Below are positions 1 to 64,000 of a stretch of DNA of 64,000 nucleotides, one piece after another. The notes beneath the pieces were generated by a model. That model had not been told where the DNA came from. It ran no database searches and saw only the letters and a list, made by a program, of their open reading frames with translations. A program made the position numbers and the translations under genes. Position 1 is the stretch's first letter; the number at the start of each line of letters is the position of its first letter. Source of the stretch: Amycolatopsis lexingtonensis (GTDB taxonomy: Bacteria; Actinomycetota; Actinomycetes; Mycobacteriales; Pseudonocardiaceae); the NCBI RefSeq assembly GCF_014873755.1, contig NZ_JADBEG010000001.1, forward strand, positions 6,856,501 to 6,920,500, given 5' to 3'.

Positions 1-972
1 CACCGCGACGACGTCGGCGGCGCGGAAGACCCGGGCCAGGCGCTCGCCCGGCTGCGGCGGCAGGAACCGCACCTGCGCCTCGATGCCCAGCGAAACCGCC
101 AGCTCCCGCAGCGCCTGCGGCTGCTCCAGCCCGGAGCCGGACGGGCCGCCGACGACCAGCACGACCAGGCGCGAAGCCAGCTCGGGTCGGCGGCGCAGCA
201 TCGCGGCCGCGGCGTGCAGCAGCACGTCCGGCGCCTTCAGCGGCTGGATGCGGCCGGCGAAGGCGAGCACGACGTCGTCGTCGGCCAGGCCGAGGGCTTC
301 GCGCGCGGCGTGCTGCGACCCCGGTGTGAAGCGTTCGAGGTCGACGCCCGGCGGCACGGCGTGCACCGCGTGCGGCTCGGCGTCGTAGAGGTCGATGAGC
401 TGGCGCGCCTCGACGGCGGTGTTGGCCACCAGCCGGTCGGCCTCGGCGACCACCTGTTCCTCGCCGATCACGCGGGTGCGCGGTTCGGGCTTGTCGCCCT
501 CGGCGAGCGCGGCGTTCTTCACCTTCGCCAGCGTGTGCGCGGTGTGCACCAGCGGGACGGACCAGCGGTCGCGGGCGAGCCAGCCGACCTGCCCCGAGAG
601 CCAGTAGTGGGAGTGGATGAGGTCGTAGTGCCCTGGCTCGTGGAAGGCCTCGGTCCGCAGCACGCCGGAGGTGAACGCGCACAGCTGCGCCGGCAGCTCG
701 TCGCGGCCCAGCGGCTCGAACGGCCCGGCCTGCACGTGCCGCACGGTCACCCCGGGCGCCAGCTCGGCCACCGGCGGCTGGTCGGACGCGGTCGCGCGGG
801 TGAAGACCTCGACCTCGACGCCGCGGCGGGCCATCTCGGTCGCGGTCTGGCTGACGTAGACGTTCAGCCCGCCCGCGTCGCCGGTACCCGGCTGTTCGAG
901 CGGGGAAGTGTGCACGGACAGCACCGCTATCCGGCGCGGCGCAGCCCGGAACCCCCGGTTGGAGCTGGTCAC
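1..972 (-). CDS. mshA: D-inositol-3-phosphate glycosyltransferase MshA, 3' end outside window
   Basis: This is the first committed enzyme of mycothiol synthesis. It joins GlcNAc from UDP-GlcNAc to inositol-3-phosphate in the cytoplasm. About 324 N-terminal codons are visible. After the GTG start the protein shows the GT-B nucleotide-sugar loop [12 protein letters not shown], then SHYWLSG, and further on the [14 protein letters not shown] segment that opens the second Rossmann domain. The family is roughly 430-480 residues, so the last quarter lies beyond base 1. I chose GTG 972 because an AGGAG lies ten bases upstream, while the GTG just before it runs into a stop. It follows the hydrolase and transpeptidase genes on the same strand. 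The mycothiol-type enzyme at 6286 fits a mycothiol-producing host. Confidence 0.93.
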
Positions 973-994
973 CTGGTCACGTCTCCTGCGTACT

Positions 995-1810
995 TCAGCA
1001 TTCCTCGGCGAATTGCCGCAGTACCGCGTCGAACTCGGCCGCGGACTCGGCGAAGGGCGCATGCCCCCCGTCAGCGAACCAACGCCCAACGGCACCCGGA
1101 ATCTTCCCGAGGGCGTGCTCGGCTACGGACGGTTCGATCACACGGTCGGCCGTTCCGTGCGCGATCAGAGCCGGTTTGTCCACCGTGACCAGCACTTCTT
1201 CGCTGCCGATGTCCCGGCGGAAGAGCGCCGAACGAATTGCGGGAGGCACGCTGAGAGACGCACCGAGCATGGCCTGGGCCTGCGCGCCGGGCACCGGCCC
1301 GGCGGCCATTCCCCGGCTGAATTCCGTGAGCGCGGGAACCGCTTCATCCCAATTGTCCGAAAGCATCGCCCGCATGTGCTCGCGCATCAGCGGCCCGACG
1401 CGCCCGCCCGCCCGGTCGCGGCCGATCTCGGTGATGGCCCCGACCAGCACGATGCCGCCCAGCCGTGCGGTGCCGTGCACCCGGATGTGGTCCATCAGCA
1501 CCAGGCCGCCGTACGACCAGGCGACGACGATCGCGCCCGGCCCGGCGAAGTCGAGAACCGCGGCGAGGTCGTCGGCCCAGACACGTGGGTCGTCGTAGCC
1601 CGCGGCCGGGACGTCGGAGGCGCCGTGCCCCCGAAGATCCATGGCGACCAGGCGGAACCGTTCGGTCAGGGCGGGGTCGGCGAACTGCGCCGCCCAGCAG
1701 CCTGCTGACTGCGCCCAGCCGTGCACGAACACGATCGGCCTGCCGTGCTCGGCTCCCCCGACCCGCAGGCCGAGCCGGACCCCGCCGTGCCCGGCGACTT
1801 CGGTGCGCAC
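995..1810 (-). CDS. alpha/beta-fold hydrolase
   Basis: The product is a 271-residue alpha/beta hydrolase. It shows the oxyanion strand VFVHGWAQS near residue 30, the MDLRGHGAS loop, a nucleophile elbow AWSYGG (Ser in G/W-x-S-x-G form) and a C-terminal histidine in DGGHAPF. The substrate cannot be told from sequence; the fold covers esterases, lactonases and C-C hydrolases. The GTG start lies three bases after the stop of the L,D-transpeptidase, so the two are probably cotranscribed. It sits between the transpeptidase and mshA, where M. tuberculosis carries other genes, so it may be an insertion specific to this lineage. Confidence 0.85.
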
Positions 1811-1813
1811 GCT

Positions 1814-2989
1814 CTACTTCGCTCCCAGCGACTTCCAGGCCGACCAGCTGTAGTTCCAGTCCTTGACGTCCGAGGCCATCGGCGCGCCCAGCTGGGAGCC
1901 GGTGATCTCGACCGGGTCGCCGACCAGCGCGGAGTCGAAGAAGTCCTTGGCGTCGGCCTCGAGGAGGTTGACGCAGCCGTGGGAGTTGTTGTTCTTCCCG
2001 ATGTTGGCCGCGTTGTCCTGGTTCTCGTGGATGTACTCGCCGTGGTTGGAGAACCGGCAGGCCCACTTCTTGTTGACGTTCGTGTAGCCGTAGCGGGCGT
2101 TGTCGAAGACGGCCGTCGGCTCCTTGCTCATGATGATGTAGGTGCCGTTGGGGGTGTTGCGGTCGACCTCGGCGTCCAGGCCGTTCGCGCACGGGTAGCT
2201 CTTGACCTGCGACCCGCCCCGGTAGACGCGCATCTGGTGGTCCGGGGTGTTGACCTTGACCACCTGGTTGCGGCCGATCTTGAACTTCGTGGTGACGTCG
2301 GCCTTGCCGTACGCGCCGCCGCCCAGCTCGACGCCGTAGAGCTTCGCCTCGACGCTCACCGTGATGTTCTGCGGCCAGTACTCCTTCGGCCGGTAGTCGA
2401 CCTGGCTGTCGGACAGCCAGCCCCAGGCGCCTTCGACGTCCTGGTCCGTCTTCACGGACAGCGCCTTCTCGACGGCCTTGCGGTCCTTGACCGGCGACGC
2501 GAACTTGACGCTGATCGGCATGGCCACGCCGACCTGCTGGTTGTCGGCGGGGTTGAGCGTGGCGCGGATCTGCTTGGCCGGGCTGATCGTGGTGAACGTG
2601 CCGGTGAGCTCGGCCGGCTTGCCGTCGGAGCCGGTGGCTTTGGCCGCGTAGGTGTAGGTCTTGCCGTAGCCGAGCGGCTCGGAGCTGGTCCAGGTGAGCC
2701 CGTCGGGGGCGGTGTCGCCCTTGACGGCCTTGCCGCCGTCCGCGGTCACCTTGCACTCGGTGAGCTTGCCGTCGGCGACCTTGATCACGACGGGCTTGAG
2801 GACCGGGACGTCCTTCGCGTTGACCGCCGGCTCCGCCGTGATCTTCGCCACGGGCTGGGCGCTCTCCCCGTCGGCGCCCGCCGCCCCGGTGGGCAGCGCG
2901 GTGCCGTCGTTCGTGCTCGAACACGCCGCGGCGACCAGGGCGGCCCCCGCCGCCAGAGCGGCCTTGAAGACCGTACGCCGTTCGATCAC
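1814..2989 (-). CDS. L,D-transpeptidase lipoprotein (LprQ-like)
   Basis: This 391-residue exported protein should make 3-3 cross-links in peptidoglycan or anchor proteins to it. The N-terminus is a short basic stretch, a hydrophobic core and a lipobox-like VAAAC with Cys near residue 23. Beta-rich Ig-like domains follow, then a YkuD catalytic domain ending in the SHGCVNL signature, with the nucleophile at about Cys339. GTG 2989 is preferred because GGAGG sits five bases upstream; an upstream GTG/ATG-type extension would hide the signal peptide. Position -3 of the lipobox is Ala rather than the usual Leu, so lipidation is likely but not certain. It lies between murB and mshA, as LprQ (Rv0483) does in M. 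tuberculosis. Confidence 0.92.
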   Translation of the reverse strand: MIERRTVFKAALAAGAALVAAACSSTNDGTALPTGAAGADGESAQPVAKITAEPAVNAKDVPVLKPVVIKVADGKLTECKVTADGGKAVKGDTAPDGLTWTSSEPLGYGKTYTYAAKATGSDGKPAELTGTFTTISPAKQIRATLNPADNQQVGVAMPISVKFASPVKDRKAVEKALSVKTDQDVEGAWGWLSDSQVDYRPKEYWPQNITVSVEAKLYGVELGGGAYGKADVTTKFKIGRNQVVKVNTPDHQMRVYRGGSQVKSYPCANGLDAEVDRNTPNGTYIIMSKEPTAVFDNARYGYTNVNKKWACRFSNHGEYIHENQDNAANIGKNNNSHGCVNLLEADAKDFFDSALVGDPVEITGSQLGAPMASDVKDWNYSWSAWKSLGAK

Positions 2990-3147
2990 CGAAACCTCCC
3001 GAGTTCCCCCGCCGACCAGCGGGCCCACGCCCTTAGCGCTGGTCGCCCGCCCGACGTTACCTGTCGAAAGGTAAAGACCATCCGATCAGGTGGCTACGCC
3101 TTTGTCGACAAAGACGTCTCATACACGTCCAGGTTGCCCGGTTCGGC

Positions 3148-4203
3148 TCAAATGACGCAGTTGATCAAGAGCGGTTCCGGGTGCAGGGAGACGCCGAAGC
3201 GCTCCCGCACCCCGTCGCGGACCTCCCTGGCCAGCGCCAGCAGGTCTTCGGTCGTCGCGCCGCCGCGGTTGGTCAGCGCGAGCGTGTGCTTCGTCGACAG
3301 CGAGACGCGGTTCCCCGGTCCGGGGTACCCCTTGGCGAAGCCGGCGCGCTCGATCAGCCAGGCGGCCGAGAGCTTGATGCCGCCGTCGGCCGGGTACTGC
3401 GGGGCCTCCGAGCCGACGGCCGCCGTGATCCGCTCGAGGACGGCCGCCGCCTCGGCGGCCGGGATGATCGGGTTGGTGAAGAACGAGCCCGCGCTCCACG
3501 TGTCGTGGTCGGCCGGGTCCAGCACCATGCCCTTGCCGCGACGCAGCTTCAGCACGGCTTCGCGCGCTTCGGCCGCCGGGACACGGGCGCCGATCTCGAC
3601 GCCGAGCGTGCGCGCCAGTTCGGCGTAGCGGATGGGCGCGGAAAGGCCGTCTTCGCGGACCTCGAAGCGGACCGAGAGGACGACGCCGGTGTCGGTGCCC
3701 TTGAGGACGCTGGTGCGGTAGGCGAAGCCGAGCTCGTCGGCCTTGAGCGTGCGCACCTCGCGCGTCACGCGGTCGTAGACGTCGACGCTGACCAGGGACT
3801 CCGCGACCTCGCAGCCGTACGCGCCGACGTTCTGGATCGGCGTCGCGCCGACGCTGCCCGGGATGCCCGAGAGACACTCGAGCCCGCCCAGCCCGGCCTC
3901 GACCAGCGCGGCGACGAAGGCGTCCCAGTTCTGGCCGGCCTGCACCTCGACGACGTCGCCGTCGCGGCGCCAGCCGGTGTTCGCCACCTCGACGAGGGTG
4001 CCGTCGAACCCCGCGTCGGCGACCACCAGGTTGGAGCCGCCGCCGAGCAGCAGCACCGGCTCGCCCGCCGCGTCGGCGTCGCGGACGGCCTCGACGAGTT
4101 CTTCGCTGGTCACGGCGCTCACGAACCGGCGGGCGGGGCCGCCGAGGCGCAACGTGGTGTACGCCGAGAGCTGCGGGAGCGCGGGAGTCGGGGCGGTGTT
4201 CAC
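3148..4203 (-). CDS. murB: UDP-N-acetylenolpyruvoylglucosamine reductase MurB
   Basis: MurB reduces UDP-GlcNAc-enolpyruvate to UDP-MurNAc with NADPH and FAD, a cytoplasmic step of peptidoglycan synthesis. The 351-residue product has the N-terminal TTLRLGGPARRF, the FAD-binding LGGGSNLVVAD, the segment SGIPGSVGATPIQNVGAYG, and WSAGSFFTNP holding the serine used as proton donor. The length matches actinobacterial MurB. GTG 4203 starts the conserved domain; an open frame extends upstream but overlaps the promoter and the divergent gene. The gap to the DUF2505 gene on the other strand is only 24 bases, so their promoters overlap or lie inside the genes. The L,D-transpeptidase downstream also acts on the cell wall. 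Confidence 0.96.
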   Translation of the reverse strand: MNTAPTPALPQLSAYTTLRLGGPARRFVSAVTSEELVEAVRDADAAGEPVLLLGGGSNLVVADAGFDGTLVEVANTGWRRDGDVVEVQAGQNWDAFVAALVEAGLGGLECLSGIPGSVGATPIQNVGAYGCEVAESLVSVDVYDRVTREVRTLKADELGFAYRTSVLKGTDTGVVLSVRFEVREDGLSAPIRYAELARTLGVEIGARVPAAEAREAVLKLRRGKGMVLDPADHDTWSAGSFFTNPIIPAAEAAAVLERITAAVGSEAPQYPADGGIKLSAAWLIERAGFAKGYPGPGNRVSLSTKHTLALTNRGGATTEDLLALAREVRDGVRERFGVSLHPEPLLINCVI

Positions 4204-4227
4204 CCGTCTGACGGTACTGTCCGGCTC

Positions 4228-4734
4228 ATGGGATCCCGGATCGAGCACCGCGCTGAGTTCGCCGCCGACGTCGCCGCCGTGTACGCCGCGGTGTCCGGCG
4301 AGGACGCGTTGCGGGCGCGGCTGGCGGAGCTCGGCGGGCACGACGCGGCGCTGCTGGCGTACGAGGTCTCGGGCACGGACCTGCGGTACCAGCTGCGGCA
4401 GGGGATCAGCGCGGACCGGCTCCCGCAGGCGGTCCGGACGCTGCACAAGGGCGACCTGCTGGTGACCCGCACGCAGACCTGGCGCGTCAGCAACGACGGC
4501 ACCGGGCACCAGGGCCAGGCCGCGGTCGAGGTCGGCGGCGTCCCGGGCGAGATCACCGCGCGGACGGCGGTGCTGGCCAACGGCGCGAAGACGGTCCTGC
4601 GGACGAGCGGCGAGGTGACGGTCCGGATCCCGCTGTTCGGCGGGAAGCTGGAGAGCGTGATCGCCGAGCAGGTCACCAAACTGCTGGAGCGCGAAGCCGA
4701 ATTCACCGCGAAGTGGCTGGCCGGGGCCGCCTGA
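4228..4734 (+). CDS. DUF2505 family protein
   Basis: This 168-residue protein begins MGSRIEHRAEF with a START/SRPBCC-like layout: an N-terminal strand, helices around residues 10-35, then strands including LRYQLRQGIS, WRVSNDG and TVLRTSGEVTVRIPLFGGKLE, and a C-terminal helix. It matches the DUF2505 family, whose member Rv0481c sits divergently beside murB in M. tuberculosis, the same arrangement seen here. Function is unknown; the fold suggests binding of a hydrophobic ligand. The gene overlaps the next one by 22 bases, pointing to translational coupling. Confidence 0.85.
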   Translation: MGSRIEHRAEFAADVAAVYAAVSGEDALRARLAELGGHDAALLAYEVSGTDLRYQLRQGISADRLPQAVRTLHKGDLLVTRTQTWRVSNDGTGHQGQAAVEVGGVPGEITARTAVLANGAKTVLRTSGEVTVRIPLFGGKLESVIAEQVTKLLEREAEFTAKWLAGAA

Positions 4735-5513
4735 GCCCGGTCGGCGCGCCGACCCGCGGCACGACCAACCCGAACCGCCTGCGCCGGGTCGACCGGTGGA
4801 TCGCGGCTTCCCCGCCGACGACCCGGCTGCTGCGCGCGGCCGGCTCCCCGCTGGTCGTCGACCTCGGCTACGGCGCTTCCCCGGTGACGACGGTCGAGCT
4901 GGCCCGGTGGCTGCGGCGGGTCCGGCCGGACGTCCGTGTGCTGGGCCTGGAGCTGGATCCCGAGCGGGTCGCCGCCGCGTTGCCCGCCGCGTCGCCGCCG
5001 TCGCTGGACTTCCGCCGCGGCGGGTTCGAGCTGGCCGGGACGCGGCCGGTGCTGGTGCGCGCGTTCAACGTGCTGCGGCAGTACGCGGAGGACGAGGTCG
5101 CGGGCGCGTGGGGCCTGGTGCTGGACTCGATGGCGCCGGGCGGCCTGCTGGTCGAAGGCACCTGCGACGAGATCGGGCGGCTGTCGACGTGGGTGCTGGT
5201 GTCGGCGGCCGGGCCGGTTTCCCTGACGCTGTCGATGCGGCTGGCCGGGCTGGACCGGCCGTCGACGATCGCCGAGCGGCTGCCGAAGGCGCTGATCCAC
5301 CGGAACGTGCCGGGCGAGCGGGTCCACGCGCTGCTCTCGGCGCTGGACACCTGCTGGGCCACGGCGGCGCCGCACCAGGCGTTCGGCGTCCGCTCGCGCT
5401 GGCTGGAAACGGTCCGGCTGCTGATCGCGCGCGGCTGGCCGGTGCTCGGCCCGCCGTCCCGCGTCCGCCTCGGTGAGCTGACCGTCCCCTGGTCCTCAGT
5501 CGCGCCCGCCTGA
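4713..5513 (+). CDS. class I SAM-dependent methyltransferase-like protein
   Basis: A 266-residue protein with a Rossmann-type methyltransferase core: VVDLGYGASPVTTVELA (motif I, with Gly-Tyr-Gly in place of the usual Gly-x-Gly), VLGLELDPERVAAA (acidic end of strand 2) and a later strand WGLVLDSMAPGGLLVEGT. The N-terminus carries RLRRVDRWI, typical of this actinobacterial group. Substrate is unknown. GTG 4713 is inside the end of the DUF2505 gene; a later start is possible, but the RRVDRWI segment should be retained. It is followed by a palindromic element at 5516-5643 that probably ends transcription. Confidence 0.75.
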   Translation: MAGRGRLSPVGAPTRGTTNPNRLRRVDRWIAASPPTTRLLRAAGSPLVVDLGYGASPVTTVELARWLRRVRPDVRVLGLELDPERVAAALPAASPPSLDFRRGGFELAGTRPVLVRAFNVLRQYAEDEVAGAWGLVLDSMAPGGLLVEGTCDEIGRLSTWVLVSAAGPVSLTLSMRLAGLDRPSTIAERLPKALIHRNVPGERVHALLSALDTCWATAAPHQAFGVRSRWLETVRLLIARGWPVLGPPSRVRLGELTVPWSSVAPA

Positions 5514-5515
5514 AC

Positions 5516-5643
5516 GTTCACCGGGGCACCCCACCTGAAGCGCCCCAATGTGGCGTTGGTTGCGTCAGACGCACCCAATGTGGCGTTCGGTGCGCTGGAT
5601 GCACCGAACGCCACATTGGGGCGCTTGTTCACCGGGGCACCCC
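5516..5643. repeat. palindromic intergenic element bounded by direct repeats
   Basis: A perfect 20-base stem lies at 5574-5593 and 5601-5620 with a 7-base loop (arm CCCAATGTGGCGTTCGGTGC). A third partial copy of the arm, GCGCCCCAATGTGGCGTT, lies just before it at 5540-5557. The whole is bounded by a 17-base direct repeat, GTTCACCGGGGCACCCC, at 5516-5532 and 5627-5643. It lies between two genes on the same strand, so it could be a terminator, but the built-up structure looks more like a small inserted repeat. I recognise no transposase or IS family in it. Confidence 0.8.
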
Positions 5644-5687
5644 CGCTGCGTCACCCCGAAGTGACCTGCGGTGATCACCATTGAGCC

Positions 5688-6389
5688 GTGGAACTCCTGG
5701 GGCAGGTCACCGAGCTGCTGCGCGGCGCGCTCGGCTCGCCGTGGCTGTGGGTGGTCGTCTTCGCGGTGTCCGGATTGGACGCCTTGCTGCCGTTCATGCC
5801 CAGCGAGACGACGGTCGTCACCGTCGCGGTCCTGCTCGGACCCGATCCCGCGCAGCTGACCCTGCTCGCCACGGTCGCGGCCGGCGGGGCGTGGGCGGGC
5901 GACTGCCTCGGGTACGCCGTCGGGCGGTCCGCCGGGCCGCGGGCGATCGCGCGGCTGCAACGCGGGCCCGAGGGGCAGCGGCGCTACGAATGGGCGCGCG
6001 ACCAGGTGCGGCGCAACGGCGGGCTGCTCATCATCGCCGCCCGTTACCTGCCCGGCGGGCGCGTCGCCAGCTCGCTCGCGAACGGCAGCCTGGGGTACCC
6101 GCTGCCGAGGTTCGTCGTGCTCGACCTCGCCGGCGCGGCGATCTGGGCGGTCTACAGCGTGCTGATCGGCCTCGCCGGCGGCGCCGCCTTCGCCGACGAG
6201 CCGGGCAAGGGCCTGCTGCTGTCCTTCAGCCTCGGCCTGGGCCTGGTCTTCGCCATCGAAGCCGGCCGGCGGCTACGGTCGGCCCATGCTCGAAGCGATC
6301 GACGTCCACGCCGACGCGCTGAAGCGGGCGGCGCTGACAGCCGGCCCGGCGGCCCCGGTGCCGAACTGTCCGAAGTGGACTGTCCATGA
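5688..6389 (+). CDS. DedA-family membrane protein
   Basis: A polytopic inner-membrane protein of the DedA/VTT superfamily, whose members are linked to lipid flipping and envelope homeostasis. It shows a hydrophobic N-terminus, the family segment SGLDALLPFMPSET, the re-entrant motif AAGGAWAGDCLGYAVGR, and the RYLPGGRVASSLANG segment with the conserved arginines. The core ends near residue 195; the remaining tail is Arg/Pro-rich. That tail is coded in the stretch that overlaps the next gene by 104 bases in another frame, so it is probably an unselected extension. GTG 5688 is the only start that keeps the first membrane segment. Confidence 0.9.
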   Translation: MELLGQVTELLRGALGSPWLWVVVFAVSGLDALLPFMPSETTVVTVAVLLGPDPAQLTLLATVAAGGAWAGDCLGYAVGRSAGPRAIARLQRGPEGQRRYEWARDQVRRNGGLLIIAARYLPGGRVASSLANGSLGYPLPRFVVLDLAGAAIWAVYSVLIGLAGGAAFADEPGKGLLLSFSLGLGLVFAIEAGRRLRSAHARSDRRPRRRAEAGGADSRPGGPGAELSEVDCP

Positions 6390-6897
6390 CCTGGTGACGC
6401 ACATCGCGTTCGTGCACGGCCTGGTCGTCAGCCTGGCGGTGAACCAGCCGGCGAAACCGGCTCCGCCGCCGGGCTGGGACGACGTCCTCGGCTGGTGGGA
6501 CGGCCAGCGCCTGGCCCTGCGCGAAGCACTGGGCCGGAACCCGGAAGCCCCCGCGTTTTCGCCGTACCCGGGCTTCGCCTCGACGGTCGGCGACTGGACG
6601 CGGCGGATGGCGCACGAGACGGCGATCCACCGCCTCGACGCCGAATCCGCCCTCGCGGCCGCCCCGCAGACCCGCTTCTCCCCCGAGTTCGCGAACGACG
6701 GCATCGACGAGTTCCTGACGTACCTCGCTCCGCGCCTCGGCTTCGCCATCGGCGTGCGGGTCACGACACCGGAACGGACGTGGACCGTCGGCGCCCCGGC
6801 GACCGAGGTGTCCGGCGCCGCCGACGACGTCTACCGGGCCCTGTACGGCCGCCCCCACCAGGCGGTGCTGCGCGGGGACCGGCTCCCCGCGGTCTGA
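6286..6897 (+). CDS. maleylpyruvate isomerase-family mycothiol-dependent enzyme
   Basis: A 203-residue DinB-fold protein of the TIGR03083 / MDMPI_N family. Members use mycothiol as cofactor or nucleophile, and DinB metal ligands are visible as His in WTVHDLVTHIAFVH and in the MAHETAIHRLDAE segment, followed by a small C-terminal domain. The natural substrate is unknown for most members. ATG 6286 gives the usual N-terminal helix but lies 104 bases inside the DedA gene. It is followed after 23 bases by purU on the same strand. The presence of mshA in the window fits the cofactor. Confidence 0.88.
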   Translation: MLEAIDVHADALKRAALTAGPAAPVPNCPKWTVHDLVTHIAFVHGLVVSLAVNQPAKPAPPPGWDDVLGWWDGQRLALREALGRNPEAPAFSPYPGFASTVGDWTRRMAHETAIHRLDAESALAAAPQTRFSPEFANDGIDEFLTYLAPRLGFAIGVRVTTPERTWTVGAPATEVSGAADDVYRALYGRPHQAVLRGDRLPAV

Positions 6898-6920
6898 CCG
6901 GCCCGGGGGAGAATGCCGTC

Positions 6921-7787
6921 GTGACCGCTCCCGAACGCCGCTACGTCATCACCTTCGGCTGCCCCGACCGCACCGGCATCATCGCCCGGATCTCCGGGTT
7001 CCTCGCCGAGCACGGCGGCTGGATCGTCGAAGCGGCCTACCACACCGACCCGGACACCGGCTGGTTCTTCACCCGCCAGGTCGTCCGGGCCGACTCCCTG
7101 CCGTTCGACGCCGACGAGCTGCGCGCCCGCTTCGGCGAGGTGGCCGCGGACCTGTCCGCCGAGTCGAGCTGGCAGGTCAGCGACACCGGTGAGCGGCGCC
7201 GCGCGGTGGTGCTCGTCTCGAAGGCCGGGCACTGCCTGTACGACCTGCTCGGCCGGGTCGCGTCCGGCGAGCTCGACGTCGACATCGCGGCGGTGATCGG
7301 CAATCACGAGTCGCTCGCCGACATCACCCGCGCGCACGGCATCCCGTTCCACCACGTGCCGTTCCCGGCCGGCGGCAAGGAAGCGGCGTTCGAGCAGGTG
7401 CGGAAGCTGGTCGACGAGCACGACCCGCACGCGGTGGTGCTGGCCCGGTTCATGCAGATCCTGCCCGCGGACCTGTGCCGCGACTGGGCCGGCCGCGCGA
7501 TCAACATCCACCACAGCTTCCTGCCGTCGTTCATCGGCGCGAAGCCGTACCACCAGGCGCACACCCGCGGCGTGAAGCTGGTCGGCGCGACCTGCCACTA
7601 CGTGACGGCGGACCTCGACGCGGGCCCGATCATCGAGCAGGACGTCATCCGCGTCGACCACGGCGACTCGGTCGAGGACATGGTCCGCAAGGGCCGCGAC
7701 ATCGAGAAGGTGACGCTGGCCCGCGGCCTGCGCTGGCACCTGGAGAACCGGGTGCTGGTGCACGGCAACCGCACCGTGGTGTTCTGA
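6921..7787 (+). CDS. purU: formyltetrahydrofolate deformylase
   Basis: PurU hydrolyses 10-formyl-THF to THF and formate, supplying formate for purine synthesis and balancing the one-carbon pool. The 288-residue product has an N-terminal ACT domain (FGCPDRTGIIARISGFLAEHGG) and a formyltransferase-type catalytic domain with GNHESL, the INIHHSFLPSFIGAKPYHQA segment holding the catalytic histidine, and the DAGPIIEQDV aspartate. Length is normal for the family. GTG 6921 is preferred because a GGGGGAGA lies about nine bases upstream and translation begins directly before the ACT domain. Glycine or methionine control through the ACT domain is known in E. coli PurU and is only presumed here. Confidence 0.96.
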   Translation: MTAPERRYVITFGCPDRTGIIARISGFLAEHGGWIVEAAYHTDPDTGWFFTRQVVRADSLPFDADELRARFGEVAADLSAESSWQVSDTGERRRAVVLVSKAGHCLYDLLGRVASGELDVDIAAVIGNHESLADITRAHGIPFHHVPFPAGGKEAAFEQVRKLVDEHDPHAVVLARFMQILPADLCRDWAGRAINIHHSFLPSFIGAKPYHQAHTRGVKLVGATCHYVTADLDAGPIIEQDVIRVDHGDSVEDMVRKGRDIEKVTLARGLRWHLENRVLVHGNRTVVF

Positions 7788-7807
7788 CGCGGTTGCCGTG
7801 CCCGGGA

Positions 7808-8857
7808 TCAGGCGCCGATCGTCTTGGCGTCGATGACGAACCGGTAGCGCACGTCGGAGTTCTCGACGCGCTCGTAGGCCTCGTTAACCTTGTCCGCCGG
7901 GATCGTCTCGATCTCCGCGCCGATGCCGTGCTCCGCGCAGAAGTCCAGCATCTCCTGGGTCTCGGCGATGCCGCCGATCATCGAGCCGGCCAGCACCTTG
8001 TTGCCGCCCAGCAGCGAGAAGGCGTTGTAGTTCAGCGGCTCTCCGGGCGCGCCGACGTTCACCATCGCGCCGCCGACCTTCAGCAGGCCGAGGTAGGCGT
8101 CGATCGGCAGCTTGGCCGACACGGTGTTGAGGATGACGTCGAACTTGCCCTTGAGCACGTCGAACGTCGCTTCGTCGCTGGTCGCGTAGTAGTCGGTCGC
8201 GCCGAGCTTGAGGCCGTCTTCCTGCTTCTTGAGGCTCTGGCTCAGCACGGTGACCTCGGCGCCCATCGCGGCGGCGATCTTGACGCCCATGTGCCCGAGC
8301 CCGCCGAGGCCGATCACGGCGACCTTCTTGCCGGGGCCGGCGCCCCAGTGGTTGAGCGGTGAGTAGGTGGTGATGCCCGCGCACAGCAGCGGCGCGGCGA
8401 CGTCGAGGTCGATGCCCTCCGGGATGCGGCAGACGAAGGCGTCCTTCACGACGATCTGGTTGCTGTAGCCGCCGTAGGTGTTCTCGCCGTCGAAGCCGAC
8501 GCCGTTGTAGGTCTGGACGTTGCCCTTGACGCAGAACTGCTCGGTGCCCGCCCGGCAGTACTCGCACTCACCGCAGGAGTCGACCATGCACCCGACGCCG
8601 ACCCGGTCGCCGACCTGGTACTTCGTGACGTCCGATCCGACCGCGGCGACGACGCCGGCGATCTCGTGACCCGGGACCATCGGGAAGATCGCCTGGCCCC
8701 AGTCCTCCTTGGCCTGGTGGATGTCGCTGTGGCAGATGCCCGCGTAGGCGATGTCGATCAGGACGTCGTCGGGACGCAGGTCACGGCGCTCGATCGTGGT
8801 CGGCGCCAGCGGCGCACCGGGCGCCGGAGCGGCGATGGCGTTCGTGGTCGTGCTCAT
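7808..8857 (-). CDS. zinc-dependent NAD(P) alcohol dehydrogenase (YahK/CAD type)
   Basis: A 349-residue medium-chain dehydrogenase that should interconvert aldehydes and alcohols. The catalytic zinc ligands are Cys in AGICHSD and the PGHE histidine; four cysteines in [15 protein letters not shown] bind the structural zinc; GLGGLGHMG is the nucleotide-binding loop. The closest familiar types are cinnamyl-alcohol-dehydrogenase-like YahK enzymes. ATG 8857 is chosen over a TTG 18 bases upstream because GGAGGG lies four bases before it. It is transcribed divergently from a TetR gene, with clustered TCTTAC/GTAAGA half-sites between them, so induction by a toxic aldehyde or alcohol sensed by that TetR is likely. 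Confidence 0.93.
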
Positions 8858-8898
8858 GGAACCCTCCGTGTTCAAGTACCGTTGGACCTCGTGAGAGG

Positions 8899-8931
8899 CC
8901 TCTTACATGTTCTACGTAAGAGGGGTCTTAC
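8899..8931. promoter_or_regulatory. probable TetR operator between TetR and alcohol dehydrogenase genes
   Basis: Three half-sites alternate in orientation: CCTCTTAC at 8899-8906, GTAAGAGG at 8916-8923 and TCTTAC at 8926-8931. The first two form an inverted repeat with a 9-base gap, the last two a tighter one with a 4-base gap. It lies in the 104-base divergent region, the usual place for a TetR autoregulatory site. Confidence 0.65.
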
Positions 8932-8961
8932 ATATTTCGAACGAGAGATGTGATCCAGGTC

Positions 8962-9561
8962 ATGGGCGGCAAGTACCACCACGGCGACCTCCGCGGCGAG
9001 CTCGTGCGCGTGTCACTGGACCTCATCGCCGAGCAGGGCCTCGCCGGCTTCTCGGTCGCCGAGGTCGCACGGCGGGCGAAGGTCAGCGCCGGCGCGCCCT
9101 ACCGGCACTTCGCCGACCGCGAGAGCCTGCTGGCCGAGGTCGCGGCGAACATCGCCTGCCAGCTCGCCGAGCGCGTTGCTTCGGCGGCCGCGGAGCACTC
9201 GGATCCGGTGGACGCCCTGGCCGCGGCGGCGGGCGCGTACACGCGCTACCTGATCGAGCGCCGGGCGGGGATGAACGTCCTCTACGCCGACGGCCTGCAC
9301 GGCCCCGAGCACGTCGCGCTGCACGAGCAGACCCGGAAGCTGACCGACGAGTTCCTGATGCGCTGCCTGGTGGTCGCCCCGGACCCCGCGACGGCGCTGG
9401 AGCTGATGGAGCAGCTGTTCACCCAGGCACACGGCTACGGCACGTTCCAGCTCGACGGCGTCTTCGTGAAGCACGGGTATTCGGTGGACCTGGTCGTGCA
9501 GAAGTCCACTGAGGCCGCTCGGATCGTCATCGCGGGCCGGACTGTCGGTGGTACGCGCTAG
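8962..9561 (+). CDS. TetR/AcrR family regulator
   Basis: A 199-residue repressor. It opens with KYHHGDLR, a common N-terminal signature of one TetR subgroup, followed by the helix-turn-helix FSVAEVARRAKVSAGAPYRHFADRESLL, then a helical ligand and dimer domain ending in a TetR_C-like region. ATG 8962 is used because related proteins begin a few residues before KYHHGDL; GTG 8950 is also open. It is divergent from the alcohol dehydrogenase and likely represses it and itself through the half-sites at 8899-8931. Confidence 0.9.
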   Translation: MGGKYHHGDLRGELVRVSLDLIAEQGLAGFSVAEVARRAKVSAGAPYRHFADRESLLAEVAANIACQLAERVASAAAEHSDPVDALAAAAGAYTRYLIERRAGMNVLYADGLHGPEHVALHEQTRKLTDEFLMRCLVVAPDPATALELMEQLFTQAHGYGTFQLDGVFVKHGYSVDLVVQKSTEAARIVIAGRTVGGTR

Positions 9562-9570
9562 CTTGGGCGC

Positions 9571-10185
9571 ATGGGGATCATCGACTCACACGAAGCCCTG
9601 CGGGAAGTCGTCGGCGAGGTCGCCGAGCGGACGCAGAAGAAGATCATCGACCGGATCGACGAGCACGCGCGCACCCTGATCGAGCACTCGCCGTTCGTGC
9701 TGCTGGCGACGTCGTCCCCGGACGGCCGCTGCGACGTCTCCCCGCGTGGCGACCCGGCGGGCTCGGTCCTGGTGCTCGACGAGAAGACGCTGGTGCTCGC
9801 CGACCGCCCGGGCAACAAGCTGGTCGACAGCTTCCGCAACATCGTCGACAACCCGCACGCCGGTCTGCTGTTCCTGGTGCCGGGGATGAACGAGACGCTC
9901 CGGGTCAACGGCCGCGCGAAGCTGGTGTCGGACGCACCTTTCTTCGACGACCTCGTCGTGCAGGGGAAGCGGCCGAAGCTCGCGGTGGTCGTCGAGGTCG
10001 AAGAGCTGTATATGCACTGCGCGAAGGCGTTCCTGCGGTCGTCGCTGTGGGATCCGGCGACCTGGCCGGAGCGTTCGGCACTGCCTTCGCTCGGCACGAT
10101 CCTGCGCGATCAGATGGCGCTCCCGATCTCGGCGGACGAGCTGGACGCGGACCTCAACGAACGGGCGCTGACCCAGCAGTACTGA
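9571..10185 (+). CDS. pyridoxamine 5'-phosphate oxidase-family flavin protein
   Basis: A 204-residue split-barrel protein of the PPOX superfamily, similar in layout to the MSMEG_1061-type group. Recognisable parts are HSPFVLLATSSPDGRCDVSPRGDPAG (first strands with the substrate-facing Ser-Pro-Arg), LADRPGNKLVDSFRNI (phosphate-binding Arg/Asn-Lys) and the conserved C-terminal ALPSLGTILRDQM. The bound cofactor is probably FMN. It starts nine bases after the TetR gene, so it is likely under the same control. The last 32 bases overlap the convergent ArsR gene. Confidence 0.87.
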   Translation: MGIIDSHEALREVVGEVAERTQKKIIDRIDEHARTLIEHSPFVLLATSSPDGRCDVSPRGDPAGSVLVLDEKTLVLADRPGNKLVDSFRNIVDNPHAGLLFLVPGMNETLRVNGRAKLVSDAPFFDDLVVQGKRPKLAVVVEVEELYMHCAKAFLRSSLWDPATWPERSALPSLGTILRDQMALPISADELDADLNERALTQQY

Positions 10186-10495
10186 TCCCGGCGACGACGT
10201 CGAGCAGGCCGGGGAACCGCGCGTCGAACTCGTCCCGGCGCAGCCGCACGAACGTGCCGTTGCCCGCGTCGCGCTGGCGGACCAGGCCGGCTTCGCGCAG
10301 CACGCGCCAGTGGTGCGTCCGGGTCGACTTGGCGATCGGCAGCGGGAACGACGAGCACGCGCGCTCGACGCCGTCCCCGGCCACGAGTTCCAGCACCACC
10401 GCGCGGCGGTGCGGGTCGGCGAGGGCGGACAGGACCGCGCCGAGGTCGACGTCGGCCATCTCCGGGATCGGCAGTTCACCGGGCATGCTGGACAT
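10154..10495 (-). CDS. ArsR-type winged-helix repressor
   Basis: A 113-residue ArsR-family DNA-binding protein. The winged helix is seen in LGAVLSALADPHRRAVVLELVA, then the recognition region PIAKSTRTHHWRVLREAGLV and the wing RQRDAGNGTFVRLRRDEFD. There is no cysteine cluster for metals, so it is probably a non-metal sensor of the group that controls small metabolic genes. The start codon at 10495 touches a perfect 20-base palindrome at 10496-10515, so the transcript may be leaderless, or translation may begin at the second Met (10486). It is divergent from a HAD dehalogenase gene. Confidence 0.88.
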   Translation of the reverse strand: MSSMPGELPIPEMADVDLGAVLSALADPHRRAVVLELVAGDGVERACSSFPLPIAKSTRTHHWRVLREAGLVRQRDAGNGTFVRLRRDEFDARFPGLLDVVAGISTAGSAPVR

Positions 10496-10532
10496 GGTAC
10501 GACAGCTGTCGTACCTTCGACGAGGTACGACA
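10496..10532. promoter_or_regulatory. ArsR operator: perfect palindrome plus half-site
   Basis: GGTACGACAGCTGTCGTACC at 10496-10515 is a perfect 20-base palindrome. The half-site GGTACGACA recurs at 10524-10532. The position between the divergent ArsR and HAD genes, directly against the ArsR start codon, argues for autoregulation and control of the HAD gene. Confidence 0.8.
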
Positions 10533-10555
10533 ACCTTCGAACCTCCGGAGCCCGC

Positions 10556-11179
10556 ATGCTGTGCGTCTTCGACGTCAACGAGACCCTGCTCGACCTGTCG
10601 GCGATCGACGCCACCATCGGCGGCCCCGAGCTGCGCCGCGAGTGGTTCGGGCTGGCCATCCACACCGTCCTGACCGTGACGGCGACCGGTGGCTACCAGG
10701 ACTTCGCGGGCATCGCGGGGGCGGCCGCCGTCGAGGTCGCGGCCCGGCATGGACGCGAAGTGGACCTCGCGAAGGTCGCCGCGGGCCTGCGGTCGCTGCC
10801 GGCCCACCCGGACGTCGAGCCCGGCCTGGCGAAGCTGCGCGAAAACGGCCACACGCTCGTCGCCCTGACGAACTCGCCGCTCGCCACCGCCGAGGCGCAG
10901 CTGCAGAACGCCGGGCTGGCGCCACTGCTCGACCGGATCTTCTCGGCCGAGCAGGTCGGCAGGCTCAAGCCGGCGCCCGAGCCGTACCGCCAGGTCGTGG
11001 CCGCCTACCCCGGGGAACGGGCGCTGATGATCGCGGCGCACGACTGGGACATCGCGGGCGCCCAGGCGGCGGGCCTCGAGACGGCGTTGCTCACCCGTCC
11101 CGGCGTCCACCCGCTGCCCGGTTCGCCCGCGCCCACCTACACCGCGTCGACCCTGCCGGAGCTGGCCAAACTGCTCTAG
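10556..11179 (+). CDS. HAD-type (S)-2-haloacid dehalogenase-like protein
   Basis: A 207-residue haloacid dehalogenase type II protein. FDVNETLLDL gives the nucleophilic Asp near residue 6, LTNSPLATAEAQL is motif II, GRLKPAPEPYRQV carries the motif III lysine and AAHDWDIAGAQAAG the motif IV aspartate. These enzymes hydrolyse short 2-haloacids, but many homologues are general phosphatases, so the substrate is open. GGAG lies five bases before ATG 10556. Expression is probably governed by the ArsR site just upstream. A second, unrelated dehalogenase lies at 40883. Confidence 0.88.
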   Translation: MLCVFDVNETLLDLSAIDATIGGPELRREWFGLAIHTVLTVTATGGYQDFAGIAGAAAVEVAARHGREVDLAKVAAGLRSLPAHPDVEPGLAKLRENGHTLVALTNSPLATAEAQLQNAGLAPLLDRIFSAEQVGRLKPAPEPYRQVVAAYPGERALMIAAHDWDIAGAQAAGLETALLTRPGVHPLPGSPAPTYTASTLPELAKLL

Positions 11180-12192
11180 TCGGCGATGCGGACCAGCATC
11201 TTGCCGGTGTTGGCCCCGGACAGCAGGCCGAGGAACGCCTCGGGCGCGTTGCGGATGCCGTCCACGAAAGTCTCCGAGTACTTGATCTGCCCGGACTGGA
11301 CCAGCGGCGCGACCTCGCTGACGAACTGCTGCTGCAGGCCCCAGTGGTCGAGCACCAGCAGGCCGCGGATGGTGATCCGCTTGGCGATGATCTGCGCGAG
11401 GTTGCGCGGCGCCGGGGTCGCCTCGGTGGCGTTGTACTGGGAGATCATCCCGCAGACGGCGATCCGGCCGTGCAGGTTGATCGCGTCGATCGCGGCTTCG
11501 AGGTGCTCGCCGCCGACGTTGTCGAAGTAGACGTCGATGCCCTCGGGCGCCGCGGCGTGCAGCTGCTCGGCGACCGGGCCGTCCTTGTAGTTGAAGGCCG
11601 CGTCGAAGCCGAGGTCGTCGATCAGGTGGCGGACCTTCTCCGCCGAACCCGCCGAGCCGATGACCCGCTTGGCGCCCTTCAGCTTCGCGAGCTGCCCGAC
11701 GAGCGAGCCGACCGCGCCGGCCGCGCCGGAGACGAACACCGTGTCGCCCGGCTTGAACTCGGCCGACTCCAGCAGGCCCGCGTACGCGGTGAGACCCGGC
11801 ATGCCGAGCACGCCGAGGTAGGTCGACAGCGGCGCGGCGTCGCCGTCCACCTTGACGAAGCGCTTGGCGTCAAGGACGGCGTGCGTGCGCCAGCCGGCCT
11901 GGTGCAGCACGTGGTCACCCGGCTTGACGTCGTCGACGTTCGACTCGACGACCTCGCCGACCGCGCCGCCGGACATGACCTCGCCGACCTCGAACGGCGG
12001 CGCGTAGGACTTCACGTCCCGCATGCGGCCGCGCATGGCCGGGTCGACGCTCATGACCAGGTTGCGCACCAGGATCTGACCCTCGCCCGCCGTGGGGATC
12101 TCGGTGTCCACGATCTCGAAGTTGTCCTGCGTGGGGACACCGTGCGGGCGGGACGCGAGCCGGATTTCGGTCGCCTGGGTGGGTGCGTTCAC
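11176..12192 (-). CDS. MDR-superfamily NADP-dependent oxidoreductase (CurA / leukotriene B4 dehydrogenase type)
   Basis: A 338-residue zinc-free medium-chain reductase that reduces the C=C bond of enones. Family signs are the N-terminal LASRPHGVPT, the VDPAMRGRM segment, the Rossmann loop VSGAAGAVGSLVGQLAKLKG, the DVYFDNVGG segment and a C-terminal GKMLVRI. GTG 12192 is preferred: GAGGAG sits seven bases upstream, whereas the TTG farther up would place that site inside the gene. It converges on the HAD gene with a four-base overlap. Confidence 0.92.
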   Translation of the reverse strand: MNAPTQATEIRLASRPHGVPTQDNFEIVDTEIPTAGEGQILVRNLVMSVDPAMRGRMRDVKSYAPPFEVGEVMSGGAVGEVVESNVDDVKPGDHVLHQAGWRTHAVLDAKRFVKVDGDAAPLSTYLGVLGMPGLTAYAGLLESAEFKPGDTVFVSGAAGAVGSLVGQLAKLKGAKRVIGSAGSAEKVRHLIDDLGFDAAFNYKDGPVAEQLHAAAPEGIDVYFDNVGGEHLEAAIDAINLHGRIAVCGMISQYNATEATPAPRNLAQIIAKRITIRGLLVLDHWGLQQQFVSEVAPLVQSGQIKYSETFVDGIRNAPEAFLGLLSGANTGKMLVRIAD

Positions 12193-12287
12193 CGTCGAAC
12201 TCCTCAAGTCGGTCGAAGCGGGGCAGGCGCCCCGGATTCCACCCGGATCAACGAGCTAACCGGGGCGAGCATTCCGTCTGTGACTGG

Positions 12288-12722
12288 TCACACGATCTCG
12301 GCAAGCTTTCCCAGCACCCCGTCGTAAATCTTCTTCAGGCCGCCGGGCGCGAAGGTCTTCTCGAAGAAGCCGCCGATACCCCCGGCACCGTCCCACGAAG
12401 TCTCGATCCGGACCACGCTGCGCTCACCCGCTTCGGTGACCGTCCAAGTGGTGACCATGCTCGAGTTCGCGTCGGTCTCGACGAGCGTGCCCGGCTTCGG
12501 CTCGGTGACCGTGGCCTTGACGTCCCGCACGCGCTTGGACGTCGCCTGCAGCTTCCAGCCGGCCTTGGTCCCGGCACCGACACCGCCTTCGGTGACCTCG
12601 TAGTCGCGGTAGTGCTCGGTGAGCAGCTTCGGGCGCGTTTCGGCGTAGTCGGCGACGAGCGCGCGCACCTTGTCGGCCGGAGCGTCGATCGTGCGCTCCG
12701 CGGTGGCCGTGACCTTTCCCAT
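12288..12722 (-). CDS. SRPBCC (START-like) family protein
   Basis: A 144-residue protein of the polyketide cyclase/START fold: an N-terminal strand and helix (TATAERTIDAPADKVRALVADYAE), a long antiparallel sheet, and a C-terminal helix after the glycine-rich GGIGGFFEKTF. Such proteins bind hydrophobic ligands in a cavity. A strong AAGGAG lies four bases before the start. It is divergent from a MarR gene with 50 bases between them, which suggests control by that regulator. Confidence 0.87.
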   Translation of the reverse strand: MGKVTATAERTIDAPADKVRALVADYAETRPKLLTEHYRDYEVTEGGVGAGTKAGWKLQATSKRVRDVKATVTEPKPGTLVETDANSSMVTTWTVTEAGERSVVRIETSWDGAGGIGGFFEKTFAPGGLKKIYDGVLGKLAEIV

Positions 12723-12772
12723 TTCACTCCTTAGCCCGAGATATCGATCGTGACCACAGTAGGCTGACCCCC

Positions 12773-13255
12773 ATGAGTGCCACTCCGGACGCCACCGGTC
12801 GGCGGCGCGCCACCGTGGCGCTCAAGGAGTCGCTGCGCGAGCTGCGCAACCAGCTTTCCCTGCTGAACCACCAGGTCAGCGCCCACTTGGCACTGAAGGA
12901 CGTCGACCTGGACTGCCTCGAGCTGATCGCCCGCCACGGCCCGCTGAGCCCGAGCGCGCTGGCTCGCCGGGCGGGGCTGCACCCGGCGACGATGACCGGC
13001 ATCCTCGACCGCCTGCAGAAGGGCGGCTGGATCGTCCGCGACCGCGACCCGGAGGCGGCCGACCGGCGCGCGGTGGCGGTCCGCGCGATCCGCGGCCGCA
13101 ACGGCGAGCTGTTCCGGCTCTACGCGGGCATGAACACGGCGATGGACGAGCTGTGCGCGGACTACAGCGAAGAGGAACTGGCGTTGATCGCCGGGTTCCT
13201 GCGGCGGGCGACGTCGGCCGGTCACACGGCGACGGGTGATCTCGCTAACGGCTGA
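12773..13255 (+). CDS. MarR-family regulator
   Basis: A 160-residue winged-helix protein. LDCLELIARHGPLSPSALARRAGLHPATMTGILDRLQKGGWIVRDRDPEAADRRAVAVR is the classical MarR DNA-binding unit, with the Asp-Arg-Arg of the wing, between N- and C-terminal dimerisation helices. The effector is unknown. It is divergent from the SRPBCC gene and is followed after 29 bases by a methyltransferase gene that may share its transcript. Confidence 0.9.
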   Translation: MSATPDATGRRRATVALKESLRELRNQLSLLNHQVSAHLALKDVDLDCLELIARHGPLSPSALARRAGLHPATMTGILDRLQKGGWIVRDRDPEAADRRAVAVRAIRGRNGELFRLYAGMNTAMDELCADYSEEELALIAGFLRRATSAGHTATGDLANG

Positions 13256-13284
13256 CCAGCGGTTTTTGTGCTGTACTTCAGCGC

Positions 13285-14061
13285 ATGTGGCAGTCAGGCG
13301 ACGCGTACGAGGCCTACATCGGACGGTGGAGCCGCCGGATCGCGGAGACGTTCGTCCGGCAGCTCGACGTCCCGGCGAGCCGGCGCTGGCTCGACGTCGG
13401 CTGCGGCACCGGCGCCCTGACCTCGGCGGTCCTGACCGCGGCCGACCCGGCGGAGGTCGCGGGAGTCGACCCGTCCGAGGGCTTCCTCAAGACGGCTCGC
13501 GAGTCGGTGACGGATCCGCGGGCGTCATTCGAGGTCGCCGACGCCCGCGAGCTCCCGTTCCCCGACGACCGCTTCGACGTGGTCGTGTCGGGGCTGGTCC
13601 TGAACTTCGTCCCGGAGCCGGCCCGCGCGGCGGCGGAGATCGCCCGGGTGACGGCGCCGGGCGGGCTGGCGGCGGCGTACCTGTGGGATCTCGCCGAGGG
13701 CATGGAGCTGATCCGGCTCTTCTGGGACACCGCGGCCGAACTGGACCCGGCGATCGCCGAGGAGCACGAAGGCCGCCGGTTCCCGCTGTGCCGCCCGGAA
13801 CCGCTCGGTCGCTTGTGGACGGAAGCGGGCTTCGCGGCGGTGTCCGTGGGAGAGATCAAGATCCCCACGGTGTTCCGGGACTTCGACGACTACTGGCAGC
13901 CGTTCCTCGGCGCGCAGGGCCCGGCCCCGGCGTACCTCGCGACACTCCCCGAGGCCCGCCGGGACCAGATCCGTGAACTCCTGCGCAGCCGCCTGCCCAC
14001 GAACCCGGACGGGTCGATCCCGCTCTCGGCGAGCGCCTGGGTCGTGCGCGGTACCGCTTAG
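13285..14061 (+). CDS. class I SAM-dependent methyltransferase (UbiE/Methyltransf_11 type)
   Basis: A 258-residue methyltransferase with motif I WLDVGCGTGALTSAVL, the acidic VAGVDPSEGFLKTAR, motif II VADARELPFPDDRFDVVVSGLVLNF and a Pro-Gly-Gly post-motif. The acceptor is unknown. The end of the gene overlaps the end of the convergent osmoprotectant-binding protein gene by four bases. Confidence 0.9.
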   Translation: MWQSGDAYEAYIGRWSRRIAETFVRQLDVPASRRWLDVGCGTGALTSAVLTAADPAEVAGVDPSEGFLKTARESVTDPRASFEVADARELPFPDDRFDVVVSGLVLNFVPEPARAAAEIARVTAPGGLAAAYLWDLAEGMELIRLFWDTAAELDPAIAEEHEGRRFPLCRPEPLGRLWTEAGFAAVSVGEIKIPTVFRDFDDYWQPFLGAQGPAPAYLATLPEARRDQIRELLRSRLPTNPDGSIPLSASAWVVRGTA

Positions 14062-14981
14062 AGACCGGCCTGCGCCAGCCAGTCCTTCGCGACGTCTTCG
14101 GCCTTTTCGCCATCGGAGTCGACGCGCTTGTTCAGGTCCCGCATGACGTCGGTGGTCAGCTTCGCGCTCACCGCGTTGACGGCGTTCGCGAAGTCGGCGC
14201 CGCGCTCGTCGAGCACCTTCTTGTTCACCGCCGGCACGACGTTCTCGGTCGGGACGATGTTCAGGTCGTCCTTGAGCACCGTGTAGTTCGAGTCGCCGGT
14301 CAGCGGGCTGACCGAGTCGACCGGGATGACCGTGACGGCACCGGACTTGAGCTGCTCGACCCGCGGCCCGGCTTCCTGGATGGTCTGGAAGGTCGCGTTC
14401 GTGAGCTTGTACGTCTCCTTGAAGCCGAGGAAGCACGGGAGGCGCTTCTCGCACTCCGGCGGGCCCGCCATGACGACCTTGTCGAGCTTCTTCAGGTCGC
14501 TGATGGACGCGATGCCCTTTTCCTTGGCCAGGTCCGACTTGACGATGTAGGTGTTCTTGTCCTCGGCGGCGGCGAAGTTCAGCAGCCCGACCCCGCTGGG
14601 CTCGAACAGCTTGGCCAGCTGGTCGTGCTCCTCCTGCGCGGTCTTGCCCGCCTCCTTGCCGAAGCCGGTGGTGATCGCCGCGCCCTGGTACTCCGGGACG
14701 AACTGGAGTTCGCCGGACTTCAGGGACGGGTAGATCAGCTCCCGCGAGCCCAGGTTCAGCTTCTTCGTCACCGGGTAGCCCTTCGCCTCCAGCGCCTGGG
14801 CGTAGATCTCGGCGAGGATCTGGCTGTCGGTGAAGTTGAAGGAGGCGACGACGATCGGCGCCCCGCCCTTGCTCTGCGCGGCGGGCTTGTCACCGCTGTC
14901 GCCGCCACCACCACAGGCGGCCAAGCCGAGCGTCGCCGCGACGGCCACCGCCACCACGGACGCGTTCCGGAACCAGCGCAC
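14058..14981 (-). CDS. osmoprotectant ABC transporter substrate-binding lipoprotein (OpuCC/ProX type)
   Basis: A 307-residue exported lipoprotein that should capture glycine betaine, choline or a similar quaternary amine. The signal peptide ends in the lipobox LAAC, followed by a Gly/Ser linker. The mature part follows the OpuAC fold: IVVASFNFTDSQILAEIYAQALEAKGYPV, the YPSLKSGELQFVPEYQG hinge region and later PECEKRLPCFLG. GTG 14981 is used because it directly precedes the signal peptide and a GAGGGAG lies nine bases upstream; longer frames would add a non-signal extension. It is divergent from two permease genes. Confidence 0.9.
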   Translation of the reverse strand: MRWFRNASVVAVAVAATLGLAACGGGGDSGDKPAAQSKGGAPIVVASFNFTDSQILAEIYAQALEAKGYPVTKKLNLGSRELIYPSLKSGELQFVPEYQGAAITTGFGKEAGKTAQEEHDQLAKLFEPSGVGLLNFAAAEDKNTYIVKSDLAKEKGIASISDLKKLDKVVMAGPPECEKRLPCFLGFKETYKLTNATFQTIQEAGPRVEQLKSGAVTVIPVDSVSPLTGDSNYTVLKDDLNIVPTENVVPAVNKKVLDERGADFANAVNAVSAKLTTDVMRDLNKRVDSDGEKAEDVAKDWLAQAGL

Positions 14982-15120
14982 GAATCCCCACTCCCTCGTC
15001 ACTCGAACAGACGAAAGGACCCTAGCGCCGCCCACCGACAACTATCCACATGTTGGGAGAAGACCGCCCGATTTCCCAGCGTTCGGAATTCGAGCGGCCC
15101 GATCGGGGTAAGGTCGCCGG

Positions 15121-15813
15121 GTGCACTCGAGCGCGGTGACGCCGCTGGCCGCCGACAGCGGACCGCCGATCTTCCAGTGGAAGTGGGTCGACCGCAACGC
15201 CGACGACATCGTCCAGCGCCTGGTCGAACACATCTCGCTGACCGGCGTCGCGCTCGGCGCCGGTCTGGTGGTCTCGATCGGGCTGGCCCTGTTGTCCTTG
15301 CGCTTCCGCTGGTCCTACGGCTTCATCCTGAGCGCGGCGGGCGCGTTGTACGTGATCCCGAGCCTGGGCGCCTTCGCCGTGCTGGTGCCGTTCTTCGGGC
15401 TGTCGTTCGTGTCGGCGGTGATCCCGCTGGCGACGTACACGCTGCTGATCCTCGTCCGCAACATCGTCACCGGCGTCGACCAGGTACCGAACGAAGTCCG
15501 CGAAGCCGCGATCGGCATGGGGTACACGCGCGGCAGGCTGCTGTGGCAGATCGAGCTGCCGCTCGCGCTGCCGGTGGTGATCGCCGGCCTGCGGGTCGCG
15601 GCGGTGACGACCATCGGCCTGGTCACGGTGACGTCGATGCTCGGCCTCGGCGGCCTGGGCTACTTCATCCGCCACGGCATCCAGACGGCGACGCCCAACC
15701 CGACGGAGATCATCGTCGGCGTGGGGCTGTCGGTGGTGCTGGCGGTGGTCGTGGACCTCCTGCTGTGGCTCAGCGAGCGGGTGCTGGCGCCCTGGACCCG
15801 GAAGGCGCGATGA
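15121..15813 (+). CDS. osmoprotectant ABC transporter permease (OpuCB/OpuCD type)
   Basis: A 230-residue membrane subunit of a binding-protein-dependent importer. About five to six membrane segments are visible. The cytoplasmic EAA loop, which docks on the ATPase, is seen in NEVREAAIGMGYTRGRLLWQIELPLALPVVIAGLR. GTG 15121 or the in-frame GTG 15 bases downstream could start it. It overlaps the next permease gene by four bases (ATGA). No ATPase gene is adjacent, although the EAA loop is intact. Confidence 0.88.
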   Translation: MHSSAVTPLAADSGPPIFQWKWVDRNADDIVQRLVEHISLTGVALGAGLVVSIGLALLSLRFRWSYGFILSAAGALYVIPSLGAFAVLVPFFGLSFVSAVIPLATYTLLILVRNIVTGVDQVPNEVREAAIGMGYTRGRLLWQIELPLALPVVIAGLRVAAVTTIGLVTVTSMLGLGGLGYFIRHGIQTATPNPTEIIVGVGLSVVLAVVVDLLLWLSERVLAPWTRKAR

Positions 15814-16517
15814 GCTTCTTCGACCAGCTGAACGCCTGGCTCGCGGACCCGAACCGCTGGAGCTGGACGGACAAGGCGGGCGTCCCGTACCGGACGGTGG
15901 AGCACCTGAGGTTTTCCCTGCTGGCACTGGCGATCGCGGCGCTGCTGACGATCCCGCTGGCGCTGTGGCTGGCCCACTACCGCCGTGGCGCGTTCCTGGC
16001 GAGCAGCGCGGTCAACATCGGGCGCGCGATCCCGAGCTTCGGGCTGATCATCCTGTTCTGGTTCCTGGCGAGCCGCTGGGAGCTGGACACGACGTTCTGG
16101 CCGCTCCTGCTGGCGCTGGTGGCGCTGGCGATGCCGCCGCTGTTCACCAACACGTACGCGGGCGTGGTGTCCCTGGAGCAGGAGACGGTCGACGCCGCCC
16201 GCGGCACGGGCTACCGCGAGTGGCAGATCATGCTCCGCCTGGAGCTCCCCCTGGCGTCCCCGGTGATCCTGGCGGGCGCCCGGGTCTCGTTCCTCCAGCT
16301 GATCGCGACGGTGGCGATCGGCGCGATCGTCAACGACGGCGGCGGCCTCGGCCGCTACATCGTCGACGGCTTCGCACTGGGCGCCCAGGGCTACGGCCAG
16401 ATCTTCGCGGGCGGCCTCGCCGCGGTGCTGCTGGCCCTGCTGTGCGACGGCGCGTTCGCGCTGATCACGCGCCTGGCGACGCCCCGCGGTCTCGCGCTGC
16501 AGAACGCCCGCCGCTAG
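15810..16517 (+). CDS. osmoprotectant ABC transporter permease, second subunit
   Basis: A 235-residue permease paralogous to the preceding one. Its EAA loop reads QETVDAARGTGYREWQIMLRLELPLASPVILAG. The segment IGRAIPSFGLIILFWFLA and the following helices match the OpuCB/OpuCD family. ATG 15810 overlaps the stop of the first permease, so the two are coupled and probably form a heterodimer. The 3' end overlaps the convergent CadD-like gene by four bases. Confidence 0.88.
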   Translation: MSFFDQLNAWLADPNRWSWTDKAGVPYRTVEHLRFSLLALAIAALLTIPLALWLAHYRRGAFLASSAVNIGRAIPSFGLIILFWFLASRWELDTTFWPLLLALVALAMPPLFTNTYAGVVSLEQETVDAARGTGYREWQIMLRLELPLASPVILAGARVSFLQLIATVAIGAIVNDGGGLGRYIVDGFALGAQGYGQIFAGGLAAVLLALLCDGAFALITRLATPRGLALQNARR

Positions 16518-17071
16518 AAGACCCCGGCGAGGATCAGCACCCCGAGCCCGACGAGCACCACGGGCAGCACGACGTGCCCGTAGCGGGCGAGAACCGGCGC
16601 GACGGCGGGCCGGGTCGCGAGGAACCGCCCGGCCACGCACCAGACCGCGACACCGGCGAGGAAGACGACGACGTACCCGGCCAGGCTCCCGCTCGCGGCG
16701 AAGGCGGGAACGTAGACGCCGACGTTGTCACCGCCGTTCGCGAAGCACACGAGGGCGATCCCGAGCACCCCGGCGGCCGGCGCGGGTTCGTCGTCGTCGG
16801 CTTGGAACGCCTGCCAAGCCGCGCGCAGGCCGAGCAGGATCGGGAGCACGCCGAGCCACCGGACGGCACCACCGGGCAGCAGCCCGGCCCCGAGCGCCCC
16901 GGCAACCGAGACGGCGAGGATCCCGGCGAACCCGAGGAACTGCCCGGCGACGACCTCGAGCCGGCTCCGGCGTCCGGCGGCTCGGCCGAAGAAGACGGCG
17001 AGGAGCACGAGGTCGTCGATGTTGGTGGCGGCGAACATGGCAGCCGCGCTCCCGATCAGGCCGAGGTCCAC
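16514..17071 (-). CDS. CadD-family cadmium resistance / LysE-like membrane transporter
   Basis: A 185-residue integral membrane protein with about five or six helices. FAATNIDDLVLLAVFFGR near the N-terminus and LVCFANGGDNVGVYVPAF in the second half are the paired Asn-Asp signatures of the CadD family, which exports cadmium or related cations. No metal regulator lies beside it, so the ion is uncertain. Confidence 0.88.
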   Translation of the reverse strand: MDLGLIGSAAAMFAATNIDDLVLLAVFFGRAAGRRSRLEVVAGQFLGFAGILAVSVAGALGAGLLPGGAVRWLGVLPILLGLRAAWQAFQADDDEPAPAAGVLGIALVCFANGGDNVGVYVPAFAASGSLAGYVVVFLAGVAVWCVAGRFLATRPAVAPVLARYGHVVLPVVLVGLGVLILAGVF

Positions 17072-17197
17072 GCACGTCCTTGCCGGAGTCGCCCTCTCAC
17101 CACGCCGACCACACTAGCAGCGTCTGTTGCAGCATCGATCAGCGTTTGTAGCACCCGAGGTGCGACATTCGCTGCATCATTGAGCTATGGTTTCCCC

Positions 17198-17947
17198 ATG
17201 AAGATGCGACCAGCGCTGGAACTGGTCAGCGGGTTCACCGCCGACCAGTGGGGCATGGTCACGTCTCGCCAGGCCGCCGTCGCCGGGGTGGACCGTTCCA
17301 CGCTGCACCGGCTGGAAACCGCCGGTTACCTCGACCGGGTCCGCCGCGGCGTCTACGCCGCCACCACCGCGACGGTCACCGCGGCCCGCGACGAGCAAGC
17401 CGCGTGGCTCGCCCTCAATCCCGGGGTCGCCGCCTGGGAGCGTCCACCGCTCGACCCCGGCGGAGGCGTGCTGTCCCACCAGTCCGCCGCTCGCCTGCAC
17501 GGCCTCGGCGAGCTCGTCGACGACCGGATCACCTTCACCACACCCCGGCGCCGCACCAGCCGTGACCCGGACCTGTGGTTCAAGACGGCCGAGCTCGCCG
17601 AAGAAGACGTCACCGCCGTCGACGGCCTGCCGGTCACCACCGCGGCGCGGACGATCTGCGATTTGCTCGACCAGCACATCGACGGCAGTCACATCGCCAC
17701 GATCATCCGCGAAGCCGTCCTGGCCAACCTCGTCCGGCTCGACGCACTGGCCGCACGGATCGGCTCCTACGCCCTGCGTTACGGCGTCCGCAGTCCCGGC
17801 GACGGGGAAGCACTGCTCGATCAGCTGCTCGCCGGGATCGGCACGAGCACGCTCGAACTGGCACACCGGCCCGCCCCGCCCCGCGCCGCCGCCAAATTGA
17901 TCGCGGCGATGGCGAAAGCCCCACCGACCGGTGACGTCCATGGCTGA
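17198..17947 (+). CDS. AbiEi-family type IV antitoxin
   Basis: A 249-residue protein with an N-terminal winged helix of the AbiEi antitoxin domain (MVTSRQAAVAGVDRSTLHRLETAGYLDRVRRGVYA) and an alpha/beta C-terminal domain containing LSHQSAARLHGLGEL and TTAARTICDLLDQ. In AbiE systems this protein represses the operon and counteracts a nucleotidyltransferase toxin without direct binding. ATG 17198 is the first in-frame Met before the winged helix; ATG 17187 hits a stop. Its last eight bases overlap the toxin gene start, the normal coupling, but that toxin gene is broken. Confidence 0.88.
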   Translation: MKMRPALELVSGFTADQWGMVTSRQAAVAGVDRSTLHRLETAGYLDRVRRGVYAATTATVTAARDEQAAWLALNPGVAAWERPPLDPGGGVLSHQSAARLHGLGELVDDRITFTTPRRRTSRDPDLWFKTAELAEEDVTAVDGLPVTTAARTICDLLDQHIDGSHIATIIREAVLANLVRLDALAARIGSYALRYGVRSPGDGEALLDQLLAGIGTSTLELAHRPAPPRAAAKLIAAMAKAPPTGDVHG

Positions 17948-18739
17948 ACCGAAGCGGCCGGCGAGCCCCCGGGCATACATCAGCTCGCAGAAGAGCCGGG
18001 CGGACAACGCGGCAAAGCTGACGGGCGGCACGGCGAGCGAGCTGCTGGACCTGCACTTCCACCGCAGGCTGATCGCGAGGGTCTTCGACGGCGACGACGC
18101 CGCGAATTGGGTGCTCAAAGGCGGGCAGGCGATGCTAGTGCGCTGGCCGGCCGCGCGGTACTCCACGGACGTCGACCTCTTGAGCACCGAAGACAGCACC
18201 GACGCCGCCGTCGAGGCGCTGAAGGCCGCCGCGGCAGACCCACGTCGACCGCCCGACCCGCAAGGTCAAGTTCATGGCGATGTTCGGCAACGCGCCGCTC
18301 AGCCGTCGCGTCAGCGTCGACGTCGTGTTGTCCGGGCACCTGCCCCACGGCGGACCCACGTCTTTCCGTTCGAGGACCACGTCGCCGAGAAAATCTGCGC
18401 GACGTAGAGCGTTACCGGTCAAGCGGCAACCCGTCGACGCGCTACAAAGACCTCGTCAATCTGATCCTCTTCGCCCTCAAGGTGTCCCTGCCCGGCGTCG
18501 AGGTCGCCCGCCGACGGGAGCGCGGCATGGTGCTCGAACTACCCGAGCGCTTCCGGTTGCCGGACGAGAAGACCTGGCCGAGCGGCTACGCGAAGATCGC
18601 CGAGAGAGTCGTCGAGCTGCCGGAACAGTTGCGGCACATGAAGGACGCCCGGGGCCTCGCCGACGACTTCCTCACGCCGCTGTTGCACCCCACCCCGCCG
18701 GCCGGTCGTTGGCACCCGGACCAGCGCGCCTGGCGCTGA
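17940..18739 (+). pseudogene. AbiEii-type nucleotidyltransferase toxin, frameshifted
   Basis: The start ATG overlaps the antitoxin stop. The first ~100 codons read well and include NWVLKGGQAMLVRWPAARYSTDVDLL, the GG...S/T-D-x-D nucleotidyltransferase motif. Near 18240 similarity moves to the +1 frame (FMAMFGNAPLSRRVSVDVVLSG). Near 18355 it returns to the first frame (HVFPFEDHVAEKICAT, then TAG at 18405). From about 18405 it continues in the third frame (VERYRSSGNPSTRYKDLVNL) to 18739. At least three shifts within ~170 bases leave no intact toxin. Sequencing error cannot be excluded, but three in one short stretch of otherwise clean sequence favours decay. Confidence 0.85.
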
Positions 18740-18741
18740 CC

Positions 18742-20163
18742 TCACCCCAGTGCGTCCGGCAGTTCCTCGATCAGCCGCCGAACCTCCGCCCCCAGCGCCC
18801 GATCCTCTTCCACCACCGGCACCACCGACCGCACCCACTCGTAAGCCTCACCCAGCCCCGCGACCCCGTCCGCCGCCAGCCACCTCGCCTGCGACGCCGT
18901 GACCAGCTCACAAGCCGTGATCGCATAAAGGTGCGAAGCCGCCGACCGCAGTTGCTCCCCCGCCGCCCACGCGAACGCCTGCACGTCCTCCTGCCCGGCC
19001 GACGTGTCCACCGAACCGAGCGTCGCCGGTGAAGCCAGCCGCCGCAGCGCGTGCAGTTCTCCCACCGCCCGCTTGTGCAGCGGGACCAGCCCCGCCTGCG
19101 GACCCGGATCCGTCGTCAGCTGCGGCGGGAGCCCGCTGAAGCGCTCGTCCAGCAGCCGGTGCTGGCGCTGCACCGAAACCTCGCCGAGGTGGACCAGCGC
19201 CGCCGTCACCGCGTCCATCCGCAGGCCCAGGTCCGCCGCGTGGTAACCCGTTCCCGGGATGAAGGAGCCGTCGACGAACGACGGGGAATCCCCCGGCATC
19301 GTCGCCCAGCGGCGGAACGCCGACTCCAGCTCGGCGTTGACGCGCGAAGCGTGGGCCAGCGCCCGCGGCGCGACCCGCACCGACAGCGGCGCCTGCACCA
19401 CCCCCGCGCGCACCGGACCGTCGCCCGCCAGCCCGCCCAGGGAAAGCAGCACGGACCGCAGGTGGTCGTCGCTGCCCGCCATGACCGGGGAGAACACCTC
19501 GCGCGGGGCGCCCAGGACGTCGATCGCCATCGCCTCGGTGAGCGTCTGCAGGCGGATGAGCTGCCGCGCGTCGGCCCAGCCGCGCTGCGCGTGCACCACC
19601 GCCAGCGGAGAACCCTGAAGCAGCGAAGCACCTTCCTTCGGCCCGAGCACGTACGGCGCAGCACCGCGCGAAGCGAGTGCCACCGCAGCCGGGACCTCGA
19701 CGCCGTCTTCGAGAACCGTGCCGATGCCGAGGAACGTCTGGAACGCGTGCGCCAGCGGGATGATCTCGCCCGAGCTGCCGAGCCCGGACCGCGGCACGGC
19801 GGGCGTGAACCCGTCGTTGAGCCGGTCCACGAGGAACTGCACCAGTTCCGCGCTGACGCCCGACCACGGTTGCAGGAAATCCCGCAGCCGCACCACGAGC
19901 AGCGCGCGCACGTCCGCGGGCGGCAGCCACGGCGGGCCGCCGACCGCCCGGCCGATCAGCAGGTTGCGCTGGTGCTCGGCCTGCTGCCGCGCGTCGAGCG
20001 CGACACCCGCCAGCCGGCCCATGCCGGTGGTGACGCCGTAGACCGGCGACCCCGTGCGGAGCGCCGTCAAAGCCTCTTCCCGGCGCCGCCGCAGCTCGCT
20101 GACCAGCGGTTTGTCCAGAACCAACCGTTCACCGTCGGCGAAACCGCTGTCCGTGATGATCAT
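18742..20163 (-). CDS. aromatic amino acid ammonia-lyase (HAL/PAL) family protein with altered active site
   Basis: A 473-residue member of the HAL/PAL/aminomutase family. YGVTTGMG near residue 42 keeps the catalytic-loop tyrosine. The MIO-forming triad, normally ASG, is SSG at 130-132 in RSGLGSSGEIIPLAH. The usual NGT is QGS near 182-184, and the QDxYSLR segment is QAPLSVR at 256-262, lacking its tyrosine. SVDTSAGQED keeps the C-terminal glutamate region. It may be an MIO enzyme with shifted chemistry, or a non-lyase descendant. ATG 20163 overlaps the stop of the ornithine cyclodeaminase-like gene by four bases. Normal HAL neighbours (urocanase, imidazolonepropionase) are absent, so histidine breakdown is unlikely. 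Confidence 0.85.
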   Translation of the reverse strand: MIITDSGFADGERLVLDKPLVSELRRRREEALTALRTGSPVYGVTTGMGRLAGVALDARQQAEHQRNLLIGRAVGGPPWLPPADVRALLVVRLRDFLQPWSGVSAELVQFLVDRLNDGFTPAVPRSGLGSSGEIIPLAHAFQTFLGIGTVLEDGVEVPAAVALASRGAAPYVLGPKEGASLLQGSPLAVVHAQRGWADARQLIRLQTLTEAMAIDVLGAPREVFSPVMAGSDDHLRSVLLSLGGLAGDGPVRAGVVQAPLSVRVAPRALAHASRVNAELESAFRRWATMPGDSPSFVDGSFIPGTGYHAADLGLRMDAVTAALVHLGEVSVQRQHRLLDERFSGLPPQLTTDPGPQAGLVPLHKRAVGELHALRRLASPATLGSVDTSAGQEDVQAFAWAAGEQLRSAASHLYAITACELVTASQARWLAADGVAGLGEAYEWVRSVVPVVEEDRALGAEVRRLIEELPDALG

Positions 20164-21167
20164 CGGTACGGCAGCATGGTGCCGACGCCGGAAGCCTCGG
20201 CACGGGTGAGGATCAGGTCCGCCACCGCGACGTCCGTTGTGGACAGTCCGCGGTGCCAGAACAGGATCCGCTCGGCGTCGTGCTCGCGGCCCGGCTTCTT
20301 CCCGGCCACGACGTCGCCGATCTCGGCGTGGACCCCGTCCGCGGTGAGGAGGCCGGCGTTGAGCTGCGGGCGCAGGGCGCCGAACCGCGGGTTGCCGGAC
20401 TGCGATTCGCGCCAGTCGTCGACGACGACCTTGTCGATGTCGTCGAGCAGCGTGAGCTCCAGTGCGCTGATCGTGCCGTAGGGCACCAGGAAGGTGCCCG
20501 GCCGGAGGAACTCGCGGCGCACCAGCGCTTCGGGCTCGACCAGCCGGGAGGCCTCGACCTGGATGTCCGCGCCGTCCAGGGTCTCCTCGGCCGTGGCGCA
20601 GACGCGGACGTCCTTGCCGAGCCGTTCCGACAGCCGGCGGCCGAAGTCCTCACGGGACTCCGGGCGCTTGCTGGTCACGCGGATCTCTGCGAAGTCGAAC
20701 AACGAGTCGAGGAGGACGACGTTCCACCAGGCGGTACCGCGGGCGCCGATGTGCCCGAGCACCCGGGAATCCGGGCGCGCCAGGTACTTCGCGCCGACGG
20801 CGGTCATCGCACCAGTGCGGGCCTCGGTGATCATCGTGCCGTCGACGATGGCCCGCGGCATGCCCGTGTCCGGGTCCAGCAGCAGGATCAACGCCATTTC
20901 GGAAGGGAGGCCCCGTTCGAAGTTCCCCACGAAGTCACCGACGACCTTGACGCCGCTGACCTGCTTCGACGACAGGTGGCCGCGGAGGATGTTGAAGTGG
21001 CCCTTGCCGCCGTTGTCCGGCACGAGGTGCGTGCGCGGCTCGAAGACGACCTGGCCGCGGCCGTGGTCGGCGAGCACGTCCTCGACCGCGCCGACGATGT
21101 CCGCGTCCGTGATGCCGAGCGAGTCGATGTCGGCACCGGTCAGGTACCGGAGCCAGACGGACGTCAC
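20160..21167 (-). CDS. ornithine cyclodeaminase / mu-crystallin family protein
   Basis: A 335-residue protein. Members use NAD(P) to cyclise ornithine to proline, oxidise or reduce imino acids, or form substituted amino acids. Family segments include EPRTHLVPDNGGKGHFNILRGHLS, GVKVVGDFVGNFERGLPSEMALILLLDPDTGMPRAIVDGTMITEARTGAMTAVGAKYLAR and a Rossmann loop GHIGARGTAWWN, which departs from the usual GTGxQA by replacing the Gln region. GTG 21167 overlaps the YbaK stop by four bases and ATG of the lyase-like gene overlaps its own stop, so the three genes form a coupled operon. The substrate cannot be assigned. Confidence 0.88.
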   Translation of the reverse strand: MTSVWLRYLTGADIDSLGITDADIVGAVEDVLADHGRGQVVFEPRTHLVPDNGGKGHFNILRGHLSSKQVSGVKVVGDFVGNFERGLPSEMALILLLDPDTGMPRAIVDGTMITEARTGAMTAVGAKYLARPDSRVLGHIGARGTAWWNVVLLDSLFDFAEIRVTSKRPESREDFGRRLSERLGKDVRVCATAEETLDGADIQVEASRLVEPEALVRREFLRPGTFLVPYGTISALELTLLDDIDKVVVDDWRESQSGNPRFGALRPQLNAGLLTADGVHAEIGDVVAGKKPGREHDAERILFWHRGLSTTDVAVADLILTRAEASGVGTMLPYR

Positions 21168-21706
21168 TTGGCGAGGTCCTCGATGACCTCGGCCCCGGGC
21201 AGCGCGGCCAGCGCGGCGCCGGAGATCAGCAGCTTGCTGCCGCGGATCCCGCTGCCGATGACGAGCTCGGGCGCGTCCGCGACGCGCTGGTCGAGCAGGA
21301 TCGGCCATTCGGCGGGCAGGCCGACGGGCGTGATGCCGCCGTACTCCATCCCGGTCAGGGCGACGGCTTCGTCCATCGGCGCGAACGACGCCTTGCGGAC
21401 GTCCAGGCGGCGCTTGATCACGCCGTTGACGTCGGCGCGGGTCGTCGCGAGCACGAGCGCGGCCGCGAACCGGACTTCGCCCGCGCGCTTGCCGGCGACG
21501 ACGACGCAGTTCGCGGACGCCTCGAGCGGCGAGCCGTAGGCCTCGCAGAAGGCGGCGGTGTCGGCCAGTGCGGGGTCGATCTCCGTGACGCCGACGGCGT
21601 CCGGTTCGGCGAGCGCGGCCAGTGCCTTGGCCACGGGCTCGGCGAGCAGGTCGGTACGGGTGGGTGCGGGAACGACGGTGAGGCTCCCGGCGATCGTCCA
21701 GGTCAC
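21164..21706 (-). CDS. YbaK/ProX-type aminoacyl-tRNA deacylase
   Basis: A 180-residue member of the YbaK/EbsC fold, which hydrolyses wrongly charged tRNAs, for example Cys- or Ala-tRNA(Pro). Visible signs are SANCVVVAGKRAGEVRFAAALVLATTRADVNGVIKRRLDVRKASFAPMDEAVALTGMEYGGITPVGLP, with the conserved lysine and the GG.TPxG loop, and GIRGSKLLISG near the end. It is first of the YbaK / cyclodeaminase-like / lyase-like operon. A deacylase ahead of two amino-acid enzymes suggests protection against an amino-acid analogue made or used by them; that is inference. Confidence 0.87.
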   Translation of the reverse strand: MTWTIAGSLTVVPAPTRTDLLAEPVAKALAALAEPDAVGVTEIDPALADTAAFCEAYGSPLEASANCVVVAGKRAGEVRFAAALVLATTRADVNGVIKRRLDVRKASFAPMDEAVALTGMEYGGITPVGLPAEWPILLDQRVADAPELVIGSGIRGSKLLISGAALAALPGAEVIEDLAK

Positions 21707-21719
21707 CCCGCCACCCTAG

Positions 21720-22019
21720 CTACCAGCTCGAGCCACCGCGCTGGACCTCGATCAGCTTCGGGCGGACGTCCACGATGTAGACCAGGACGGCGGCCATCGC
21801 GGGCACCCAGAAGATCATGCCCGGGCCCATCACGTCGAACAGCGCCATGGCGAGCGTCGCCGCGCCCGTGATCAGCATCCAGATCGGCTTGGTCTTGCGG
21901 TCGGCCGCGGAGTAGGCGTCGGCGCGCTGGAGCAGCGCGTGCACGAAGGCGAAGAGGCCGACCAGCGCGCTGCCCCAGTGGACGACTTGGAGGATCCAGA
22001 TGGCGACTAGCACAGCCAC
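21720..22019 (-). CDS. DUF2516 small membrane protein
   Basis: A 99-residue membrane protein with three predicted helices (residues about 3-28, 45-62 and 65-85) separated by a basic loop [11 protein letters not shown], ending in [14 protein letters not shown]. It matches DUF2516, whose member Rv0476 follows hbhA in M. tuberculosis as it does here. Function is unknown. The gap to hbhA is 78 bases and to the YbaK gene 13 bases. Confidence 0.85.
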
Positions 22020-22097
22020 AGCTTACGGCAAACCGCCCGAACGACCCCGGCCCCGCCACCGGTGGACCGGGGGCGGGGCCGGGTGTTCACGACGTCT

Positions 22098-22775
22098 TTA
22101 CTTGTCGGTCTTCGGCGCGGCCGGCTTCTTCGCGGCGGCGCTCGTGGTGGTGCGGCGGGCCGGGGCGGCCGTCTTCGGGGCCGTCTTGTTCGCGACCTTG
22201 CGGCTCGCGGAACGGGTCTCGTGGGCGACGTCGTCACCCAGCTCCTCGATGGCGTCGGCGGCCTCGCCGGCGACCTCGGTCACCTTGCGGGCGGTCTTCT
22301 CGCCCACCGAGCGGGTGCGCTTGGTGAAGGTGCCCAGCACGCCGTCGACGCGCTCGCGGACCTCGCTGGTGACGCCTTCGACCTGGCCCTGCGCGGTGGC
22401 CACGGCCTCCTCGAGCTGCTCGATGGCCTTCTTGACCTGCGGCTGCGCGGCGAACTTGTCCCACGCCTGCTCGCCCGACTCGGCCAGCTTGTTGTACAGC
22501 TTGAGCGCGGCCTCGGTGTACTCGTCGATGACCTTGCGCAGCTCGGCCGGGTCCAGCTTCTCGCGGAGGCTCTCGACGTCGGTCGGCAGCTCCTGCAGGT
22601 TCTTGCGGGCGGTCTCGCTGCCCTTGGTCACGTTCTCCTTGGCCTTCGCGACGGCGTCGGTGACGGCGTGCGTGGCCAGGTTGCCGGCGCCGAGCGCGGC
22701 GAGCAGCGGGGTGCGGACCTGGTCGAGGGCGGTGTTGACGGCCTTCTTGACGTCTTCGGTCTTGGGCGTGGTCAT
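22098..22775 (-). CDS. hbhA: heparin-binding hemagglutinin homologue HbhA
   Basis: A 225-residue, largely coiled-coil protein with a Lys/Ala/Pro-rich tail. The N-terminal DVKKAVNTALDQVRTPLLAALGAGNLA resembles mycobacterial HbhA, the middle is helical and charged, and the tail KKPAAPKTDK gives the glycosaminoglycan- or DNA-binding basic end. In mycobacteria it is a surface adhesin that also influences lipid inclusions and growth; in a soil actinomycete an intracellular or membrane role is more likely. ATG 22775 overlaps the stop of the XRE gene by four bases, so the pair is coupled. Confidence 0.9.
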   Translation of the reverse strand: MTTPKTEDVKKAVNTALDQVRTPLLAALGAGNLATHAVTDAVAKAKENVTKGSETARKNLQELPTDVESLREKLDPAELRKVIDEYTEAALKLYNKLAESGEQAWDKFAAQPQVKKAIEQLEEAVATAQGQVEGVTSEVRERVDGVLGTFTKRTRSVGEKTARKVTEVAGEAADAIEELGDDVAHETRSASRKVANKTAPKTAAPARRTTTSAAAKKPAAPKTDK

Positions 22776-23239
22776 GCTGACTCCTTGGTGTCTGCGGCTG
22801 GAGTGATGTCTGGGGTGTCTGTGGTGGGAGCGGACTCGGCGGCCGGCCGTGCCGCGGCGTTCTCCCGGCGGAAGGACTCGTAGACGTCGAGCAGGACCTG
22901 CTTCTGCCGTTCGGTCAGCTCGGCGTCGGCGCGAATCGCGTCGCCCACCGGACCACCCGTCGGCAGATCGAGGATCCCGGCCTGCACGTACAGCGCTTCC
23001 GCCGAAATGCGCAGGCCCTTGGCGATCTGCTGCAGGATCTCCGCGCTGGGTTTGCGGACCCCGCGCTCGATCTGGCTCAGGTACGGGTTGGACACGCCGG
23101 CGAGCTTCGACAGCTGGCGCAACGAAATCTTCGCGGTGTTGCGCTGCTGGCGGATGTACTCGCCGATGTCGGAAGCGATGTCCGCGACCTTCTCCATGGG
23201 ACTGCCGGATCCGGGCTGGGTCCCACTGGTTTCTGCCAT
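22772..23239 (-). CDS. XRE-family regulator upstream of hbhA (Rv0474-like)
   Basis: A 155-residue protein with an acidic N-terminal stretch, a helix-turn-helix in IGEYIRQQRNTAKISLRQLSKLAGVSNPYLSQIERGVRKPSAEILQQIAKGLRISAEALYVQAG, and a Pro/Thr-rich acidic tail after ELTERQKQVLLDVYESFRREN. ATG 23239 is fixed by AGGAGGTGA four bases upstream. Gene order matches Rv0474-Rv0475-Rv0476. An inverted repeat TTGCAAGCA/TGCTTGCAA at 23289-23309 lies about 50 bases upstream and is a candidate operator. Confidence 0.92.
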   Translation of the reverse strand: MAETSGTQPGSGSPMEKVADIASDIGEYIRQQRNTAKISLRQLSKLAGVSNPYLSQIERGVRKPSAEILQQIAKGLRISAEALYVQAGILDLPTGGPVGDAIRADAELTERQKQVLLDVYESFRRENAAARPAAESAPTTDTPDITPAADTKESA

Positions 23240-23276
23240 CCGGTCACCTCCTCGCGACACCTTCGACGGTACGCCC

Positions 23277-23309
23277 GAGTGCTAGCTATTGCAAGCACTC
23301 TGCTTGCAA
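23277..23309. promoter_or_regulatory. inverted repeats between the hbhA operon and the PCMT-like gene
   Basis: TTGCAAGCA (23289-23297) and TGCTTGCAA (23301-23309) form a perfect 9-base inverted repeat with a 3-base spacer. An overlapping one, GAGTGCT (23277-23283) and AGCACTC (23294-23300), has a 10-base spacer. Two nested symmetries in a 105-base divergent promoter region suggest one or two regulator sites, probably for the XRE protein. Confidence 0.6.
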
Positions 23310-23344
23310 CCATCGGGTGTGACGTGCACCGCTACCGTGGTCCC

Positions 23345-24493
23345 ATGACGCGCTCGGCCCGGCTGCGGCGGCGCCTCGTCGAGCACCTGCTCGACGAGGA
23401 CGTCCTGCACGCCCCGGAGTGGGTCGCCGCCTTCCGCGCGGTGCCCCGCCACGTCTTCCTGCCCCGGTTCTTCGCACCCGCGGGCGGCCTGTGGGCGGCG
23501 GTCGACCACACCGACCCAGGCTGGCTGGAGACCGTCTACTCGCGCGACGTGCTGGTCACGCAGCTGGACGACGACCCGGACCACTGGGCCCGTGCCCGCC
23601 GCGACGGCCCGGTGGCCGGCACGCCGACGAGCTCGTCGAGCATGCCCTCGATCATGGCGATCATGTTGGAGGAGCTGCGGGTGCGGGACGGCGACCGCGT
23701 GCTCGAGATCGGCACCGGCACCGGCTACAACGCGGCGCTGCTGAGCCACCGCTGCGGCGCCGGCCAGGTGTCCACAGTGGACATCGACCCGGTGATCGTC
23801 GAGGAAGCGCGCCGCCACCTGGCCGCGGCGGGCTACCACCCGGCGTGCGCGGTGGGCGACGGCGCGCTCGGCTTCCCGGCCGGCGTGCTCTTCGACCGCG
23901 TGCTGTGCACGGCGTCGGTGTCCTCGATCCCGCTCCCGTGGCTGGCGCAGACGAAACCGGGCGGCCTGGTCGTGACGACGCTGAACCGCCCGATCGGCGC
24001 CGGGCTGATCCGGCTCGTGGCGGGAGAGGACGGCACGGCCCGTGGCCGCGTCCTGGCGCGAGACGGCCGGTTCATGCCGCTGCGCGCGCACCGGCTGCCC
24101 CACGCCGATCCGCTCCCGATGCCGTCGCGCGACGACTGGGAGCAGACGCGCCTGCCGATGTCGGCGGTCCTGCAGCCCCGCCGGCAGTTCGAGTTCTTCG
24201 CCGGCCTCGCGCTCCCGGGCGTCCGGCCGGTTCGCGACGGCGGCGACGAGGAAGCCCCGAGCGTGGCGTTGGTCCACCCGGACGGCTCGTGGGTCCGCCA
24301 CCGCAAGCGCGCCGGCGCGGACGAGGTCGCCCAGGGCGGCCCGCGCGCGCTGTGGGAACTCGCCGAGGCGGCCTACGTCGACTGGTGCGAGCTCGACAAG
24401 CCCGACCGCGAACGCTTCGGCGTGACGGTGACCGAGGCACGCCAGGAGTTCTGGCTCGACGAACCCGGCGGCCGCACCTGGCCACTCGGCTGA
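23345..24493 (+). CDS. protein-L-isoaspartate O-methyltransferase-like protein
   Basis: A 382-residue protein. The N-terminal half matches the PCMT fold: FRAVPRHVFLPRFF, SSSSMPSIMAIMLEELRVRDGDRVLEIGTGTGYNAALLSHRCG (motif I), VSTVDIDPVIVEEARRHL and DRVLCTASVSSIPLPWLAQTKPGGLVV. The second half, about 150 residues, is an added domain. Long PCMT homologues of this kind occur in actinobacterial RiPP systems, including ATP-grasp graspetide clusters, but no precursor or ATP-grasp gene is present here. It may repair isoaspartate or modify another carboxylate. It is divergent from the hbhA operon. Confidence 0.85.
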   Translation: MTRSARLRRRLVEHLLDEDVLHAPEWVAAFRAVPRHVFLPRFFAPAGGLWAAVDHTDPGWLETVYSRDVLVTQLDDDPDHWARARRDGPVAGTPTSSSSMPSIMAIMLEELRVRDGDRVLEIGTGTGYNAALLSHRCGAGQVSTVDIDPVIVEEARRHLAAAGYHPACAVGDGALGFPAGVLFDRVLCTASVSSIPLPWLAQTKPGGLVVTTLNRPIGAGLIRLVAGEDGTARGRVLARDGRFMPLRAHRLPHADPLPMPSRDDWEQTRLPMSAVLQPRRQFEFFAGLALPGVRPVRDGGDEEAPSVALVHPDGSWVRHRKRAGADEVAQGGPRALWELAEAAYVDWCELDKPDRERFGVTVTEARQEFWLDEPGGRTWPLG

Positions 24494-24612
24494 CACGCCC
24501 CCACCCGTCCCGGGGGGCTGCCCAAGCCCAGTCTACCGGTCCCCACCTGCGAAAACCGGCCGCTCGGCGATCTGTGGACAACTGCCGCCCTGTGGATGGC
24601 CGGCTTGACAAA

Positions 24613-25224
24613 TCACGGCAACCGGGCCCGGATCCACTTCTCCACGTGGTCGGCCGCCGCCTCCGCAGAGACCTCCGTCGTGTCGAGGAGCTCCGCCCCC
24701 AGCTCCTCCGCCGACTCCTGGAGCCAGGCGGTGAACTCCAGCATCTCCTCGATCCGCGGCTCGTCCCACTCCCGCCACGCCGGGCGCGCCCGCAGCCGGG
24801 CCCGCAGCGACGAAGGCGACCCGACCAACGCCAGGTAGTGGATGTCGCTGAAGAACGCGCGCTCCGGCAACGGCTCGAACTCCGGGGGCGCGACGGTGCC
24901 GCAGAGCACGACCGGGCGGCCGTTCTGGTGCAGCATCGCCGCCATCCGGAGCCAGGCCGCGCGGAACGCCGGGACGTCGTCACGCAGAGCTCCCGTCCAG
25001 AGGACGTCCTGCTCCAGCACGACGACGTCGCCGGCGAACCGGGACGCCAGCAGCGGCCCGAGCGTCGACTTGCCCGCGCCGCTCGGGCCGGTCAGCGCGA
25101 ACAGCGGCAGTTTCCGGAACGGCCACGTGTGCCCGCAGCGCGCGCACTCCAGCGTCGTGCCGGAGACGACCGGGCGCTCGGCCCGGTCGCCGCACGCCGG
25201 GCAGATCCGCAGGTCGAGCCCCAC
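24613..25224 (-). CDS. zinc-ribbon plus P-loop nucleotide kinase-like protein
   Basis: A 203-residue protein. It begins with a four-cysteine zinc ribbon, CPACGD...CARCGHTWPF, followed by a strand and Walker A loop FALTGPSGAGKST near residue 40. Later VVLCGTVAPPEFEPL and FSDIHYLALVGSP resemble the core of small-molecule kinases. A WxEWDEPRIEEMLEF helix lies near the end. The substrate is unknown. GTG 25224 is two bases beyond the stop of the zf-TFIIB gene, so the genes are read together. An upstream extension in the same frame is the shadow of that neighbour. Confidence 0.75.
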   Translation of the reverse strand: MGLDLRICPACGDRAERPVVSGTTLECARCGHTWPFRKLPLFALTGPSGAGKSTLGPLLASRFAGDVVVLEQDVLWTGALRDDVPAFRAAWLRMAAMLHQNGRPVVLCGTVAPPEFEPLPERAFFSDIHYLALVGSPSSLRARLRARPAWREWDEPRIEEMLEFTAWLQESAEELGAELLDTTEVSAEAAADHVEKWIRARLP

Positions 25225-25225
25225 C

Positions 25226-25618
25226 TCAGTCGAAGAGGTTCTCGAGGAAGCTGCGCTTGCGGTGACCGTGCCCGTACGGGCGCGGCGAGTCCGAGTAACC
25301 ACCGCGGTGCGGCCGCGGGGAGTCGGAGTAGCCCCCGCGGTGCGGCCGCGGCGAGTCCGAGTAGCCGCCCCGGTACGCCTTGGGCGAATCCGGGTGGCCA
25401 CCGCGGTACGGGCGCGGCGAGTCGGGACGGCCGTAGTGCGCCGTCGGACCGGACTGGTACTGCGGCGGCTGCTGGCCGTAGAACGAGCTCTCCGCACCGA
25501 CGATCGCCTCGAGCTCACCGCGGTCCAGGAAGATCCCGCGGCAGCCGTCGCACTGGTCGATGTGGATGCCGTTCTTGTCGACGGTCCGCATCTGGTTCTG
25601 ACACTTCGGACAAATCAC
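25226..25618 (-). CDS. zf-TFIIB zinc-ribbon protein with 11-residue tandem repeats
   Basis: A 130-residue protein. The N-terminal ~45 residues form a TFIIB-type zinc ribbon: CPKCQNQM, then CDGCRGIFLDRGELEAIV. From about residue 63 to 117 come five copies of an 11-residue unit, roughly G-Y-S-D-S-P-R-P-H-R-G, rich in Tyr, Pro and Arg. The chain ends in a basic-hydrophobic RKRSFLENLFD. The repeat region looks disordered and could bind nucleic acid or membranes. ATG 25618 leads the pair with the zinc-ribbon kinase, a tight two-gene operon. Confidence 0.83.
   Translation of the reverse strand: MICPKCQNQMRTVDKNGIHIDQCDGCRGIFLDRGELEAIVGAESSFYGQQPPQYQSGPTAHYGRPDSPRPYRGGHPDSPKAYRGGYSDSPRPHRGGYSDSPRPHRGGYSDSPRPYGHGHRKRSFLENLFD
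25268..25432 (-). repeat. 33-base tandem repeat inside the zf-TFIIB gene
   Basis: Five in-frame 33-base units encode the 11-residue repeats. Units three and four are identical at protein level, which implies recent duplication, and such arrays may vary in copy number between strains. Confidence 0.8.
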
Positions 25619-25654
25619 ACATCAGAGCCTACGCATGTTCGGCCCCGCTGTCCC

Positions 25655-26023
25655 TCAGCACGCGCAGAGGCAGAACGGGTGCCCGGCCGGATCGGCGTAG
25701 ACGCGGAACGTCTTCGGCCCGTCGTCCAGCAGTTTCGCGCCGAGCCCCAGCACGCGCTCGTGCGCGGCTTCCAGGTCGGTGACGTTCAGGTCGAGGTGCA
25801 GCTGCTGCGGGTTCTCCGCCGACGGCCACGACGGCGGCCGGTGGTCGGGCACCCGCTGAAACGCGATCCCCGCGCCCCCGAGCGGGTTCGCCAGCGTCAC
25901 CCAGTGCCCGTCTTCGGCGACTTCGGGCGCGTCCCACTCCAGCACCGATCGGTAGAACTCGGCCAGCGCGACCGGGTCGGGGCAGTCGATGGCCACCACG
26001 CCCAGGGTCGGTACCGCACTCAT
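25655..26023 (-). CDS. VOC-family (glyoxalase/bleomycin-resistance fold) protein
   Basis: A 122-residue protein with two beta-alpha-beta-beta-beta modules: VAIDCPDPVALAEFYRSVLEWDAPEV and HLDLNVTDLEAAHERVLGLGAKLL, closing with RVYADPAGHPFCLC. Metal-ligand candidates are a histidine in the second module and a late glutamate/cysteine region. The usual C-terminal Glu is not clear, so it may be a binding protein rather than an enzyme. AAGGGAG stands five bases before ATG 26023. Confidence 0.87.
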   Translation of the reverse strand: MSAVPTLGVVAIDCPDPVALAEFYRSVLEWDAPEVAEDGHWVTLANPLGGAGIAFQRVPDHRPPSWPSAENPQQLHLDLNVTDLEAAHERVLGLGAKLLDDGPKTFRVYADPAGHPFCLCAC

Positions 26024-26107
26024 GCGCACTCCCTTCAAGTAACCGTCGTCAGCATTATGTGGGTTATCCGGGGCAGGGGCAACCACCGGCCGCCGTACAC
26101 TCGGTGC

Positions 26108-26572
26108 GTGCACACCGACACCTCCCTCGTGGTGGAGTTCCTCAACACGGTCAACGTCGAAGAGGGCACTGACCTGCTCGAAGATCCCGGGCAGTGGCGC
26201 GAGTGGGCAGCCGGGCACGCGCTGCGGGCGAACCCGGCCCCCGAGGCGCGCGCGGCACGCGACGCCCTGCGCGCGGCGATCGGCGACCCGCGTCTCCCCG
26301 GCGGCGGCCTCGACGTCGGCACGAGGATTTCCCTGACCGACGACGGTCCAGCTCTGGTCGCGGAGGACGCGGTCGGCGCGGTGTTCGCGGCCTGCGCCCG
26401 TTTGGTGGTCCGCGGTGATTGGATCCGGCTGAAGATCTGCCCGGCGGACACCTGCTTGTGGGCGTTCTACGACGAGTCGCGCAACCGCTCGCGCACGTGG
26501 TGCTCGATGCGGGTGTGCGGGAACCGCGAGAAGGCCCGGGGCTGGCGGGCCCGCACCGCCGCGGCCGGCTGA
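26108..26572 (+). CDS. CGNR zinc-finger regulator
   Basis: A 154-residue protein. The N-terminal part begins VVEFLNTVNVEEGTDLLEDPGQWREWA, matching the ABATE domain, a presumed ligand-binding module. The C-terminal CGNR zinc finger shows CPADTCLWAFYDESRNRSRTWCSMRVCGNREKAR, with the four cysteines and the name-giving CGNR. These are DNA-binding stress or metabolic regulators in actinobacteria. GTG 26108 opens the ABATE domain. The target gene is not evident; the divergent VOC gene is a candidate. A second CGNR gene is at 40274. Confidence 0.88.
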   Translation: MHTDTSLVVEFLNTVNVEEGTDLLEDPGQWREWAAGHALRANPAPEARAARDALRAAIGDPRLPGGGLDVGTRISLTDDGPALVAEDAVGAVFAACARLVVRGDWIRLKICPADTCLWAFYDESRNRSRTWCSMRVCGNREKARGWRARTAAAG

Positions 26573-26654
26573 GCCCGCCCGCCTCGCCCCGCGCTCATCC
26601 GGGACGTCAGGGTTCCGGCAGAGTCGTGGCCGTGCGGTCTGCCTGGCGTCGCGG

Positions 26655-26713
26655 GATGTCATGAAAGGGTCGTTCATGTCGTCTGGCGAGGTGAACGACC
26701 CGTTCATGACATC
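26655..26713. repeat. long inverted repeat with TCATGAA/TTCATGA core
   Basis: The arms at 26655-26676 and 26692-26713 are 22 bases long with one mismatch and a 15-base loop. Each arm contains GGGTCGTTCA or its complement. There is no T-run after either arm, so it is not a standard terminator. Confidence 0.8.
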
Positions 26714-26790
26714 GCCGAGCCGCCTCGCCCGCCCATGCGACTGCCGCTCCGCCGTGCCACATCCGGCACCCCCGCGCGCCGGCCAAACGC

Positions 26791-26839
26791 CTTGAATGAG
26801 TCATTCAGGTCGTCGGAGGTCCTGAATGACTCATTCAAG
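26791..26839. repeat. nested palindrome with TGAATGAGTCATTCA arms, copy 1
   Basis: Perfect 19-base arms lie at 26791-26809 and 26821-26839 with the loop TCGTCGGAGGT. Each arm is itself a palindrome (TGAATGA-G-TCATTCA), so the element can fold as one hairpin or bind a dimer on each side. A near-identical copy is at 40107-40161. Confidence 0.85.
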
Positions 26840-26884
26840 ACCTCCGGCCCAAGCTCTCATCCGAGCGGCGGACCCACAGAAGGC

Positions 26885-27021
26885 TGTGGACAACTCAGCC
26901 CCACGGCACCACATATCCACGCCCCGGCCACCCCAGCCCCCACACGTTGTGGACAGCCATTAGGCCATCACCGTGAAAACCTGTGGATAACCCGGGGGAT
27001 AACTCAGCTTCCTGTGGACAA
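26885..27021 (-). other. cluster of DnaA boxes
   Basis: Four 9-mers in one orientation: TGTGGACAA at 26885-26893, TGTGGACAG at 26948-26956 (one mismatch), TGTGGATAA at 26982-26990 and TGTGGACAA at 27013-27021. On the minus strand they read TTGTCCACA or TTATCCACA. Another perfect box stands alone at 24573-24581. dnaA, dnaN and recF are not nearby, so this is not oriC; a DnaA-titrating or regulatory cluster is possible. Confidence 0.6.
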
Positions 27022-27062
27022 CTGGTCTGAAGCTCCCCCAGGTGTGGTATAGACCCGCGCCG

Positions 27063-28361
27063 TCAGAACAGCAGCTCCGCGACGGCGTAGATGACCAGCC
27101 CGGCCAGCGCGCCCACCACCGTGCCGTTGATCCGGATGAACTGCAGGTCGCGGCCCACCTGGAGCTCGATCTTGCGCGAAGTCTCCTCGGCGTCCCACCG
27201 CTCGACCGTGTCGGTGATGATCGTCGTGATCTCGCGCGAGTAGTTCTTCACCAGGTACGCCGCGGCGCCCTCGACCCAGCCGTCGGCCTTCGCGCGCAGC
27301 TGGTCGTCCGAGACCAGGCGGGAACCGAGGGACATCAGGCCGAGGCGGACGCGGCGGCGCAGCTCGCTCGACGGGTCCTCGGCCGCCGTCAGGAGCATCT
27401 CCTTCGCCGTGCTCCACGCCGAGCCGATCAGGCGCTGGACCTCCTCGTGGTGCACGATCTGGCCCTTGACCTGCTCGGCGCGCGCCATCACCTCGGGGTC
27501 GGTCTGCAGGTCCTGGGCGAACTCGCCGAGGAACTTGTCCAGCGCCAGCCGCATCGGGTGGTTGACGTCGGTCTTCACCGCCCACGCGAACGACAGCACC
27601 TCGCCGTAGACCTTGTCCGCGAGCATCTCGTCGACGAACTTCGGCGACCAGCTCGGCGCCCGGTCCGACACCACGCGCAGCATCGTCGTGTGGTTGTCGC
27701 GGACCCACTCGTACGCGCGGTCGCACATCAGGTCCACCAGCTTGTGGTGCGCGCCGTCGGCGAAGACGCCCTGGAGGATCTTGCCCAGCGGCGGGCCCCA
27801 CGGCTTGTCGATGATCCGCCGCGCGACCGCCTGCTCCATGATCGCCTGGACGTCTTCGTCGCGGAGCACGCGGACCGCCGCCCGGACCACCGTGGCCAGC
27901 TCGGACGTCACGCGCTCGGCGTTGTCCTCCTGGGCCAGCCAGCCGCCGAGGCGCCGCGCGAGCTCGACGCGCTTGAGCTTGTCGCGCACGACCTCCTCGG
28001 ACAGGAAGTTCGAGCCGACGAAGTCGCCGAGGCTGTTGCCCAGCGCGTCCTTCTTGTTCGGGATGATCGCCGTGTGCGGGATCTTCAGCCCGAGCGGGTG
28101 CCGGAACAGCGCCGTGACGGCGAACCAGTCGGCCAGCGCGCCGACCATGCCGGCTTCGGCGGCCGCGCGCACGTAGCCGACCCAGCCCGGCCAGCCCGCG
28201 GACTGCGCCCAGCTGGTCAGCAGGAACACGACGGTGGCGCCGAGCAGGAACGACAGCGCGACCAGCTTCATCTTGCGCAGCGCGCGCCGCTTTTCCTCTT
28301 CGCCGGCGGCGCCGCCCGGCGGGTCGGCGGGCGTCACCTTGGCGGGGGTCAGTTGCTCCAC
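27063..28361 (-). CDS. DUF445 family membrane-anchored protein
   Basis: A 432-residue protein. A membrane segment lies at about residues 32-50, then the conserved AAEAGMVGALADWFAVTALFRHPLGLKIPHTAIIPNKKDALGNSLGDFVGSNFL, a long helical region, and a second membrane helix at the C-terminus. This is the layout of the DUF445/YheB family. Function is unknown; the helical mid-part suggests a scaffold at the membrane. GTG 28361 lies 29 bases from the divergent aminotransferase start. Confidence 0.9.
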   Translation of the reverse strand: MEQLTPAKVTPADPPGGAAGEEEKRRALRKMKLVALSFLLGATVVFLLTSWAQSAGWPGWVGYVRAAAEAGMVGALADWFAVTALFRHPLGLKIPHTAIIPNKKDALGNSLGDFVGSNFLSEEVVRDKLKRVELARRLGGWLAQEDNAERVTSELATVVRAAVRVLRDEDVQAIMEQAVARRIIDKPWGPPLGKILQGVFADGAHHKLVDLMCDRAYEWVRDNHTTMLRVVSDRAPSWSPKFVDEMLADKVYGEVLSFAWAVKTDVNHPMRLALDKFLGEFAQDLQTDPEVMARAEQVKGQIVHHEEVQRLIGSAWSTAKEMLLTAAEDPSSELRRRVRLGLMSLGSRLVSDDQLRAKADGWVEGAAAYLVKNYSREITTIITDTVERWDAEETSRKIELQVGRDLQFIRINGTVVGALAGLVIYAVAELLF

Positions 28362-28390
28362 ATCGCCATTGTCCGTGAGGATGGCTGATC

Positions 28391-29557
28391 GTGCGCGAAC
28401 CTGCTCTCGTCCCCCGCCTCCGGCCGTTCACCTCGACCATCTTCGCCGAGATGACCGCGCTGGCCGTCCGGCACGACGCCGTCAACCTCGGCCAGGGTTT
28501 CCCGGACACCGACGGCCCCGCCGGCATGCTCGACGCCGCCAAGAACGCGCTGTTCGGCGGCGCGAACCAGTACCCGCCGGGCCCGGGGCGCCCGGAGCTG
28601 CGGGCGGCGATCGCGCGGCACCGGCTGCGCTACGGCACCGAGTACGACCCGGACACGGAGATCCTGGTCACCGCGGGCGCGACCGAGGCCATCACGGCGA
28701 CGCTGCTCGCGCTGACCGAGGCCGGCGACGAGGTCATCGTCATCGAGCCGTACTACGACTCCTACGCCGCCGCGGTCGCGATGGCGGGCGCCGAACGCCG
28801 AGTCGTCGGGCTGGTCGAGGGCGAGGACGGCCGCTTCGGCCTCGACGTCGACGGGCTGCGCGCCGCCGTCACGCCGCGGACCAGGGCGGTCCTGGTGAAC
28901 TCGCCGCACAACCCGACCGGCACGGTGTTCACCCGCGCCGAGCTGGAAGCGCTGGCGGCGGTGTGCGTCGAGCACGACCTGATCGCGATCTGCGACGAGG
29001 TCTACGAGCACCTGGTGTTCGACGACGCCGAGCACATCCCGCTGGTCACGCTGCCCGGCATGCGGCCGCGGACGGTGAGCATCTCCAGCGCCGGCAAGAC
29101 GTTCAACTGCACCGGCTGGAAGATCGGCTGGGTCTGCTCGACCCCGGAGCTGGTCGCGGCGGTGAAGGCGGCGAAGCAGTTCATCACGTTCGTCTCCGGC
29201 GGCCCGCTGCAGCCGGCGGTGGCGCACGCGCTCGACCACGAACTCCCCTGGGTCGACGGCCTGCGCGATTCCCTGTCGGAGAAGCGCGACCGGCTGTCGG
29301 CGGGCCTCGCGGACGCCGGTTTCGCGGTCCGCCCGACGGCGGGCACGTACTTCGTGTGCGTCGACGTCCGGCCGCTGGGCTTCACCGACGCCGCCGATCT
29401 GGCGTGGGAACTGCCGGGCCGTGTCGGCGTCGCCGCCGTCCCCGTGAAGGTGTTCACCGATCACCCGGAAGAGTGGAAACACCTCCTTCGCTTCGCGTTC
29501 TGCAAGCGCAACGAAGTCATCGACGAAGCCATCACCCGATTGCGCAAACTGGTCTGA
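28391..29557 (+). CDS. PLP-dependent class I/II aminotransferase (DapC/KAT-like)
   Basis: A 388-residue fold-type I aminotransferase. It shows LGQGFPDTDGPAGMLDAA, NQYPPGPGRPELRAAIA, the NSPHNPTGTVF loop, ICDEVYEHLVF with the PLP aspartate, SSAGKTFNCTGWKIGW with the Schiff-base lysine near 237, and a C-terminal LRFAFCK arginine. The pattern is that of Rv0858c and YbdL-type enzymes, so N-succinyl-diaminopimelate, methionine or kynurenine could be the donor. GTG 28391 is the only start upstream of the conserved N-terminus. Confidence 0.92.
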   Translation: MREPALVPRLRPFTSTIFAEMTALAVRHDAVNLGQGFPDTDGPAGMLDAAKNALFGGANQYPPGPGRPELRAAIARHRLRYGTEYDPDTEILVTAGATEAITATLLALTEAGDEVIVIEPYYDSYAAAVAMAGAERRVVGLVEGEDGRFGLDVDGLRAAVTPRTRAVLVNSPHNPTGTVFTRAELEALAAVCVEHDLIAICDEVYEHLVFDDAEHIPLVTLPGMRPRTVSISSAGKTFNCTGWKIGWVCSTPELVAAVKAAKQFITFVSGGPLQPAVAHALDHELPWVDGLRDSLSEKRDRLSAGLADAGFAVRPTAGTYFVCVDVRPLGFTDAADLAWELPGRVGVAAVPVKVFTDHPEEWKHLLRFAFCKRNEVIDEAITRLRKLV

Positions 29558-29904
29558 CGACTTGAGGTGTGTCCCACATCGCGGAAGACGCCTGGCTCGG
29601 GCACGCACCGTTTCCGAAGTGATACCGAAGGCGAGCCCATTCGCGGAAACATCAGGTCAGCGGCCGGACGCGCAAATTGCAGCACTCCTCCGAATGGCCG
29701 CACGAGAACACCCGAACGGCACTGAGAGTGATCAACTTGTCGGCCGCAGATACCTTGCCCGGTAGGGCCGTTCCGCCTTACGGGCTGGATCGAACGCGGG
29801 AGAGATGAAAGACTCCCGAGCGGTGCTAGAAAGAGTGCAGCCCCGGGGGAACTGCGACCTGGCCGGAGAAAGACCCCAGCGAGAACAGACTTCAGGCGCG
29901 GACG
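29558..29904. other. intergenic region, no gene seen; possible structured leader
   Basis: No credible coding sequence. Near 29805-29820 GGGAG and CTCCC can pair around GATGAAAG. The run to 29890 is rich in GAAAGA and GGGGGAAC words that look RNA-like. I compared it by memory with the actinobacterial ydaO (c-di-AMP) consensus and did not find the required GGGGTGAATC part. It may be the leader of the exported protein gene that follows. Confidence 0.3.
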
Positions 29905-31203
29905 GTGGTGGTGGCGGTGAGCAGCACGGCGAACTCGCGCCGCAGCGCCCCGGGCCAAGCCGCGTTCACAGCGGGTGAAGAGCGCCGGGCCGGCCTCGCG
30001 GGAGCCACGCTCATCGCGGGCCGCACGGAATCCCCTCGCGCGCGCGGGCGTGCGCCGCGGCCGTGGACGGCTTCACTGCAGCGGCCCGCCGCCAAGATCC
30101 TCGTCGCCGGGGGCCTGACGCTCGCCGGGTGGCTGCTCACCGCGGCTCTCTCCGGGAGCACCGCCGGCGCCGCCGAGCAAGTGACCTGCCCGCAGGCTCC
30201 CGTCGCTTCCACTGTGGACCACCCCGGCAAGTCCTTCCTGCACGGCAAGCACCACCGCAAGAGCCACCGCGAAACCGGCGCCGCCACCTGCGCGCAGCAG
30301 ACCGGCGAAACCCCGGCCGCCGACACGCAGCCCGGCAGCGAACCGACCGAGACCACCCCGGTCGACGCCACCGCAGCCGAGACCACGCCGACCGACACCG
30401 CGGCAAGCGAGCCAAAGCCGACCGAGACAAAGCCGGTCGAGACCGAGCCCGCCGCGAAGACCCAGCCGGCCGAAGAGACCACCGCCGCCGAGCAGCCCGC
30501 GGCGGAAACCCAGAACACCCTGAGCACCCAGACCACCGAAAAGCCCCAAGCCGGCCTCCTCGGCGGCCTGGTCGGCGGCGTCCTCAACGTGGTCGGCGGC
30601 ACCCTCACCACGGTCACGAGCACGGTCGGCGTCGTCACGGACACGCTCTCCCACACCGTCCTCGCCCCGCTCACCCAGCCGCCCGCGAACCACCCCGACG
30701 CGCCCGTCCTGCTGCCGCTCGACGACGTTCTCGGCCCGATCCTCAACGGCGGTTCGAACTCGGGCGGCGTGACCGCCACCGTCCCGGCGGGCACCACCGT
30801 CGTCGCGACGGTGACGTCCGAGGTACCGGCCGCCACCGTCGTCGAGGCCGCTCCCGCCGAGGCCGCTCCGCAGAGCGCCGGCCGTGGTGCGGCGCACTTC
30901 GTCGTCGTCCGGCACGAGCTGCCGCAGCAGGTCAAGCAGGAGCAGCCGCGCGACTCCGGCGTGCACGCCCGTGACGGTGGCGGCGACACCACCCCCGGCC
31001 TGCCCGGCGGCACCACCGCCCCGAGCGCGCCGGCTCCGACCGCGACGCCCGGCCACGACGGTCCTGGTGGGGCGCGCCACGCGTTCGCCGTCCACACCGA
31101 CGACGTCACCACCACCCAGCTGAAGCTCATCGGCACCAGCCGCGACCACGACGTCGACGGCGCGGGCAGGGAAGCCGCCCTGCCCACCACCTCCCCCGAC
31201 TGA
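29905..31203 (+). CDS. exported Pro/Thr/Glu-rich protein of unknown function
   Basis: A 432-residue protein with an Arg-rich N-terminus, one hydrophobic segment at about residues 63-90 (ILVAGGLTLAGWLLTAALSG), then a long low-complexity Thr/Glu/Pro/Ala stretch (about 125-220), a Gly/Val-rich patch (LLGGLVGGVLNVVGGTLTTVTSTVGVVTDTL) and another Pro/Gly tail. This arrangement suits a cell-wall-spanning or surface protein. GTG 29905 or GTG 29917 may start it. I do not recognise a family. The upstream 347-base gap and 501-base downstream gap make it an isolated gene. Confidence 0.7.
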   Translation: MVVAVSSTANSRRSAPGQAAFTAGEERRAGLAGATLIAGRTESPRARGRAPRPWTASLQRPAAKILVAGGLTLAGWLLTAALSGSTAGAAEQVTCPQAPVASTVDHPGKSFLHGKHHRKSHRETGAATCAQQTGETPAADTQPGSEPTETTPVDATAAETTPTDTAASEPKPTETKPVETEPAAKTQPAEETTAAEQPAAETQNTLSTQTTEKPQAGLLGGLVGGVLNVVGGTLTTVTSTVGVVTDTLSHTVLAPLTQPPANHPDAPVLLPLDDVLGPILNGGSNSGGVTATVPAGTTVVATVTSEVPAATVVEAAPAEAAPQSAGRGAAHFVVVRHELPQQVKQEQPRDSGVHARDGGGDTTPGLPGGTTAPSAPAPTATPGHDGPGGARHAFAVHTDDVTTTQLKLIGTSRDHDVDGAGREAALPTTSPD

Positions 31204-31539
31204 CCCCGCACCGGGCAGCCGGGGACACCTGCGTCCAGATCAAGATCAACTCGACGCACGTCCACGCCGTTGACGCGTGACGAATCCCCTGCTCCAGTAC
31301 GCAATCCGTGACTCTTTCACGTCTCGCGGCGCGCACTCGCGCCCGACGTACCCCAGGGGCACAAAACGATGCGAAACCACAGTCTTTCCGACCGGCCGAC
31401 CGCGCCCGGCCGGGTCGGATCCCGGTCCCGGCGCCGCGCTGCCCCCGCGGCGCCGGGACCCACACCGGACGCGCTCCGGGAGCCCTTGCTCACCGCGCCG
31501 AGCGAGGACTCGCAGTACCGAGAGCACGTCTGAGCCGCG

Positions 31540-31576
31540 GGCTTCCCGGCACGTCGAGGGGCTGTGCCGGGAAGCC
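31540..31576. terminator. perfect 13-base stem hairpin
   Basis: GGCTTCCCGGCAC at 31540-31552 pairs with GTGCCGGGAAGCC at 31564-31576 around an 11-base loop. It has no T-tract, as is common for actinobacterial terminators. It lies 337 bases after the exported-protein gene, so it may serve an unseen short transcript. Confidence 0.5.
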
Positions 31577-31626
31577 AGCGGTTACCCGCGAGCGGGGTCA
31601 CGTCCGCGAGCGGGGGTGTGAAACCG

Positions 31627-31699
31627 CGAACCGGTGCGCTGGATGCACATGAACGCCGCCCATCCCTGGGAGCAGGCTCGCATCCAGCGCACCGGTTCG
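31627..31699. repeat. perfect 20-base inverted repeat beyond the MocR gene
   Basis: CGAACCGGTGCGCTGGATGC at 31627-31646 is exactly complementary to 31680-31699, with a 33-base loop. It ends six bases beyond the MocR stop codon and could terminate that gene. The word GCGCTGGATGC also occurs in the loop and arm of the element at 5574-5620, so the elements may be related. Confidence 0.75.
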
Positions 31700-31704
31700 T
31701 CGTT

Positions 31705-33150
31705 TCAGGCGATCGGCGCGGCCAGCGACTCCGGAGTGCCGCGAACCGATGCTTCGGCCGTGCGCAGGCGGCGGACGGCCTGCTCCATCGTTTCCGGCGG
31801 CAGGGAGAACGGCAGCCGGATCCAGCGCTCCAGGCCACCGTGGACCCCGAAGCGCGAGCCGGGCGCCACCTGGACGCCGTGGCTCGCCGCCGCGACCGCG
31901 AGGCGCGAGCTCACTGGCTCCGGCATCCGGCACCACAGCGACAAACCGCCCTTCGGCAGCGCGAACGTCCAGTCCGGGAGGTGCTCGCGCACCGCGCCGG
32001 CCAGCGCGTCGCGGTAGCCGCGCAGTTCCTCGCGGCGGCGGGTCAGCGCGCTCTCGTCGTCGAGCAGCTCGGTCAGCACGAGCTGCTCGAACACCGGTGA
32101 GCCCAGGTCGACCGCGTAGCGCGCGGAAACCAGCCGGCCGAGCAGGTCCTCCGACGCGCGGATCCAGCCGAGCCGCAGCCCGCCCCAGTGCGTCTTCGAC
32201 GCCGACCCCACGCAGATCGCCAGGTCACCGGCGAACGCGGCCAGCGGCGGCGGCCCCTCCAGCGGATCCCCTTCGAGGTCCAGCTCGACGAGCGTTTCGT
32301 CCACGACGACGGGCGTCCGCGCGCGGCTCAGCACCGCGCCGAGCCGTTCGCGGCCGCCGGTGTCCAGGCGCAGGCCGGTCGGGTTCTGGAAGTCGACGAC
32401 GAGGTAGGCGAACCGCGGCGATGCCTGCCGCAGCGCCGCGTCGACGCCGGCGATGTCCCAGCCGCGCTCGCCGCTCGGGTCGAGCGCGACCGGCACCGGG
32501 ATGGCGTGCGCGGCGCGGATCGCCTCCAGGGCGTTCGGGTACGTCGGCTGCTCCACCAGCACCCGGTCGCCCGGGCCCGCGAGCATGCGCAGGACCAGCA
32601 CGAACGCATGGTGCGCGCCGTTGGTGACCATGACCTGCGCGGGGGTCGTCGGCAGCCCGCGTTCGGTGTAGCGGCGGGCGATCCGCTCCCGCAGGCCGAG
32701 CAGGCCGCGCTCCTGGTAGCCGTGGTCACCGAGGTGGTCGGCGAGCCGGACGCGGGCGGCGTCGACCGCCGCGGCCGTGCCCGCGATGGCCGGCGAGGAC
32801 GCGTGGGTGAAGTCGATCGAGCCGCCGCCGGCCGGCGCGAGCGGGCCGCGACGCCGCCGCCCCGGCGCGGCGACCCACGACCCCGCGCCGCGCCGGCTCG
32901 CGACGAACCCGTTCTCCCGCAACCGGTCCAGTGCCGCGCCGATCAGCGTCCGGCTGGCGCCGAGCGCGTCGGCGAGCTCCCGTTCGGCGGGCAGCCGGGT
33001 GCCGAGCGGGAGCTGACCGTCGAGCACCTGCAGCTCGATGGCCGCGGCCAGGTCGGCCGCGCCCTGCCGGGAGCCCTGCCGCCAGGAGCCCAGCATGACG
33101 GCCAATCGCGGCCCGGAGATGCGTCCACCCAGTGGGACTGCGGCTTCCAT
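31705..33150 (-). CDS. MocR/PdxR-type regulator (GntR helix-turn-helix fused to aminotransferase fold)
   Basis: A 481-residue protein. The GntR-type winged helix is at about residues 25-95 (AADLAAAIELQVLDGQLPLGTRLPAERELADALGASRTLIGAALDRLRENGFV). A fold-type I aminotransferase-like domain follows, including VTNGAHHAFVLVL, QPTYPNAL, VVDFQNPTGLRLD, and GSASKTHWGGLRLGW with the PLP lysine. MocR proteins sense pyridoxal phosphate or an aminated adduct. It is divergent from a YczE-like membrane gene, a pairing known from Bacillus YczR/YczE. The inverted repeat GCCAAT-N8-ATTGGC just upstream of the start is the likely binding site. Confidence 0.93.
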   Translation of the reverse strand: MEAAVPLGGRISGPRLAVMLGSWRQGSRQGAADLAAAIELQVLDGQLPLGTRLPAERELADALGASRTLIGAALDRLRENGFVASRRGAGSWVAAPGRRRRGPLAPAGGGSIDFTHASSPAIAGTAAAVDAARVRLADHLGDHGYQERGLLGLRERIARRYTERGLPTTPAQVMVTNGAHHAFVLVLRMLAGPGDRVLVEQPTYPNALEAIRAAHAIPVPVALDPSGERGWDIAGVDAALRQASPRFAYLVVDFQNPTGLRLDTGGRERLGAVLSRARTPVVVDETLVELDLEGDPLEGPPPLAAFAGDLAICVGSASKTHWGGLRLGWIRASEDLLGRLVSARYAVDLGSPVFEQLVLTELLDDESALTRRREELRGYRDALAGAVREHLPDWTFALPKGGLSLWCRMPEPVSSRLAVAAASHGVQVAPGSRFGVHGGLERWIRLPFSLPPETMEQAVRRLRTAEASVRGTPESLAAPIA

Positions 33151-33153
33151 AAG

Positions 33154-33173
33154 GCCAATATCCTGGAATTGGC
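33154..33173. promoter_or_regulatory. MocR operator between MocR and YczE genes
   Basis: GCCAAT (33154-33159) and ATTGGC (33168-33173) are perfect inverted half-sites with an 8-base spacer, four bases from the MocR start codon and in the middle of the divergent region. Location and symmetry suit an autoregulatory MocR site. Confidence 0.65.
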
Positions 33174-33211
33174 TATGGTTTACAAGACCACTTGCGGCGG
33201 ATAGTGCGGGT

Positions 33212-33838
33212 GTGGCTCAGATCGACCTCCGGCCCGTCCGGATCACCCGTGACCCCGCCCGCCGCAGCGTGCAGCTGCTCGCGGGCCTCGCCCTCTACGG
33301 CACCAGCGTCGCCCTCGTCACCCGGGCCGGCCTCGGCCTCGAGCCGTGGAGCGTGCTGGCCGAAGGCGTCCTGAAGCACACCGGCCTGAGTTTCGGCACG
33401 GTGACCGGCCTGATCTCGGTGGTCGTGCTCCTGCTGTGGATCCCGCTGCGCCAGCGGCCCGGCATCGGCACCATCGCGAACGTCGTCGTCATCTCGGTGA
33501 TGGTCGACGCCGTCCGCGCGGTGGTCCCCGACCAGCACGACCTGGCCTGGCAGATCGCGCTGCTGGCCGGCGGCATCGCGCTGAACGGCGTCGCGACCGC
33601 CACCTACGTCGGAGCCCGGCTCGGCCCCGGCCCCCGCGACGGCCTGATGACCGGCCTCGCGGGCCGCACCGGCTGGTCGGTCCGGCTGGTGCGCACCGGC
33701 ATCGAGGTCACCGTGGTCGTCGTCGGCTTCTTCCTCGGCGGGACGGTCGGGGTCGGCACCGTGCTCTACGCGCTGGCGATCGGCCCGCTCACCCAGGCGC
33801 TGCTGCCGTACGTGGTGTGGCGCGAGCGCGCCGCCTAA
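33212..33838 (+). CDS. YczE/YitT-family membrane protein
   Basis: A 208-residue membrane protein with about five helices. RSVQLLAGLALYGTSVALVTRAGLGLEPWSVLAEGVLKHTGLSFGTVTGLISVVVLLLWIPL is the YczE-type opening, and VGARLGPGPRDGLMTGLAGRTGWSVRLVRTGIE is the central loop. In other bacteria the gene stands divergent from a MocR regulator, as here. The transported or sensed molecule is unknown. GTG 33212 is the last start that keeps the first helix. Its end overlaps the convergent Clp-N gene by four bases. Confidence 0.87.
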   Translation: MAQIDLRPVRITRDPARRSVQLLAGLALYGTSVALVTRAGLGLEPWSVLAEGVLKHTGLSFGTVTGLISVVVLLLWIPLRQRPGIGTIANVVVISVMVDAVRAVVPDQHDLAWQIALLAGGIALNGVATATYVGARLGPGPRDGLMTGLAGRTGWSVRLVRTGIEVTVVVVGFFLGGTVGVGTVLYALAIGPLTQALLPYVVWRERAA

Positions 33839-34362
33839 CCGGCCTTGCGCTGTTCGACGACCCGGCGCAGCGTCGCGTAGTCGGCGCCGCGCCGGGCGAG
33901 GACGTCGTCGGTGCCGCGCTGCTGGGCCAGCGCGAGCAGGATGTGCTCCTGCCCCAGGTGCTTGTCGCCCAGCCGGACGGCTTCCTTGACGCTCAGCTCG
34001 AGCGTCTTCTTCGACTGTGCGGTGAAGGGGATGTGCCCGCGCTTCGCCGGGCCCAGCCGGCCGGCCAGCGCCCCCTCGCCGTGGGTCTGCTCGACGCGCT
34101 CGACGATCTGCTCGACGTCGATGCCGAACTCGGTGAGGGCCTCGGCGTCGGCGTCGCTGACCCCGCCCCGGCGCCGGGTCCGCGCCAGCTCCTCGACGAT
34201 GTCGTCGGTGGCGACCCCCAGCTCGGCGAGCAGCGGGACCTCGCCCTTGACCAGCCCGGCGAGCAGGTGCGCGGGCCCGATCTCCACCGAACCGGACTGG
34301 CGCGCCACGATCTGCGCTTCGACCACCGCCTGGCGGGCGTCGGCCGTGAACCGTTCGAACAT
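33835..34362 (-). CDS. stand-alone Clp N-terminal (Clp_N) domain protein
   Basis: A 175-residue protein made only of a double Clp_N domain, with no AAA+ module. First repeat: MFERFTADARQAVVEAQIVARQSGSVEIGPAHLLAGLVKGE. Second repeat: IPFTAQSKKTLELSVKEAVRLGDKHLGQEHILLALAQQRGTDDVLARRGADYATLRRVVEQ. In ClpC1 this domain binds adaptors and antibiotics such as cyclomarin. GGGAGG stands before ATG 34362, and the ATG shares one base with the stop of the HTH gene (TGATG), so translation is coupled. Compared with the fused gene at 52581, this is the split form. It lacks the part that would unfold substrates, so it probably acts as a sensor or decoy. Confidence 0.9.
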   Translation of the reverse strand: MFERFTADARQAVVEAQIVARQSGSVEIGPAHLLAGLVKGEVPLLAELGVATDDIVEELARTRRRGGVSDADAEALTEFGIDVEQIVERVEQTHGEGALAGRLGPAKRGHIPFTAQSKKTLELSVKEAVRLGDKHLGQEHILLALAQQRGTDDVLARRGADYATLRRVVEQRKAG

Positions 34363-34571
34363 CAGTGCCTCCCGTACTTCTTGTGCACGGCCTGCCGGCT
34401 GACCCCCAGCTCGGCGGCGATTTCCTGCCACGACCAGCCGTGCACCCGCGCGCTGCGCACCTGCACGGCCTCCAGTTGTTCCAGCAGCCGCCGGAGCGCG
34501 GCGACCGCGCGCAGCCCCACCCGGGGATCGCGATCACCGGCCCTGGCCGCCAAATCCGTCGCTTCCGTCAT
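34362..34571 (-). CDS. small helix-turn-helix protein, partner of the Clp_N protein
   Basis: A 69-residue protein, helical throughout, ending in the helix-turn-helix RVHGWSWQEIAAELGVSRQAVHKKYGRH. The recognition helix resembles that of the ClpC2-like fused protein (SWTEIGKSMGVTKQAAQKRF). The chain stops exactly where the fused protein continues into its Clp_N domain. No clear ribosome site precedes ATG 34571; the nearest operator half-site begins three bases upstream, so the message may be leaderless. The paired inverted repeats upstream argue for autoregulation. Confidence 0.85.
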   Translation of the reverse strand: MTEATDLAARAGDRDPRVGLRAVAALRRLLEQLEAVQVRSARVHGWSWQEIAAELGVSRQAVHKKYGRH

Positions 34572-34573
34572 GC

Positions 34574-34618
34574 TGTCAACCTACGTTGACATCGGCGCCC
34601 TGTCAACCGAAGTTGACA
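34574..34618. promoter_or_regulatory. paired GTCAAC/GTTGAC operators of the split HTH/Clp_N locus
   Basis: TGTCAAC-N4-GTTGACA occurs at 34574-34591 and again at 34601-34618, centres 27 bases apart. The first ends two bases (GC) before the HTH start codon. The same arrangement with 28-base spacing is found upstream of the fused ClpC2-like gene at 53321-53367. Confidence 0.85.
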
Positions 34619-34661
34619 CTCTCATCGCGAACCCCGTGCGGGCCCGACGTAGAGTCGGGTG

Positions 34662-35447
34662 ATGCCCGAGATCGCGATCGCCGAGCGGGCCGGGGTGGGC
34701 GCCGACGGCCACCCACGCCCCACCGAGGACCACGTCGTCGTCCTGGACAACGCGGTGCTGGTCCTCGACGGCGCCACTTCGTCGGACCCGTCCCAGCCGC
34801 CCGGCGGCTGGTACGCCGAGCGCCTCGCGCGGCACCTCGGCGACGCACTCCGCGCCGCGCCCGAAGCCGATCTGGCCGAAGCGCTCACCGGCGCGATCGG
34901 CGAGGTCAGTGCGGAAAACCGGCTGCGACCCCGGCAGTCGCCGTCCAGCACGGTCGCGGCCGTGCGCTGGCTCGGCGACCGGGTCGACGCGCTGGTGCTG
35001 GCCGACAGCCCGGTGGTCGGGTTCGGCGGCTTCGGCGTCGACGTCGTCTCCGACGACCGCCTCGCCCGGCTGCGGCGGCGCGGGCTGCTCCAGACCGGCG
35101 CCGACGTCCGCCGCCGCCGCAACGCCCACGACGGGTTCTGGGTGGCCGAAGCCGAACCGGGCGCCGCCGCGCACGCCGTCCGCCGCAGCTGGCCGCGGGC
35201 CGACGTCGAAGCCGTGCTGCTGGCCAGCGACGGCGTGTCCATCGGCGTCGACCAGTACGAACTGTTCGACTGGCGCGAGGTCCTCGCGATCACCCGCACC
35301 GACGGTCCGGACGCCGTCATCGACGCCGTCCGGACCGCGGAGAAGCAGGATCCGGACGGCGAGCGCTGGCCGCGCCCGAAGCGCCACGACGACCAGGCGC
35401 TCGTCCTGGTCGACTTCACCTCCGGGGGAATTCAGGGTCTTCCCTGA
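34662..35447 (+). CDS. PP2C-like serine/threonine phosphatase domain protein
   Basis: A 261-residue protein. GVGADGHPRPTEDHVVVLDNAVLVLDGATSSD resembles the first metal-binding strands of PP2C. SSTVAAVRWLGDRVDALVLADSPVVGFG matches the second sheet, AVLLASDGVSIGVDQYELFDW corresponds to the conserved ASDGhs motif, and HDDQALVLVDF to the final acidic pair. It lacks the usual ADGMGG in canonical form, so activity is probable but not proven. ATG 34662 is used; GTG 34659 is adjacent. It is divergent from the HTH/Clp_N pair. Confidence 0.78.
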   Translation: MPEIAIAERAGVGADGHPRPTEDHVVVLDNAVLVLDGATSSDPSQPPGGWYAERLARHLGDALRAAPEADLAEALTGAIGEVSAENRLRPRQSPSSTVAAVRWLGDRVDALVLADSPVVGFGGFGVDVVSDDRLARLRRRGLLQTGADVRRRRNAHDGFWVAEAEPGAAAHAVRRSWPRADVEAVLLASDGVSIGVDQYELFDWREVLAITRTDGPDAVIDAVRTAEKQDPDGERWPRPKRHDDQALVLVDFTSGGIQGLP

Positions 35448-35456
35448 TCACGCGCG

Positions 35457-36314
35457 GTGCCGTTCTCCGAGAACCTGGACGGCATGGGGACGGAACAGGG
35501 GAAACGCACCAGACCGTGGCGGCTCGTCGCCCTGGGCGCGATCGGGTGGGGGCTCTTCACCGCCGTGGTGCTGCACATCATCAGCTCGCACGACCCGGTG
35601 TACGACACGCTCTCGAGCTACACGGTGACCGACCGCGGGGAGGGCATGCTCGCCGCGAGCGTGCTGTCGCTGGCCATCGGGTCGCTCGCGGTGCTCGGCG
35701 CGCTGCAGGTCGCCGGGGTTCCGCTGTCGCGGACGACCCGGCTGCTGCTCGCGTTGTGGGCGCTGGGCATGGCCGCGGCCGCGATCTTCCCGGCCAGCTA
35801 CCCCGAAGCGCCGGACCCGGTGAGCGGTGAAATCCACCTGTACGCGTGCCTGGTCGCGTTCTGCAGCCTGCCGGGCGCCGCGATTTCGCTGCTGGAACCG
35901 CTGAAGGGCCACCCGGAACGCGCCGCGCTGGTCCGGGCGATCCGGGTGACCGCCGCGGCCTTCGCGCTCTTCGCGCTGAGCTTCGTCTTCGTGCGGCTGA
36001 GCGAGGCCGGCGTCGAGCCGTTCGGCGTGGTCTCCGACGTCCTCCCGATCGGCGTCACGCAGCGGTTGCTGCTGCTCGCCGACGTCGCCCTGCTGCTGAC
36101 GCTGCTGCGGCTGGCGACCCGGCTCGAATCAGCCTTCGACGACCGCGGCGAATTCGGGCGCGTAGCCGTACAGGCCGGGCATGCCGCCGGTGTGCAGGAA
36201 CACCACGTGGTCGTCCGGGGCGAAGTGGCCCGCCCATTCGACCAGCGCGGCGGCCACCTTGCCGGTGTAGACCGGATCGAGCACGACCCCCTCGGTGCGG
36301 CCGAACAGCCGTAG
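35457..36314 (+). CDS. DUF998 membrane protein
   Basis: A protein of up to 285 residues with six predicted helices. WRLVALGAIGWGLFTAVVLHIISSHDPVYDTLSSYTVTDRGEGMLAASVLSLAIGSLAVLGAL is the DUF998 beginning. The hydrophobic core ends near residue 222 (LLLTLLRLATRLES). The last 60 or so codons run through the antisense of the next gene and look unselected; the stop codon may have been lost. Start is GTG 35457 or, more likely, ATG 35484. Function is unknown. Confidence 0.78.
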   Translation: MPFSENLDGMGTEQGKRTRPWRLVALGAIGWGLFTAVVLHIISSHDPVYDTLSSYTVTDRGEGMLAASVLSLAIGSLAVLGALQVAGVPLSRTTRLLLALWALGMAAAAIFPASYPEAPDPVSGEIHLYACLVAFCSLPGAAISLLEPLKGHPERAALVRAIRVTAAAFALFALSFVFVRLSEAGVEPFGVVSDVLPIGVTQRLLLLADVALLLTLLRLATRLESAFDDRGEFGRVAVQAGHAAGVQEHHVVVRGEVARPFDQRGGHLAGVDRIEHDPLGAAEQP

Positions 36315-37157
36315 CGCGTCCCAGACGGCGTCGGTCGGGATGCCGTAGCCGGGGCCGAGCGTGGTGTCGCCCAGCCGGACGTGGTCGAGCGACGGCGGTT
36401 CGACGCCGAGCAGCCCGGCCGCGCCGGCGGTGAGTTCGCGCAGGTTCTCGGTGGCCTCGTCGAGCGGGTGGCTGACGCAGGCGGCGCCGACGCCGAGGTG
36501 GCCCAGCAGCGCGGCGCCGAGCGCGACCCCGGCCGCGGTGCCGCCGCTGGCGTGCGGGACGACGAGGTGGGCGCGGTCGATCCCGCGGTCCGCCAGCTGG
36601 TGGGCCAGTTCGAGGGTGGCGCGGACGTAGCCGAGCGCGCCGAGGTCGTTGGAGCCGCCGACCGGGATCGTGGCGACCTTCCGGCCCTCGGCGGCGGCTT
36701 CGGCGACCAGGCGGTCGTAGACGCGGCCGGTTTCCTCGCCGTCGGCGCAGACGTGGACGGTCGCGCCGAAGAGCTTGTCGAGCGGGAGGTTGCCGCCGCG
36801 TTCGTAGGCGTCGCCGTCGCGCGGGACCTTCGCGGTGAGCACGAGTTCGCAGCGCAGCCCGAGCTTCGCGCACGCGGCCGCGGTCTGACGGCCGTGATTG
36901 GTCTGCAGCGCGCCGAACGTGATCACGGTGTCCGCGCCCGCCTCGCGCGCGGCGCCGAGGTGGTATTCGAGCTTGCGGAGCTTGTTGCCGCCGGCGCCGA
37001 GCGGGTGGACGTCGTCGCGCTTGAGCCAGAGGTTCCGCAGGCCGAGGGCTTCGCCCAGCCGGGGTGCTTCGTGCAGCGGCGTCGGCCAGCCCCCGAGGTC
37101 GACCCGCGGGATCGCGTCGAGTGCGGCGGCGGGGAATCCGGCGAAGTCGAAGGTCAT
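36129..37157 (-). CDS. D-cysteine desulfhydrase / ACC deaminase family PLP enzyme
   Basis: A 342-residue fold-type II PLP enzyme. WPTPLHEAPRLGEALGLRNLWLKRDDVHPLGAGGNKLRKLEYHLG holds the Schiff-base lysine. FGALQTNHGRQTAAACAKLGL is the conserved Asn/Gln loop, VPHASGGTAAGVALG the phosphate loop, and HTGGMPGLYGY the C-terminal signature. Family members act on D-cysteine, ACC or L-cysteate. The key ACC-deaminase tyrosines cannot be scored reliably by eye, so D-cysteine or a D-amino acid is equally possible. It is divergent from the amidase gene and shares its 86-base promoter region. Confidence 0.9.
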   Translation of the reverse strand: MTFDFAGFPAAALDAIPRVDLGGWPTPLHEAPRLGEALGLRNLWLKRDDVHPLGAGGNKLRKLEYHLGAAREAGADTVITFGALQTNHGRQTAAACAKLGLRCELVLTAKVPRDGDAYERGGNLPLDKLFGATVHVCADGEETGRVYDRLVAEAAAEGRKVATIPVGGSNDLGALGYVRATLELAHQLADRGIDRAHLVVPHASGGTAAGVALGAALLGHLGVGAACVSHPLDEATENLRELTAGAAGLLGVEPPSLDHVRLGDTTLGPGYGIPTDAVWDALRLFGRTEGVVLDPVYTGKVAAALVEWAGHFAPDDHVVFLHTGGMPGLYGYAPEFAAVVEG

Positions 37158-37205
37158 CTGCCCACCCTAAAGCGGGAGTAGCCGGAAACCGCCGGTATCC
37201 GGTAA

Positions 37206-37223
37206 CGTTCGTTCGAACGAACG
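37206..37223. promoter_or_regulatory. perfect 18-base palindrome before the amidase operon
   Basis: CGTTCGTTCGAACGAACG is perfectly symmetric and lies 20 bases before the amidase ATG, ahead of GGGAGG. A TetR gene is second in the same operon, so this is its likely operator. The divergent ACC-deaminase-family gene may also be controlled. Confidence 0.75.
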
Positions 37224-37242
37224 AGAGCGCCCGGGAGGTGCC

Positions 37243-38619
37243 ATGACCGCGATGAGCCTGGACTTCACGGGTCTCGCCGCGCAGGCCGCGCGGCTCGCCA
37301 CCGGGGACGTCACCTCGGCCGAACTGACCGCGACCGCGCTCGGGCGCGCGCACGCCAGCCAGCCGACGCTCAACGCCTTCCGGCACCTGCGCGACGACGA
37401 AGCCCACGCCGAAGCCGCCGAGGCGGACCGGCGCTTGCGGGCCGGCGACCGCGCGCCGCTGCTCGGCGTGCCGATCGCGATCAAGGACGACGTCGACCTC
37501 ACCGGCCTGCCCACGTCGTTCGGCTGCGCCGGCGAATTCCCGTGCGCCACCACCGACGCGCCCGCCGTCGCACTGCTGCGCGAGGCCGGCGCCGTCATCA
37601 TCGGCAAGACCAACACCCCCGAGCTGGGCCAGTGGCCGTTCACCGAGGGCCCGGCCTTCGGCGCGACGCGCAACCCGTGGCACCCCGGCCACACCCCAGG
37701 GGGTTCTTCAGGCGGGAGCGCGGCCGCGGTGGCGTCGGGGGCCATCGCGGCCGCGCTCGGTTCCGACGGCGCCGGGTCGGTGCGCATCCCGGCCGCGTGG
37801 ACCGGGCTCGTCGGCATCAAGACCCAGCGCGGCCGGATCCCGACCGACGGCGAGCTGTTCCACGGCCTGACCGTGCTCGGCCCGCTCGCCCGGACCGTCG
37901 AGGACGCCGCCCTGCTCCTGGACGCGGCGGCCGGCACCGGCACCACCTTCCGGACCGCCGCGGCCCGCGAACCCGGCCGGCTGCGGATCGGGCTGTCGAC
38001 GCGGATCCCGTTCACCGCCACCAAGACCCGGCTCGACCCGGTCGTCGAGGCCGCGGTCCGGCGGCTGGCCGAGTCGCTGGCCGGGCTGGGCCACGAGATC
38101 GTCGAGGTCGAACCGGACTACGGGCTCATCGGCCTGACGTTCCTCCCCCGCTCGCTCACCGGCGTCCGCGACTGGACGTTGCGGGTGCCCGACCGCGCCG
38201 GGCTCGACCCGCGCACCCGCAGCAACGCCGGGCACGGCCGGCTGCTGGCCGGCCCCGCGCTGCGGCTCGCCCGCGCGCTCGAGCCGGGGCTGCACCGCCG
38301 GATCGGCTCGGTGTTCGGCCGCGTCGACGTGCTGCTGACGCCGACGACCGCGACCCCGCCGCCGCCGATCGGGACGTTCGACGGGCTGTCCGGCTGGGAG
38401 ACCGACCAGGCCATGATCGCCGCCTGCCCGTACGCTTGGCCGTGGAACGTGCTGGGCTGGCCGGGGGTCAACGTCCCGGCCGGGCTGACGGACGGCGGAC
38501 TGCCGCTGGGCGCGCAGCTGCTCGGCCCCTCGCACGCCGAGGAGCGGCTGATCTCGCTCGCCGCGCAACTGGAAGAGGTCGAACGGTGGCCGGAGCGGCA
38601 TCCCGAGACAAGCTGGTAA
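37243..38619 (+). CDS. amidase (amidase-signature family)
   Basis: A 458-residue hydrolase of amides. The Ser-cisSer-Lys triad is visible: Lys81 in GVPIAIKDDVDL, Ser155 in the glycine/serine-rich loop TPGGSSGGSA, and Ser179 in SDGAGSVRIPAAW. The usual C-terminal ALP-type end is present as PAGLTDGGLPLGAQLLGP. The substrate is unknown. A start at ATG 37252 (MSLDFTG) is also possible. The gene overlaps the following TetR gene by 34 bases, so amidase and regulator are made together. Confidence 0.92.
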   Translation: MTAMSLDFTGLAAQAARLATGDVTSAELTATALGRAHASQPTLNAFRHLRDDEAHAEAAEADRRLRAGDRAPLLGVPIAIKDDVDLTGLPTSFGCAGEFPCATTDAPAVALLREAGAVIIGKTNTPELGQWPFTEGPAFGATRNPWHPGHTPGGSSGGSAAAVASGAIAAALGSDGAGSVRIPAAWTGLVGIKTQRGRIPTDGELFHGLTVLGPLARTVEDAALLLDAAAGTGTTFRTAAAREPGRLRIGLSTRIPFTATKTRLDPVVEAAVRRLAESLAGLGHEIVEVEPDYGLIGLTFLPRSLTGVRDWTLRVPDRAGLDPRTRSNAGHGRLLAGPALRLARALEPGLHRRIGSVFGRVDVLLTPTTATPPPPIGTFDGLSGWETDQAMIAACPYAWPWNVLGWPGVNVPAGLTDGGLPLGAQLLGPSHAEERLISLAAQLEEVERWPERHPETSW

Positions 38620-39161
38620 GCACCCGGGAAGCCATCCTGCGCGGCGCGCTGACGGTCGTCGGCGAGTACGGGGTCGGCGGGCTGACGAACCGCCGGATCG
38701 TGGCCGCCGCCGGCGTCTCGCTCGGCACGCTCACCTACCACTTCCCGAGCCAGACGGCGTTGCTGCGCGAGGCGATGCTGCTGTTCGTCGAGGAAGAGAC
38801 GGCGAAGCTCGGCGCGATCGTCGACGGCTACCGCGCGGCCGGGCTGAGCGTGGAGCAGGCGGCGTCGGTGGTCGAGCACGTGATCGCGCAGCTGCCGTTC
38901 GGCACCGACGAACTCGGCGCGCACGAGCTGTACCTCCAGTCCGCCCGCGATCCCGGCCTGCACGAAGCCTCTTCGCGCTGCTTCGCGGCGTACGACGAAC
39001 TGGCCGTGACGATCCTGGAGGCACTGGGCGTGCCGGATCCGCGCCGGCTGGCCGGTCCGGTGGTGGCGCTGATCGCCGGGCTCCAGCTGCGCCGCCTGGC
39101 GACGGGCGAGACGGACACCCCGGTTGCCGAACCCTTGATGATGCTGCTCCGCGGCGCTTGA
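38586..39161 (+). CDS. TetR-family regulator of the amidase operon
   Basis: A 191-residue repressor. The helix-turn-helix GGLTNRRIVAAAGVSLGTLTYHFPSQTALLREAML is followed by a TetR_C_6-like ligand domain with LFVEEETAKL and a central acidic segment. GTG 38586 lies inside the amidase gene in another frame and precedes the first helix. The likely site is the 18-base palindrome at 37206-37223. Confidence 0.88.
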   Translation: MAGAASRDKLVSTREAILRGALTVVGEYGVGGLTNRRIVAAAGVSLGTLTYHFPSQTALLREAMLLFVEEETAKLGAIVDGYRAAGLSVEQAASVVEHVIAQLPFGTDELGAHELYLQSARDPGLHEASSRCFAAYDELAVTILEALGVPDPRRLAGPVVALIAGLQLRRLATGETDTPVAEPLMMLLRGA

Positions 39162-40036
39162 TGGCTCCCCCGATCGTCCGCGGCACGGCGGCGTGGAAGT
39201 ACTTCGGCGACTTCCGCGACGCGCTCCTGGCGGGTCAGGTGCTGGTGCTGCAGGTGGCACACCCGGTCGTCGCGGCGGGGGTGCGCGACCACTCGGACTA
39301 CACGTCGGACCCGTGGACACGGCTGATGCGGACGGGGGCGTCGCTGTCGATTTACGTCTACGGCGGGGTTTCCGGGGCGCGGGTGGAGGCCGCGCGGCTG
39401 CGTTCCCTGCATCGGACTTTCGTGGGGTCCCTTTCGGACGGTCGCCGGTACAGCGCGCTGGATCCGCTGGCGTACGCCTGGGTGCACGCGACCCTGGTGA
39501 TGGTTCCGGTTGACGCGCAACGGTTTTTCGGCCGCCCACTGTCCACTTCGGAGCTTGACGAGTACTACGCGCAGATGTGCGACATCGGCCGGTTGCTGGG
39601 GGTGCGGGAGCGCGATCTGCCGCCGGATTGGGCGGCTTTCTCGCGCTACTACGACTCGATGGTGGCGGGGTTCGAGGGGAACTCGGCGATCGATCAGCTC
39701 TTCGCGACGATCGAGACGGTGCGCAAGCCGGTCGGGTGGCTGCCGGACCGGTGGTGGCTCCCCCTGCGGCGGGCTCAGGCGCGGGGACAGATGTTCTTGA
39801 TCCGAGCCACGCTGCCGCCGGTGCTCCGGGAGCGGCTCGGGCTGTCGTGGAGTATTCGCGACCAGCGGCGCTTCGACCGCTTCGCGCGGGTGGTGCGGCT
39901 TCTCGCGGCTCCGCTTCCGCCCGGCTTGCGGACGGCGCACATGCGCTGGATCGGGCGGCTCAACGTCTGGTTCCGCGCCCACCCGAAGGCCTACCGCCTC
40001 CTGATCCGCGGCACCGGCCCCGGCTCGCGCCCCTGA
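39161..40036 (+). CDS. MpaB/DUF2236-type oxygenase
   Basis: A 291-residue protein of the DUF2236 family, which includes latex-clearing protein and MpaB, haem-type oxygenases. GTAAWKYFGDFRDALLAGQVLVLQVAHPVVAAGVRDHSDYTSDPWTRLMRTGASLSIYVYGG holds the conserved His and Arg. LAYAWVHATLVMVPVDAQRFFGRPLSTSELDEYY provides the second conserved histidine. TGATG joins it to the TetR stop, so it belongs to the amidase-TetR operon. The substrate is unknown. Confidence 0.87.
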   Translation: MAPPIVRGTAAWKYFGDFRDALLAGQVLVLQVAHPVVAAGVRDHSDYTSDPWTRLMRTGASLSIYVYGGVSGARVEAARLRSLHRTFVGSLSDGRRYSALDPLAYAWVHATLVMVPVDAQRFFGRPLSTSELDEYYAQMCDIGRLLGVRERDLPPDWAAFSRYYDSMVAGFEGNSAIDQLFATIETVRKPVGWLPDRWWLPLRRAQARGQMFLIRATLPPVLRERLGLSWSIRDQRRFDRFARVVRLLAAPLPPGLRTAHMRWIGRLNVWFRAHPKAYRLLIRGTGPGSRP

Positions 40037-40037
40037 C

Positions 40038-40273
40038 GCACTTTCACAGGGAAAGTTCCGCGTCGCGCGGCCAGGCCACCCCGCCGCCGGTGACCCGCTC
40101 GCCCCACGTCTTGAATGACTCATTCAGGTCTTCGGAGGTCCTGAATGAGTCATTCAAGACGCCGGCGCAACGCTGCGGACCGCACCGACCCGACTTTGCC
40201 GGGCCCTGGACCGGAAGCCATGAGGGTGCCCCTCATGGCCACCCGCGCGGCACTTTCATAGGGGAAGTTCCGC
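40038..40273. repeat. palindrome island bounded by 24-base direct repeats
   Basis: Near-identical 24-base repeats, reading GCACTTTCA then AGGG then AAGTTCCGC, lie at 40038-40061 and 40250-40273 with two differences. Between them are the TGAATGACTCATTCA nested palindrome (40107-40161) and a short hairpin GCCATGAGGG/CCCTCATGGC (40217-40239). The right repeat abuts the CGNR stop codon. No transposase is present. Confidence 0.8.
40107..40161. repeat. nested palindrome with TGAATGACTCATTCA arms, copy 2
   Basis: Perfect 22-base arms at 40107-40128 and 40140-40161 enclose TCTTCGGAGGT. This is the same element as at 26791-26839, with the central base of each arm exchanged (C/G) and one change in the loop. 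The compensated exchange keeps the pairing, which suggests selection on the fold or the site. Confidence 0.85.
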
Positions 40274-40828
40274 TCAGTCCTCGCGGCCACTCACCCGCGC
40301 GTAGTGGGCGCGGGCCTTCGCGCGGTTCCCGCACCGGGACATCGAGCACCACTGCCGGTTCCGCCGCGGCGAGGCGTCGCAGAACCGCAGCCCGCAGTCG
40401 TCCGCCGCGCACACCCGCACCGAAGCGTCGCCGGCCGCCAAGTCGATCGCGTCCGCCGCCAGCGCCGCGAACGCCGCCGCCACCGGGTCCTTCGGTGCCG
40501 GGACCTCCCGTCGCAGCACCCCACCCGCCAGCACCAGGCGTGGCGGCGGCGAAGGCGCCGAAGCCGCCGCGTTGTTCACCAGCTCGATGTCCATCTCCGC
40601 CGGCACCCCGGAGGGCAGGAGCACCCGGTCGATCGCCTCCCGCAGCGCCTTCGCGGCCAGCACGTTCCCGGCCGTCACCGGGACCGGCCCGGCCGTGAAA
40701 CCCGCGAGCGACAGCCACTCCGCCAGTGCGTCGGGCCCCGTCAGCAGCTCCACCCCCGTCGAGTGCCGGCTGCGCAGCGTGTTGACGAGGTCGAGGCACG
40801 GCCGTCCGCCGTCGAAGACCCATTCCAT
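40274..40828 (-). CDS. CGNR zinc-finger regulator next to a haloacetate dehalogenase
   Basis: A 184-residue protein: an ABATE domain beginning FDGGRPCLDLVNTLRSRHSTGVELL, then a CGNR zinc finger CAADDCGLRFCDASPRRNRQWCSMSRCGNRAKARAHYARV with all four cysteines. It is divergent from the dehalogenase gene with 54 bases between. Two matching TCTAAC-N11-GTTAGA sites lie in that gap and over the dehalogenase start, so it likely represses both genes until a substrate binds the ABATE domain. Confidence 0.88.
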   Translation of the reverse strand: MEWVFDGGRPCLDLVNTLRSRHSTGVELLTGPDALAEWLSLAGFTAGPVPVTAGNVLAAKALREAIDRVLLPSGVPAEMDIELVNNAAASAPSPPPRLVLAGGVLRREVPAPKDPVAAAFAALAADAIDLAAGDASVRVCAADDCGLRFCDASPRRNRQWCSMSRCGNRAKARAHYARVSGRED

Positions 40829-40836
40829 GCCGCCGA

Positions 40837-40896
40837 TTCTAACCCTTGAAGACAGTTAGAAGCAGCGCTACCGTCTAACCCCATGAACCGGTTAGA
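40837..40896. promoter_or_regulatory. paired TCTAAC-N11-GTTAGA operators
   Basis: The first site spans 40838-40860, extended to TTCTAAC...GTTAGAA at 40837-40861. The second spans 40874-40896. Both have 11-base spacers; their centres are 36 bases apart. The second covers the start codon of the dehalogenase gene, well placed to block it. The CGNR protein is the obvious binder. Confidence 0.8.
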
Positions 40897-41728
40897 AAAC
40901 ATCAACGGGCTGAAGATGCACTACCTTCACGCCGGCGACGGCCCGCCGCTGTTCCTCCTCCACGGCTGGCCGCAGACGTCGCACTGCTGGCGGAAGGTCA
41001 TCGAACCGCTCGCCGAGACGCACACCGTCATCGCGCCCGACCTCCGCGGCTACGGCCGCACCGACAAGCCGAGGACCGGCTTCGACAAGCGCACCATGGC
41101 CGCCGACGTCGCCGCGCTCGCGACGCACCTCGGCTTCGAGCGGGTCGCCGTCGCCGGGCACGACCGCGGCGGCCGCGTCGCCCACCGCTGGGCGCTGGAC
41201 CGTCCGGACCAGGTCGAGCGGATCGCCGTCCTGGACATCGCCCCGACCCGCGCGATGTGGCAGCGCCTCGACACCGGCGTTGCCAAGGCCTACTGGCACT
41301 GGCTCTTCCACCTCCAGCCCGACCTGCCCGAGCTCCTCGCCGGCCGGGACATCGCCGGCTACCTCGGCTACTTCTTCGAACGCTGGACCCACCAGCGCCA
41401 CGCGCTCGACGCCGACGCGCAGGCCGAGTACGTCCGCGCCTTCTCCCAGCCCGGCGCGCTCCGGGCCGGCTTCGACGACTACCGCGCCTCCTTCCCGGAC
41501 GACGCCGAGCTCGACGACGCCGACTTCGCCGCCGGAAAGCGCGTCACCCAGCCACTCCTCGCGCTGTGGGGCGCGAACGGCCTGCTCGGCACCCTGCCCA
41601 CCCTCGAGATCTGGCGGGAGTACGCCCCTGGCGCCACCGGCACCGCGCTCGCCGACTGCGGCCACTTCCTCCCCGAGGAACAACCCGGCGAAGTGGTCGC
41701 CCACCTGCGCCAATTCCTCGACCCCTGA
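40883..41728 (+). CDS. haloacetate (fluoroacetate-type) dehalogenase
   Basis: A 281-residue alpha/beta hydrolase with the residues known from fluoroacetate dehalogenase. They are nucleophile Asp94 in GHDRGGR with Arg95 and Arg98 for the carboxylate, Asp118 and His261 (CGHFLPEE) of the triad, and the halide pocket His139 and Trp140 (YWHWLF) with Tyr200 (FDDYRASF). The N-terminal HGWPQT is also typical. It should hydrolyse fluoro- or chloroacetate to glycolate. The start codon lies inside a predicted operator of the divergent CGNR regulator. Confidence 0.92.
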   Translation: MNRLENINGLKMHYLHAGDGPPLFLLHGWPQTSHCWRKVIEPLAETHTVIAPDLRGYGRTDKPRTGFDKRTMAADVAALATHLGFERVAVAGHDRGGRVAHRWALDRPDQVERIAVLDIAPTRAMWQRLDTGVAKAYWHWLFHLQPDLPELLAGRDIAGYLGYFFERWTHQRHALDADAQAEYVRAFSQPGALRAGFDDYRASFPDDAELDDADFAAGKRVTQPLLALWGANGLLGTLPTLEIWREYAPGATGTALADCGHFLPEEQPGEVVAHLRQFLDP

Positions 41729-41823
41729 GACCACCGGGGGTACCGGTCCCCCGCACTGGGGACCGGGATTCCCTCGCCGCCGTGACGCCCGCCACCCGCC
41801 GCGCTGGCTAGGTTCGGACCACG

Positions 41824-43221
41824 ATGGGGAGCAAATCGAAAGCGGCACTGCTGATGCTGCTGGCCGTACTGGGGATCGCGGCCGGCGGCGGGACCGCGCA
41901 CGCCGACGGCGCGCCGAGCGGCACCGACGTCCAAGTCGCGCAGACGCTCGGCGCGCGCGAACTCACCGTGATCATCCGCCGGGTCGACACGACACCGTCG
42001 CCGCTGCGGGTCGACGTCGTGACGCACCAGGGCACCGCGCCCGGCACGCTGCACCTCGGCGTCGCGGCCGACGGGATCACCGGCGCGCGCACCGACGTCG
42101 TCCTCGGCGCCGAACCCGGGGTGTACGCGGGCGATCTCCGCGTCGACAAGCCGGGGCCGTGGGTGCTGTCGCTGAGCGACGGCACCGGCCCGCCCGCGAC
42201 CATCCCGTTCATCGTGCCGGCCCGCGTCGTGCCGCCCTGGGAGCAGGCGACCTACGGCGGGTTCGTCGCCGCGGGGGCGTTCCTGCTGCTCGCCCTGATC
42301 GTCGGCGTCCGGGCGAAACGCACGGCCTACGCGCTCATCCCGGCGGGCGGCGTGGTCGCCGCGATCGCCGTGGCCGTCACCGGCGCGCTGCTGTCGGCGA
42401 ACACGCCCCCGCCGCCCGCGCCCGGCAGCCAGCTGGACCCGACGTTCGACAACGTCACGAACCCGTACGCCAACGCGCAGTCGTCCACAGTGGACTATTC
42501 GCGGCCGCCGGTGAACCTCGCTGTGGAGGCCCTCCGCGACGAGCTGAAGCTGCGGCTCACCGACGGCGCCACCGGCCGCCCGGTGGACGACCTGCTGGTG
42601 CACGACAACGCGCTCGTGCACCTGGTGCTCGTCTCGCCGTCCGGTCGGCTGAGCCACCTGCACCCGGTGCGCGTCGGCCCCGGCGACTACCGCGTCCGCG
42701 TCGCCGATCCCGAAGCGGGCACGTACGCCGTCGCCGCGGAACTCGCCCGGCGCGGCGGTGGCGTCCAGCTCGTCCGGTCCACTGTGGACATGAAGGGCAC
42801 CGCCGCCCCCGCGCCCGAACCCCCGGGGCCCGGACCGCGCACGGTCGACGGCACGCCGGTCGAACTCACCGTCAGCCCGGGGACACCGACCACGATCACC
42901 GCGCGCTTCCCCGCCCAGGACCTCCAGCCATGGCTGGGCATGCTCGGCCACCTGATCGTCACCGGGCCGTTCACCGGGCCCGCCGGGGAAGGCGCCGCGA
43001 AGGCACCGACGTGGGCGCACGTCCACGCGATGATCCCGCCCGTCGCCGGCCAGCTCGACCGCCCCGACGAAACCGTCGCGGCGTACGGCCCGGACGTCAG
43101 CTTCACCTACACCTTCGCCGAGCCCGGCCGGTACCGGATCTGGCTGCAGGCCGAGCGCGGCTACCGCGTGCTGACCGTCCCCGCCGTGGTGGACGTCCCG
43201 ACGACAGGAGCCGGCCGATGA
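41824..43221 (+). CDS. exported two-domain protein with His motifs, first gene of a possible metal operon
   Basis: A 465-residue protein with a signal peptide (SKAALLMLLAVLGIAAGGGTAHA), a beta-rich domain to about residue 138, two membrane helices (about 142-160 and 168-190), then an outside region. That region has two similar beta domains, containing SHLHPVRVGPGDYRVRV and LGMLGHLIV...WAHVHAMIPP...VSFTYTFAEPGRYRIWLQ. The His pairs resemble metal-binding domains found with copper proteins; I cannot name a characterised family. The gene overlaps the next by four bases (ATGA). Confidence 0.72.
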   Translation: MGSKSKAALLMLLAVLGIAAGGGTAHADGAPSGTDVQVAQTLGARELTVIIRRVDTTPSPLRVDVVTHQGTAPGTLHLGVAADGITGARTDVVLGAEPGVYAGDLRVDKPGPWVLSLSDGTGPPATIPFIVPARVVPPWEQATYGGFVAAGAFLLLALIVGVRAKRTAYALIPAGGVVAAIAVAVTGALLSANTPPPPAPGSQLDPTFDNVTNPYANAQSSTVDYSRPPVNLAVEALRDELKLRLTDGATGRPVDDLLVHDNALVHLVLVSPSGRLSHLHPVRVGPGDYRVRVADPEAGTYAVAAELARRGGGVQLVRSTVDMKGTAAPAPEPPGPGPRTVDGTPVELTVSPGTPTTITARFPAQDLQPWLGMLGHLIVTGPFTGPAGEGAAKAPTWAHVHAMIPPVAGQLDRPDETVAAYGPDVSFTYTFAEPGRYRIWLQAERGYRVLTVPAVVDVPTTGAGR

Positions 43222-43610
43222 GACGCCCGACCACGCTGATCGTCGCCGTCGCCCTCGTCGCCGCGGGCCTGCTCACGTGGCTGCTCTGGCCGGGCGGTGG
43301 CGCGAAACCCACCACGCAGCAAGCGGTTTCCGGGCCCTACACCGTCCAGTTCTCCGCGGACCGGCCGCGCATCGGCGGCAACACGTTCGCGGTGGCGGTG
43401 ACCGGGCCGGCGCCGGACGCCGTCACGATCGCGCCAGTGATGGCGCAGATGGGGCACGCGCTCGCGCCGGTGCCCGCCGGGCCGGACGGGCCCGGCCGCT
43501 TCCGCGCCGCGGACGTCGGGCTGCCGATGGCCGGGCAGTGGGAGATCACCGTCTCGCTGCGGGGGCCGGGCGGGGCCGCGCAAGTCGTCTTTCCGTTGCT
43601 CGTCAACTAA
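43218..43610 (+). CDS. FixH/YtkA-like membrane-anchored protein
   Basis: A 130-residue protein with an N-terminal membrane helix (TTLIVAVALVAAGLLTWLLW) and an exported beta-sandwich. It carries IAPVMAQMGHALAPV and GLPMAGQWEITVSL, the Met-His and Met-Ala-Gly signatures of FixH/YtkA-like domains. FixH is tied to copper delivery for cbb3 oxidases; YtkA-like domains are wider. It is the second gene of the operon. Confidence 0.82.
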   Translation: MRRPTTLIVAVALVAAGLLTWLLWPGGGAKPTTQQAVSGPYTVQFSADRPRIGGNTFAVAVTGPAPDAVTIAPVMAQMGHALAPVPAGPDGPGRFRAADVGLPMAGQWEITVSLRGPGGAAQVVFPLLVN

Positions 43611-43626
43611 AGGAGGGTCGGGGGAA

Positions 43627-44769
43627 ATGGATCTCACCGCATCCGGCGTCCGCACGGCGTCGGTCGCGAAACCGGCGCGAACGGGGTTGCTGCCGGCGAA
43701 CGTCGTGCTCGGCGGGTCGTTGCTGTCGCTGGTCGGGCTGACCTGGGACATCCAGTGGCACAGCGACGTCGGGCCGGACACGTTCTTCACGCTGCCGCAC
43801 CTGTTCCTGTACGCGGGCAGCGCGGTCGTCGGCCTGGCAAGCCTCGCCGTCGTGCTGCTGACGACGGCGGCGCGCCGCGCGGGCCGCCCGGTCGACCCGC
43901 GGATCGGCGGGCGCGTGGTCAACGTGTTCGGCCGGACGTTCGCCGCGCCGCTCGGCTACCTCGTCTCGGGCGTCGGCGCGGCCACGTTCCTGCTGTACGG
44001 CCTGTGGGACCAGTGGTGGCACGGGCTCTACGGCTTCGACGCGGTCATCGACTCACCGCCGCACATCGGGCTGCTGCTGTCGATCACGGTGTCGCTGATC
44101 GGCACGACCGCGGTGTTCGCCGCGGCGCGGGAGCACCGCTGGGGCCGGCTCGGCACGCTGGGGTCGCTGACCGTGCTGCTGACGTTCGCGCCGGTGCTGG
44201 CGCTCGGGCTGCAGCAGGTGCCGGACGACTACGCCGACGCCGTGTCGATCGGCCAGTCGACGATGGCGGTGCTGCTGGTCGCGGTCGGCGCGGGGTTCTT
44301 CCGCCGTCCCGGCGGGGCGGTCGGCACCGCGGCGATGGTCGCGGCCGTGCAGGCGGTCTTCTGGTGGTTCTCGCCGTGGGCGGCGCAGGCGTACGCCGAA
44401 ATGGTCGGGCTGCCGATGCGGGACGCGATCTCCGGGGTGCCGGAGATGCCGTCGCTGACGCCGATGGCCCTGCTGCCGGTGGCCGCACTGATGGAGCTGG
44501 GCTACCTGGCCGGCCGGCGCCGCGGGTGGCGCCCCGGCCGCGTTTCCGTGGCCGTCGGCGGGTTCGCCGGTCTGCTGCTCGGGCTGAGCCTGCCGCTGCA
44601 GCGGGTCATGCTCTACACCGGCGCGCACCTGCCGCCGGCCTGGTACTTGACGACGACCGCCGTGCTCAGCGCGGCGCTGGGGCTGCTCGGCGGGTTCGCC
44701 GGGTGGCGGTTCGGCGGGATGCTGTGCCTGCTGGCGCCCGCCGAGAAGGGGGAAACCGCTGATGCGTAA
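43627..44769 (+). CDS. polytopic membrane protein with conserved His/Asp motifs
   Basis: A 380-residue protein with about nine or ten helices. The first repeat-like segment reads WDIQWHSDVGPDTFFTLPHLFLYAG, and a second region reads LWDQWWHGLYGFDAVIDSPPHIGLLLS. Both carry Trp-Asp-x-x-(W)H followed by an acidic residue and a Pro-His, which suggests an internal duplication and a membrane metal or haem site. I know no function for it. AAAGGAGG precedes ATG 43627 by about 11 bases. Confidence 0.75.
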   Translation: MDLTASGVRTASVAKPARTGLLPANVVLGGSLLSLVGLTWDIQWHSDVGPDTFFTLPHLFLYAGSAVVGLASLAVVLLTTAARRAGRPVDPRIGGRVVNVFGRTFAAPLGYLVSGVGAATFLLYGLWDQWWHGLYGFDAVIDSPPHIGLLLSITVSLIGTTAVFAAAREHRWGRLGTLGSLTVLLTFAPVLALGLQQVPDDYADAVSIGQSTMAVLLVAVGAGFFRRPGGAVGTAAMVAAVQAVFWWFSPWAAQAYAEMVGLPMRDAISGVPEMPSLTPMALLPVAALMELGYLAGRRRGWRPGRVSVAVGGFAGLLLGLSLPLQRVMLYTGAHLPPAWYLTTTAVLSAALGLLGGFAGWRFGGMLCLLAPAEKGETADA

Positions 44770-45307
44770 GACGTTGCTCGCACTGGCCGCCGTCGCGGGC
44801 CTGCTGTTCGCGACCGCGGCGCCGGCGAACGCCTACGAGCCGGTCAACATCGTGCACACCGAGCGGGTGCAGGCCGGGCCGTACGGGCTGACGGTCGGGT
44901 TCAGCACCTGGCCGCTGAAGGCCATGCAGTCACTGGACTTCACCTTCGTCCCCGACGGCGGGATCGAAGGGAAGTCCGGCACGCTCACGATGGTCAACCC
45001 GGAGGGCGGGCAGAACCGGAAGCAGCCACTGGTCCGGCACCCGCGCAAGCTCGAGGTCTGGGGCCTGGACGTCCGGTCGATGCCGCGCCCGGGCGCGTGG
45101 ACGTTCCGCTTCACCGTCAACGGTCCCGCCGGAACCGGCACCGGCGAGCTGCGCGCGCTGCCGGTCCTGGAACAGCCGGGGCCGCCGATGGGACTGAGCT
45201 GGGCGATCAGCACGCTGCCGCTGATCGGGCTGGTGGCGCTGGTCGTCGTGGCCTGGCGGCGGACCCGGAGCCGGTTGCGGGGCGGGGAGCTTCCGGCAAC
45301 CGGGTGA
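44762..45307 (+). CDS. exported protein with C-terminal membrane anchor
   Basis: A 181-residue protein. The signal peptide ends in APANA; an Ig-like beta domain follows (GPYGLTVGFSTWPLKAMQSLDFTFVPDGG, then PGAWTFRFTVNGPAGTGTGELRALPV), and a membrane helix near residues 148-166 ends in a basic tail. The plan matches FixH-like partners. It overlaps the membrane protein gene by eight bases. The four genes end at the hairpin 45349-45393. Confidence 0.75.
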   Translation: MRKTLLALAAVAGLLFATAAPANAYEPVNIVHTERVQAGPYGLTVGFSTWPLKAMQSLDFTFVPDGGIEGKSGTLTMVNPEGGQNRKQPLVRHPRKLEVWGLDVRSMPRPGAWTFRFTVNGPAGTGTGELRALPVLEQPGPPMGLSWAISTLPLIGLVALVVVAWRRTRSRLRGGELPATG

Positions 45308-45348
45308 GATTTCGCCCACATTCCGCGGTCGCGCGTATCCGGGCCGCC

Positions 45349-45393
45349 GCGAAGGCCTCCTTCACCGCAGAGGACGGGGAAGGGGGCCTTCGC
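45349..45393. terminator. hairpin between convergent genes
   Basis: GCGAAGGCCTCCTTC at 45349-45363 pairs with GAAGGGGGCCTTCGC at 45379-45393, one wobble, 15-base loop. It lies between the exported-protein operon and the convergent DUF397 gene. The AAGGCCTCCTT core is shared with the hairpin at 52495-52545. Confidence 0.65.
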
Positions 45394-45442
45394 CATTCGA
45401 GCACTCAGGCGGGTGATCATGATCACCCGAGCAGGGGAGGTA

Positions 45443-45697
45443 TCAGGCCGGCAGGTCGAACTGCCCGGCCTTGACGGCGACCAAGAACGCTTCCCACTCG
45501 GCGGTGTCGAACACGAAAACGGGGCTGGTCGGGAGCTTGGTGTCCCGGACACCGATCAGGCCCTCGCGGCCCAGGTTGACCTCGACGCAGCTGCCACCGT
45601 TGGGCTCGCTCGCGAAGGACTTCTCCCACGCGGCCTCTTCGAACAGGGACACGGCCGTGTTCGGATCGTAATCCGCGAACGACGGATAATCCGCCAT
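45443..45697 (-). CDS. DUF397 protein
   Basis: An 84-residue protein of the DUF397 family: AAWEKSFASEPNGGSCVEVNL (the usual W-x-K-S-S...CVEV motif) and VRDTKLPTSPVFVFDTAEWEAFLVAVKAGQFD (V-R-D-S-K...F...EW..F...K.G.F). DUF397 proteins work with XRE-DUF5753 regulators in actinomycetes, as in the WhiJ-type systems. Here the matching XRE gene lies 3.2 kb away at 48943, with methyltransferases between. Confidence 0.92.
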   Translation of the reverse strand: MADYPSFADYDPNTAVSLFEEAAWEKSFASEPNGGSCVEVNLGREGLIGVRDTKLPTSPVFVFDTAEWEAFLVAVKAGQFDLPA

Positions 45698-45984
45698 GGG
45701 TCGTACCTCCGAGGATCGATGGGGGGTGCGGCCGCGACCTGGTCGAAAGCACCCGTTCCCGGCTACTCAGTGTCTCAATGGCCTAGACCGCAGGGCCAAG
45801 CGGGTGATCAACTAGCTTCGGCCTCGACATGAAGATTATTCCAGGAGTAGGATTAATCGCATCGGCCGGGGCGTCGGCGTCGGTGAATGACTGCCTGCGC
45901 GCGGCGGGCGGTCCCCGAGCGACGCCGAAGCGGCCGAAACCGAAGAACCAAGCCACCGCAGGAACCTCATGGGGGAGGATCAGC

Positions 45985-46254
45985 GTGATCGTCGAGGACA
46001 GCGCGCCACCGGGCGTGCTCGTCGTGGGCAGGCTCGCCAAGGGCACCGCCGGCGAAGCCCGCCGGGTGGTGCACGTCTTCGGCCTGGACGCCGCCGCGAC
46101 CGACACCGAGCTGATCCGAACCCGATGTGGGGAAGCGCTTTCCCGTCAAGACGTCGAATGGCTGGTCCCCGGGGCCGGCATGCCGTGTGAACCCTGTCTC
46201 GGACTGACCGGCGGCGAGCCCGCCCGGGCACCGCGACGAGAGCTGGGGGTGTAG
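45985..46254 (+). CDS. small protein with CxxC motif, Pseudonocardiaceae type
   Basis: An 89-residue protein reading VLVVGRLAKGTAGEARRVVHVFGLDAAATDTELIRTRCGEALSRQDVEWLVPGAGMPCEPCLGL. The Cys-Glu-Pro-Cys pair and a lone Cys could bind a metal. I have seen similar short proteins in this family of organisms but know no function. GTG 45985 is chosen since GGGGGAGGA lies six bases upstream; the frame stays open to 45829, but that part lacks homologue-like character. Confidence 0.6.
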   Translation: MIVEDSAPPGVLVVGRLAKGTAGEARRVVHVFGLDAAATDTELIRTRCGEALSRQDVEWLVPGAGMPCEPCLGLTGGEPARAPRRELGV

Positions 46255-46257
46255 ACG

Positions 46258-46512
46258 ATGGCCGTCCGAATGAACTCGCTCTTCCGCCGCGAAGACGAAG
46301 AACACCGTGGCCGCCGCGGGATCGGCGACGAACTGCGGAACCGCTTCGGCTTCAGCCTGATCCAGGCACCACTGCGCAAGACCACGACGTGGGCGACCGA
46401 CCAGGACCTCCCGCTGCGCCGCTACTCCGACGGGGTCCGCACCACCCGGCCGATGGAGACGTCGATCGACCTGACGCCGCTGCTGCGCGGCCGCATCGGC
46501 TCCCGCGCCTGA
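46258..46512 (+). CDS. small hypothetical protein
   Basis: An 84-residue protein, charged at the N-terminus (NSLFRREDEEHRGRRGIGDELRNRFGFSLIQ) and with a C-terminal RRYSDGVRTTRPMETSIDLTPLLRGRIGSRA. It starts three bases after the previous stop and is probably cotranscribed. No family is recognised. Base composition and codon use resemble real genes of the region. Confidence 0.55.
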   Translation: MAVRMNSLFRREDEEHRGRRGIGDELRNRFGFSLIQAPLRKTTTWATDQDLPLRRYSDGVRTTRPMETSIDLTPLLRGRIGSRA

Positions 46513-46573
46513 CTGCCGCACCACCACCGGAGCCCCGGTTCCCCGAAGGGACCGGGGCTCTCGCGCGTGCGGG

Positions 46574-47182
46574 CTACGGTTTCCGCAGCAGCAGCCGGGC
46601 TTGGCGGAAGGGGCGCTCGTCGCCGGTGTGCTCGCGGTGCATCCGCCCGACCTCGGCGAGGCCCGCCGTCGCACCCAGCGCGGCCAAGGCGTCCACCGGC
46701 CAGCGGTACGCCGTGGTGACCTTGTGGTCGAACGTCGTCACCTCGCCGCCGTCGGCCTCGAAGCAGCCGAGCAGCAGGACCCCGCCCGGCGCCAGCGTCC
46801 GCGCGAACTCGGCGAAGTAGCCCGGCAGCTCCGCCGGCGGCGTGTGGATCACCGAGTACCACGACAGGATCCCGGCGAGCGAGCCGTCGGCGATGTCCAG
46901 CGCCGCCATCGAACCCACGGCGAACCGCAGGTCCGGGTGCGCGGCACGGGCCAGCTCCACCATCGCCGGGGACAGGTCGACGCCGGACGCGTCGAGGCCA
47001 AGCGAACGCAGGTGCGCCGTGAGGTGGCCCGGCCCGCAGCCCAGGTCGGCGACCGGGCCGCGGCCGCGCGCGTAGTCCGCGAACGCCGTCCACGCCGCCC
47101 GGTCCAGCGGGTCGCCGTCCCAGATCGGGCCGACGAACTCCGCGTACTGGACGGCGACCGCGTCGTAGGGCGTGACCGTCAC
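46574..47182 (-). CDS. class I SAM-dependent methyltransferase
   Basis: A 202-residue methyltransferase: PVADLGCGPGHLTAHLRSLGLDASGVDLSPAMVELARAAHP (motif I and acidic loop), ILSWYSVIHTPPAELPGYFAEFARTLAPGGVLLLG (motif III). GTG 47182 overlaps the stop of the neighbouring Methyltransf_19 gene by four bases, so it is the last gene of a coupled methyltransferase run. The substrate is unknown. Confidence 0.88.
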   Translation of the reverse strand: MTVTPYDAVAVQYAEFVGPIWDGDPLDRAAWTAFADYARGRGPVADLGCGPGHLTAHLRSLGLDASGVDLSPAMVELARAAHPDLRFAVGSMAALDIADGSLAGILSWYSVIHTPPAELPGYFAEFARTLAPGGVLLLGCFEADGGEVTTFDHKVTTAYRWPVDALAALGATAGLAEVGRMHREHTGDERPFRQARLLLRKP

Positions 47183-48027
47183 GGCTTGCGGCCGAGGCCG
47201 CAGAGGTGGCCGACGAACGCCGGGTCGTTCGCGAGCTTCTTGGTGGCCTTGGACTCGATCTCCTCCGGGTGCCACTCCGGCAGGTAGACGATGCCCGGCT
47301 CGACCAGTTCGAGGCCGTCGAAGAACGACGTGAACTCTTCGCGCGTCCGCAGGTGCAGCGGCGTGCTGGACCGGTTGTACTGCTTCATGATCGACTCGCG
47401 GCTGTCGGAGTCGGCCATCTGCTCGAGACCGTCGCTCGTCAGGTGCGAGGACAGGAAGTACGAGCCGGACGGCAGCAGCGACTGGTACTTCCGGATGGTC
47501 TGGGCCACCGGCTCGTCCGGGCCGAGGAAGTACAGGACGCCGACGATGATCAGGCCGATCGGGCGGTTCGGGTCGAGGACGCCGGTGTCGAGCGCGCGCT
47601 TCCAGATGTCGGCCGGGTCGCGCAGGTCGCCCTGCAGCACCGCGTGCCGGTCCGCCACGCCCTCCTTCTCCAGCAGGACCTGGGAGTGGGCCACCGCGAC
47701 CGGCTCGTTGTCGACGTACACGCAGCGCGCGTTCGGGTTGACCTCCGCCGCGACCTCGTGGACGTTGCCGACCGTCGGGACGCCGGAGCCGAGGTCGAGG
47801 AACTGGTCGATGCCGTTGCGCGCCAGGTACCGGACGCCGCGGCCGAGGAAGTCGCGGCCGGCGCGGGCGACGGTCTTGATCATCGGGAACGTCTTGACGG
47901 CCTGCTCGCCGAACTGCCGGTCGATGGCCCAGTTGGCGGTGCCGCCGAGGAACCAGTCGTAGATGCGGGCCGCGTTCGGCCGCTCGAGGTCGACGCCTTC
48001 GGGGGCCTCGGGATCCTGCGTCGTCAT
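47179..48027 (-). CDS. Methyltransf_19 (DUF574) SAM-dependent methyltransferase, copy A
   Basis: A 282-residue protein of the actinobacterial Methyltransf_19 family. It opens with RPNAARIYDWFLGGTANWAIDRQFGEQ, a family hallmark, then FLDLGSGVPTVGNVHEVA (motif I), CVYVDNEPVAVAHSQVLL (acidic loop), and RPIGLIIVGVLYFLGPDEP. Its role is unknown; these genes cluster with XRE/DUF397 regulators. ATG 48027 overlaps the stop of copy B by four bases. Confidence 0.9.
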   Translation of the reverse strand: MTTQDPEAPEGVDLERPNAARIYDWFLGGTANWAIDRQFGEQAVKTFPMIKTVARAGRDFLGRGVRYLARNGIDQFLDLGSGVPTVGNVHEVAAEVNPNARCVYVDNEPVAVAHSQVLLEKEGVADRHAVLQGDLRDPADIWKRALDTGVLDPNRPIGLIIVGVLYFLGPDEPVAQTIRKYQSLLPSGSYFLSSHLTSDGLEQMADSDSRESIMKQYNRSSTPLHLRTREEFTSFFDGLELVEPGIVYLPEWHPEEIESKATKKLANDPAFVGHLCGLGRKP

Positions 48028-48884
48028 GCGAACCGTCCTTCACGCTTGCGGCCGACACCGCCGACCACGCTCGCGAGGGGGACCGTGGCGGCGCCGGGCT
48101 CGGGGCGCCACTCTCCCACAGGCACGATCCCGGGCTCGACGACGTCGAAGTTACCGAAGAACGCGGCGATCTCGTCGAGCGACCGGGAAACCGCCGGCGA
48201 GCTCGACTTCTCGGACAGCTTCACGAGCCGCCGGATCTGCGCCAGCTCCTCGCCTTCGACCCCGGACTCGGTCGCGTGCGAAAGCACGTACGCCGACCCG
48301 GGCGCCAGCAGCCTCCGGTAGTCGCGGATGGCTTCGCGGACCCCGGTGACGTCCGGCAGGAAGTGCAGCACCGCCACGCTCAGCAGGCACATCGGCCGGT
48401 CCGGGTCGAGCACGCCGGTCGCCAGCGCGGCTTCCCACACCTCCCGGGCGTCGCGCAGGTCGGCGTGCAGCACGGCGTGGCGGCCGGGGTCGCCGGTCTC
48501 CTCCAGCAGGATCCGCCCGTGCGCCACGGCGACGGGCTCGTTGTCGACGTAGACGCACCGGCTGTCGTCGGCGTGGTCGTCGGCCACCTCGTGCACGTTG
48601 CCCGCCGTGGGGATGCCGGAGCCGAGGTCGAGGAACTGCGTGATGCCTTCGGCGAGGCAGTAGCGGACGGCGCGGCCGAGGAAGTCGCGGTTGCTCCGCG
48701 CGAGGGCTTTGGCCAGCGGGAACGCCTGCACCGCCTGCTCGCCGTACTGCCGGTCGATCGCCCAGTTCGCGGTGCCGCCGAGCGCCCAGTCGTAGATCCT
48801 CGCCACGTTCGGCCGGTCGAGGTCGACGGCGTCGGGGAGGAAGTCGGGGTCCACGGTGTCCACTTCCGGCGGATTCCAGCGCAA
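48024..48884 (-). CDS. Methyltransf_19 (DUF574) SAM-dependent methyltransferase, copy B
   Basis: A protein of up to 286 residues, close to copy A over its whole length (RPNVARIYDWALGGTANWAIDRQYGEQ; FLDLGSGIPTAGNVHEVA; CVYVDNEPVAVAHGRILL). The tandem arrangement implies duplication. The first start is TTG 48884; GTG 48863 is a realistic alternative since the conserved domain begins later. It lies 58 bases after the XRE-DUF5753 gene. Confidence 0.88.
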   Translation of the reverse strand: MRWNPPEVDTVDPDFLPDAVDLDRPNVARIYDWALGGTANWAIDRQYGEQAVQAFPLAKALARSNRDFLGRAVRYCLAEGITQFLDLGSGIPTAGNVHEVADDHADDSRCVYVDNEPVAVAHGRILLEETGDPGRHAVLHADLRDAREVWEAALATGVLDPDRPMCLLSVAVLHFLPDVTGVREAIRDYRRLLAPGSAYVLSHATESGVEGEELAQIRRLVKLSEKSSSPAVSRSLDEIAAFFGNFDVVEPGIVPVGEWRPEPGAATVPLASVVGGVGRKREGRFA

Positions 48885-48942
48885 CAGAAGGACTCTACCG
48901 AAAGTTGTTCACCGGACGGGATAGCTGAGGCGTCCGTTCGCC

Positions 48943-49806
48943 CTATTGGATCTGCTGCATCTGGGCGCGGTAACCCTCCGCGAGCTCCTTGAGGAACTGC
49001 CGGGTCTCCTGCCGCTCCAGCGCGGCGCCGCGCAGCCGGTCCCACGAGTCGACGAAGATGTTGAAGTCCTTGACGTCGTCGAGGTACAGACCACCGGCCG
49101 AGTGCTCGATGTAGACGAAGTCCCGGGTGCGGTCCGGGAAGCGCATGATCGTGAAGTCGTTGGGCACCGCGGCCAGCCGCGCGCCGAACGGCAGCACGTG
49201 CACGTAGACCCGCGGGTGCTTCTCGAGCGAGAGCAGGTGCTCGACCTGGTCCAGCATCACGGCGGGCGCGTACCCGCCGGGCGCCCGGCGCAGCGCGCCT
49301 TCGCTGATGATGAACCGGTAGTACGGCGGCTGCTGCTGTTCGAACACGGCCTTGCGGTCGAGGCGGTTGCGCACCAGCGACGTGACGTCGGTGGCGCCGG
49401 CCTCGGTGAACTGCTTGAGCATGTAGTGCTCGGACTGCAGCGGACCGGGGATGCGCTCGCCGTGCCAGGTGAGGATCTCCGCGGCCGCGGGTTCCAGGTC
49501 GGTGAAGGTGCGGAACCAGTGCGGCACCACCGAGCGGTAGCCGGACCAGTGGCCGCGCTGCCCGGCGGCGGCCCGGGCCAGGTTCATCAGCGTGTCGGCT
49601 TCTTCGCCGTTGATCCCGAACGCGTTCAGCATGGATCGCACATCCCCGAGCTTCACCCCGACGGCACCGGACTCGATCTTGTTGACCTTGCCCTGGGTGC
49701 AGCCGAGGACCTCGGCGACCTGCTGCTGTGTCATCCGCGCCGCGGTGCGGGCATGCCGGAGCTCGTTCCCGAGCTGCTTCCGGCGCGAGGTGACGGTGCT
49801 GGCCAT
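48943..49806 (-). CDS. XRE-family regulator with DUF5753
   Basis: A 287-residue protein. The N-terminal helix-turn-helix is LRHARTAARMTQQQVAEVLGCTQGKVNKIESGAVGVKLGDVRSMLNAFG. The DUF5753 domain follows, with WFRTFTDLEPAAAEILTWHGERIPGPLQSEHYM and later PRVYVHVLPFGARLAAV and DRTRDFVYIEH. These are paired with DUF397 proteins in Streptomyces development and secondary metabolism. ATG 49806 is preceded by GGGAGAG. It heads the run of three methyltransferases and may control them and the DUF397 gene at 45443. Confidence 0.93.
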   Translation of the reverse strand: MASTVTSRRKQLGNELRHARTAARMTQQQVAEVLGCTQGKVNKIESGAVGVKLGDVRSMLNAFGINGEEADTLMNLARAAAGQRGHWSGYRSVVPHWFRTFTDLEPAAAEILTWHGERIPGPLQSEHYMLKQFTEAGATDVTSLVRNRLDRKAVFEQQQPPYYRFIISEGALRRAPGGYAPAVMLDQVEHLLSLEKHPRVYVHVLPFGARLAAVPNDFTIMRFPDRTRDFVYIEHSAGGLYLDDVKDFNIFVDSWDRLRGAALERQETRQFLKELAEGYRAQMQQIQ

Positions 49807-50043
49807 CGCCCTGCTCTCCCGGACCACTACCAAGCGACGGCGGCCTCCCGGTCGCCGTCGCACGCGAACTATCGAACCCACCCAGGCTAGTGCTTCACCT
49901 TGCGGATCTCGATGATGACATCGCGCAGCGTTCCAGGAAACGCCGTGGAATGCCAGTCACCTGCGCTATCACTCGCCTGGACCAGTGAAATTCCTAATTA
50001 TTCGGCCAACCGGCGGAGCCCCGGCTCGGGCATAGTGAGCGCC

Positions 50044-50964
50044 GTGACCGATCGTTCGCCCTCCGCCGCCGCCGTCACCCGCCTGGCCGACGACGTCCAC
50101 GGCTACGTCCAGCCGGACGGCTCCTGGTACATCAACAACTGCGGGTTCGTCGACGCCGGCGACCACACCGTCCTCATCGACACCTGCTCGACCGAGCGCC
50201 GCACGCGCGCGCTGCTCGACGCCGTCGGCGCCACCACCGGCAGCCCGGTGACGACGCTGGTCAACACCCACCACCACGGCGACCACACCAACGGCAACTA
50301 CCTCGTGGAGACCGCGACCGTGGTCGGCCACCGCAAGACCCGCGAGCTGCTGGTCGCCGAGGGCATCCAGACGTACGACGGCGTCTTCGTCGGCAACGAC
50401 TGGGGCGAGCTGCGCTCGCGGCCGCCGGAGGTCGTGTTCGACGACCGGCTGACCGTGCACGCCGGTGACACGACCCTCGAGCTGATCCACCCGGGCCACG
50501 CCGCCCACACCACCAACGACGTCCTGGTCTGGCTGCCGGATCAGCGCGTGCTCTACGCCGGTGACCTGGTGTTCAACGGCGGCAGCCCGTTCGCGCTGAT
50601 GGGTTCGGTGGCCGGCTGGCGCAAGGCGCTGGACGTGGTCCGAGACCTCGAGCCGCACGTGATCCTGCCTGGTCACGGCGGGCCGTGCGGGCTGGATGTC
50701 GTGGACAAAGTGGACGCGTACCTGGAGTTCGTCCAGCGGACGGCCGAGCGCGGGAAGGCCGCCGGGCTGTCCCCGCTGGAAGTGGCGAAGGACACCGACC
50801 TGGGTGATTTCGCGGCGCTGAGCGAGCAGGAGCGGCTGCCGGGCAACCTGCACCGGGCGTACGCCGAGCTGGAGGGCGCCGAATGGGGTGCTCAGATCGA
50901 TCTCGCGGCCGCGGTCATGGACATGGTGGCGATCAACCGGGGCCCGATCCGCTGCTTCTCCTGA
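50044..50964 (+). CDS. MBL-fold metallo-hydrolase
   Basis: A 306-residue metallo-beta-lactamase-fold hydrolase. THHHGDHTNGNYL is the HxHxDH metal motif, IHPGHAAHTTNDVLVWLPDQRVLYAGDLVFNGGSP supplies the next His and Asp ligands, and ILPGHGGPCGL the last His. Substrate unknown; the layout is like cyclase- or lactonase-type members. GTG 50044 or GTG 50035 starts it; neither has a strong ribosome site. Confidence 0.9.
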   Translation: MTDRSPSAAAVTRLADDVHGYVQPDGSWYINNCGFVDAGDHTVLIDTCSTERRTRALLDAVGATTGSPVTTLVNTHHHGDHTNGNYLVETATVVGHRKTRELLVAEGIQTYDGVFVGNDWGELRSRPPEVVFDDRLTVHAGDTTLELIHPGHAAHTTNDVLVWLPDQRVLYAGDLVFNGGSPFALMGSVAGWRKALDVVRDLEPHVILPGHGGPCGLDVVDKVDAYLEFVQRTAERGKAAGLSPLEVAKDTDLGDFAALSEQERLPGNLHRAYAELEGAEWGAQIDLAAAVMDMVAINRGPIRCFS

Positions 50965-51048
50965 ACTGCGTGAGCCGCGGCGCCGTACCTCCCATGAGGC
51001 GTCGATCGGACTAGGGTCTGAATCGAGAGAGTCTTCGAGAGGATTCGG

Positions 51049-52488
51049 ATGAGCAAGAAGGCGAGCATCGGGGTCACCGGCCTGGCGGTCATGGGCCGCA
51101 ACCTGGCCCGCAACCTGGCCCGGCACGGGCACACGGTGGCCCTGCACAACCGGTCCGAGGAGCGGACCCGCGCACTGGTGGAGCAGTTCGGCGACGAGGG
51201 CGACTTCATCCCGGCGTACTCCGCCCAGCAGTTCGTCGACGCGCTGGAGCGGCCCCGCCAGGTCGTGATCATGGTCAAGGCGGGCGCCCCGACGGACGCC
51301 GTCATCGAGGAGTTCGCGCCGCTGCTCGAAGAGGGCGACGTGATCATCGACGCCGGCAACGCGCACTTCGCCGACACGCGCCGCCGCGAGAAGGCGCTGC
51401 GCGAGCGCGGGCTGCACTTCGTCGGCAGCGGCGTCTCCGGTGGCGAGGAAGGCGCGCTGCACGGGCCGAGCATCATGCCCGGCGGCTCGAAGGAGTCGTA
51501 CGAGTCGCTCGGCCCGCTGTTCGAGGACATCTCGGCCAAGGTCGACGGCCAGCCGTGCTGCACGCACATCGGTGCGGACGGCGCCGGCCACTTCGTGAAG
51601 ATGGTGCACAACGGCATCGAGTACGCCGACATGCAGCTGATCGCGGAGTCGTTCGACCTGCTGCGCCACGCGGGTGGCTACTCCCCCGCCGAGATCGCCG
51701 ACGTCTTCCGCACGTGGAACACCGGGCGGCTCGACTCGTACCTGATCGAGATCACCGCCGAGGTGCTGGCGCACGTCGACAAGACGTCCGGCAAGCCGTT
51801 CGTCGACATCGTCGAGGACGCCGCCGAGCAGAAGGGCACCGGCCGCTGGACGGTCCAGATCGGCCTCGACCTCGGGGTCCCGATCTCGGGCATCGCCGAA
51901 GCCGTCTTCGCGCGTTCGCTGTCCGGGTCGAAGCCGCTGCGCGCGGCCGCCCGCGGGCTCGGCGGCCCGTCGGCGTCGCCGCTGACCGGTTCTTCGCTGG
52001 AGCGCTTCGCCGACGACGTCGAGCAGGCGCTGTACGCGTCGAAGGTGGTCGCGTACGCCCAGGGCTTCAACCAGATCCAGGCCGGCGCGACCGAGTACGG
52101 CTGGGACATCGACCTCGGCAAGGTCGCCTCGATCTGGCGCGGCGGCTGCATCATCCGCGCGAAGTTCCTGAACGACATCACCTCGGCCTACGCCGAAGAG
52201 CCCGCGCTGCCGACGCTGCTCACCTCGGGCGGCTTCCGCAAGGCGGTCGAGGACGCGCAGGACTCGTGGCGTTCGGTGATCTCGACGGCGGTCCGGCTCG
52301 GCATCCCGACGCCGGGCTTCTCGACCGCGCTGGCGTACTACGACGGCCTCCGCGCCGACCGCCTCCCGGCGGCGCTCGTCCAGGGCCAGCGGGACTTCTT
52401 CGGCGCCCACACCTACCGCCGCGTGGACCGCGAAGGCTCGTTCCACACGGCTTGGGCCGCCGACGGCCGCCCGGAGTCCGACGCCTGA
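51049..52488 (+). CDS. gnd: 6-phosphogluconate dehydrogenase (decarboxylating)
   Basis: A 479-residue long-type dehydrogenase converting 6-phosphogluconate to ribulose-5-phosphate and CO2 with NADP. Seen are VTGLAVMGRNLARNLARHGHTVALHNRS (Rossmann loop with Asn-Arg for NADP phosphate), DAGNAHFADT, GSGVSGGEEGALHGPSIMPGG, the catalytic lysine in GHFVKMVHNGIEYADMQ, and FLNDITSAY. Length is that of the full dimeric form. It stands alone between the MBL gene and a hairpin terminator. Confidence 0.97.
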   Translation: MSKKASIGVTGLAVMGRNLARNLARHGHTVALHNRSEERTRALVEQFGDEGDFIPAYSAQQFVDALERPRQVVIMVKAGAPTDAVIEEFAPLLEEGDVIIDAGNAHFADTRRREKALRERGLHFVGSGVSGGEEGALHGPSIMPGGSKESYESLGPLFEDISAKVDGQPCCTHIGADGAGHFVKMVHNGIEYADMQLIAESFDLLRHAGGYSPAEIADVFRTWNTGRLDSYLIEITAEVLAHVDKTSGKPFVDIVEDAAEQKGTGRWTVQIGLDLGVPISGIAEAVFARSLSGSKPLRAAARGLGGPSASPLTGSSLERFADDVEQALYASKVVAYAQGFNQIQAGATEYGWDIDLGKVASIWRGGCIIRAKFLNDITSAYAEEPALPTLLTSGGFRKAVEDAQDSWRSVISTAVRLGIPTPGFSTALAYYDGLRADRLPAALVQGQRDFFGAHTYRRVDREGSFHTAWAADGRPESDA

Positions 52489-52494
52489 CGAAGT

Positions 52495-52545
52495 CCGTGA
52501 AGGCCTCCTTACCGGCTTTTTTGCCCGGCAAGGAGGCCTTCACGG
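52495..52545. terminator. bidirectional terminator-like hairpin after gnd
   Basis: CCGTGAAGGCCTCCTT at 52495-52510 is perfectly complementary to 52530-52545. An inner CCGG/CCGG pair and a run of six T lie in the loop. Convergent genes gnd and the ClpC2-like gene flank it. The core is shared with the hairpin at 45349. Confidence 0.75.
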
Positions 52546-52580
52546 CTTTCCGGGTGAGCCCCCTCGACCCACCCGGGGTC

Positions 52581-53318
52581 TCACTGCCCGCGGGCGGCGA
52601 GGATCTCCGCCAGCACCTCCAGGATCTTCGCTTCGGCCTTGTCTTTCTTGACGCCGAGGCCGTCGAGCACCTCGAACCCGGCGCCCTCCCGCTGTTCCAG
52701 CAGCGCCAGGAGCATGTGCTCGGTGCCGATGTAGTTGTGGCCCAGCCGCAGGCCCTCGCGCATGGTCAGTTCGAGGGCCTTCTTGGCGCCGCCCGAGAAC
52801 GGCACCGGGTTCGGCACGGGCTCGACCCGCTCGGGCAGCCGCGCTTCGGCGGCTTCGCGGACGGCGTCGAGCTGGACGCCCTGGGCGAGGATCGCGCCCG
52901 CCGCGAGTGCCGCGGGTTCGGCGAGCAGGCCCAGCACGATGTGCACGGTGTCGATCTCGGGACTGCCGTTGTCCACGGCCGACTTCTGGGCCTCGACGAT
53001 CACGTGCCGCGCCCGGTCGGTGTAGCGGCCGTAGACGCGTTCGATCGCGCCGGAGGGGTCGCCGCCGGGGTCCACCTTCGGCACGAACCGCTTCTGGGCG
53101 GCCTGCTTGGTGACGCCCATGCTCTTGCCGATCTCGGTCCACGACGCCCCGGAGCGCCGGGCCTGGTCGACGAAGTGGCCGATCAGGTGGTCGGCCACCT
53201 CGCCGAGGTGTTCGCCCACGTAGACGGCGTCGGACAGCTGGGCGAGGGCGTCCTTGTCGTTGTTGCTCTTGATCGCGCTGATGAGGTCGTCGAGTTTGAC
53301 GTTGGCAGGAAGGTCCAT
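52581..53318 (-). CDS. ClpC2-like regulator: helix-turn-helix fused to Clp N-terminal domain
   Basis: A 245-residue protein. Residues 1-75 are helical and end in the helix-turn-helix SGASWTEIGKSMGVTKQAAQKRF. Then follow two Clp_N repeats: ERVYGRYTDRARHVIVEAQKSAVDNGSPEIDTVHIVLGLLAEP and VPFSGGAKKALELTMREGLRLGHNYIGTEHMLLALLEQ. There is no ATPase module. The plan equals M. tuberculosis ClpC2 (Rv2667), reported to bind ClpC1-directed compounds such as cyclomarin and to regulate itself. ATG 53318 lies two bases from paired GTCAAC/GTTGAC operators identical in layout to those of the split pair at 33835-34571. Confidence 0.92.
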   Translation of the reverse strand: MDLPANVKLDDLISAIKSNNDKDALAQLSDAVYVGEHLGEVADHLIGHFVDQARRSGASWTEIGKSMGVTKQAAQKRFVPKVDPGGDPSGAIERVYGRYTDRARHVIVEAQKSAVDNGSPEIDTVHIVLGLLAEPAALAAGAILAQGVQLDAVREAAEARLPERVEPVPNPVPFSGGAKKALELTMREGLRLGHNYIGTEHMLLALLEQREGAGFEVLDGLGVKKDKAEAKILEVLAEILAARGQ

Positions 53319-53320
53319 GC

Positions 53321-53367
53321 CGTCAACTGTAGGTTGACGATCTTCTGTCGTCAACCGCGAGTTGACG
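53321..53367. promoter_or_regulatory. paired GTCAAC/GTTGAC operators of the ClpC2-like gene
   Basis: CGTCAAC-N5-GTTGACG occurs at 53321-53339 and 53349-53367, centres 28 bases apart. The first ends two bases (GC) before the start codon. The second overlaps the last codons of the ferredoxin-reductase gene on the same strand. Confidence 0.88.
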
Positions 53368-54589
53368 CCGCCTTCAGATGCTCCTTGAGGTTGAACTCGC
53401 TCACCTCGAGGTCCGCGTACCGCGGGTGCGGATCGGCGGTGAAGAGCCGCCGCGCGGCGATGTGGTCGGCCGGCCGGTTCACCGACTCCACCGCGATCAG
53501 GACGTCGTCGCGGAAGGACAGCACCGAGAACTTGCCCGCGTCGCGGTCGCCGGCGACCACCGTGCGATCGGCGCCGGACAGGATGCCCGCGATCTGCAGC
53601 TTCGCGCCCGACTGGTCGGTCCAGAACCACGGCAGGCTCGCGTACGGCTCGGGGGTGCCGGTGATCGCCGCGGCCACGCTGCGGGCCTGGTCGACGGCGT
53701 TCTGCACGGACTCCAGCCGGGTCGCCGCGCCGGCCTGCACGCACGGGAAGTTCGCGCAGTCGCCGATGGCGAAGATCTTCTCGTCCGACGTCCGCAGGTG
53801 CGCGTCGACGACCACGCCGTTGTCCACCGGCAGCCCGGCCTCGGCGGCGAGCGTCGTCTCCGGCACCACACCGACGGCGACGACGACCAGGTCGGCGGGC
53901 AGCCGGGTGCCGTCGGACAGCTCGACCTCGCGCACCCGCTCGTCCCCGTGCAGCGCGGAAACGCCTTGGCCGAGCAACACCGTGTGCCCGGCTTCGCGGT
54001 GCAGCTCGGCGAAGTAGGCGGAGATCTCCGGCGTCGCGACCCGGTTGAGCAGCCGGTCCTGCGCCTCGACGACCGTCACCGGACGGCCGGCGTGCGAGGC
54101 GAACTCGAGCCCGATGAAGCCGCCGCCGACCACGACGACGTTTTCCGCGTGCGCCAGCGATTCGCGGAGGCGGTCGGCGTCATCGCGGGTACGCAGGGTC
54201 AGCACGCCCGGCAGGTCCGCGCCGGGCACGGGCAGCGTCCGGTTGCGCGCGCCGGTGGCCATCACCAGGTGGTCGTAGCCCAGCTCGCGGCCGTCTTCGA
54301 GCCGTACCAGCGAAGCCTCGCGGTCGATCGCGGCGACCCGCCCGGCGACCAGTTCGATGTCCTTCTCCGCGAAGAAGTCCTCACCGCGCAGGTGCAGCTG
54401 TTCGAGCCCGGCGGTCCCGGCCAGGTAGGCCTTCGACAGCGGCGGCCGCTGGTACGGCACGCCCGGCTCGTCCCCGACGAGCACGACCCGGCCGTCGAAG
54501 CCCCGGTCCCGCAGCGACGCGACGGCCTGGAACCCGCTTTGCCCGGCCCCCACGACGAGAACCGTGTTCTGTGCACCCATGCCCGCCAT
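53351..54589 (-). CDS. FAD-dependent ferredoxin/rubredoxin reductase
   Basis: A 412-residue NAD(P)H:ferredoxin oxidoreductase of the type that feeds cytochromes P450 and Rieske oxygenases. FAD loop VLVVGAGQSGFQAVASLRDRGF, PYQRPPLSKAYLAG, the NAD loop VVVVGGGFIGLEFAS and the late IFAIGDCANF are all present, with a C-terminal reductase domain. No ferredoxin or P450 is adjacent. Start is ATG 54589 or ATG 54580. Its stop lies within an operator of the ClpC2-like gene. Confidence 0.94.
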   Translation of the reverse strand: MAGMGAQNTVLVVGAGQSGFQAVASLRDRGFDGRVVLVGDEPGVPYQRPPLSKAYLAGTAGLEQLHLRGEDFFAEKDIELVAGRVAAIDREASLVRLEDGRELGYDHLVMATGARNRTLPVPGADLPGVLTLRTRDDADRLRESLAHAENVVVVGGGFIGLEFASHAGRPVTVVEAQDRLLNRVATPEISAYFAELHREAGHTVLLGQGVSALHGDERVREVELSDGTRLPADLVVVAVGVVPETTLAAEAGLPVDNGVVVDAHLRTSDEKIFAIGDCANFPCVQAGAATRLESVQNAVDQARSVAAAITGTPEPYASLPWFWTDQSGAKLQIAGILSGADRTVVAGDRDAGKFSVLSFRDDVLIAVESVNRPADHIAARRLFTADPHPRYADLEVSEFNLKEHLKAASTRG

Positions 54590-54604
54590 CCGATCACAAG
54601 AGGC

Positions 54605-55396
54605 TCAAGCCGTCGAGGAGCCGCCGCTCGACCGCAGCGCGCGCGGCGCCCCGAGCACCCGCGAGATGCCCCGCGCCGCGGCCCGCACGGCCGGGACCAG
54701 CGTCCGCGGGTCCGTCCCCTCCGCCGGGACGACGATGGAGATCGCCGCCACCACCTCGTCGGTGGCGTCGTATACCGGGGCCGCCACGGACAACGAGATC
54801 AGCTCGATCTGGCCGTCGCTGATCGCGTAGCCGTCGCGGCGGACGTCGGCGAACACGCGCCGCAGCTGCGCGGGCGAACCGATCGTCTTGGGCGTGAACG
54901 TCTTGAGCGGCCGGGACAGGACCTCTTCCTGCGCCTCCGCGGGCGCGTGCGCGAGCAGCACCTGCCCGACGCCGGTGGCGTGCGCGGGCAGGCGGCCGCC
55001 CACCCGCGTCAGGACGTTGACCGCGCCGCGGCCGGAGATCCGCTCGACGTAGACGACTTCGGCGCCGTCGAGCACGGCGAGCTGCACGTTCTGGTGGGTG
55101 GCCTCGTAGAGGTCCTCCAGGAACGGCATCGCGCTTTCCCGCAGCTCGGCGCCGTGCGGTGCCAGCGACGCGACTTCCCACAGCCAGAGCCCGACGCGGT
55201 ACACGCCCGCTTCGTCGCGGACGAGCGCCCCGCGCCGGGTCAGCTCGCCGGCCAGCCGGTGCGTGGTCGACAGCGGCAGCCCGACGCGACGGCTGAGCTC
55301 GGACAGCGTGAGCCGCGGCCGCTCGGCCGTGAACGCGCCCAGCAGGTCGAGAACGCGGTCCACGACCGACGTCGGCCGCCGCGCGCCGTGCCGCAC
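54605..55396 (-). CDS. IclR-family regulator
   Basis: A 263-residue regulator: winged helix SVVDRVLDLLGAFTAERPRLTLSELSRRVGLPLSTTHRLAGELTRRGALVRDEAGVYRVG, then an effector domain with LDGAEVVYVERISG, PAHATGVGQVLLAH and GYAISDGQIELISLSVAAPVYDA. It follows the NIPSNAP gene by four bases and precedes the reductase by 15, so it probably controls this run of genes. Confidence 0.93.
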   Translation of the reverse strand: MRHGARRPTSVVDRVLDLLGAFTAERPRLTLSELSRRVGLPLSTTHRLAGELTRRGALVRDEAGVYRVGLWLWEVASLAPHGAELRESAMPFLEDLYEATHQNVQLAVLDGAEVVYVERISGRGAVNVLTRVGGRLPAHATGVGQVLLAHAPAEAQEEVLSRPLKTFTPKTIGSPAQLRRVFADVRRDGYAISDGQIELISLSVAAPVYDATDEVVAAISIVVPAEGTDPRTLVPAVRAAARGISRVLGAPRALRSSGGSSTA

Positions 55397-55400
55397 CGGA

Positions 55401-55721
55401 TCAGTCTTCGTCGTCGCCCGGCAGCAGCGGGCGCATGAACGTCCGCCGGTACCGGAGCACGCAGCCGCTTTCCTCGCGGATCTTGTCGGCCTCGATGAAG
55501 TCCGGGTCGGCGCCGAACAGCGTCCGGTAGCGCTCGTACGCGGCGAGGCTCTCGAAGCTGAACAGCGCCCGGGCTTCGTCGCTCGCCCCTTCCGACGGCA
55601 GGAAGTAGCCGTGGTGGACGCCGCCTTCCCGCTGCACCAGCCGCATCCACGCGGCGGCGAAGCGTTCGAAGTCGGCGAGCTTCGCGGGGTCGATGACGTA
55701 GTCGACGACGCAGGTGATCAC
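55401..55721 (-). CDS. NIPSNAP-family protein
   Basis: A 106-residue ferredoxin-like-fold protein: CVVDYVIDPAKLADFERFAAAWMRLVQREGGVHHGYFLPSE, FSFESLAAYERYRTLFGADPDFIEADK, RYRRTFMRPLL. It matches NIPSNAP domain proteins of catabolic clusters. GTG 55721 overlaps the stop of the MetE-like gene by four bases. The function is unknown; a dimeric monooxygenase-like fold is likely. Confidence 0.88.
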   Translation of the reverse strand: MITCVVDYVIDPAKLADFERFAAAWMRLVQREGGVHHGYFLPSEGASDEARALFSFESLAAYERYRTLFGADPDFIEADKIREESGCVLRYRRTFMRPLLPGDDED

Positions 55722-56857
55722 CGGCCGCCCCAAACGCGGTCGGCCGTGGCCACGATCAGCTCCAGCTTCCGCAGCTGGTCGTCCGCGGTCAGGTCGTTGC
55801 CCTCCTCGGTCGAGGAGAACCCGCACTGCGGCGACAGGCACAGCTGGTCGATGTCGACGTACTGGGACGCCTCCTCGATCCGCCGCACGAGGACGTCGGC
55901 GTCCTCCAGCTCCGGCCGCTTGGTCGTGACCAGGCCGAGGACGACCTTCTTGTTCTTCGGGACGAACCGCAGCGGTTCGAAGCCGCCCGAGCGTTCGTCG
56001 TCGAACTCCAGGAAGAACCCGTCGACGGCGAGGTCGCCGAAGAGCGCTTCCGCGACGAACTCGTAGCTGCCGGACGCGACCCACGAGGACCGGAAGTTGC
56101 CGCGGCACAGGTGGGTCGTCACGGTGAGGTCCTCGGGCCGGTCGGCCAGCGCCGCGTTCATCGTCGCGATGTTGCGCAGGTGCTGGGTGTCCGGGTCGCC
56201 GCCCATCCGCGCGACGAGCTCCCGCTGCGCCGGGTCGTTGAGGTAGGCGAGGCTGGTGTCGTCGAGCTGGAGGTACCGGCAGCCGAGGCCGTGCACCGCG
56301 GAGACCTGCGCCGCATACGCGGAGCTCAGGTCCGCGAAGAACTCTTCGAGGTCCGGGTAAACGCTCTCACTGACCGCCGCCCGGCCGCCGCGGTAGTAGA
56401 CCATGCTCGGCGACGGGATGGTCAGCTTCGGCGTCACCCCGGCGTCCACATGGGACTTGAGGAACTCGAAGTGCGCGGCGAAGATCGGCTCGTCGAGCCG
56501 GACCTTCCCGTCGACCTGCAGGCCCGGCGGGCTGAACTCGAGGTCCCCGGCCAGGTTGTGGAACTTGACGTGCAGCCGCTCGTCGCTCTTCGAGACGCCG
56601 CCGAGGGCGTAGATGAAGTCCATGTGCCACGAGGCACGCCGGAATTCGCCGTCGGTGGCCGAACTCAGCCCGGCCGCCTTCTGCATCTTGATCACGTCGC
56701 GGATCGCGTCGTCTTCGACCGCGCGGAGCTGCTCCGCGCCGATCTCACCGGATTCGTGCCGCCGCCGCGCGTCACGCAAGACCGGGGGCCGCAGCAGGCT
56801 CCCGACGTGATCGGCGCGAAACGGCGGGCCCACCTGGGGAATGCCGCCCGAAGTCAT
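55718..56857 (-). CDS. cobalamin-independent methionine synthase (MetE C-domain) family protein
   Basis: A 379-residue single-domain member. FRADHVGSLLRP at the start, ATDGEFRRASWHMDF, LQLDDTSLAY, and the zinc ligands in THLCRGNF (His, Cys) and CLSPQCGFSS (Cys) are visible. Short MetE-like proteins of this type often act on xenobiotic or secondary substrates rather than homocysteine. ATG 56857 is used; a longer frame to 56911 has no conserved residues. It is first of the MetE-like / NIPSNAP / IclR / reductase group. Confidence 0.9.
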   Translation of the reverse strand: MTSGGIPQVGPPFRADHVGSLLRPPVLRDARRRHESGEIGAEQLRAVEDDAIRDVIKMQKAAGLSSATDGEFRRASWHMDFIYALGGVSKSDERLHVKFHNLAGDLEFSPPGLQVDGKVRLDEPIFAAHFEFLKSHVDAGVTPKLTIPSPSMVYYRGGRAAVSESVYPDLEEFFADLSSAYAAQVSAVHGLGCRYLQLDDTSLAYLNDPAQRELVARMGGDPDTQHLRNIATMNAALADRPEDLTVTTHLCRGNFRSSWVASGSYEFVAEALFGDLAVDGFFLEFDDERSGGFEPLRFVPKNKKVVLGLVTTKRPELEDADVLVRRIEEASQYVDIDQLCLSPQCGFSSTEEGNDLTADDQLRKLELIVATADRVWGGR

Positions 56858-56976
56858 GCACCGATGGTCACACATCCGGGACCGTTCCGCCGCCCCCGGA
56901 AACAAGATCATGACTCGCGAGACTTGCCAGCGTCACGCGCGGCGCGTTGGCTGTCCCCGGTGAAAGGGGCCTGTGC

Positions 56977-58299
56977 ATGACGAAACACCCGGTCGACGAA
57001 GTCCTGCCCGCCGGACGGCTGGCGCTGCTCGGGCTGCAGCACATGTCGATCATGTACGCTGGCGCGGTCGCGGTGCCGCTGATCGTCGGCAGCGCGCTCA
57101 AGCTGGACCCGGCGACGATCGGGCTGCTGGTCAACGCCGATCTGCTGGTGGCGGGCATCGCGACGCTGATCCAGGCGGTCGGCATCGGCAAGCTGCTGGG
57201 CATCCGGCTGCCGGTGGTGGCGGGCGCGACGTTCAGCGTCGTCAACCCGATGATCCTCATCGCCTCGCAGTACGGCCTGCCCGCCGTCTACGGCGCGATG
57301 CTGGCCTCCGGTGTCTTCGGGCTGCTCATCGCGAAGCCGTTCGCGAAGCTGATCCGGTTCTTCCCGCCGCTGGTCACCGGGACGCTGCTGCTCGTCATCG
57401 GCGTCTCGCTGCTCGGCCCGGGCGCGGGACTGATCGCGGGCAACGACACCAGCGCGCCGGACTACGCGGCCCTGTCGCACCTCCTGCTCGCGTTCGGCGT
57501 CTTGGCGCTGCTCGTGCTGTTCACGCGGGTGCTGCGCGGGTTCGCCAACCAGATCGGGCCGCTGCTGGCGCTGGCGATCGGGCTGGTGGCCGCGATCCCG
57601 ATGGGACTGGTGCACTGGGACGGCCTCGGCGCGGCGAGCTGGTTCGGGCTCGCGTCGCCGTTCCACTTCGGGGCGCCGACGTTCCCGGTCGCCGCGGTCC
57701 TGTCGATGTGCGTGGTCATGCTGGTGACGTTCACCGAGTCGACCGCGGACATGATCGCCGTCGGCGAGATCACCGGGCGGCCGCCGACCGACTCCGACCT
57801 CGCGCGAGGCCTGGCCACCGACGGCTTCTCGGCCGTGCTCGGCGGCGTGCTGAACTCCTTCCCCGACACGGCGTTCGCGCAGAACGTCGGCCTGGTGCGG
57901 ATGACCGGCGTCCGCAGCCGCTGGGTGGTCGCGGTGACCGGCGGGATCCTGGTGCTGATGGGCCTGGTCCCGAAGATCGGCGCGTTCATCGCGGCGATCC
58001 CGCAGCCGGTGGTCGGCGGGGTCGCGGTCGTCATGTTCGCGATGGTCGCCGCGGTGGGCGCGCAGAACCTGAAGAAGGTCGAGTTTTCCGGCAACCACAA
58101 CACTTTCATCGTCGCGGTCGCGCTCGGCGTCGGGCTGCTGCCGGCGTTCGCGCCGAAGATCTTCCAGCACTTCCCCGCGTGGCTGCAGACGATCTGCGGC
58201 AGCTCGATCACGGTGGCGGCGGTGCTGGCGTTCGTGCTGAACCTGCTGTTCAACCACCTCGGCCGGCGCACGGAGCCGGATCTGCTGGAAGCGCCGTGA
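56977..58299 (+). CDS. NCS2-family nucleobase permease (uracil/xanthine type)
   Basis: A 440-residue transporter with about 12-14 helices. LGLQHMSIMYAGAVAVPLIVG at the start, the Q/E-x-P-like region ESTADMIAVGEITGRPP in the middle with its conserved Glu, and GGVLNSFPDTAFAQNVGLVRMTGVRSRWVV, which has the family NxxxT-like Asn, are seen. Substrate is probably uracil, xanthine or uric acid. AAGGGG precedes ATG 56977. Its 3' end overlaps the convergent TetR gene by 50 bases. Confidence 0.93.
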   Translation: MTKHPVDEVLPAGRLALLGLQHMSIMYAGAVAVPLIVGSALKLDPATIGLLVNADLLVAGIATLIQAVGIGKLLGIRLPVVAGATFSVVNPMILIASQYGLPAVYGAMLASGVFGLLIAKPFAKLIRFFPPLVTGTLLLVIGVSLLGPGAGLIAGNDTSAPDYAALSHLLLAFGVLALLVLFTRVLRGFANQIGPLLALAIGLVAAIPMGLVHWDGLGAASWFGLASPFHFGAPTFPVAAVLSMCVVMLVTFTESTADMIAVGEITGRPPTDSDLARGLATDGFSAVLGGVLNSFPDTAFAQNVGLVRMTGVRSRWVVAVTGGILVLMGLVPKIGAFIAAIPQPVVGGVAVVMFAMVAAVGAQNLKKVEFSGNHNTFIVAVALGVGLLPAFAPKIFQHFPAWLQTICGSSITVAAVLAFVLNLLFNHLGRRTEPDLLEAP

Positions 58300-58825
58300 G
58301 CAGCCGCTCGACGAGCCGGGCCCCGGTGCCCGGCTCGACCGGGCGGCGGAACAGCACGCGCAGGTAGAGCGGGGCCAGCACGAAGTCGAGCACTTCGTCG
58401 ACCGACGGCACCGGCTCACCCCGCGCTTCAGCCTTGTCCAGCGCGTCTTGGAGGTCGGCGCCGCGGTCCTGCAGGTATTCGAGCGGTTCCTTCTCCGGCC
58501 CGAGGGTCGCGACGAGCGCGCGAAGCAGGATCTGGCCGCGCGGGTCGCGCATCGCGCGTTCGACGCCCTCGGCCCAGCCGAGCAGGTCGCCGCGCAGCGA
58601 ACCGGTGTCCGGGATCGGCGACGTCGCGCGCAGGCGCGTCACGGCCGCGTCGAGGAGCAGGTTGTCGCGCCCGCCCCAGCGCCGGTAGATGCTGGTCGGG
58701 TTCACCCCGGCCCGTTCGGCGATCTTCGGGACGGTCGCGTCGATCTCCCCGGCCGCGAGGAGCTCGATCACGGCTTCGTGGACGGCATCGCGGACACGGG
58801 CGCTGCGGCCGCCGGGTCGGGTCAT
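58250..58825 (-). CDS. TetR-family regulator
   Basis: A 191-residue repressor with the helix-turn-helix ATVPKIAERAGVNPTSIYRRWGGRDNLLLDAA and a TetR_C ligand domain ending in VLDFVLAPLYLRVLFRRPVE. It is divergent from a PPOX gene. Two 22-base TAAAGC-N10-GCTTTA sites lie in the 87-base gap. It is likely autoregulated and represses the PPOX gene. Confidence 0.92.
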   Translation of the reverse strand: MTRPGGRSARVRDAVHEAVIELLAAGEIDATVPKIAERAGVNPTSIYRRWGGRDNLLLDAAVTRLRATSPIPDTGSLRGDLLGWAEGVERAMRDPRGQILLRALVATLGPEKEPLEYLQDRGADLQDALDKAEARGEPVPSVDEVLDFVLAPLYLRVLFRRPVEPGTGARLVERLLTALPADPAPCAGRGG

Positions 58826-58835
58826 CCACCCATCT

Positions 58836-58901
58836 TAAAGCAAACAAGCTTGCTTTAGCCGTCGCCCCGTGGCTATCGTTAAAGCAAACAACTTGGCTTT
58901 A
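58836..58901. promoter_or_regulatory. two TetR operators TAAAGC-N10-GCTTTA
   Basis: The copies span 58836-58857 and 58880-58901, centres 44 bases apart. Both read TAAAGCAAACAA from the left and end in GCTTTA. The first is fully symmetric around AAGCTT. Each lies close to one of the divergent starts, allowing separate control. Confidence 0.85.
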
Positions 58902-58912
58902 GGGAGACCGAA

Positions 58913-59359
58913 GTGGCCCGCAAGATGACCCGGGAAGAGCGCGAAGCCTTCCTCGCCGAACCGCGCGTCGGCGTGCTGAGCGTCGCCGGCGAACCCGGCC
59001 GCGCCCCGCTGACCACGCCGATCTGGTACCGCTACGAGCCGGGCGGCGACATCCTCGTGATGACCTCCCCCGGCCTGCGCAAGACCCGGCTGATCGAGGC
59101 GGCCGGCCGGTTCGCGCTGTGCGTCCAGGAGCAGAACGGCGTCTACAAGTACGTCTCGGTCGAGGGACCGGTGGTGAAGACGTGGCCGATGACCAAGGCG
59201 GAGCGCCACGCGGTCGCCGCGCGCTACCTGCCGCCGGGTGTGAGCGACGCCTACACGGACGCGACCGACGGCACGCACGGGAGCAACATCGCGATCGTGA
59301 TGCGCCCGGAGCGGTGGAACACCTCGGACTTCAGCGACCTCGCGGAGCAGCTGGCGTGA
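58913..59359 (+). CDS. PPOX-class F420/FMN-dependent protein
   Basis: A 148-residue split-barrel protein. FLAEPRVGVLSVAGEPGRAPLTTPIWYRYEPGGDILVMTSPGLRKTRLIEAAGRFALCVQEQ is the cofactor-binding region, of the type binding F420 or FMN. GTG 58913 is preceded by AGGGAGA. Probably an oxidoreductase induced through the TetR. It ends one base before the stop of the convergent gene. Confidence 0.87.
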   Translation: MARKMTREEREAFLAEPRVGVLSVAGEPGRAPLTTPIWYRYEPGGDILVMTSPGLRKTRLIEAAGRFALCVQEQNGVYKYVSVEGPVVKTWPMTKAERHAVAARYLPPGVSDAYTDATDGTHGSNIAIVMRPERWNTSDFSDLAEQLA

Positions 59360-59872
59360 TCACCAGCAGATGATCAGCAGGCACGTCGTCGGCTTCGGCG
59401 GCGCCGGGGGCGCCGGCCGAGTCGGCTGCTGGCCGCCCGTCGTCGCCGGCGTCGTCGTGACCGAGCCGGACGGGTCACCGCTGGTCGGCGTGGTCGTCGG
59501 CGTCGTGGAGTCGGCGCTGCTCTCGGTCGTCGTGGGCTTGCCGGGCACCTCGGTGACGGTCTCCCGTGGCACGCCACTGCCCGGGACGACGTCGCCGCCG
59601 CCGGTGCCACCCTCCGGGGGCGAGTCCGTGGCCTGGTCGGCGCCGCCGAGGCCGGTGGTGCGCTGCGGGAACGGGATCACCTGGATCTGGTCGACCGCCG
59701 ACGCGTCCGGCGTGCCCTTGCCGCCGAGCCCGACCAGCACCGCGGCGGCCCCGCAGCCGATGACGACGGCGAGCATCACCGCGAGCACCCGCCACCGCGA
59801 CTGCCCCGGCCCCGCCCGTTCACCCCAGCCCTCGCGCACGAGCAGCTCGGCGACCGATACCTCGTCGTTCAC
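59360..59872 (-). CDS. single-pass membrane protein with Thr/Pro-rich tail
   Basis: A 170-residue protein with a short N-terminal cytoplasmic part, one membrane helix (about residues 30-50, VLAVMLAVVIGCGAAAVLVGLG), an outside domain with Gly/Ser/Thr-Pro stretches (TTTESSADSTTPTTTPTSG), and a hydrophobic C-terminus TTCLLIICW. No family recognised. The upstream 170-base gap leads to the divergent rhomboid-like gene. Confidence 0.7.
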   Translation of the reverse strand: MNDEVSVAELLVREGWGERAGPGQSRWRVLAVMLAVVIGCGAAAVLVGLGGKGTPDASAVDQIQVIPFPQRTTGLGGADQATDSPPEGGTGGGDVVPGSGVPRETVTEVPGKPTTTESSADSTTPTTTPTSGDPSGSVTTTPATTGGQQPTRPAPPAPPKPTTCLLIICW

Positions 59873-59984
59873 CCCGACAGACCTTCCCGAGAGGCCTTTC
59901 GGCCGACATCGTGGCCGTATTTTTACCGCACAAGCCACCCAAACGGGTGAGCAACTGGTAAAAATCTCTTCCCCGTCGCAAGAG

Positions 59985-59990
59985 TTTGAC
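59985..59990 (+). promoter_or_regulatory. possible -35 box of the rhomboid-like gene
   Basis: TTGACA stands at 59985-59990, 53 bases before ATG 60043. The best AT-rich -10 candidate, TTCTAA at 60012-60017, is 21 bases away, longer than the usual spacing, so this is a weak call. Confidence 0.3.
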
Positions 59991-60042
59991 AGTGAGTGAC
60001 AAGCACAGCGTTTTCTAAGCTGGCACTCGTGATACTCCCAGC

Positions 60043-60771
60043 ATGACCGGCGAAGCTCAGCCCATGCTGCTGAAAGCCGGACGGCCGGTCCCCGTGATCG
60101 CCGTCCCCCGTCGCTTGAGCGCACGGCAGCTCGTCCGTTTCATCCCGAATCCGAAGGCGACACCGTTCACCTTCGGCTATCTGGTCCTCTTGCTCGGCAC
60201 GACGCTCGTCCTCAAGTTCGCCGACCCCGCGGTGACCGAGCGGCTGCTCCGGCTGTCCAGCACCGACGCCCACAACCTCTGGCGGCGGCCGCTGACCTCG
60301 CTGCTGACCAGCGCCCTCTGGCTCTCCGACGAAGGCTGGCTCGCCTACGTCGTGATCTTCGCGATCGCGGTCGCCCCGCTGGAACGCCGGTTCGGCGCCC
60401 GCCGCACGCTCACCGTGTTCTTCTCCGGGCACGTGCTGGCCACGCTCGTCACCGAGCTGCCGGTGATGGCGCTGATCAACGCGCACGTCCTGCCGGCCTC
60501 CGCCGGGCACTGGCTCGACATCGGCGTCAGCTACGGCTTCTTCACCACGGCCGGCACGCTCGTGTTCCTGCTGCGCGGCCGGGCCCGGCTGTTCGCACTG
60601 GCCGCGATGGAGGCGTTCATCGCGGTGATCTGGATCAGCGACGACCCGGTGGCCCTCGATGCGGTCGTCACGCTGCTCGGCCACGCGTTCGCCGCGCACT
60701 TCGGGCTGCTGTTCTGGGGTCCGTGGCTGCGTGCCGCGACGGGTAGGCAGGTGGCGGCGTCGGTGGTGTAA
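60043..60771 (+). CDS. rhomboid-like membrane protein
   Basis: A 242-residue membrane protein with about six helices. NLWRRPLTSLLTSALWLSDEGWLAYVVIF and APLERRFGARRTLTVFFSGHVLATLV resemble rhomboid L1/TM2. GVSYGFFTT could hold a catalytic Ser and LLGHAFAAHFGLLFWG the His, though the classic GxSG is changed to GVSYG. It may be an active protease of a divergent actinobacterial group, or inactive. It sits 40 bases before the GGDEF/EAL gene and is probably cotranscribed. Confidence 0.75.
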   Translation: MTGEAQPMLLKAGRPVPVIAVPRRLSARQLVRFIPNPKATPFTFGYLVLLLGTTLVLKFADPAVTERLLRLSSTDAHNLWRRPLTSLLTSALWLSDEGWLAYVVIFAIAVAPLERRFGARRTLTVFFSGHVLATLVTELPVMALINAHVLPASAGHWLDIGVSYGFFTTAGTLVFLLRGRARLFALAAMEAFIAVIWISDDPVALDAVVTLLGHAFAAHFGLLFWGPWLRAATGRQVAASVV

Positions 60772-60811
60772 TCGACGGGCCACGGCCGCGCAGCACGGGG
60801 GACGGACGCTC

Positions 60812-63133
60812 ATGGAGGCTGACTCGCTCACCGAGCTGGTCGAGCTGAGTCCGGACGCGATCTGCGTCCACGAGCACGGCGTCCTCACCTACGCCAACCG
60901 GGCCGCGCTCGAGACGTTCGCCGCGCGCGGCACCGCCGAGGTCGTCGGGCGCCGGTTCGCCGATTTCGTCGCCGAGGATTCACAGGCCGAGCTGGCCGGG
61001 AAGCTCGAAGGGCTGACCAGGCCGGGGCAGGCGAGCGAGCCCGTCGAAGCGCTGATGTCCCGGCTCGACGGGAGCAAGTTCGCCGTCGAGACGGTCGTGG
61101 TGCGCCTCCGGGGCGCGGCCGCGTACCAGGTCGTCATGCGGGACATCACGGCGAAGAAGGCGGCCGCGGACGCCCTCCGCTACCAGGCCGCGCTGGTGTC
61201 GCACGTCAGCGACGCCTTGATCGCGACCACCGGCGACGGCGTCGTGACCAGCTGGAACCCGGCCGCCGAAGCGGTGTACGGCTGGACTGCGGCCGAGGCC
61301 GTCGGGCGGCGCGCGAGCGAACTGGTCGGCGCGTCGCTGGACCTGGCGGCGATCCGGCGCGGCGGCGGGGTCGCCGAGGCGGTGCACCGGCGGCGCGACG
61401 GCGCTCCCCTCGCGGTCCGGGTTTCGGCAGCTGAGATGAACGACGGTTACGTGCTCGTCTGCGCCGACGAAACCGCGCGGCGGCGGGCCGAGCAGAACTA
61501 CCGCACGGTCGTCGCGTCGCTCGACGAAGGCGTGCTGGTGATGGGCCCGACCGGGCTGATCGAAGCGGCGAACCCGGCGGCGTGCCGGATCCTCGGCGTG
61601 CCCGAGCCCGACCTGATCGGCGTCCCGTGCCACACGCTGGTGCTGTTCACCGAGTCCGGGCACTGGATCCCGCCGGACGAGATGCCGTCGGTGCAGTCCC
61701 GGCGGACCGGCGTCACGCACAACGGCCTGGTCGTGCGCCTGCGGCGGCCGGACGGGCGGGACGTCTGGGTGTCGCTGACCTCGCGGCTGCTCGACCCGGA
61801 CGACCCGACGACGCGGGCCGTCGTCACCACGTTCACCGACATCACCGAGACCCGCGCGATCAGCGCGCGGCTGGCCCACGACGCCACCCACGACCCGCTC
61901 ACCCGGCTGGCCAACCGGACCCTGCTCCTCGACCGGCTCGACGTCCGCGAGCGCGGGGCGCTCACGGTGCTGTTCCTCGACCTGGACAAGTTCAAGGTCA
62001 TCAACGACTCGCTCGGGCACTCGGTCGGCGACCAGGTGCTGCGGATCGTCGGCGAGCGCCTGCGCCGCAGCTCCGGGCGCGAGGACCTGGTCGGCAGGCT
62101 CGGCGGCGACGAGTTCGTCGTCGTCACCGGCGAAGTCACCGAGCCCGCCGAAGTCCGGGCGCTGGCCGAGCACCTCCGGGCCGCGCTGGCCGAGCCGATC
62201 GGCGTGCTCGGCAGGCAGCTGCACCTCGACGCCAGCATCGGCGTCGTCCTCGTCGACGGCGCCGACGACCGCAGCGCGGAGGACCTGCTGCGCGACGCGG
62301 ACGTCGCGATGTACCAGGCGAAGACGCTCGGCCGGGGCCGCCACCACTTCTTCGACGTCGGCCTGCGCGAGCGCATGCAGCGGCGGCTGCGGATGGAACA
62401 GGACCTGCGCGACGCGGTCCACGACGGCCAGCTGTGGCCCGCGTACCAGCCGGTCGTCGACCTGCGGACCGGCGAAATGGTCGCGGTCGAGGCGCTGCTG
62501 CGCTGGACGCACCCGCGGCAGGGCGCGATCTCGCCGTCGGAGTTCATCCCGCTCGCCGAGGAGAGCGACCTGATCAACGTGATCGGCAAGGCGATGCTGC
62601 GCGCGACGACCCGCGAACTCGCCGCGCGGCGCACCGGAGGTCTGGACCTGACGCTGAAGGTCAACCTGTCGGCCCGCCAGCTCGACGACCCGCACCTGGT
62701 GCCCGCGGTCCAGGACGCGCTGGCGAGCACCGGGCTCCCGGCCGCCGCGCTGTGCCTGGAGGTCACCGAAAGCGCGTTGATGCGCGACCAGGAAGCGGCC
62801 GCGGAAGTGCTGGCGTCCCTGCGATCCCTGGGCGTGCTGCTGGCGATCGACGACTTCGGCACCGGCTATTCGTCGCTCGCCCAGCTGCGCCGGCTGACGC
62901 TGGACACGCTCAAGATCGACCGCTCGTTCATCACCGGCATCGCCGAATCCCGCGACGCGGCGGCGATCGTCACGAGCATCATCGCGATGGCCCACGCCGT
63001 GGACCTGACGGTGATCGCCGAGGGCGTCGAGTCCGCCGAGCAGGTGGACCTGCTCCGGTCGCTGGGGTGCGACCAGGCGCAGGGCTACCACCTCGGCCGC
63101 CCGGTCGCGGCGGCCGAATTGTTCGGTCAGTAA
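60812..63133 (+). CDS. PAS-GGDEF-EAL c-di-GMP turnover protein
   Basis: A 773-residue signalling protein. PAS domains lie at about 8-115, 123-225 and 229-350 (VSDALIATTGDGVVTSWNPAAEAVYGWTAAEAVG is the second). The GGDEF domain at about 358-520 keeps GGDEF at 431-435, so cyclase activity is plausible. The EAL domain at about 525-770 has EALLRW at 560-565 and DDFGTGYSSLAQL, KIDRSFI and EGVES, so hydrolysis is plausible too. No membrane segment is seen, so it is cytosolic. The signal sensed by the PAS domains is unknown. Confidence 0.96.
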   Translation: MEADSLTELVELSPDAICVHEHGVLTYANRAALETFAARGTAEVVGRRFADFVAEDSQAELAGKLEGLTRPGQASEPVEALMSRLDGSKFAVETVVVRLRGAAAYQVVMRDITAKKAAADALRYQAALVSHVSDALIATTGDGVVTSWNPAAEAVYGWTAAEAVGRRASELVGASLDLAAIRRGGGVAEAVHRRRDGAPLAVRVSAAEMNDGYVLVCADETARRRAEQNYRTVVASLDEGVLVMGPTGLIEAANPAACRILGVPEPDLIGVPCHTLVLFTESGHWIPPDEMPSVQSRRTGVTHNGLVVRLRRPDGRDVWVSLTSRLLDPDDPTTRAVVTTFTDITETRAISARLAHDATHDPLTRLANRTLLLDRLDVRERGALTVLFLDLDKFKVINDSLGHSVGDQVLRIVGERLRRSSGREDLVGRLGGDEFVVVTGEVTEPAEVRALAEHLRAALAEPIGVLGRQLHLDASIGVVLVDGADDRSAEDLLRDADVAMYQAKTLGRGRHHFFDVGLRERMQRRLRMEQDLRDAVHDGQLWPAYQPVVDLRTGEMVAVEALLRWTHPRQGAISPSEFIPLAEESDLINVIGKAMLRATTRELAARRTGGLDLTLKVNLSARQLDDPHLVPAVQDALASTGLPAAALCLEVTESALMRDQEAAAEVLASLRSLGVLLAIDDFGTGYSSLAQLRRLTLDTLKIDRSFITGIAESRDAAAIVTSIIAMAHAVDLTVIAEGVESAEQVDLLRSLGCDQAQGYHLGRPVAAAELFGQ

Positions 63134-63912
63134 ACGGTTTTGAGCCGCTCGAGCTCGTCCGCGGTCAGCTCGATGCCGAGGTCTTTGAGGGTGGCGTCGA
63201 GTTCCCCGGGCGCGATGGTGGTGGTTTCGCTGTGCCCACCGGGTTTTTCGACGGTGAGCTCGCGGCCGAGGAGCCGCCGGCTGACGCCCGGTTCGAGCGT
63301 CATGACCACGAGCCGTCCGGTGAACGGCGACTTCGGGTGCGTCGACGTGTAGTGGTGGTAGACCTCGTAGTCGATGGGGTGCATCCCGTTGAGCCGGAAC
63401 TCGAGGATGTCCTCACCGTCCTTTTGCAACGTCCACCAGCCGTCTTGGTGCTTCAGCCGCTGCGGCCAGCCTGCCTGGTCGACCTCCGCGCCGTCCACGA
63501 GCGGCATGGGCTCGAGGATCCCGGCCCCGTACCCGACGTCGGCGAGAAAGCTGCGGCCGTCCACGTCGACGACGAGGGTCATGTGCGTGTACGGCCCCGG
63601 CCGCCGCGGCTGCACGCGCGCGGAAAGCCGGTGCACGGTGTAGCCGAGCCGCTCGAGGACGGCGGCGAAGAGGCCACTCTGTTCGTAGCAGTAGCCGCCC
63701 CGCCGCCGCCCGACGAGCTTGGCGTTCACGACGTCGAGCGAAATCCCTTGGTGCTGCCCGAGAACGACGTCGACGTTCTCGAACGGGATGGCCCCGACGT
63801 GCCCCCGCATGAGCTCCCGCAGCGCGGCTTCGGACGGCGGGCGGCGCTGTTGCCCGGTGCGCGCCAGGTAGGCGTCGAGATCGACGGCATCGATGCCCCA
63901 TTCATCGGTCAT
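63127..63912 (-). CDS. nat: arylamine N-acetyltransferase
   Basis: A 261-residue enzyme that moves an acetyl group from acetyl-CoA to arylamines or hydrazines through a cysteine. The triad is visible: Cys75 in RRGGYCYEQ, His110 in THMTLVV and Asp125 in FLADVGYG. ATG 63912 is chosen; GTG 63927 would add five residues without conservation. It converges on the GGDEF/EAL gene with a seven-base overlap. A perfect 16-base palindrome GACCTCGATCGAGGTC lies at 63932-63947, upstream of its start. Confidence 0.95.
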   Translation of the reverse strand: MTDEWGIDAVDLDAYLARTGQQRRPPSEAALRELMRGHVGAIPFENVDVVLGQHQGISLDVVNAKLVGRRRGGYCYEQSGLFAAVLERLGYTVHRLSARVQPRRPGPYTHMTLVVDVDGRSFLADVGYGAGILEPMPLVDGAEVDQAGWPQRLKHQDGWWTLQKDGEDILEFRLNGMHPIDYEVYHHYTSTHPKSPFTGRLVVMTLEPGVSRRLLGRELTVEKPGGHSETTTIAPGELDATLKDLGIELTADELERLKTVY

Positions 63913-63931
63913 GGACCCACCCTGCACCCTC

Positions 63932-63947
63932 GACCTCGATCGAGGTC
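63932..63947. promoter_or_regulatory. 16-base palindrome upstream of nat
   Basis: GACCTCGATCGAGGTC is a perfect palindrome 20 bases before the nat start and overlapping the stop of the gene cut by the window edge. On the minus strand it reads TTGACCTC, which could be a -35 with a regulator site in the spacer, as in MerR-type promoters. No regulator gene is seen. Confidence 0.45.
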
Positions 63948-64000
63948 AACCCTCGTGCACGACCTTCCGCACCTCGACGGCGGTGTACTGGGCGTCGGGG
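63946..64000 (-). CDS. C-terminal fragment of a gene cut by the window edge
   Basis: The last 17 codons before TGA at 63946-63948 read PDAQYTAVEVRKVVHEG. Composition is coding-like, but there is too little to name a product. It would lie upstream of nat on the same strand. Confidence 0.4.
   Translation of the reverse strand, partial: PDAQYTAVEVRKVVHEG

Follow-up and report, generated by a model that had tools for sequence, protein, structure and literature searches.

Two adjacent genes in the 64,000-nucleotide stretch of Amycolatopsis lexingtonensis DNA analysed here (the window; the genome comprises 10.7 Mb on one contig) encode a small helix-turn-helix (HTH) protein and a free-standing Clp_N protein, and we consider there to be an even chance that together they form a two-protein system that regulates itself and both senses and soaks up ligands of ClpC1. 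More tentatively, and with somewhat less confidence than in that first proposal, we suggest that the pair represents a phylum-wide, possibly ancestral, ClpC1-ligand sensor in which the HTH protein reads DNA, a one-base difference in operator spacing insulates the circuit from ClpC2, and the division into two proteins gives the decoy a free N-terminus, and with it access to ecumicin-type ligands that are poorly bound by fused ClpC2.

Both genes lie on the minus strand. The first (34362..34571) encodes 69 residues with Pfam HTH and sigma-70 region 4-like matches, proposed here to be a dimeric autorepressor, and its AF2 model (pLDDT 94) consists of a long helix and a C-terminal HTH. The second (33835..34362) encodes 175 residues with Clp_N as the only Pfam match (E 1.1e-16), i.e. 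with no AAA+ module, and is proposed to be a mimic of the ClpC1 N-terminal domain (NTD). The HTH stop codon and the Clp_N start codon have one A in common (TGATG), and a Shine-Dalgarno sequence for the Clp_N gene (GGGAG, 34369..34373, minus strand) lies within the final codons of the HTH gene. Values of dN/dS (NG86, 25 close relatives, one of 26 having been left out for its length) of 0.071 for the HTH gene and 0.178 for the Clp_N gene indicate that both are under purifying selection and are thus real proteins. An earlier note on this DNA, made by inspection, had described adjacent 69- and 175-residue genes with a one-base overlap, and the open reading frames, Pfam matches, substitution rates and the sequence of the junction agree with that description.

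The same order, an HTH gene followed by a Clp_N gene, is found at all 170 loci compared (163 unique), with the one-base overlap at 145 of them; these loci span Amycolatopsis, Streptomyces and their relatives, and the pair also occurs in deeper actinobacteria. Ninety were selected from 150 relatives by strength of Clp_N match, 14 weaker standalone-type Clp_N matches being left out of this set, and 80 are named loci found via the HTH alone (the best 80 of 304); one HTH frame among the 170 is without a normal start at the expected place. GGGAG stands 6 nt 5' of the Clp_N ATG at 144 of 170 loci and some Shine-Dalgarno-like motif at 169, and no such motif precedes the HTH gene at any of the 170. 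Median identities across 78 Amycolatopsis loci are 99% (HTH) and 60% (Clp_N); relative to the window, the HTH proteins of 71 Streptomyces/Embleya loci are 90-97% identical (median 94), a figure that leans high because these loci were chosen by HTH similarity, and their Clp_N proteins have a median identity of 42%.

Beyond these groups, among the matches listed for a phylum sample of 296 genomes, the HTH was detected at E <1e-20 in 29 and the fused protein described below at E <1e-40 in 18. A same-strand Clp_N match is present at 31 of 40 deep loci taken down the HTH ranking of this sample, and L285 looks like Clp_N by eye. Also among the matches listed, 17 genomes outside the class carry the HTH at E <1e-20, of which 16 have no match to the fused-type query (P0003) above the level of full-length ClpC1, the one genome with a fused-type match being G389. 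The two-gene form is therefore possibly ancestral, a suggestion that rests on these 17 genomes, in which a divergent fused gene could hide.

Divergent from the pair, and starting beside its operators, is a PP2C-like phosphatase gene (34662-35447, plus strand) that is conserved within Amycolatopsis only. It accompanies 77 of 79 loci of the Amycolatopsis set (one of the 79 being another genus), but only 1 of 11 loci from other families or orders; in the named set L201-L273, which includes two Amycolatopsis loci, it is found beside 2 of 73. A YczE-like neighbour is similarly present at 78 of the 79, and neighbours of the two kinds are rare outside the set (1-2 of 11 and 1-2 of 73), from which we take the two-gene operon to be the unit. 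The PP2C gene was considered as a second target, and its scarcity beyond the Amycolatopsis set rules it out as part of the conserved unit. A Pfam scan of 14 neighbouring proteins gave no pointer to a cluster for a Clp-targeting peptide, leaving unsupported here the idea that the antibiotic sensed might be the organism's own.

A fused HTH-Clp_N paralogue of the ClpC2 type (52581..53318, minus strand, 245 residues, Clp_N E 4.1e-22) lies 18.7 kb from the pair, so that, as previously noted, this one Amycolatopsis genome has two ClpC2-like loci. Split-type Clp_N matches occur in 78 of 80 Amycolatopsis genomes (exceptions G024 and G040) and fused matches likewise in 78 of 80 (exceptions G011 and G029); counted from coordinates, the two are 14-27 kb apart in 60 of the 76 genomes having both, whereas 7 genomes have them on separate contigs and 9 a long way from each other. 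The relationship between pair and paralogue is looser than the end-to-end match originally claimed: the HTH parts of the two can be aligned over only 47 profile columns (96.8%, hhalign), with 13 of 29 residues identical by BLASTP and the first ~23 residues without alignment, and the Clp_N parts are 32% identical over 153 columns, with 41 gap columns. Nor is the pair merely the fused protein split in two, since the two forms have operators of different classes and different N-termini, an additional helical element sets them apart, and two-gene loci occur widely across the phylum. A recent break of a fused ClpC2 gene was likewise ruled out, the pair being a family with its own operator class across the phylum sample.

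That the pair is a toxin-antitoxin module, with the HTH protein as antitoxin and Clp_N as a toxin disturbing Clp proteolysis, seems to us very improbable. Among solved structures, the HTH profile is best matched by RelI, the RelS-RelI antitoxin (E 8.2e-5, compared with 0.064 for the ClpC2 N-terminal domain), and the RelI authors propose that RelI arose from ClpC2 (PMC13284704); the likeness is limited to the HTH part, and RelI is not among the VIA matches listed. Against this, the partner is a Clp_N domain and not a RelE-like nuclease, the Clp_N protein has no PADLOC match, and its occurrence next to conserved neighbours in 78 of 80 genomes of the genus makes the pair look core rather than mobile.

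Two perfect GTCAAC-N4-GTTGAC palindromes lie over the promoter of the pair, the distal (34602..34617) covering a -35 box (TTGACA, 34601..34606, minus strand) and the proximal (34575..34590) a -10 box (TAGGTT, 34578..34583, minus strand) placed 17 bp away and 6 nt before the HTH ATG, such that a leaderless transcript is expected. Taking the best of several offsets per locus, -10 boxes of the form TAnnnT are found at 169 and -35 boxes of the form TTGAC[AG] at 168 of 170 pair loci, 17-18 bp apart and overlapped by the operators; by these best-fitting boxes, the -10 ends 6-7 nt before the HTH ATG and transcripts would again be leaderless. The fused gene has two comparable palindromes (proximal 53322..53338, distal 53350..53366), and the equal upstream layout proposed in the earlier note holds for the two palindromes over -35 and -10 and for the leaderless ATG, although the spacer is 5 bp rather than 4 and the outer base differs.

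This difference in spacing is a consistent one. All 254 perfect sites at pair loci (spacings of 1 to 11 scanned) are N4, a perfect operator being absent at 14 of the 170 loci, and allowing up to two mismatches (spacings 2 to 7) yields 340 N4 sites, 10 N7 and no other spacing; at the 40 deep loci, all 24 perfect sites (spacings 2 to 8), at 21 loci, are N4. By contrast, all 177 perfect sites at fused genes, at 89 of 90 loci, are N5, as are all 23 at 14 of 20 further fused loci (down to 33% identity). Relaxing the search to at most two mismatches gives 180 N5 sites, one N3 and no N4 at the first 90 fused loci; of the 20 further loci, 19 then have N5 and none N4. The outer base on the left is T at 208 of the 254 pair sites, whilst most fused sites are flanked by C and G.

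Gene loss provides a natural, if imperfect, test of the pairing between operator class and gene type. Perfect N4 sites are absent from the two Amycolatopsis genomes that lack the pair, and perfect N5 sites from the two that lack the fused gene; yet G029 and G252 have the HTH with no perfect N4 site genome-wide, and G172 carries two N5 sites at other places although it has no fused match. Of the 17 perfect N4 sites in 14 fully scanned genomes, 16 are at the pair, by position, and a rough open reading frame scan found no clear gene at the remaining one (in G305). A larger N4 regulon was considered and rejected, as the only two perfect N4 sites of the A. lexingtonensis genome are those of the pair and, with up to one mismatch, 5 sites compare with 5 for a backwards control. 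Other N5 sites are present in most of the 14 genomes. In Amycolatopsis, GTCAAC-N5-GTTGAC recurs ~20 bp ahead of a frame that by eye looks TetR-like (L334, L337 and L339, in G000, G003 and G060), which may reflect another regulator with the same half-site or a second ClpC2 target. In three Streptomyces-family genomes (L340, L341, L343), GTCAACAGCCTGTTGAC, also an N5 palindrome, is found repeatedly within a frame that by eye looks MarR-like.

As judged from sequence, it is likely that the HTH, and not Clp_N, reads the operator, an assignment that departs from the one published for ClpC2. Taylor et al. place the DNA site of ClpC2 in its C-terminal domain, report that R185A/R189A abolish DNA binding and describe an N-terminal crystal fragment comprising residues 4-72 (PMC10030653). 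The end of this fragment aligns to V69 of the fused protein in the window, just before the HTH recognition helix, and neither "HTH" nor "helix-turn-helix" occurs in the main text of that article. Nine deep HTH loci are without a Clp_N match; five have no perfect N4 site, and the four that do (L305, L306, L310 and L311) are our reason for regarding the HTH as the likely reader. The R185A/R189A result argues the other way, unless the two residues provide an additional contact; in split Clp_N proteins the second of these arginines is not conserved (R in 29 of 163). At L310 and L311 (G368 and G410, family f22) a lone HTH relative with a perfect N4 site at its own promoter is followed by an ABC transporter gene (identified by Pfam for L310 and by eye for L311), so that the same kind of DNA reader may there serve an exporter.

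Comparison of the Clp_N protein with the ClpC1 NTD, as envisaged in the earlier note, showed the fold to match and the groove to be largely kept. The AF2 model (pLDDT 92) matches ClpC1-NTD structures with a Foldseek probability of 1.00, at 32-35% sequence identity to the solved domains. In ClpC1 numbering, and out of 163 split proteins, R10 and V13 are present in 163, F2 and E3 in 162, L88 in 158, F80 in 156, L92 in 153, K85 in 149 (R in 11) and E89 in 126; H77 (104), Q17 (84) and V14 (75) are variable. The window's protein has all three of the cyclomarin contacts F2, F80 and E89. Groove codons have a dN/dS of 0.027, against 0.178 for the whole Clp_N gene, with no sign of diversifying selection among the 25 close relatives. 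Separately, Mycobacterium phages Myrna (gp251) and Phabba have a Clp_N gene of their own; its product, with 39% identity to the Clp_N query (P0004) over the matched stretch, is possibly a phage-borne mimic of the ClpC1 NTD.

Conservation of this kind would fit any natural ligand rather than antibiotics in particular, and the strong purifying selection on the groove, with no mark of an arms race, sits comfortably with a different reading that we regard as possible but less probable than a sensor and sponge: that the same circuit is an endogenous proteostasis regulator in which Clp_N, as holdase or competitor, keeps unfolded substrates or adaptors from ClpC1 by titration during heat or other stresses, with antibiotics incidental. 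Occurrence of the pair in many lineages of the phylum sample, beyond known producers, points the same way, as do reports that ClpC2 of Mycobacterium tuberculosis (Mtb) rises ~twofold with heat and slows ClpC1-dependent degradation of casein (PMC10030653). It is at the N-terminus that proteostasis alone falls short, as it leaves unexplained why Met1-Glu3 is kept in split proteins and lost in fused ones. Alternatively, the free domain could act on ClpC1 itself, docking at the AAA1 anchor of ClpC1's own NTD to activate or lock the protease, with the HTH protein only setting its level. We think this unlikely, isolated NTDs being expected to bind weakly in trans. The conservation of K85, an NTD anchor in the ClpC resting state (PMC12583610), speaks for such docking, but this residue also contacts cyclic peptides (PMC12583610), so its conservation is not specific.

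Returning to the sensor and sponge, the N-terminus is one place where split and fused proteins part. Met1 is the true N-terminus of the split protein (its presence in 163 of 163 follows from picking ATG), and the same position is internal in the fused protein; Glu3 is found in 162 of 163 split but 1 of 87 fused proteins, in which position 2 is F in 50 and Y in 37 (three of 90 fused proteins escaped the motif search, Ala being seen there). A methionine preceding phenylalanine is kept by methionine aminopeptidase. An F2Y ClpC1 NTD has been crystallised with cyclomarin (3wdd, by entry title), so Tyr at position 2 need not entail loss of cyclomarin. Ecumicin contacts Met1 and Glu3 of ClpC1 and needs a free N-terminus, deletion of Met1 or insertion before Phe2 costing 62-82-fold (PMC7193532), and an ecumicin analogue binds the Mtb ClpC2 C-terminal domain ~110-fold more weakly than the ClpC1 NTD (43.8 uM and 0.39 uM, respectively; PMC12913811). 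On this basis the split decoy, and not the fused one, is predicted to cover ecumicin-type ligands.

A second distinguishing feature is an extra helical element of Clp_N. Codons 63-83 within it (RRRGGxSxAD..AL..xGID, 34114..34176, minus strand) have a dN/dS of 0.029, and their columns hardly vary and have no counterpart in ClpC1 up to residue 72. Model helices span Clp_N residues 52-64 and 70-77, and deep homologues, inspected by eye, mostly keep the DA.AL..xGID-like part and not RRRGG. We consider this element a candidate contact for the HTH protein.

In the mechanism we favour, the HTH protein, probably as a dimer, would bind the two N4 palindromes over its own leaderless promoter and shut the operon. 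The Clp_N gene, with its own Shine-Dalgarno sequence, would supply a free copy of the ligand-binding domain of ClpC1, complete with ClpC1's N-terminus and perhaps in excess of the HTH protein, and peptides or unfolded proteins that would otherwise occupy ClpC1 would be bound by it. The state of Clp_N would then be passed to the HTH protein, perhaps via the extra helical element, lifting repression such that more Clp_N is made as decoy. Splitting would both free the Met1-Phe2-Glu3 end and uncouple the dose of sponge from that of repressor, and the operator, one base shorter, would keep this circuit apart from that of fused ClpC2. Ligand binding need not mean derepression, as in Mtb cyclomarin only, and not ecumicin or ilamycin, induces ClpC2 (PMC12913811). 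Of the decoy and sensor reading first offered in the earlier note, the two loci, the largely kept groove residues and the autoregulatory palindromes thus stand; the part to be set aside is the casting of the pair as merely a split ClpC2, and the idea of the organism's own antibiotic gains no support from the neighbouring proteins.

If this is correct, many Streptomyces and Amycolatopsis have, besides ClpC2, another and apparently undescribed means of sensing molecules directed at ClpC1; the weak effect of fused ClpC2 against ecumicin would gain a testable explanation, and the two regulators would form a natural pair with sites one base apart in spacing. As the pair naturally separates DNA reader from ligand sensor, it can also settle where ClpC2-type proteins read DNA.

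No description of the split pair was found among the open-access journal articles listed, and its closest known counterpart is mycobacterial ClpC2 (Rv2667 type), shown by experiment to repress itself, with an N5 operator (CGTCAAC-n5-GTTGACG), and to be released by cyclomarin, for which the sensor and sponge idea is already published (PMC10030653). Both systems combine an HTH-type reader (as assigned here) with a ClpC1-NTD-like domain lacking AAA+, and both have GTCAAC/GTTGAC half-sites, usually in two palindromes over -35 and -10, a leaderless layout and most of the groove residues. Unlike ClpC2, the pair comprises two proteins, with an N4 rather than an N5 spacer, an outer T rather than C, a true Met1-Phe2-Glu3 end, an extra helical element, an unrelated N-terminus on the HTH protein and no conserved second arginine in the C-terminal domain; as it has neither the single chain nor the N5 operator of ClpC2, we class it as a ClpC2-type variant and not as ClpC2. 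RelS-RelI (Mtb Rv2663-Rv2664, PMC13284704) likewise has a small protein with a related HTH in a two-gene operon, but its partner is a RelE/BrnT-like nuclease where that of the pair is Clp_N. Finally, the split Clp_N protein shares with the ClpC1 NTD its fold, groove residues and free MFER N-terminus, and differs from it in standing alone and in carrying the extra helical element.
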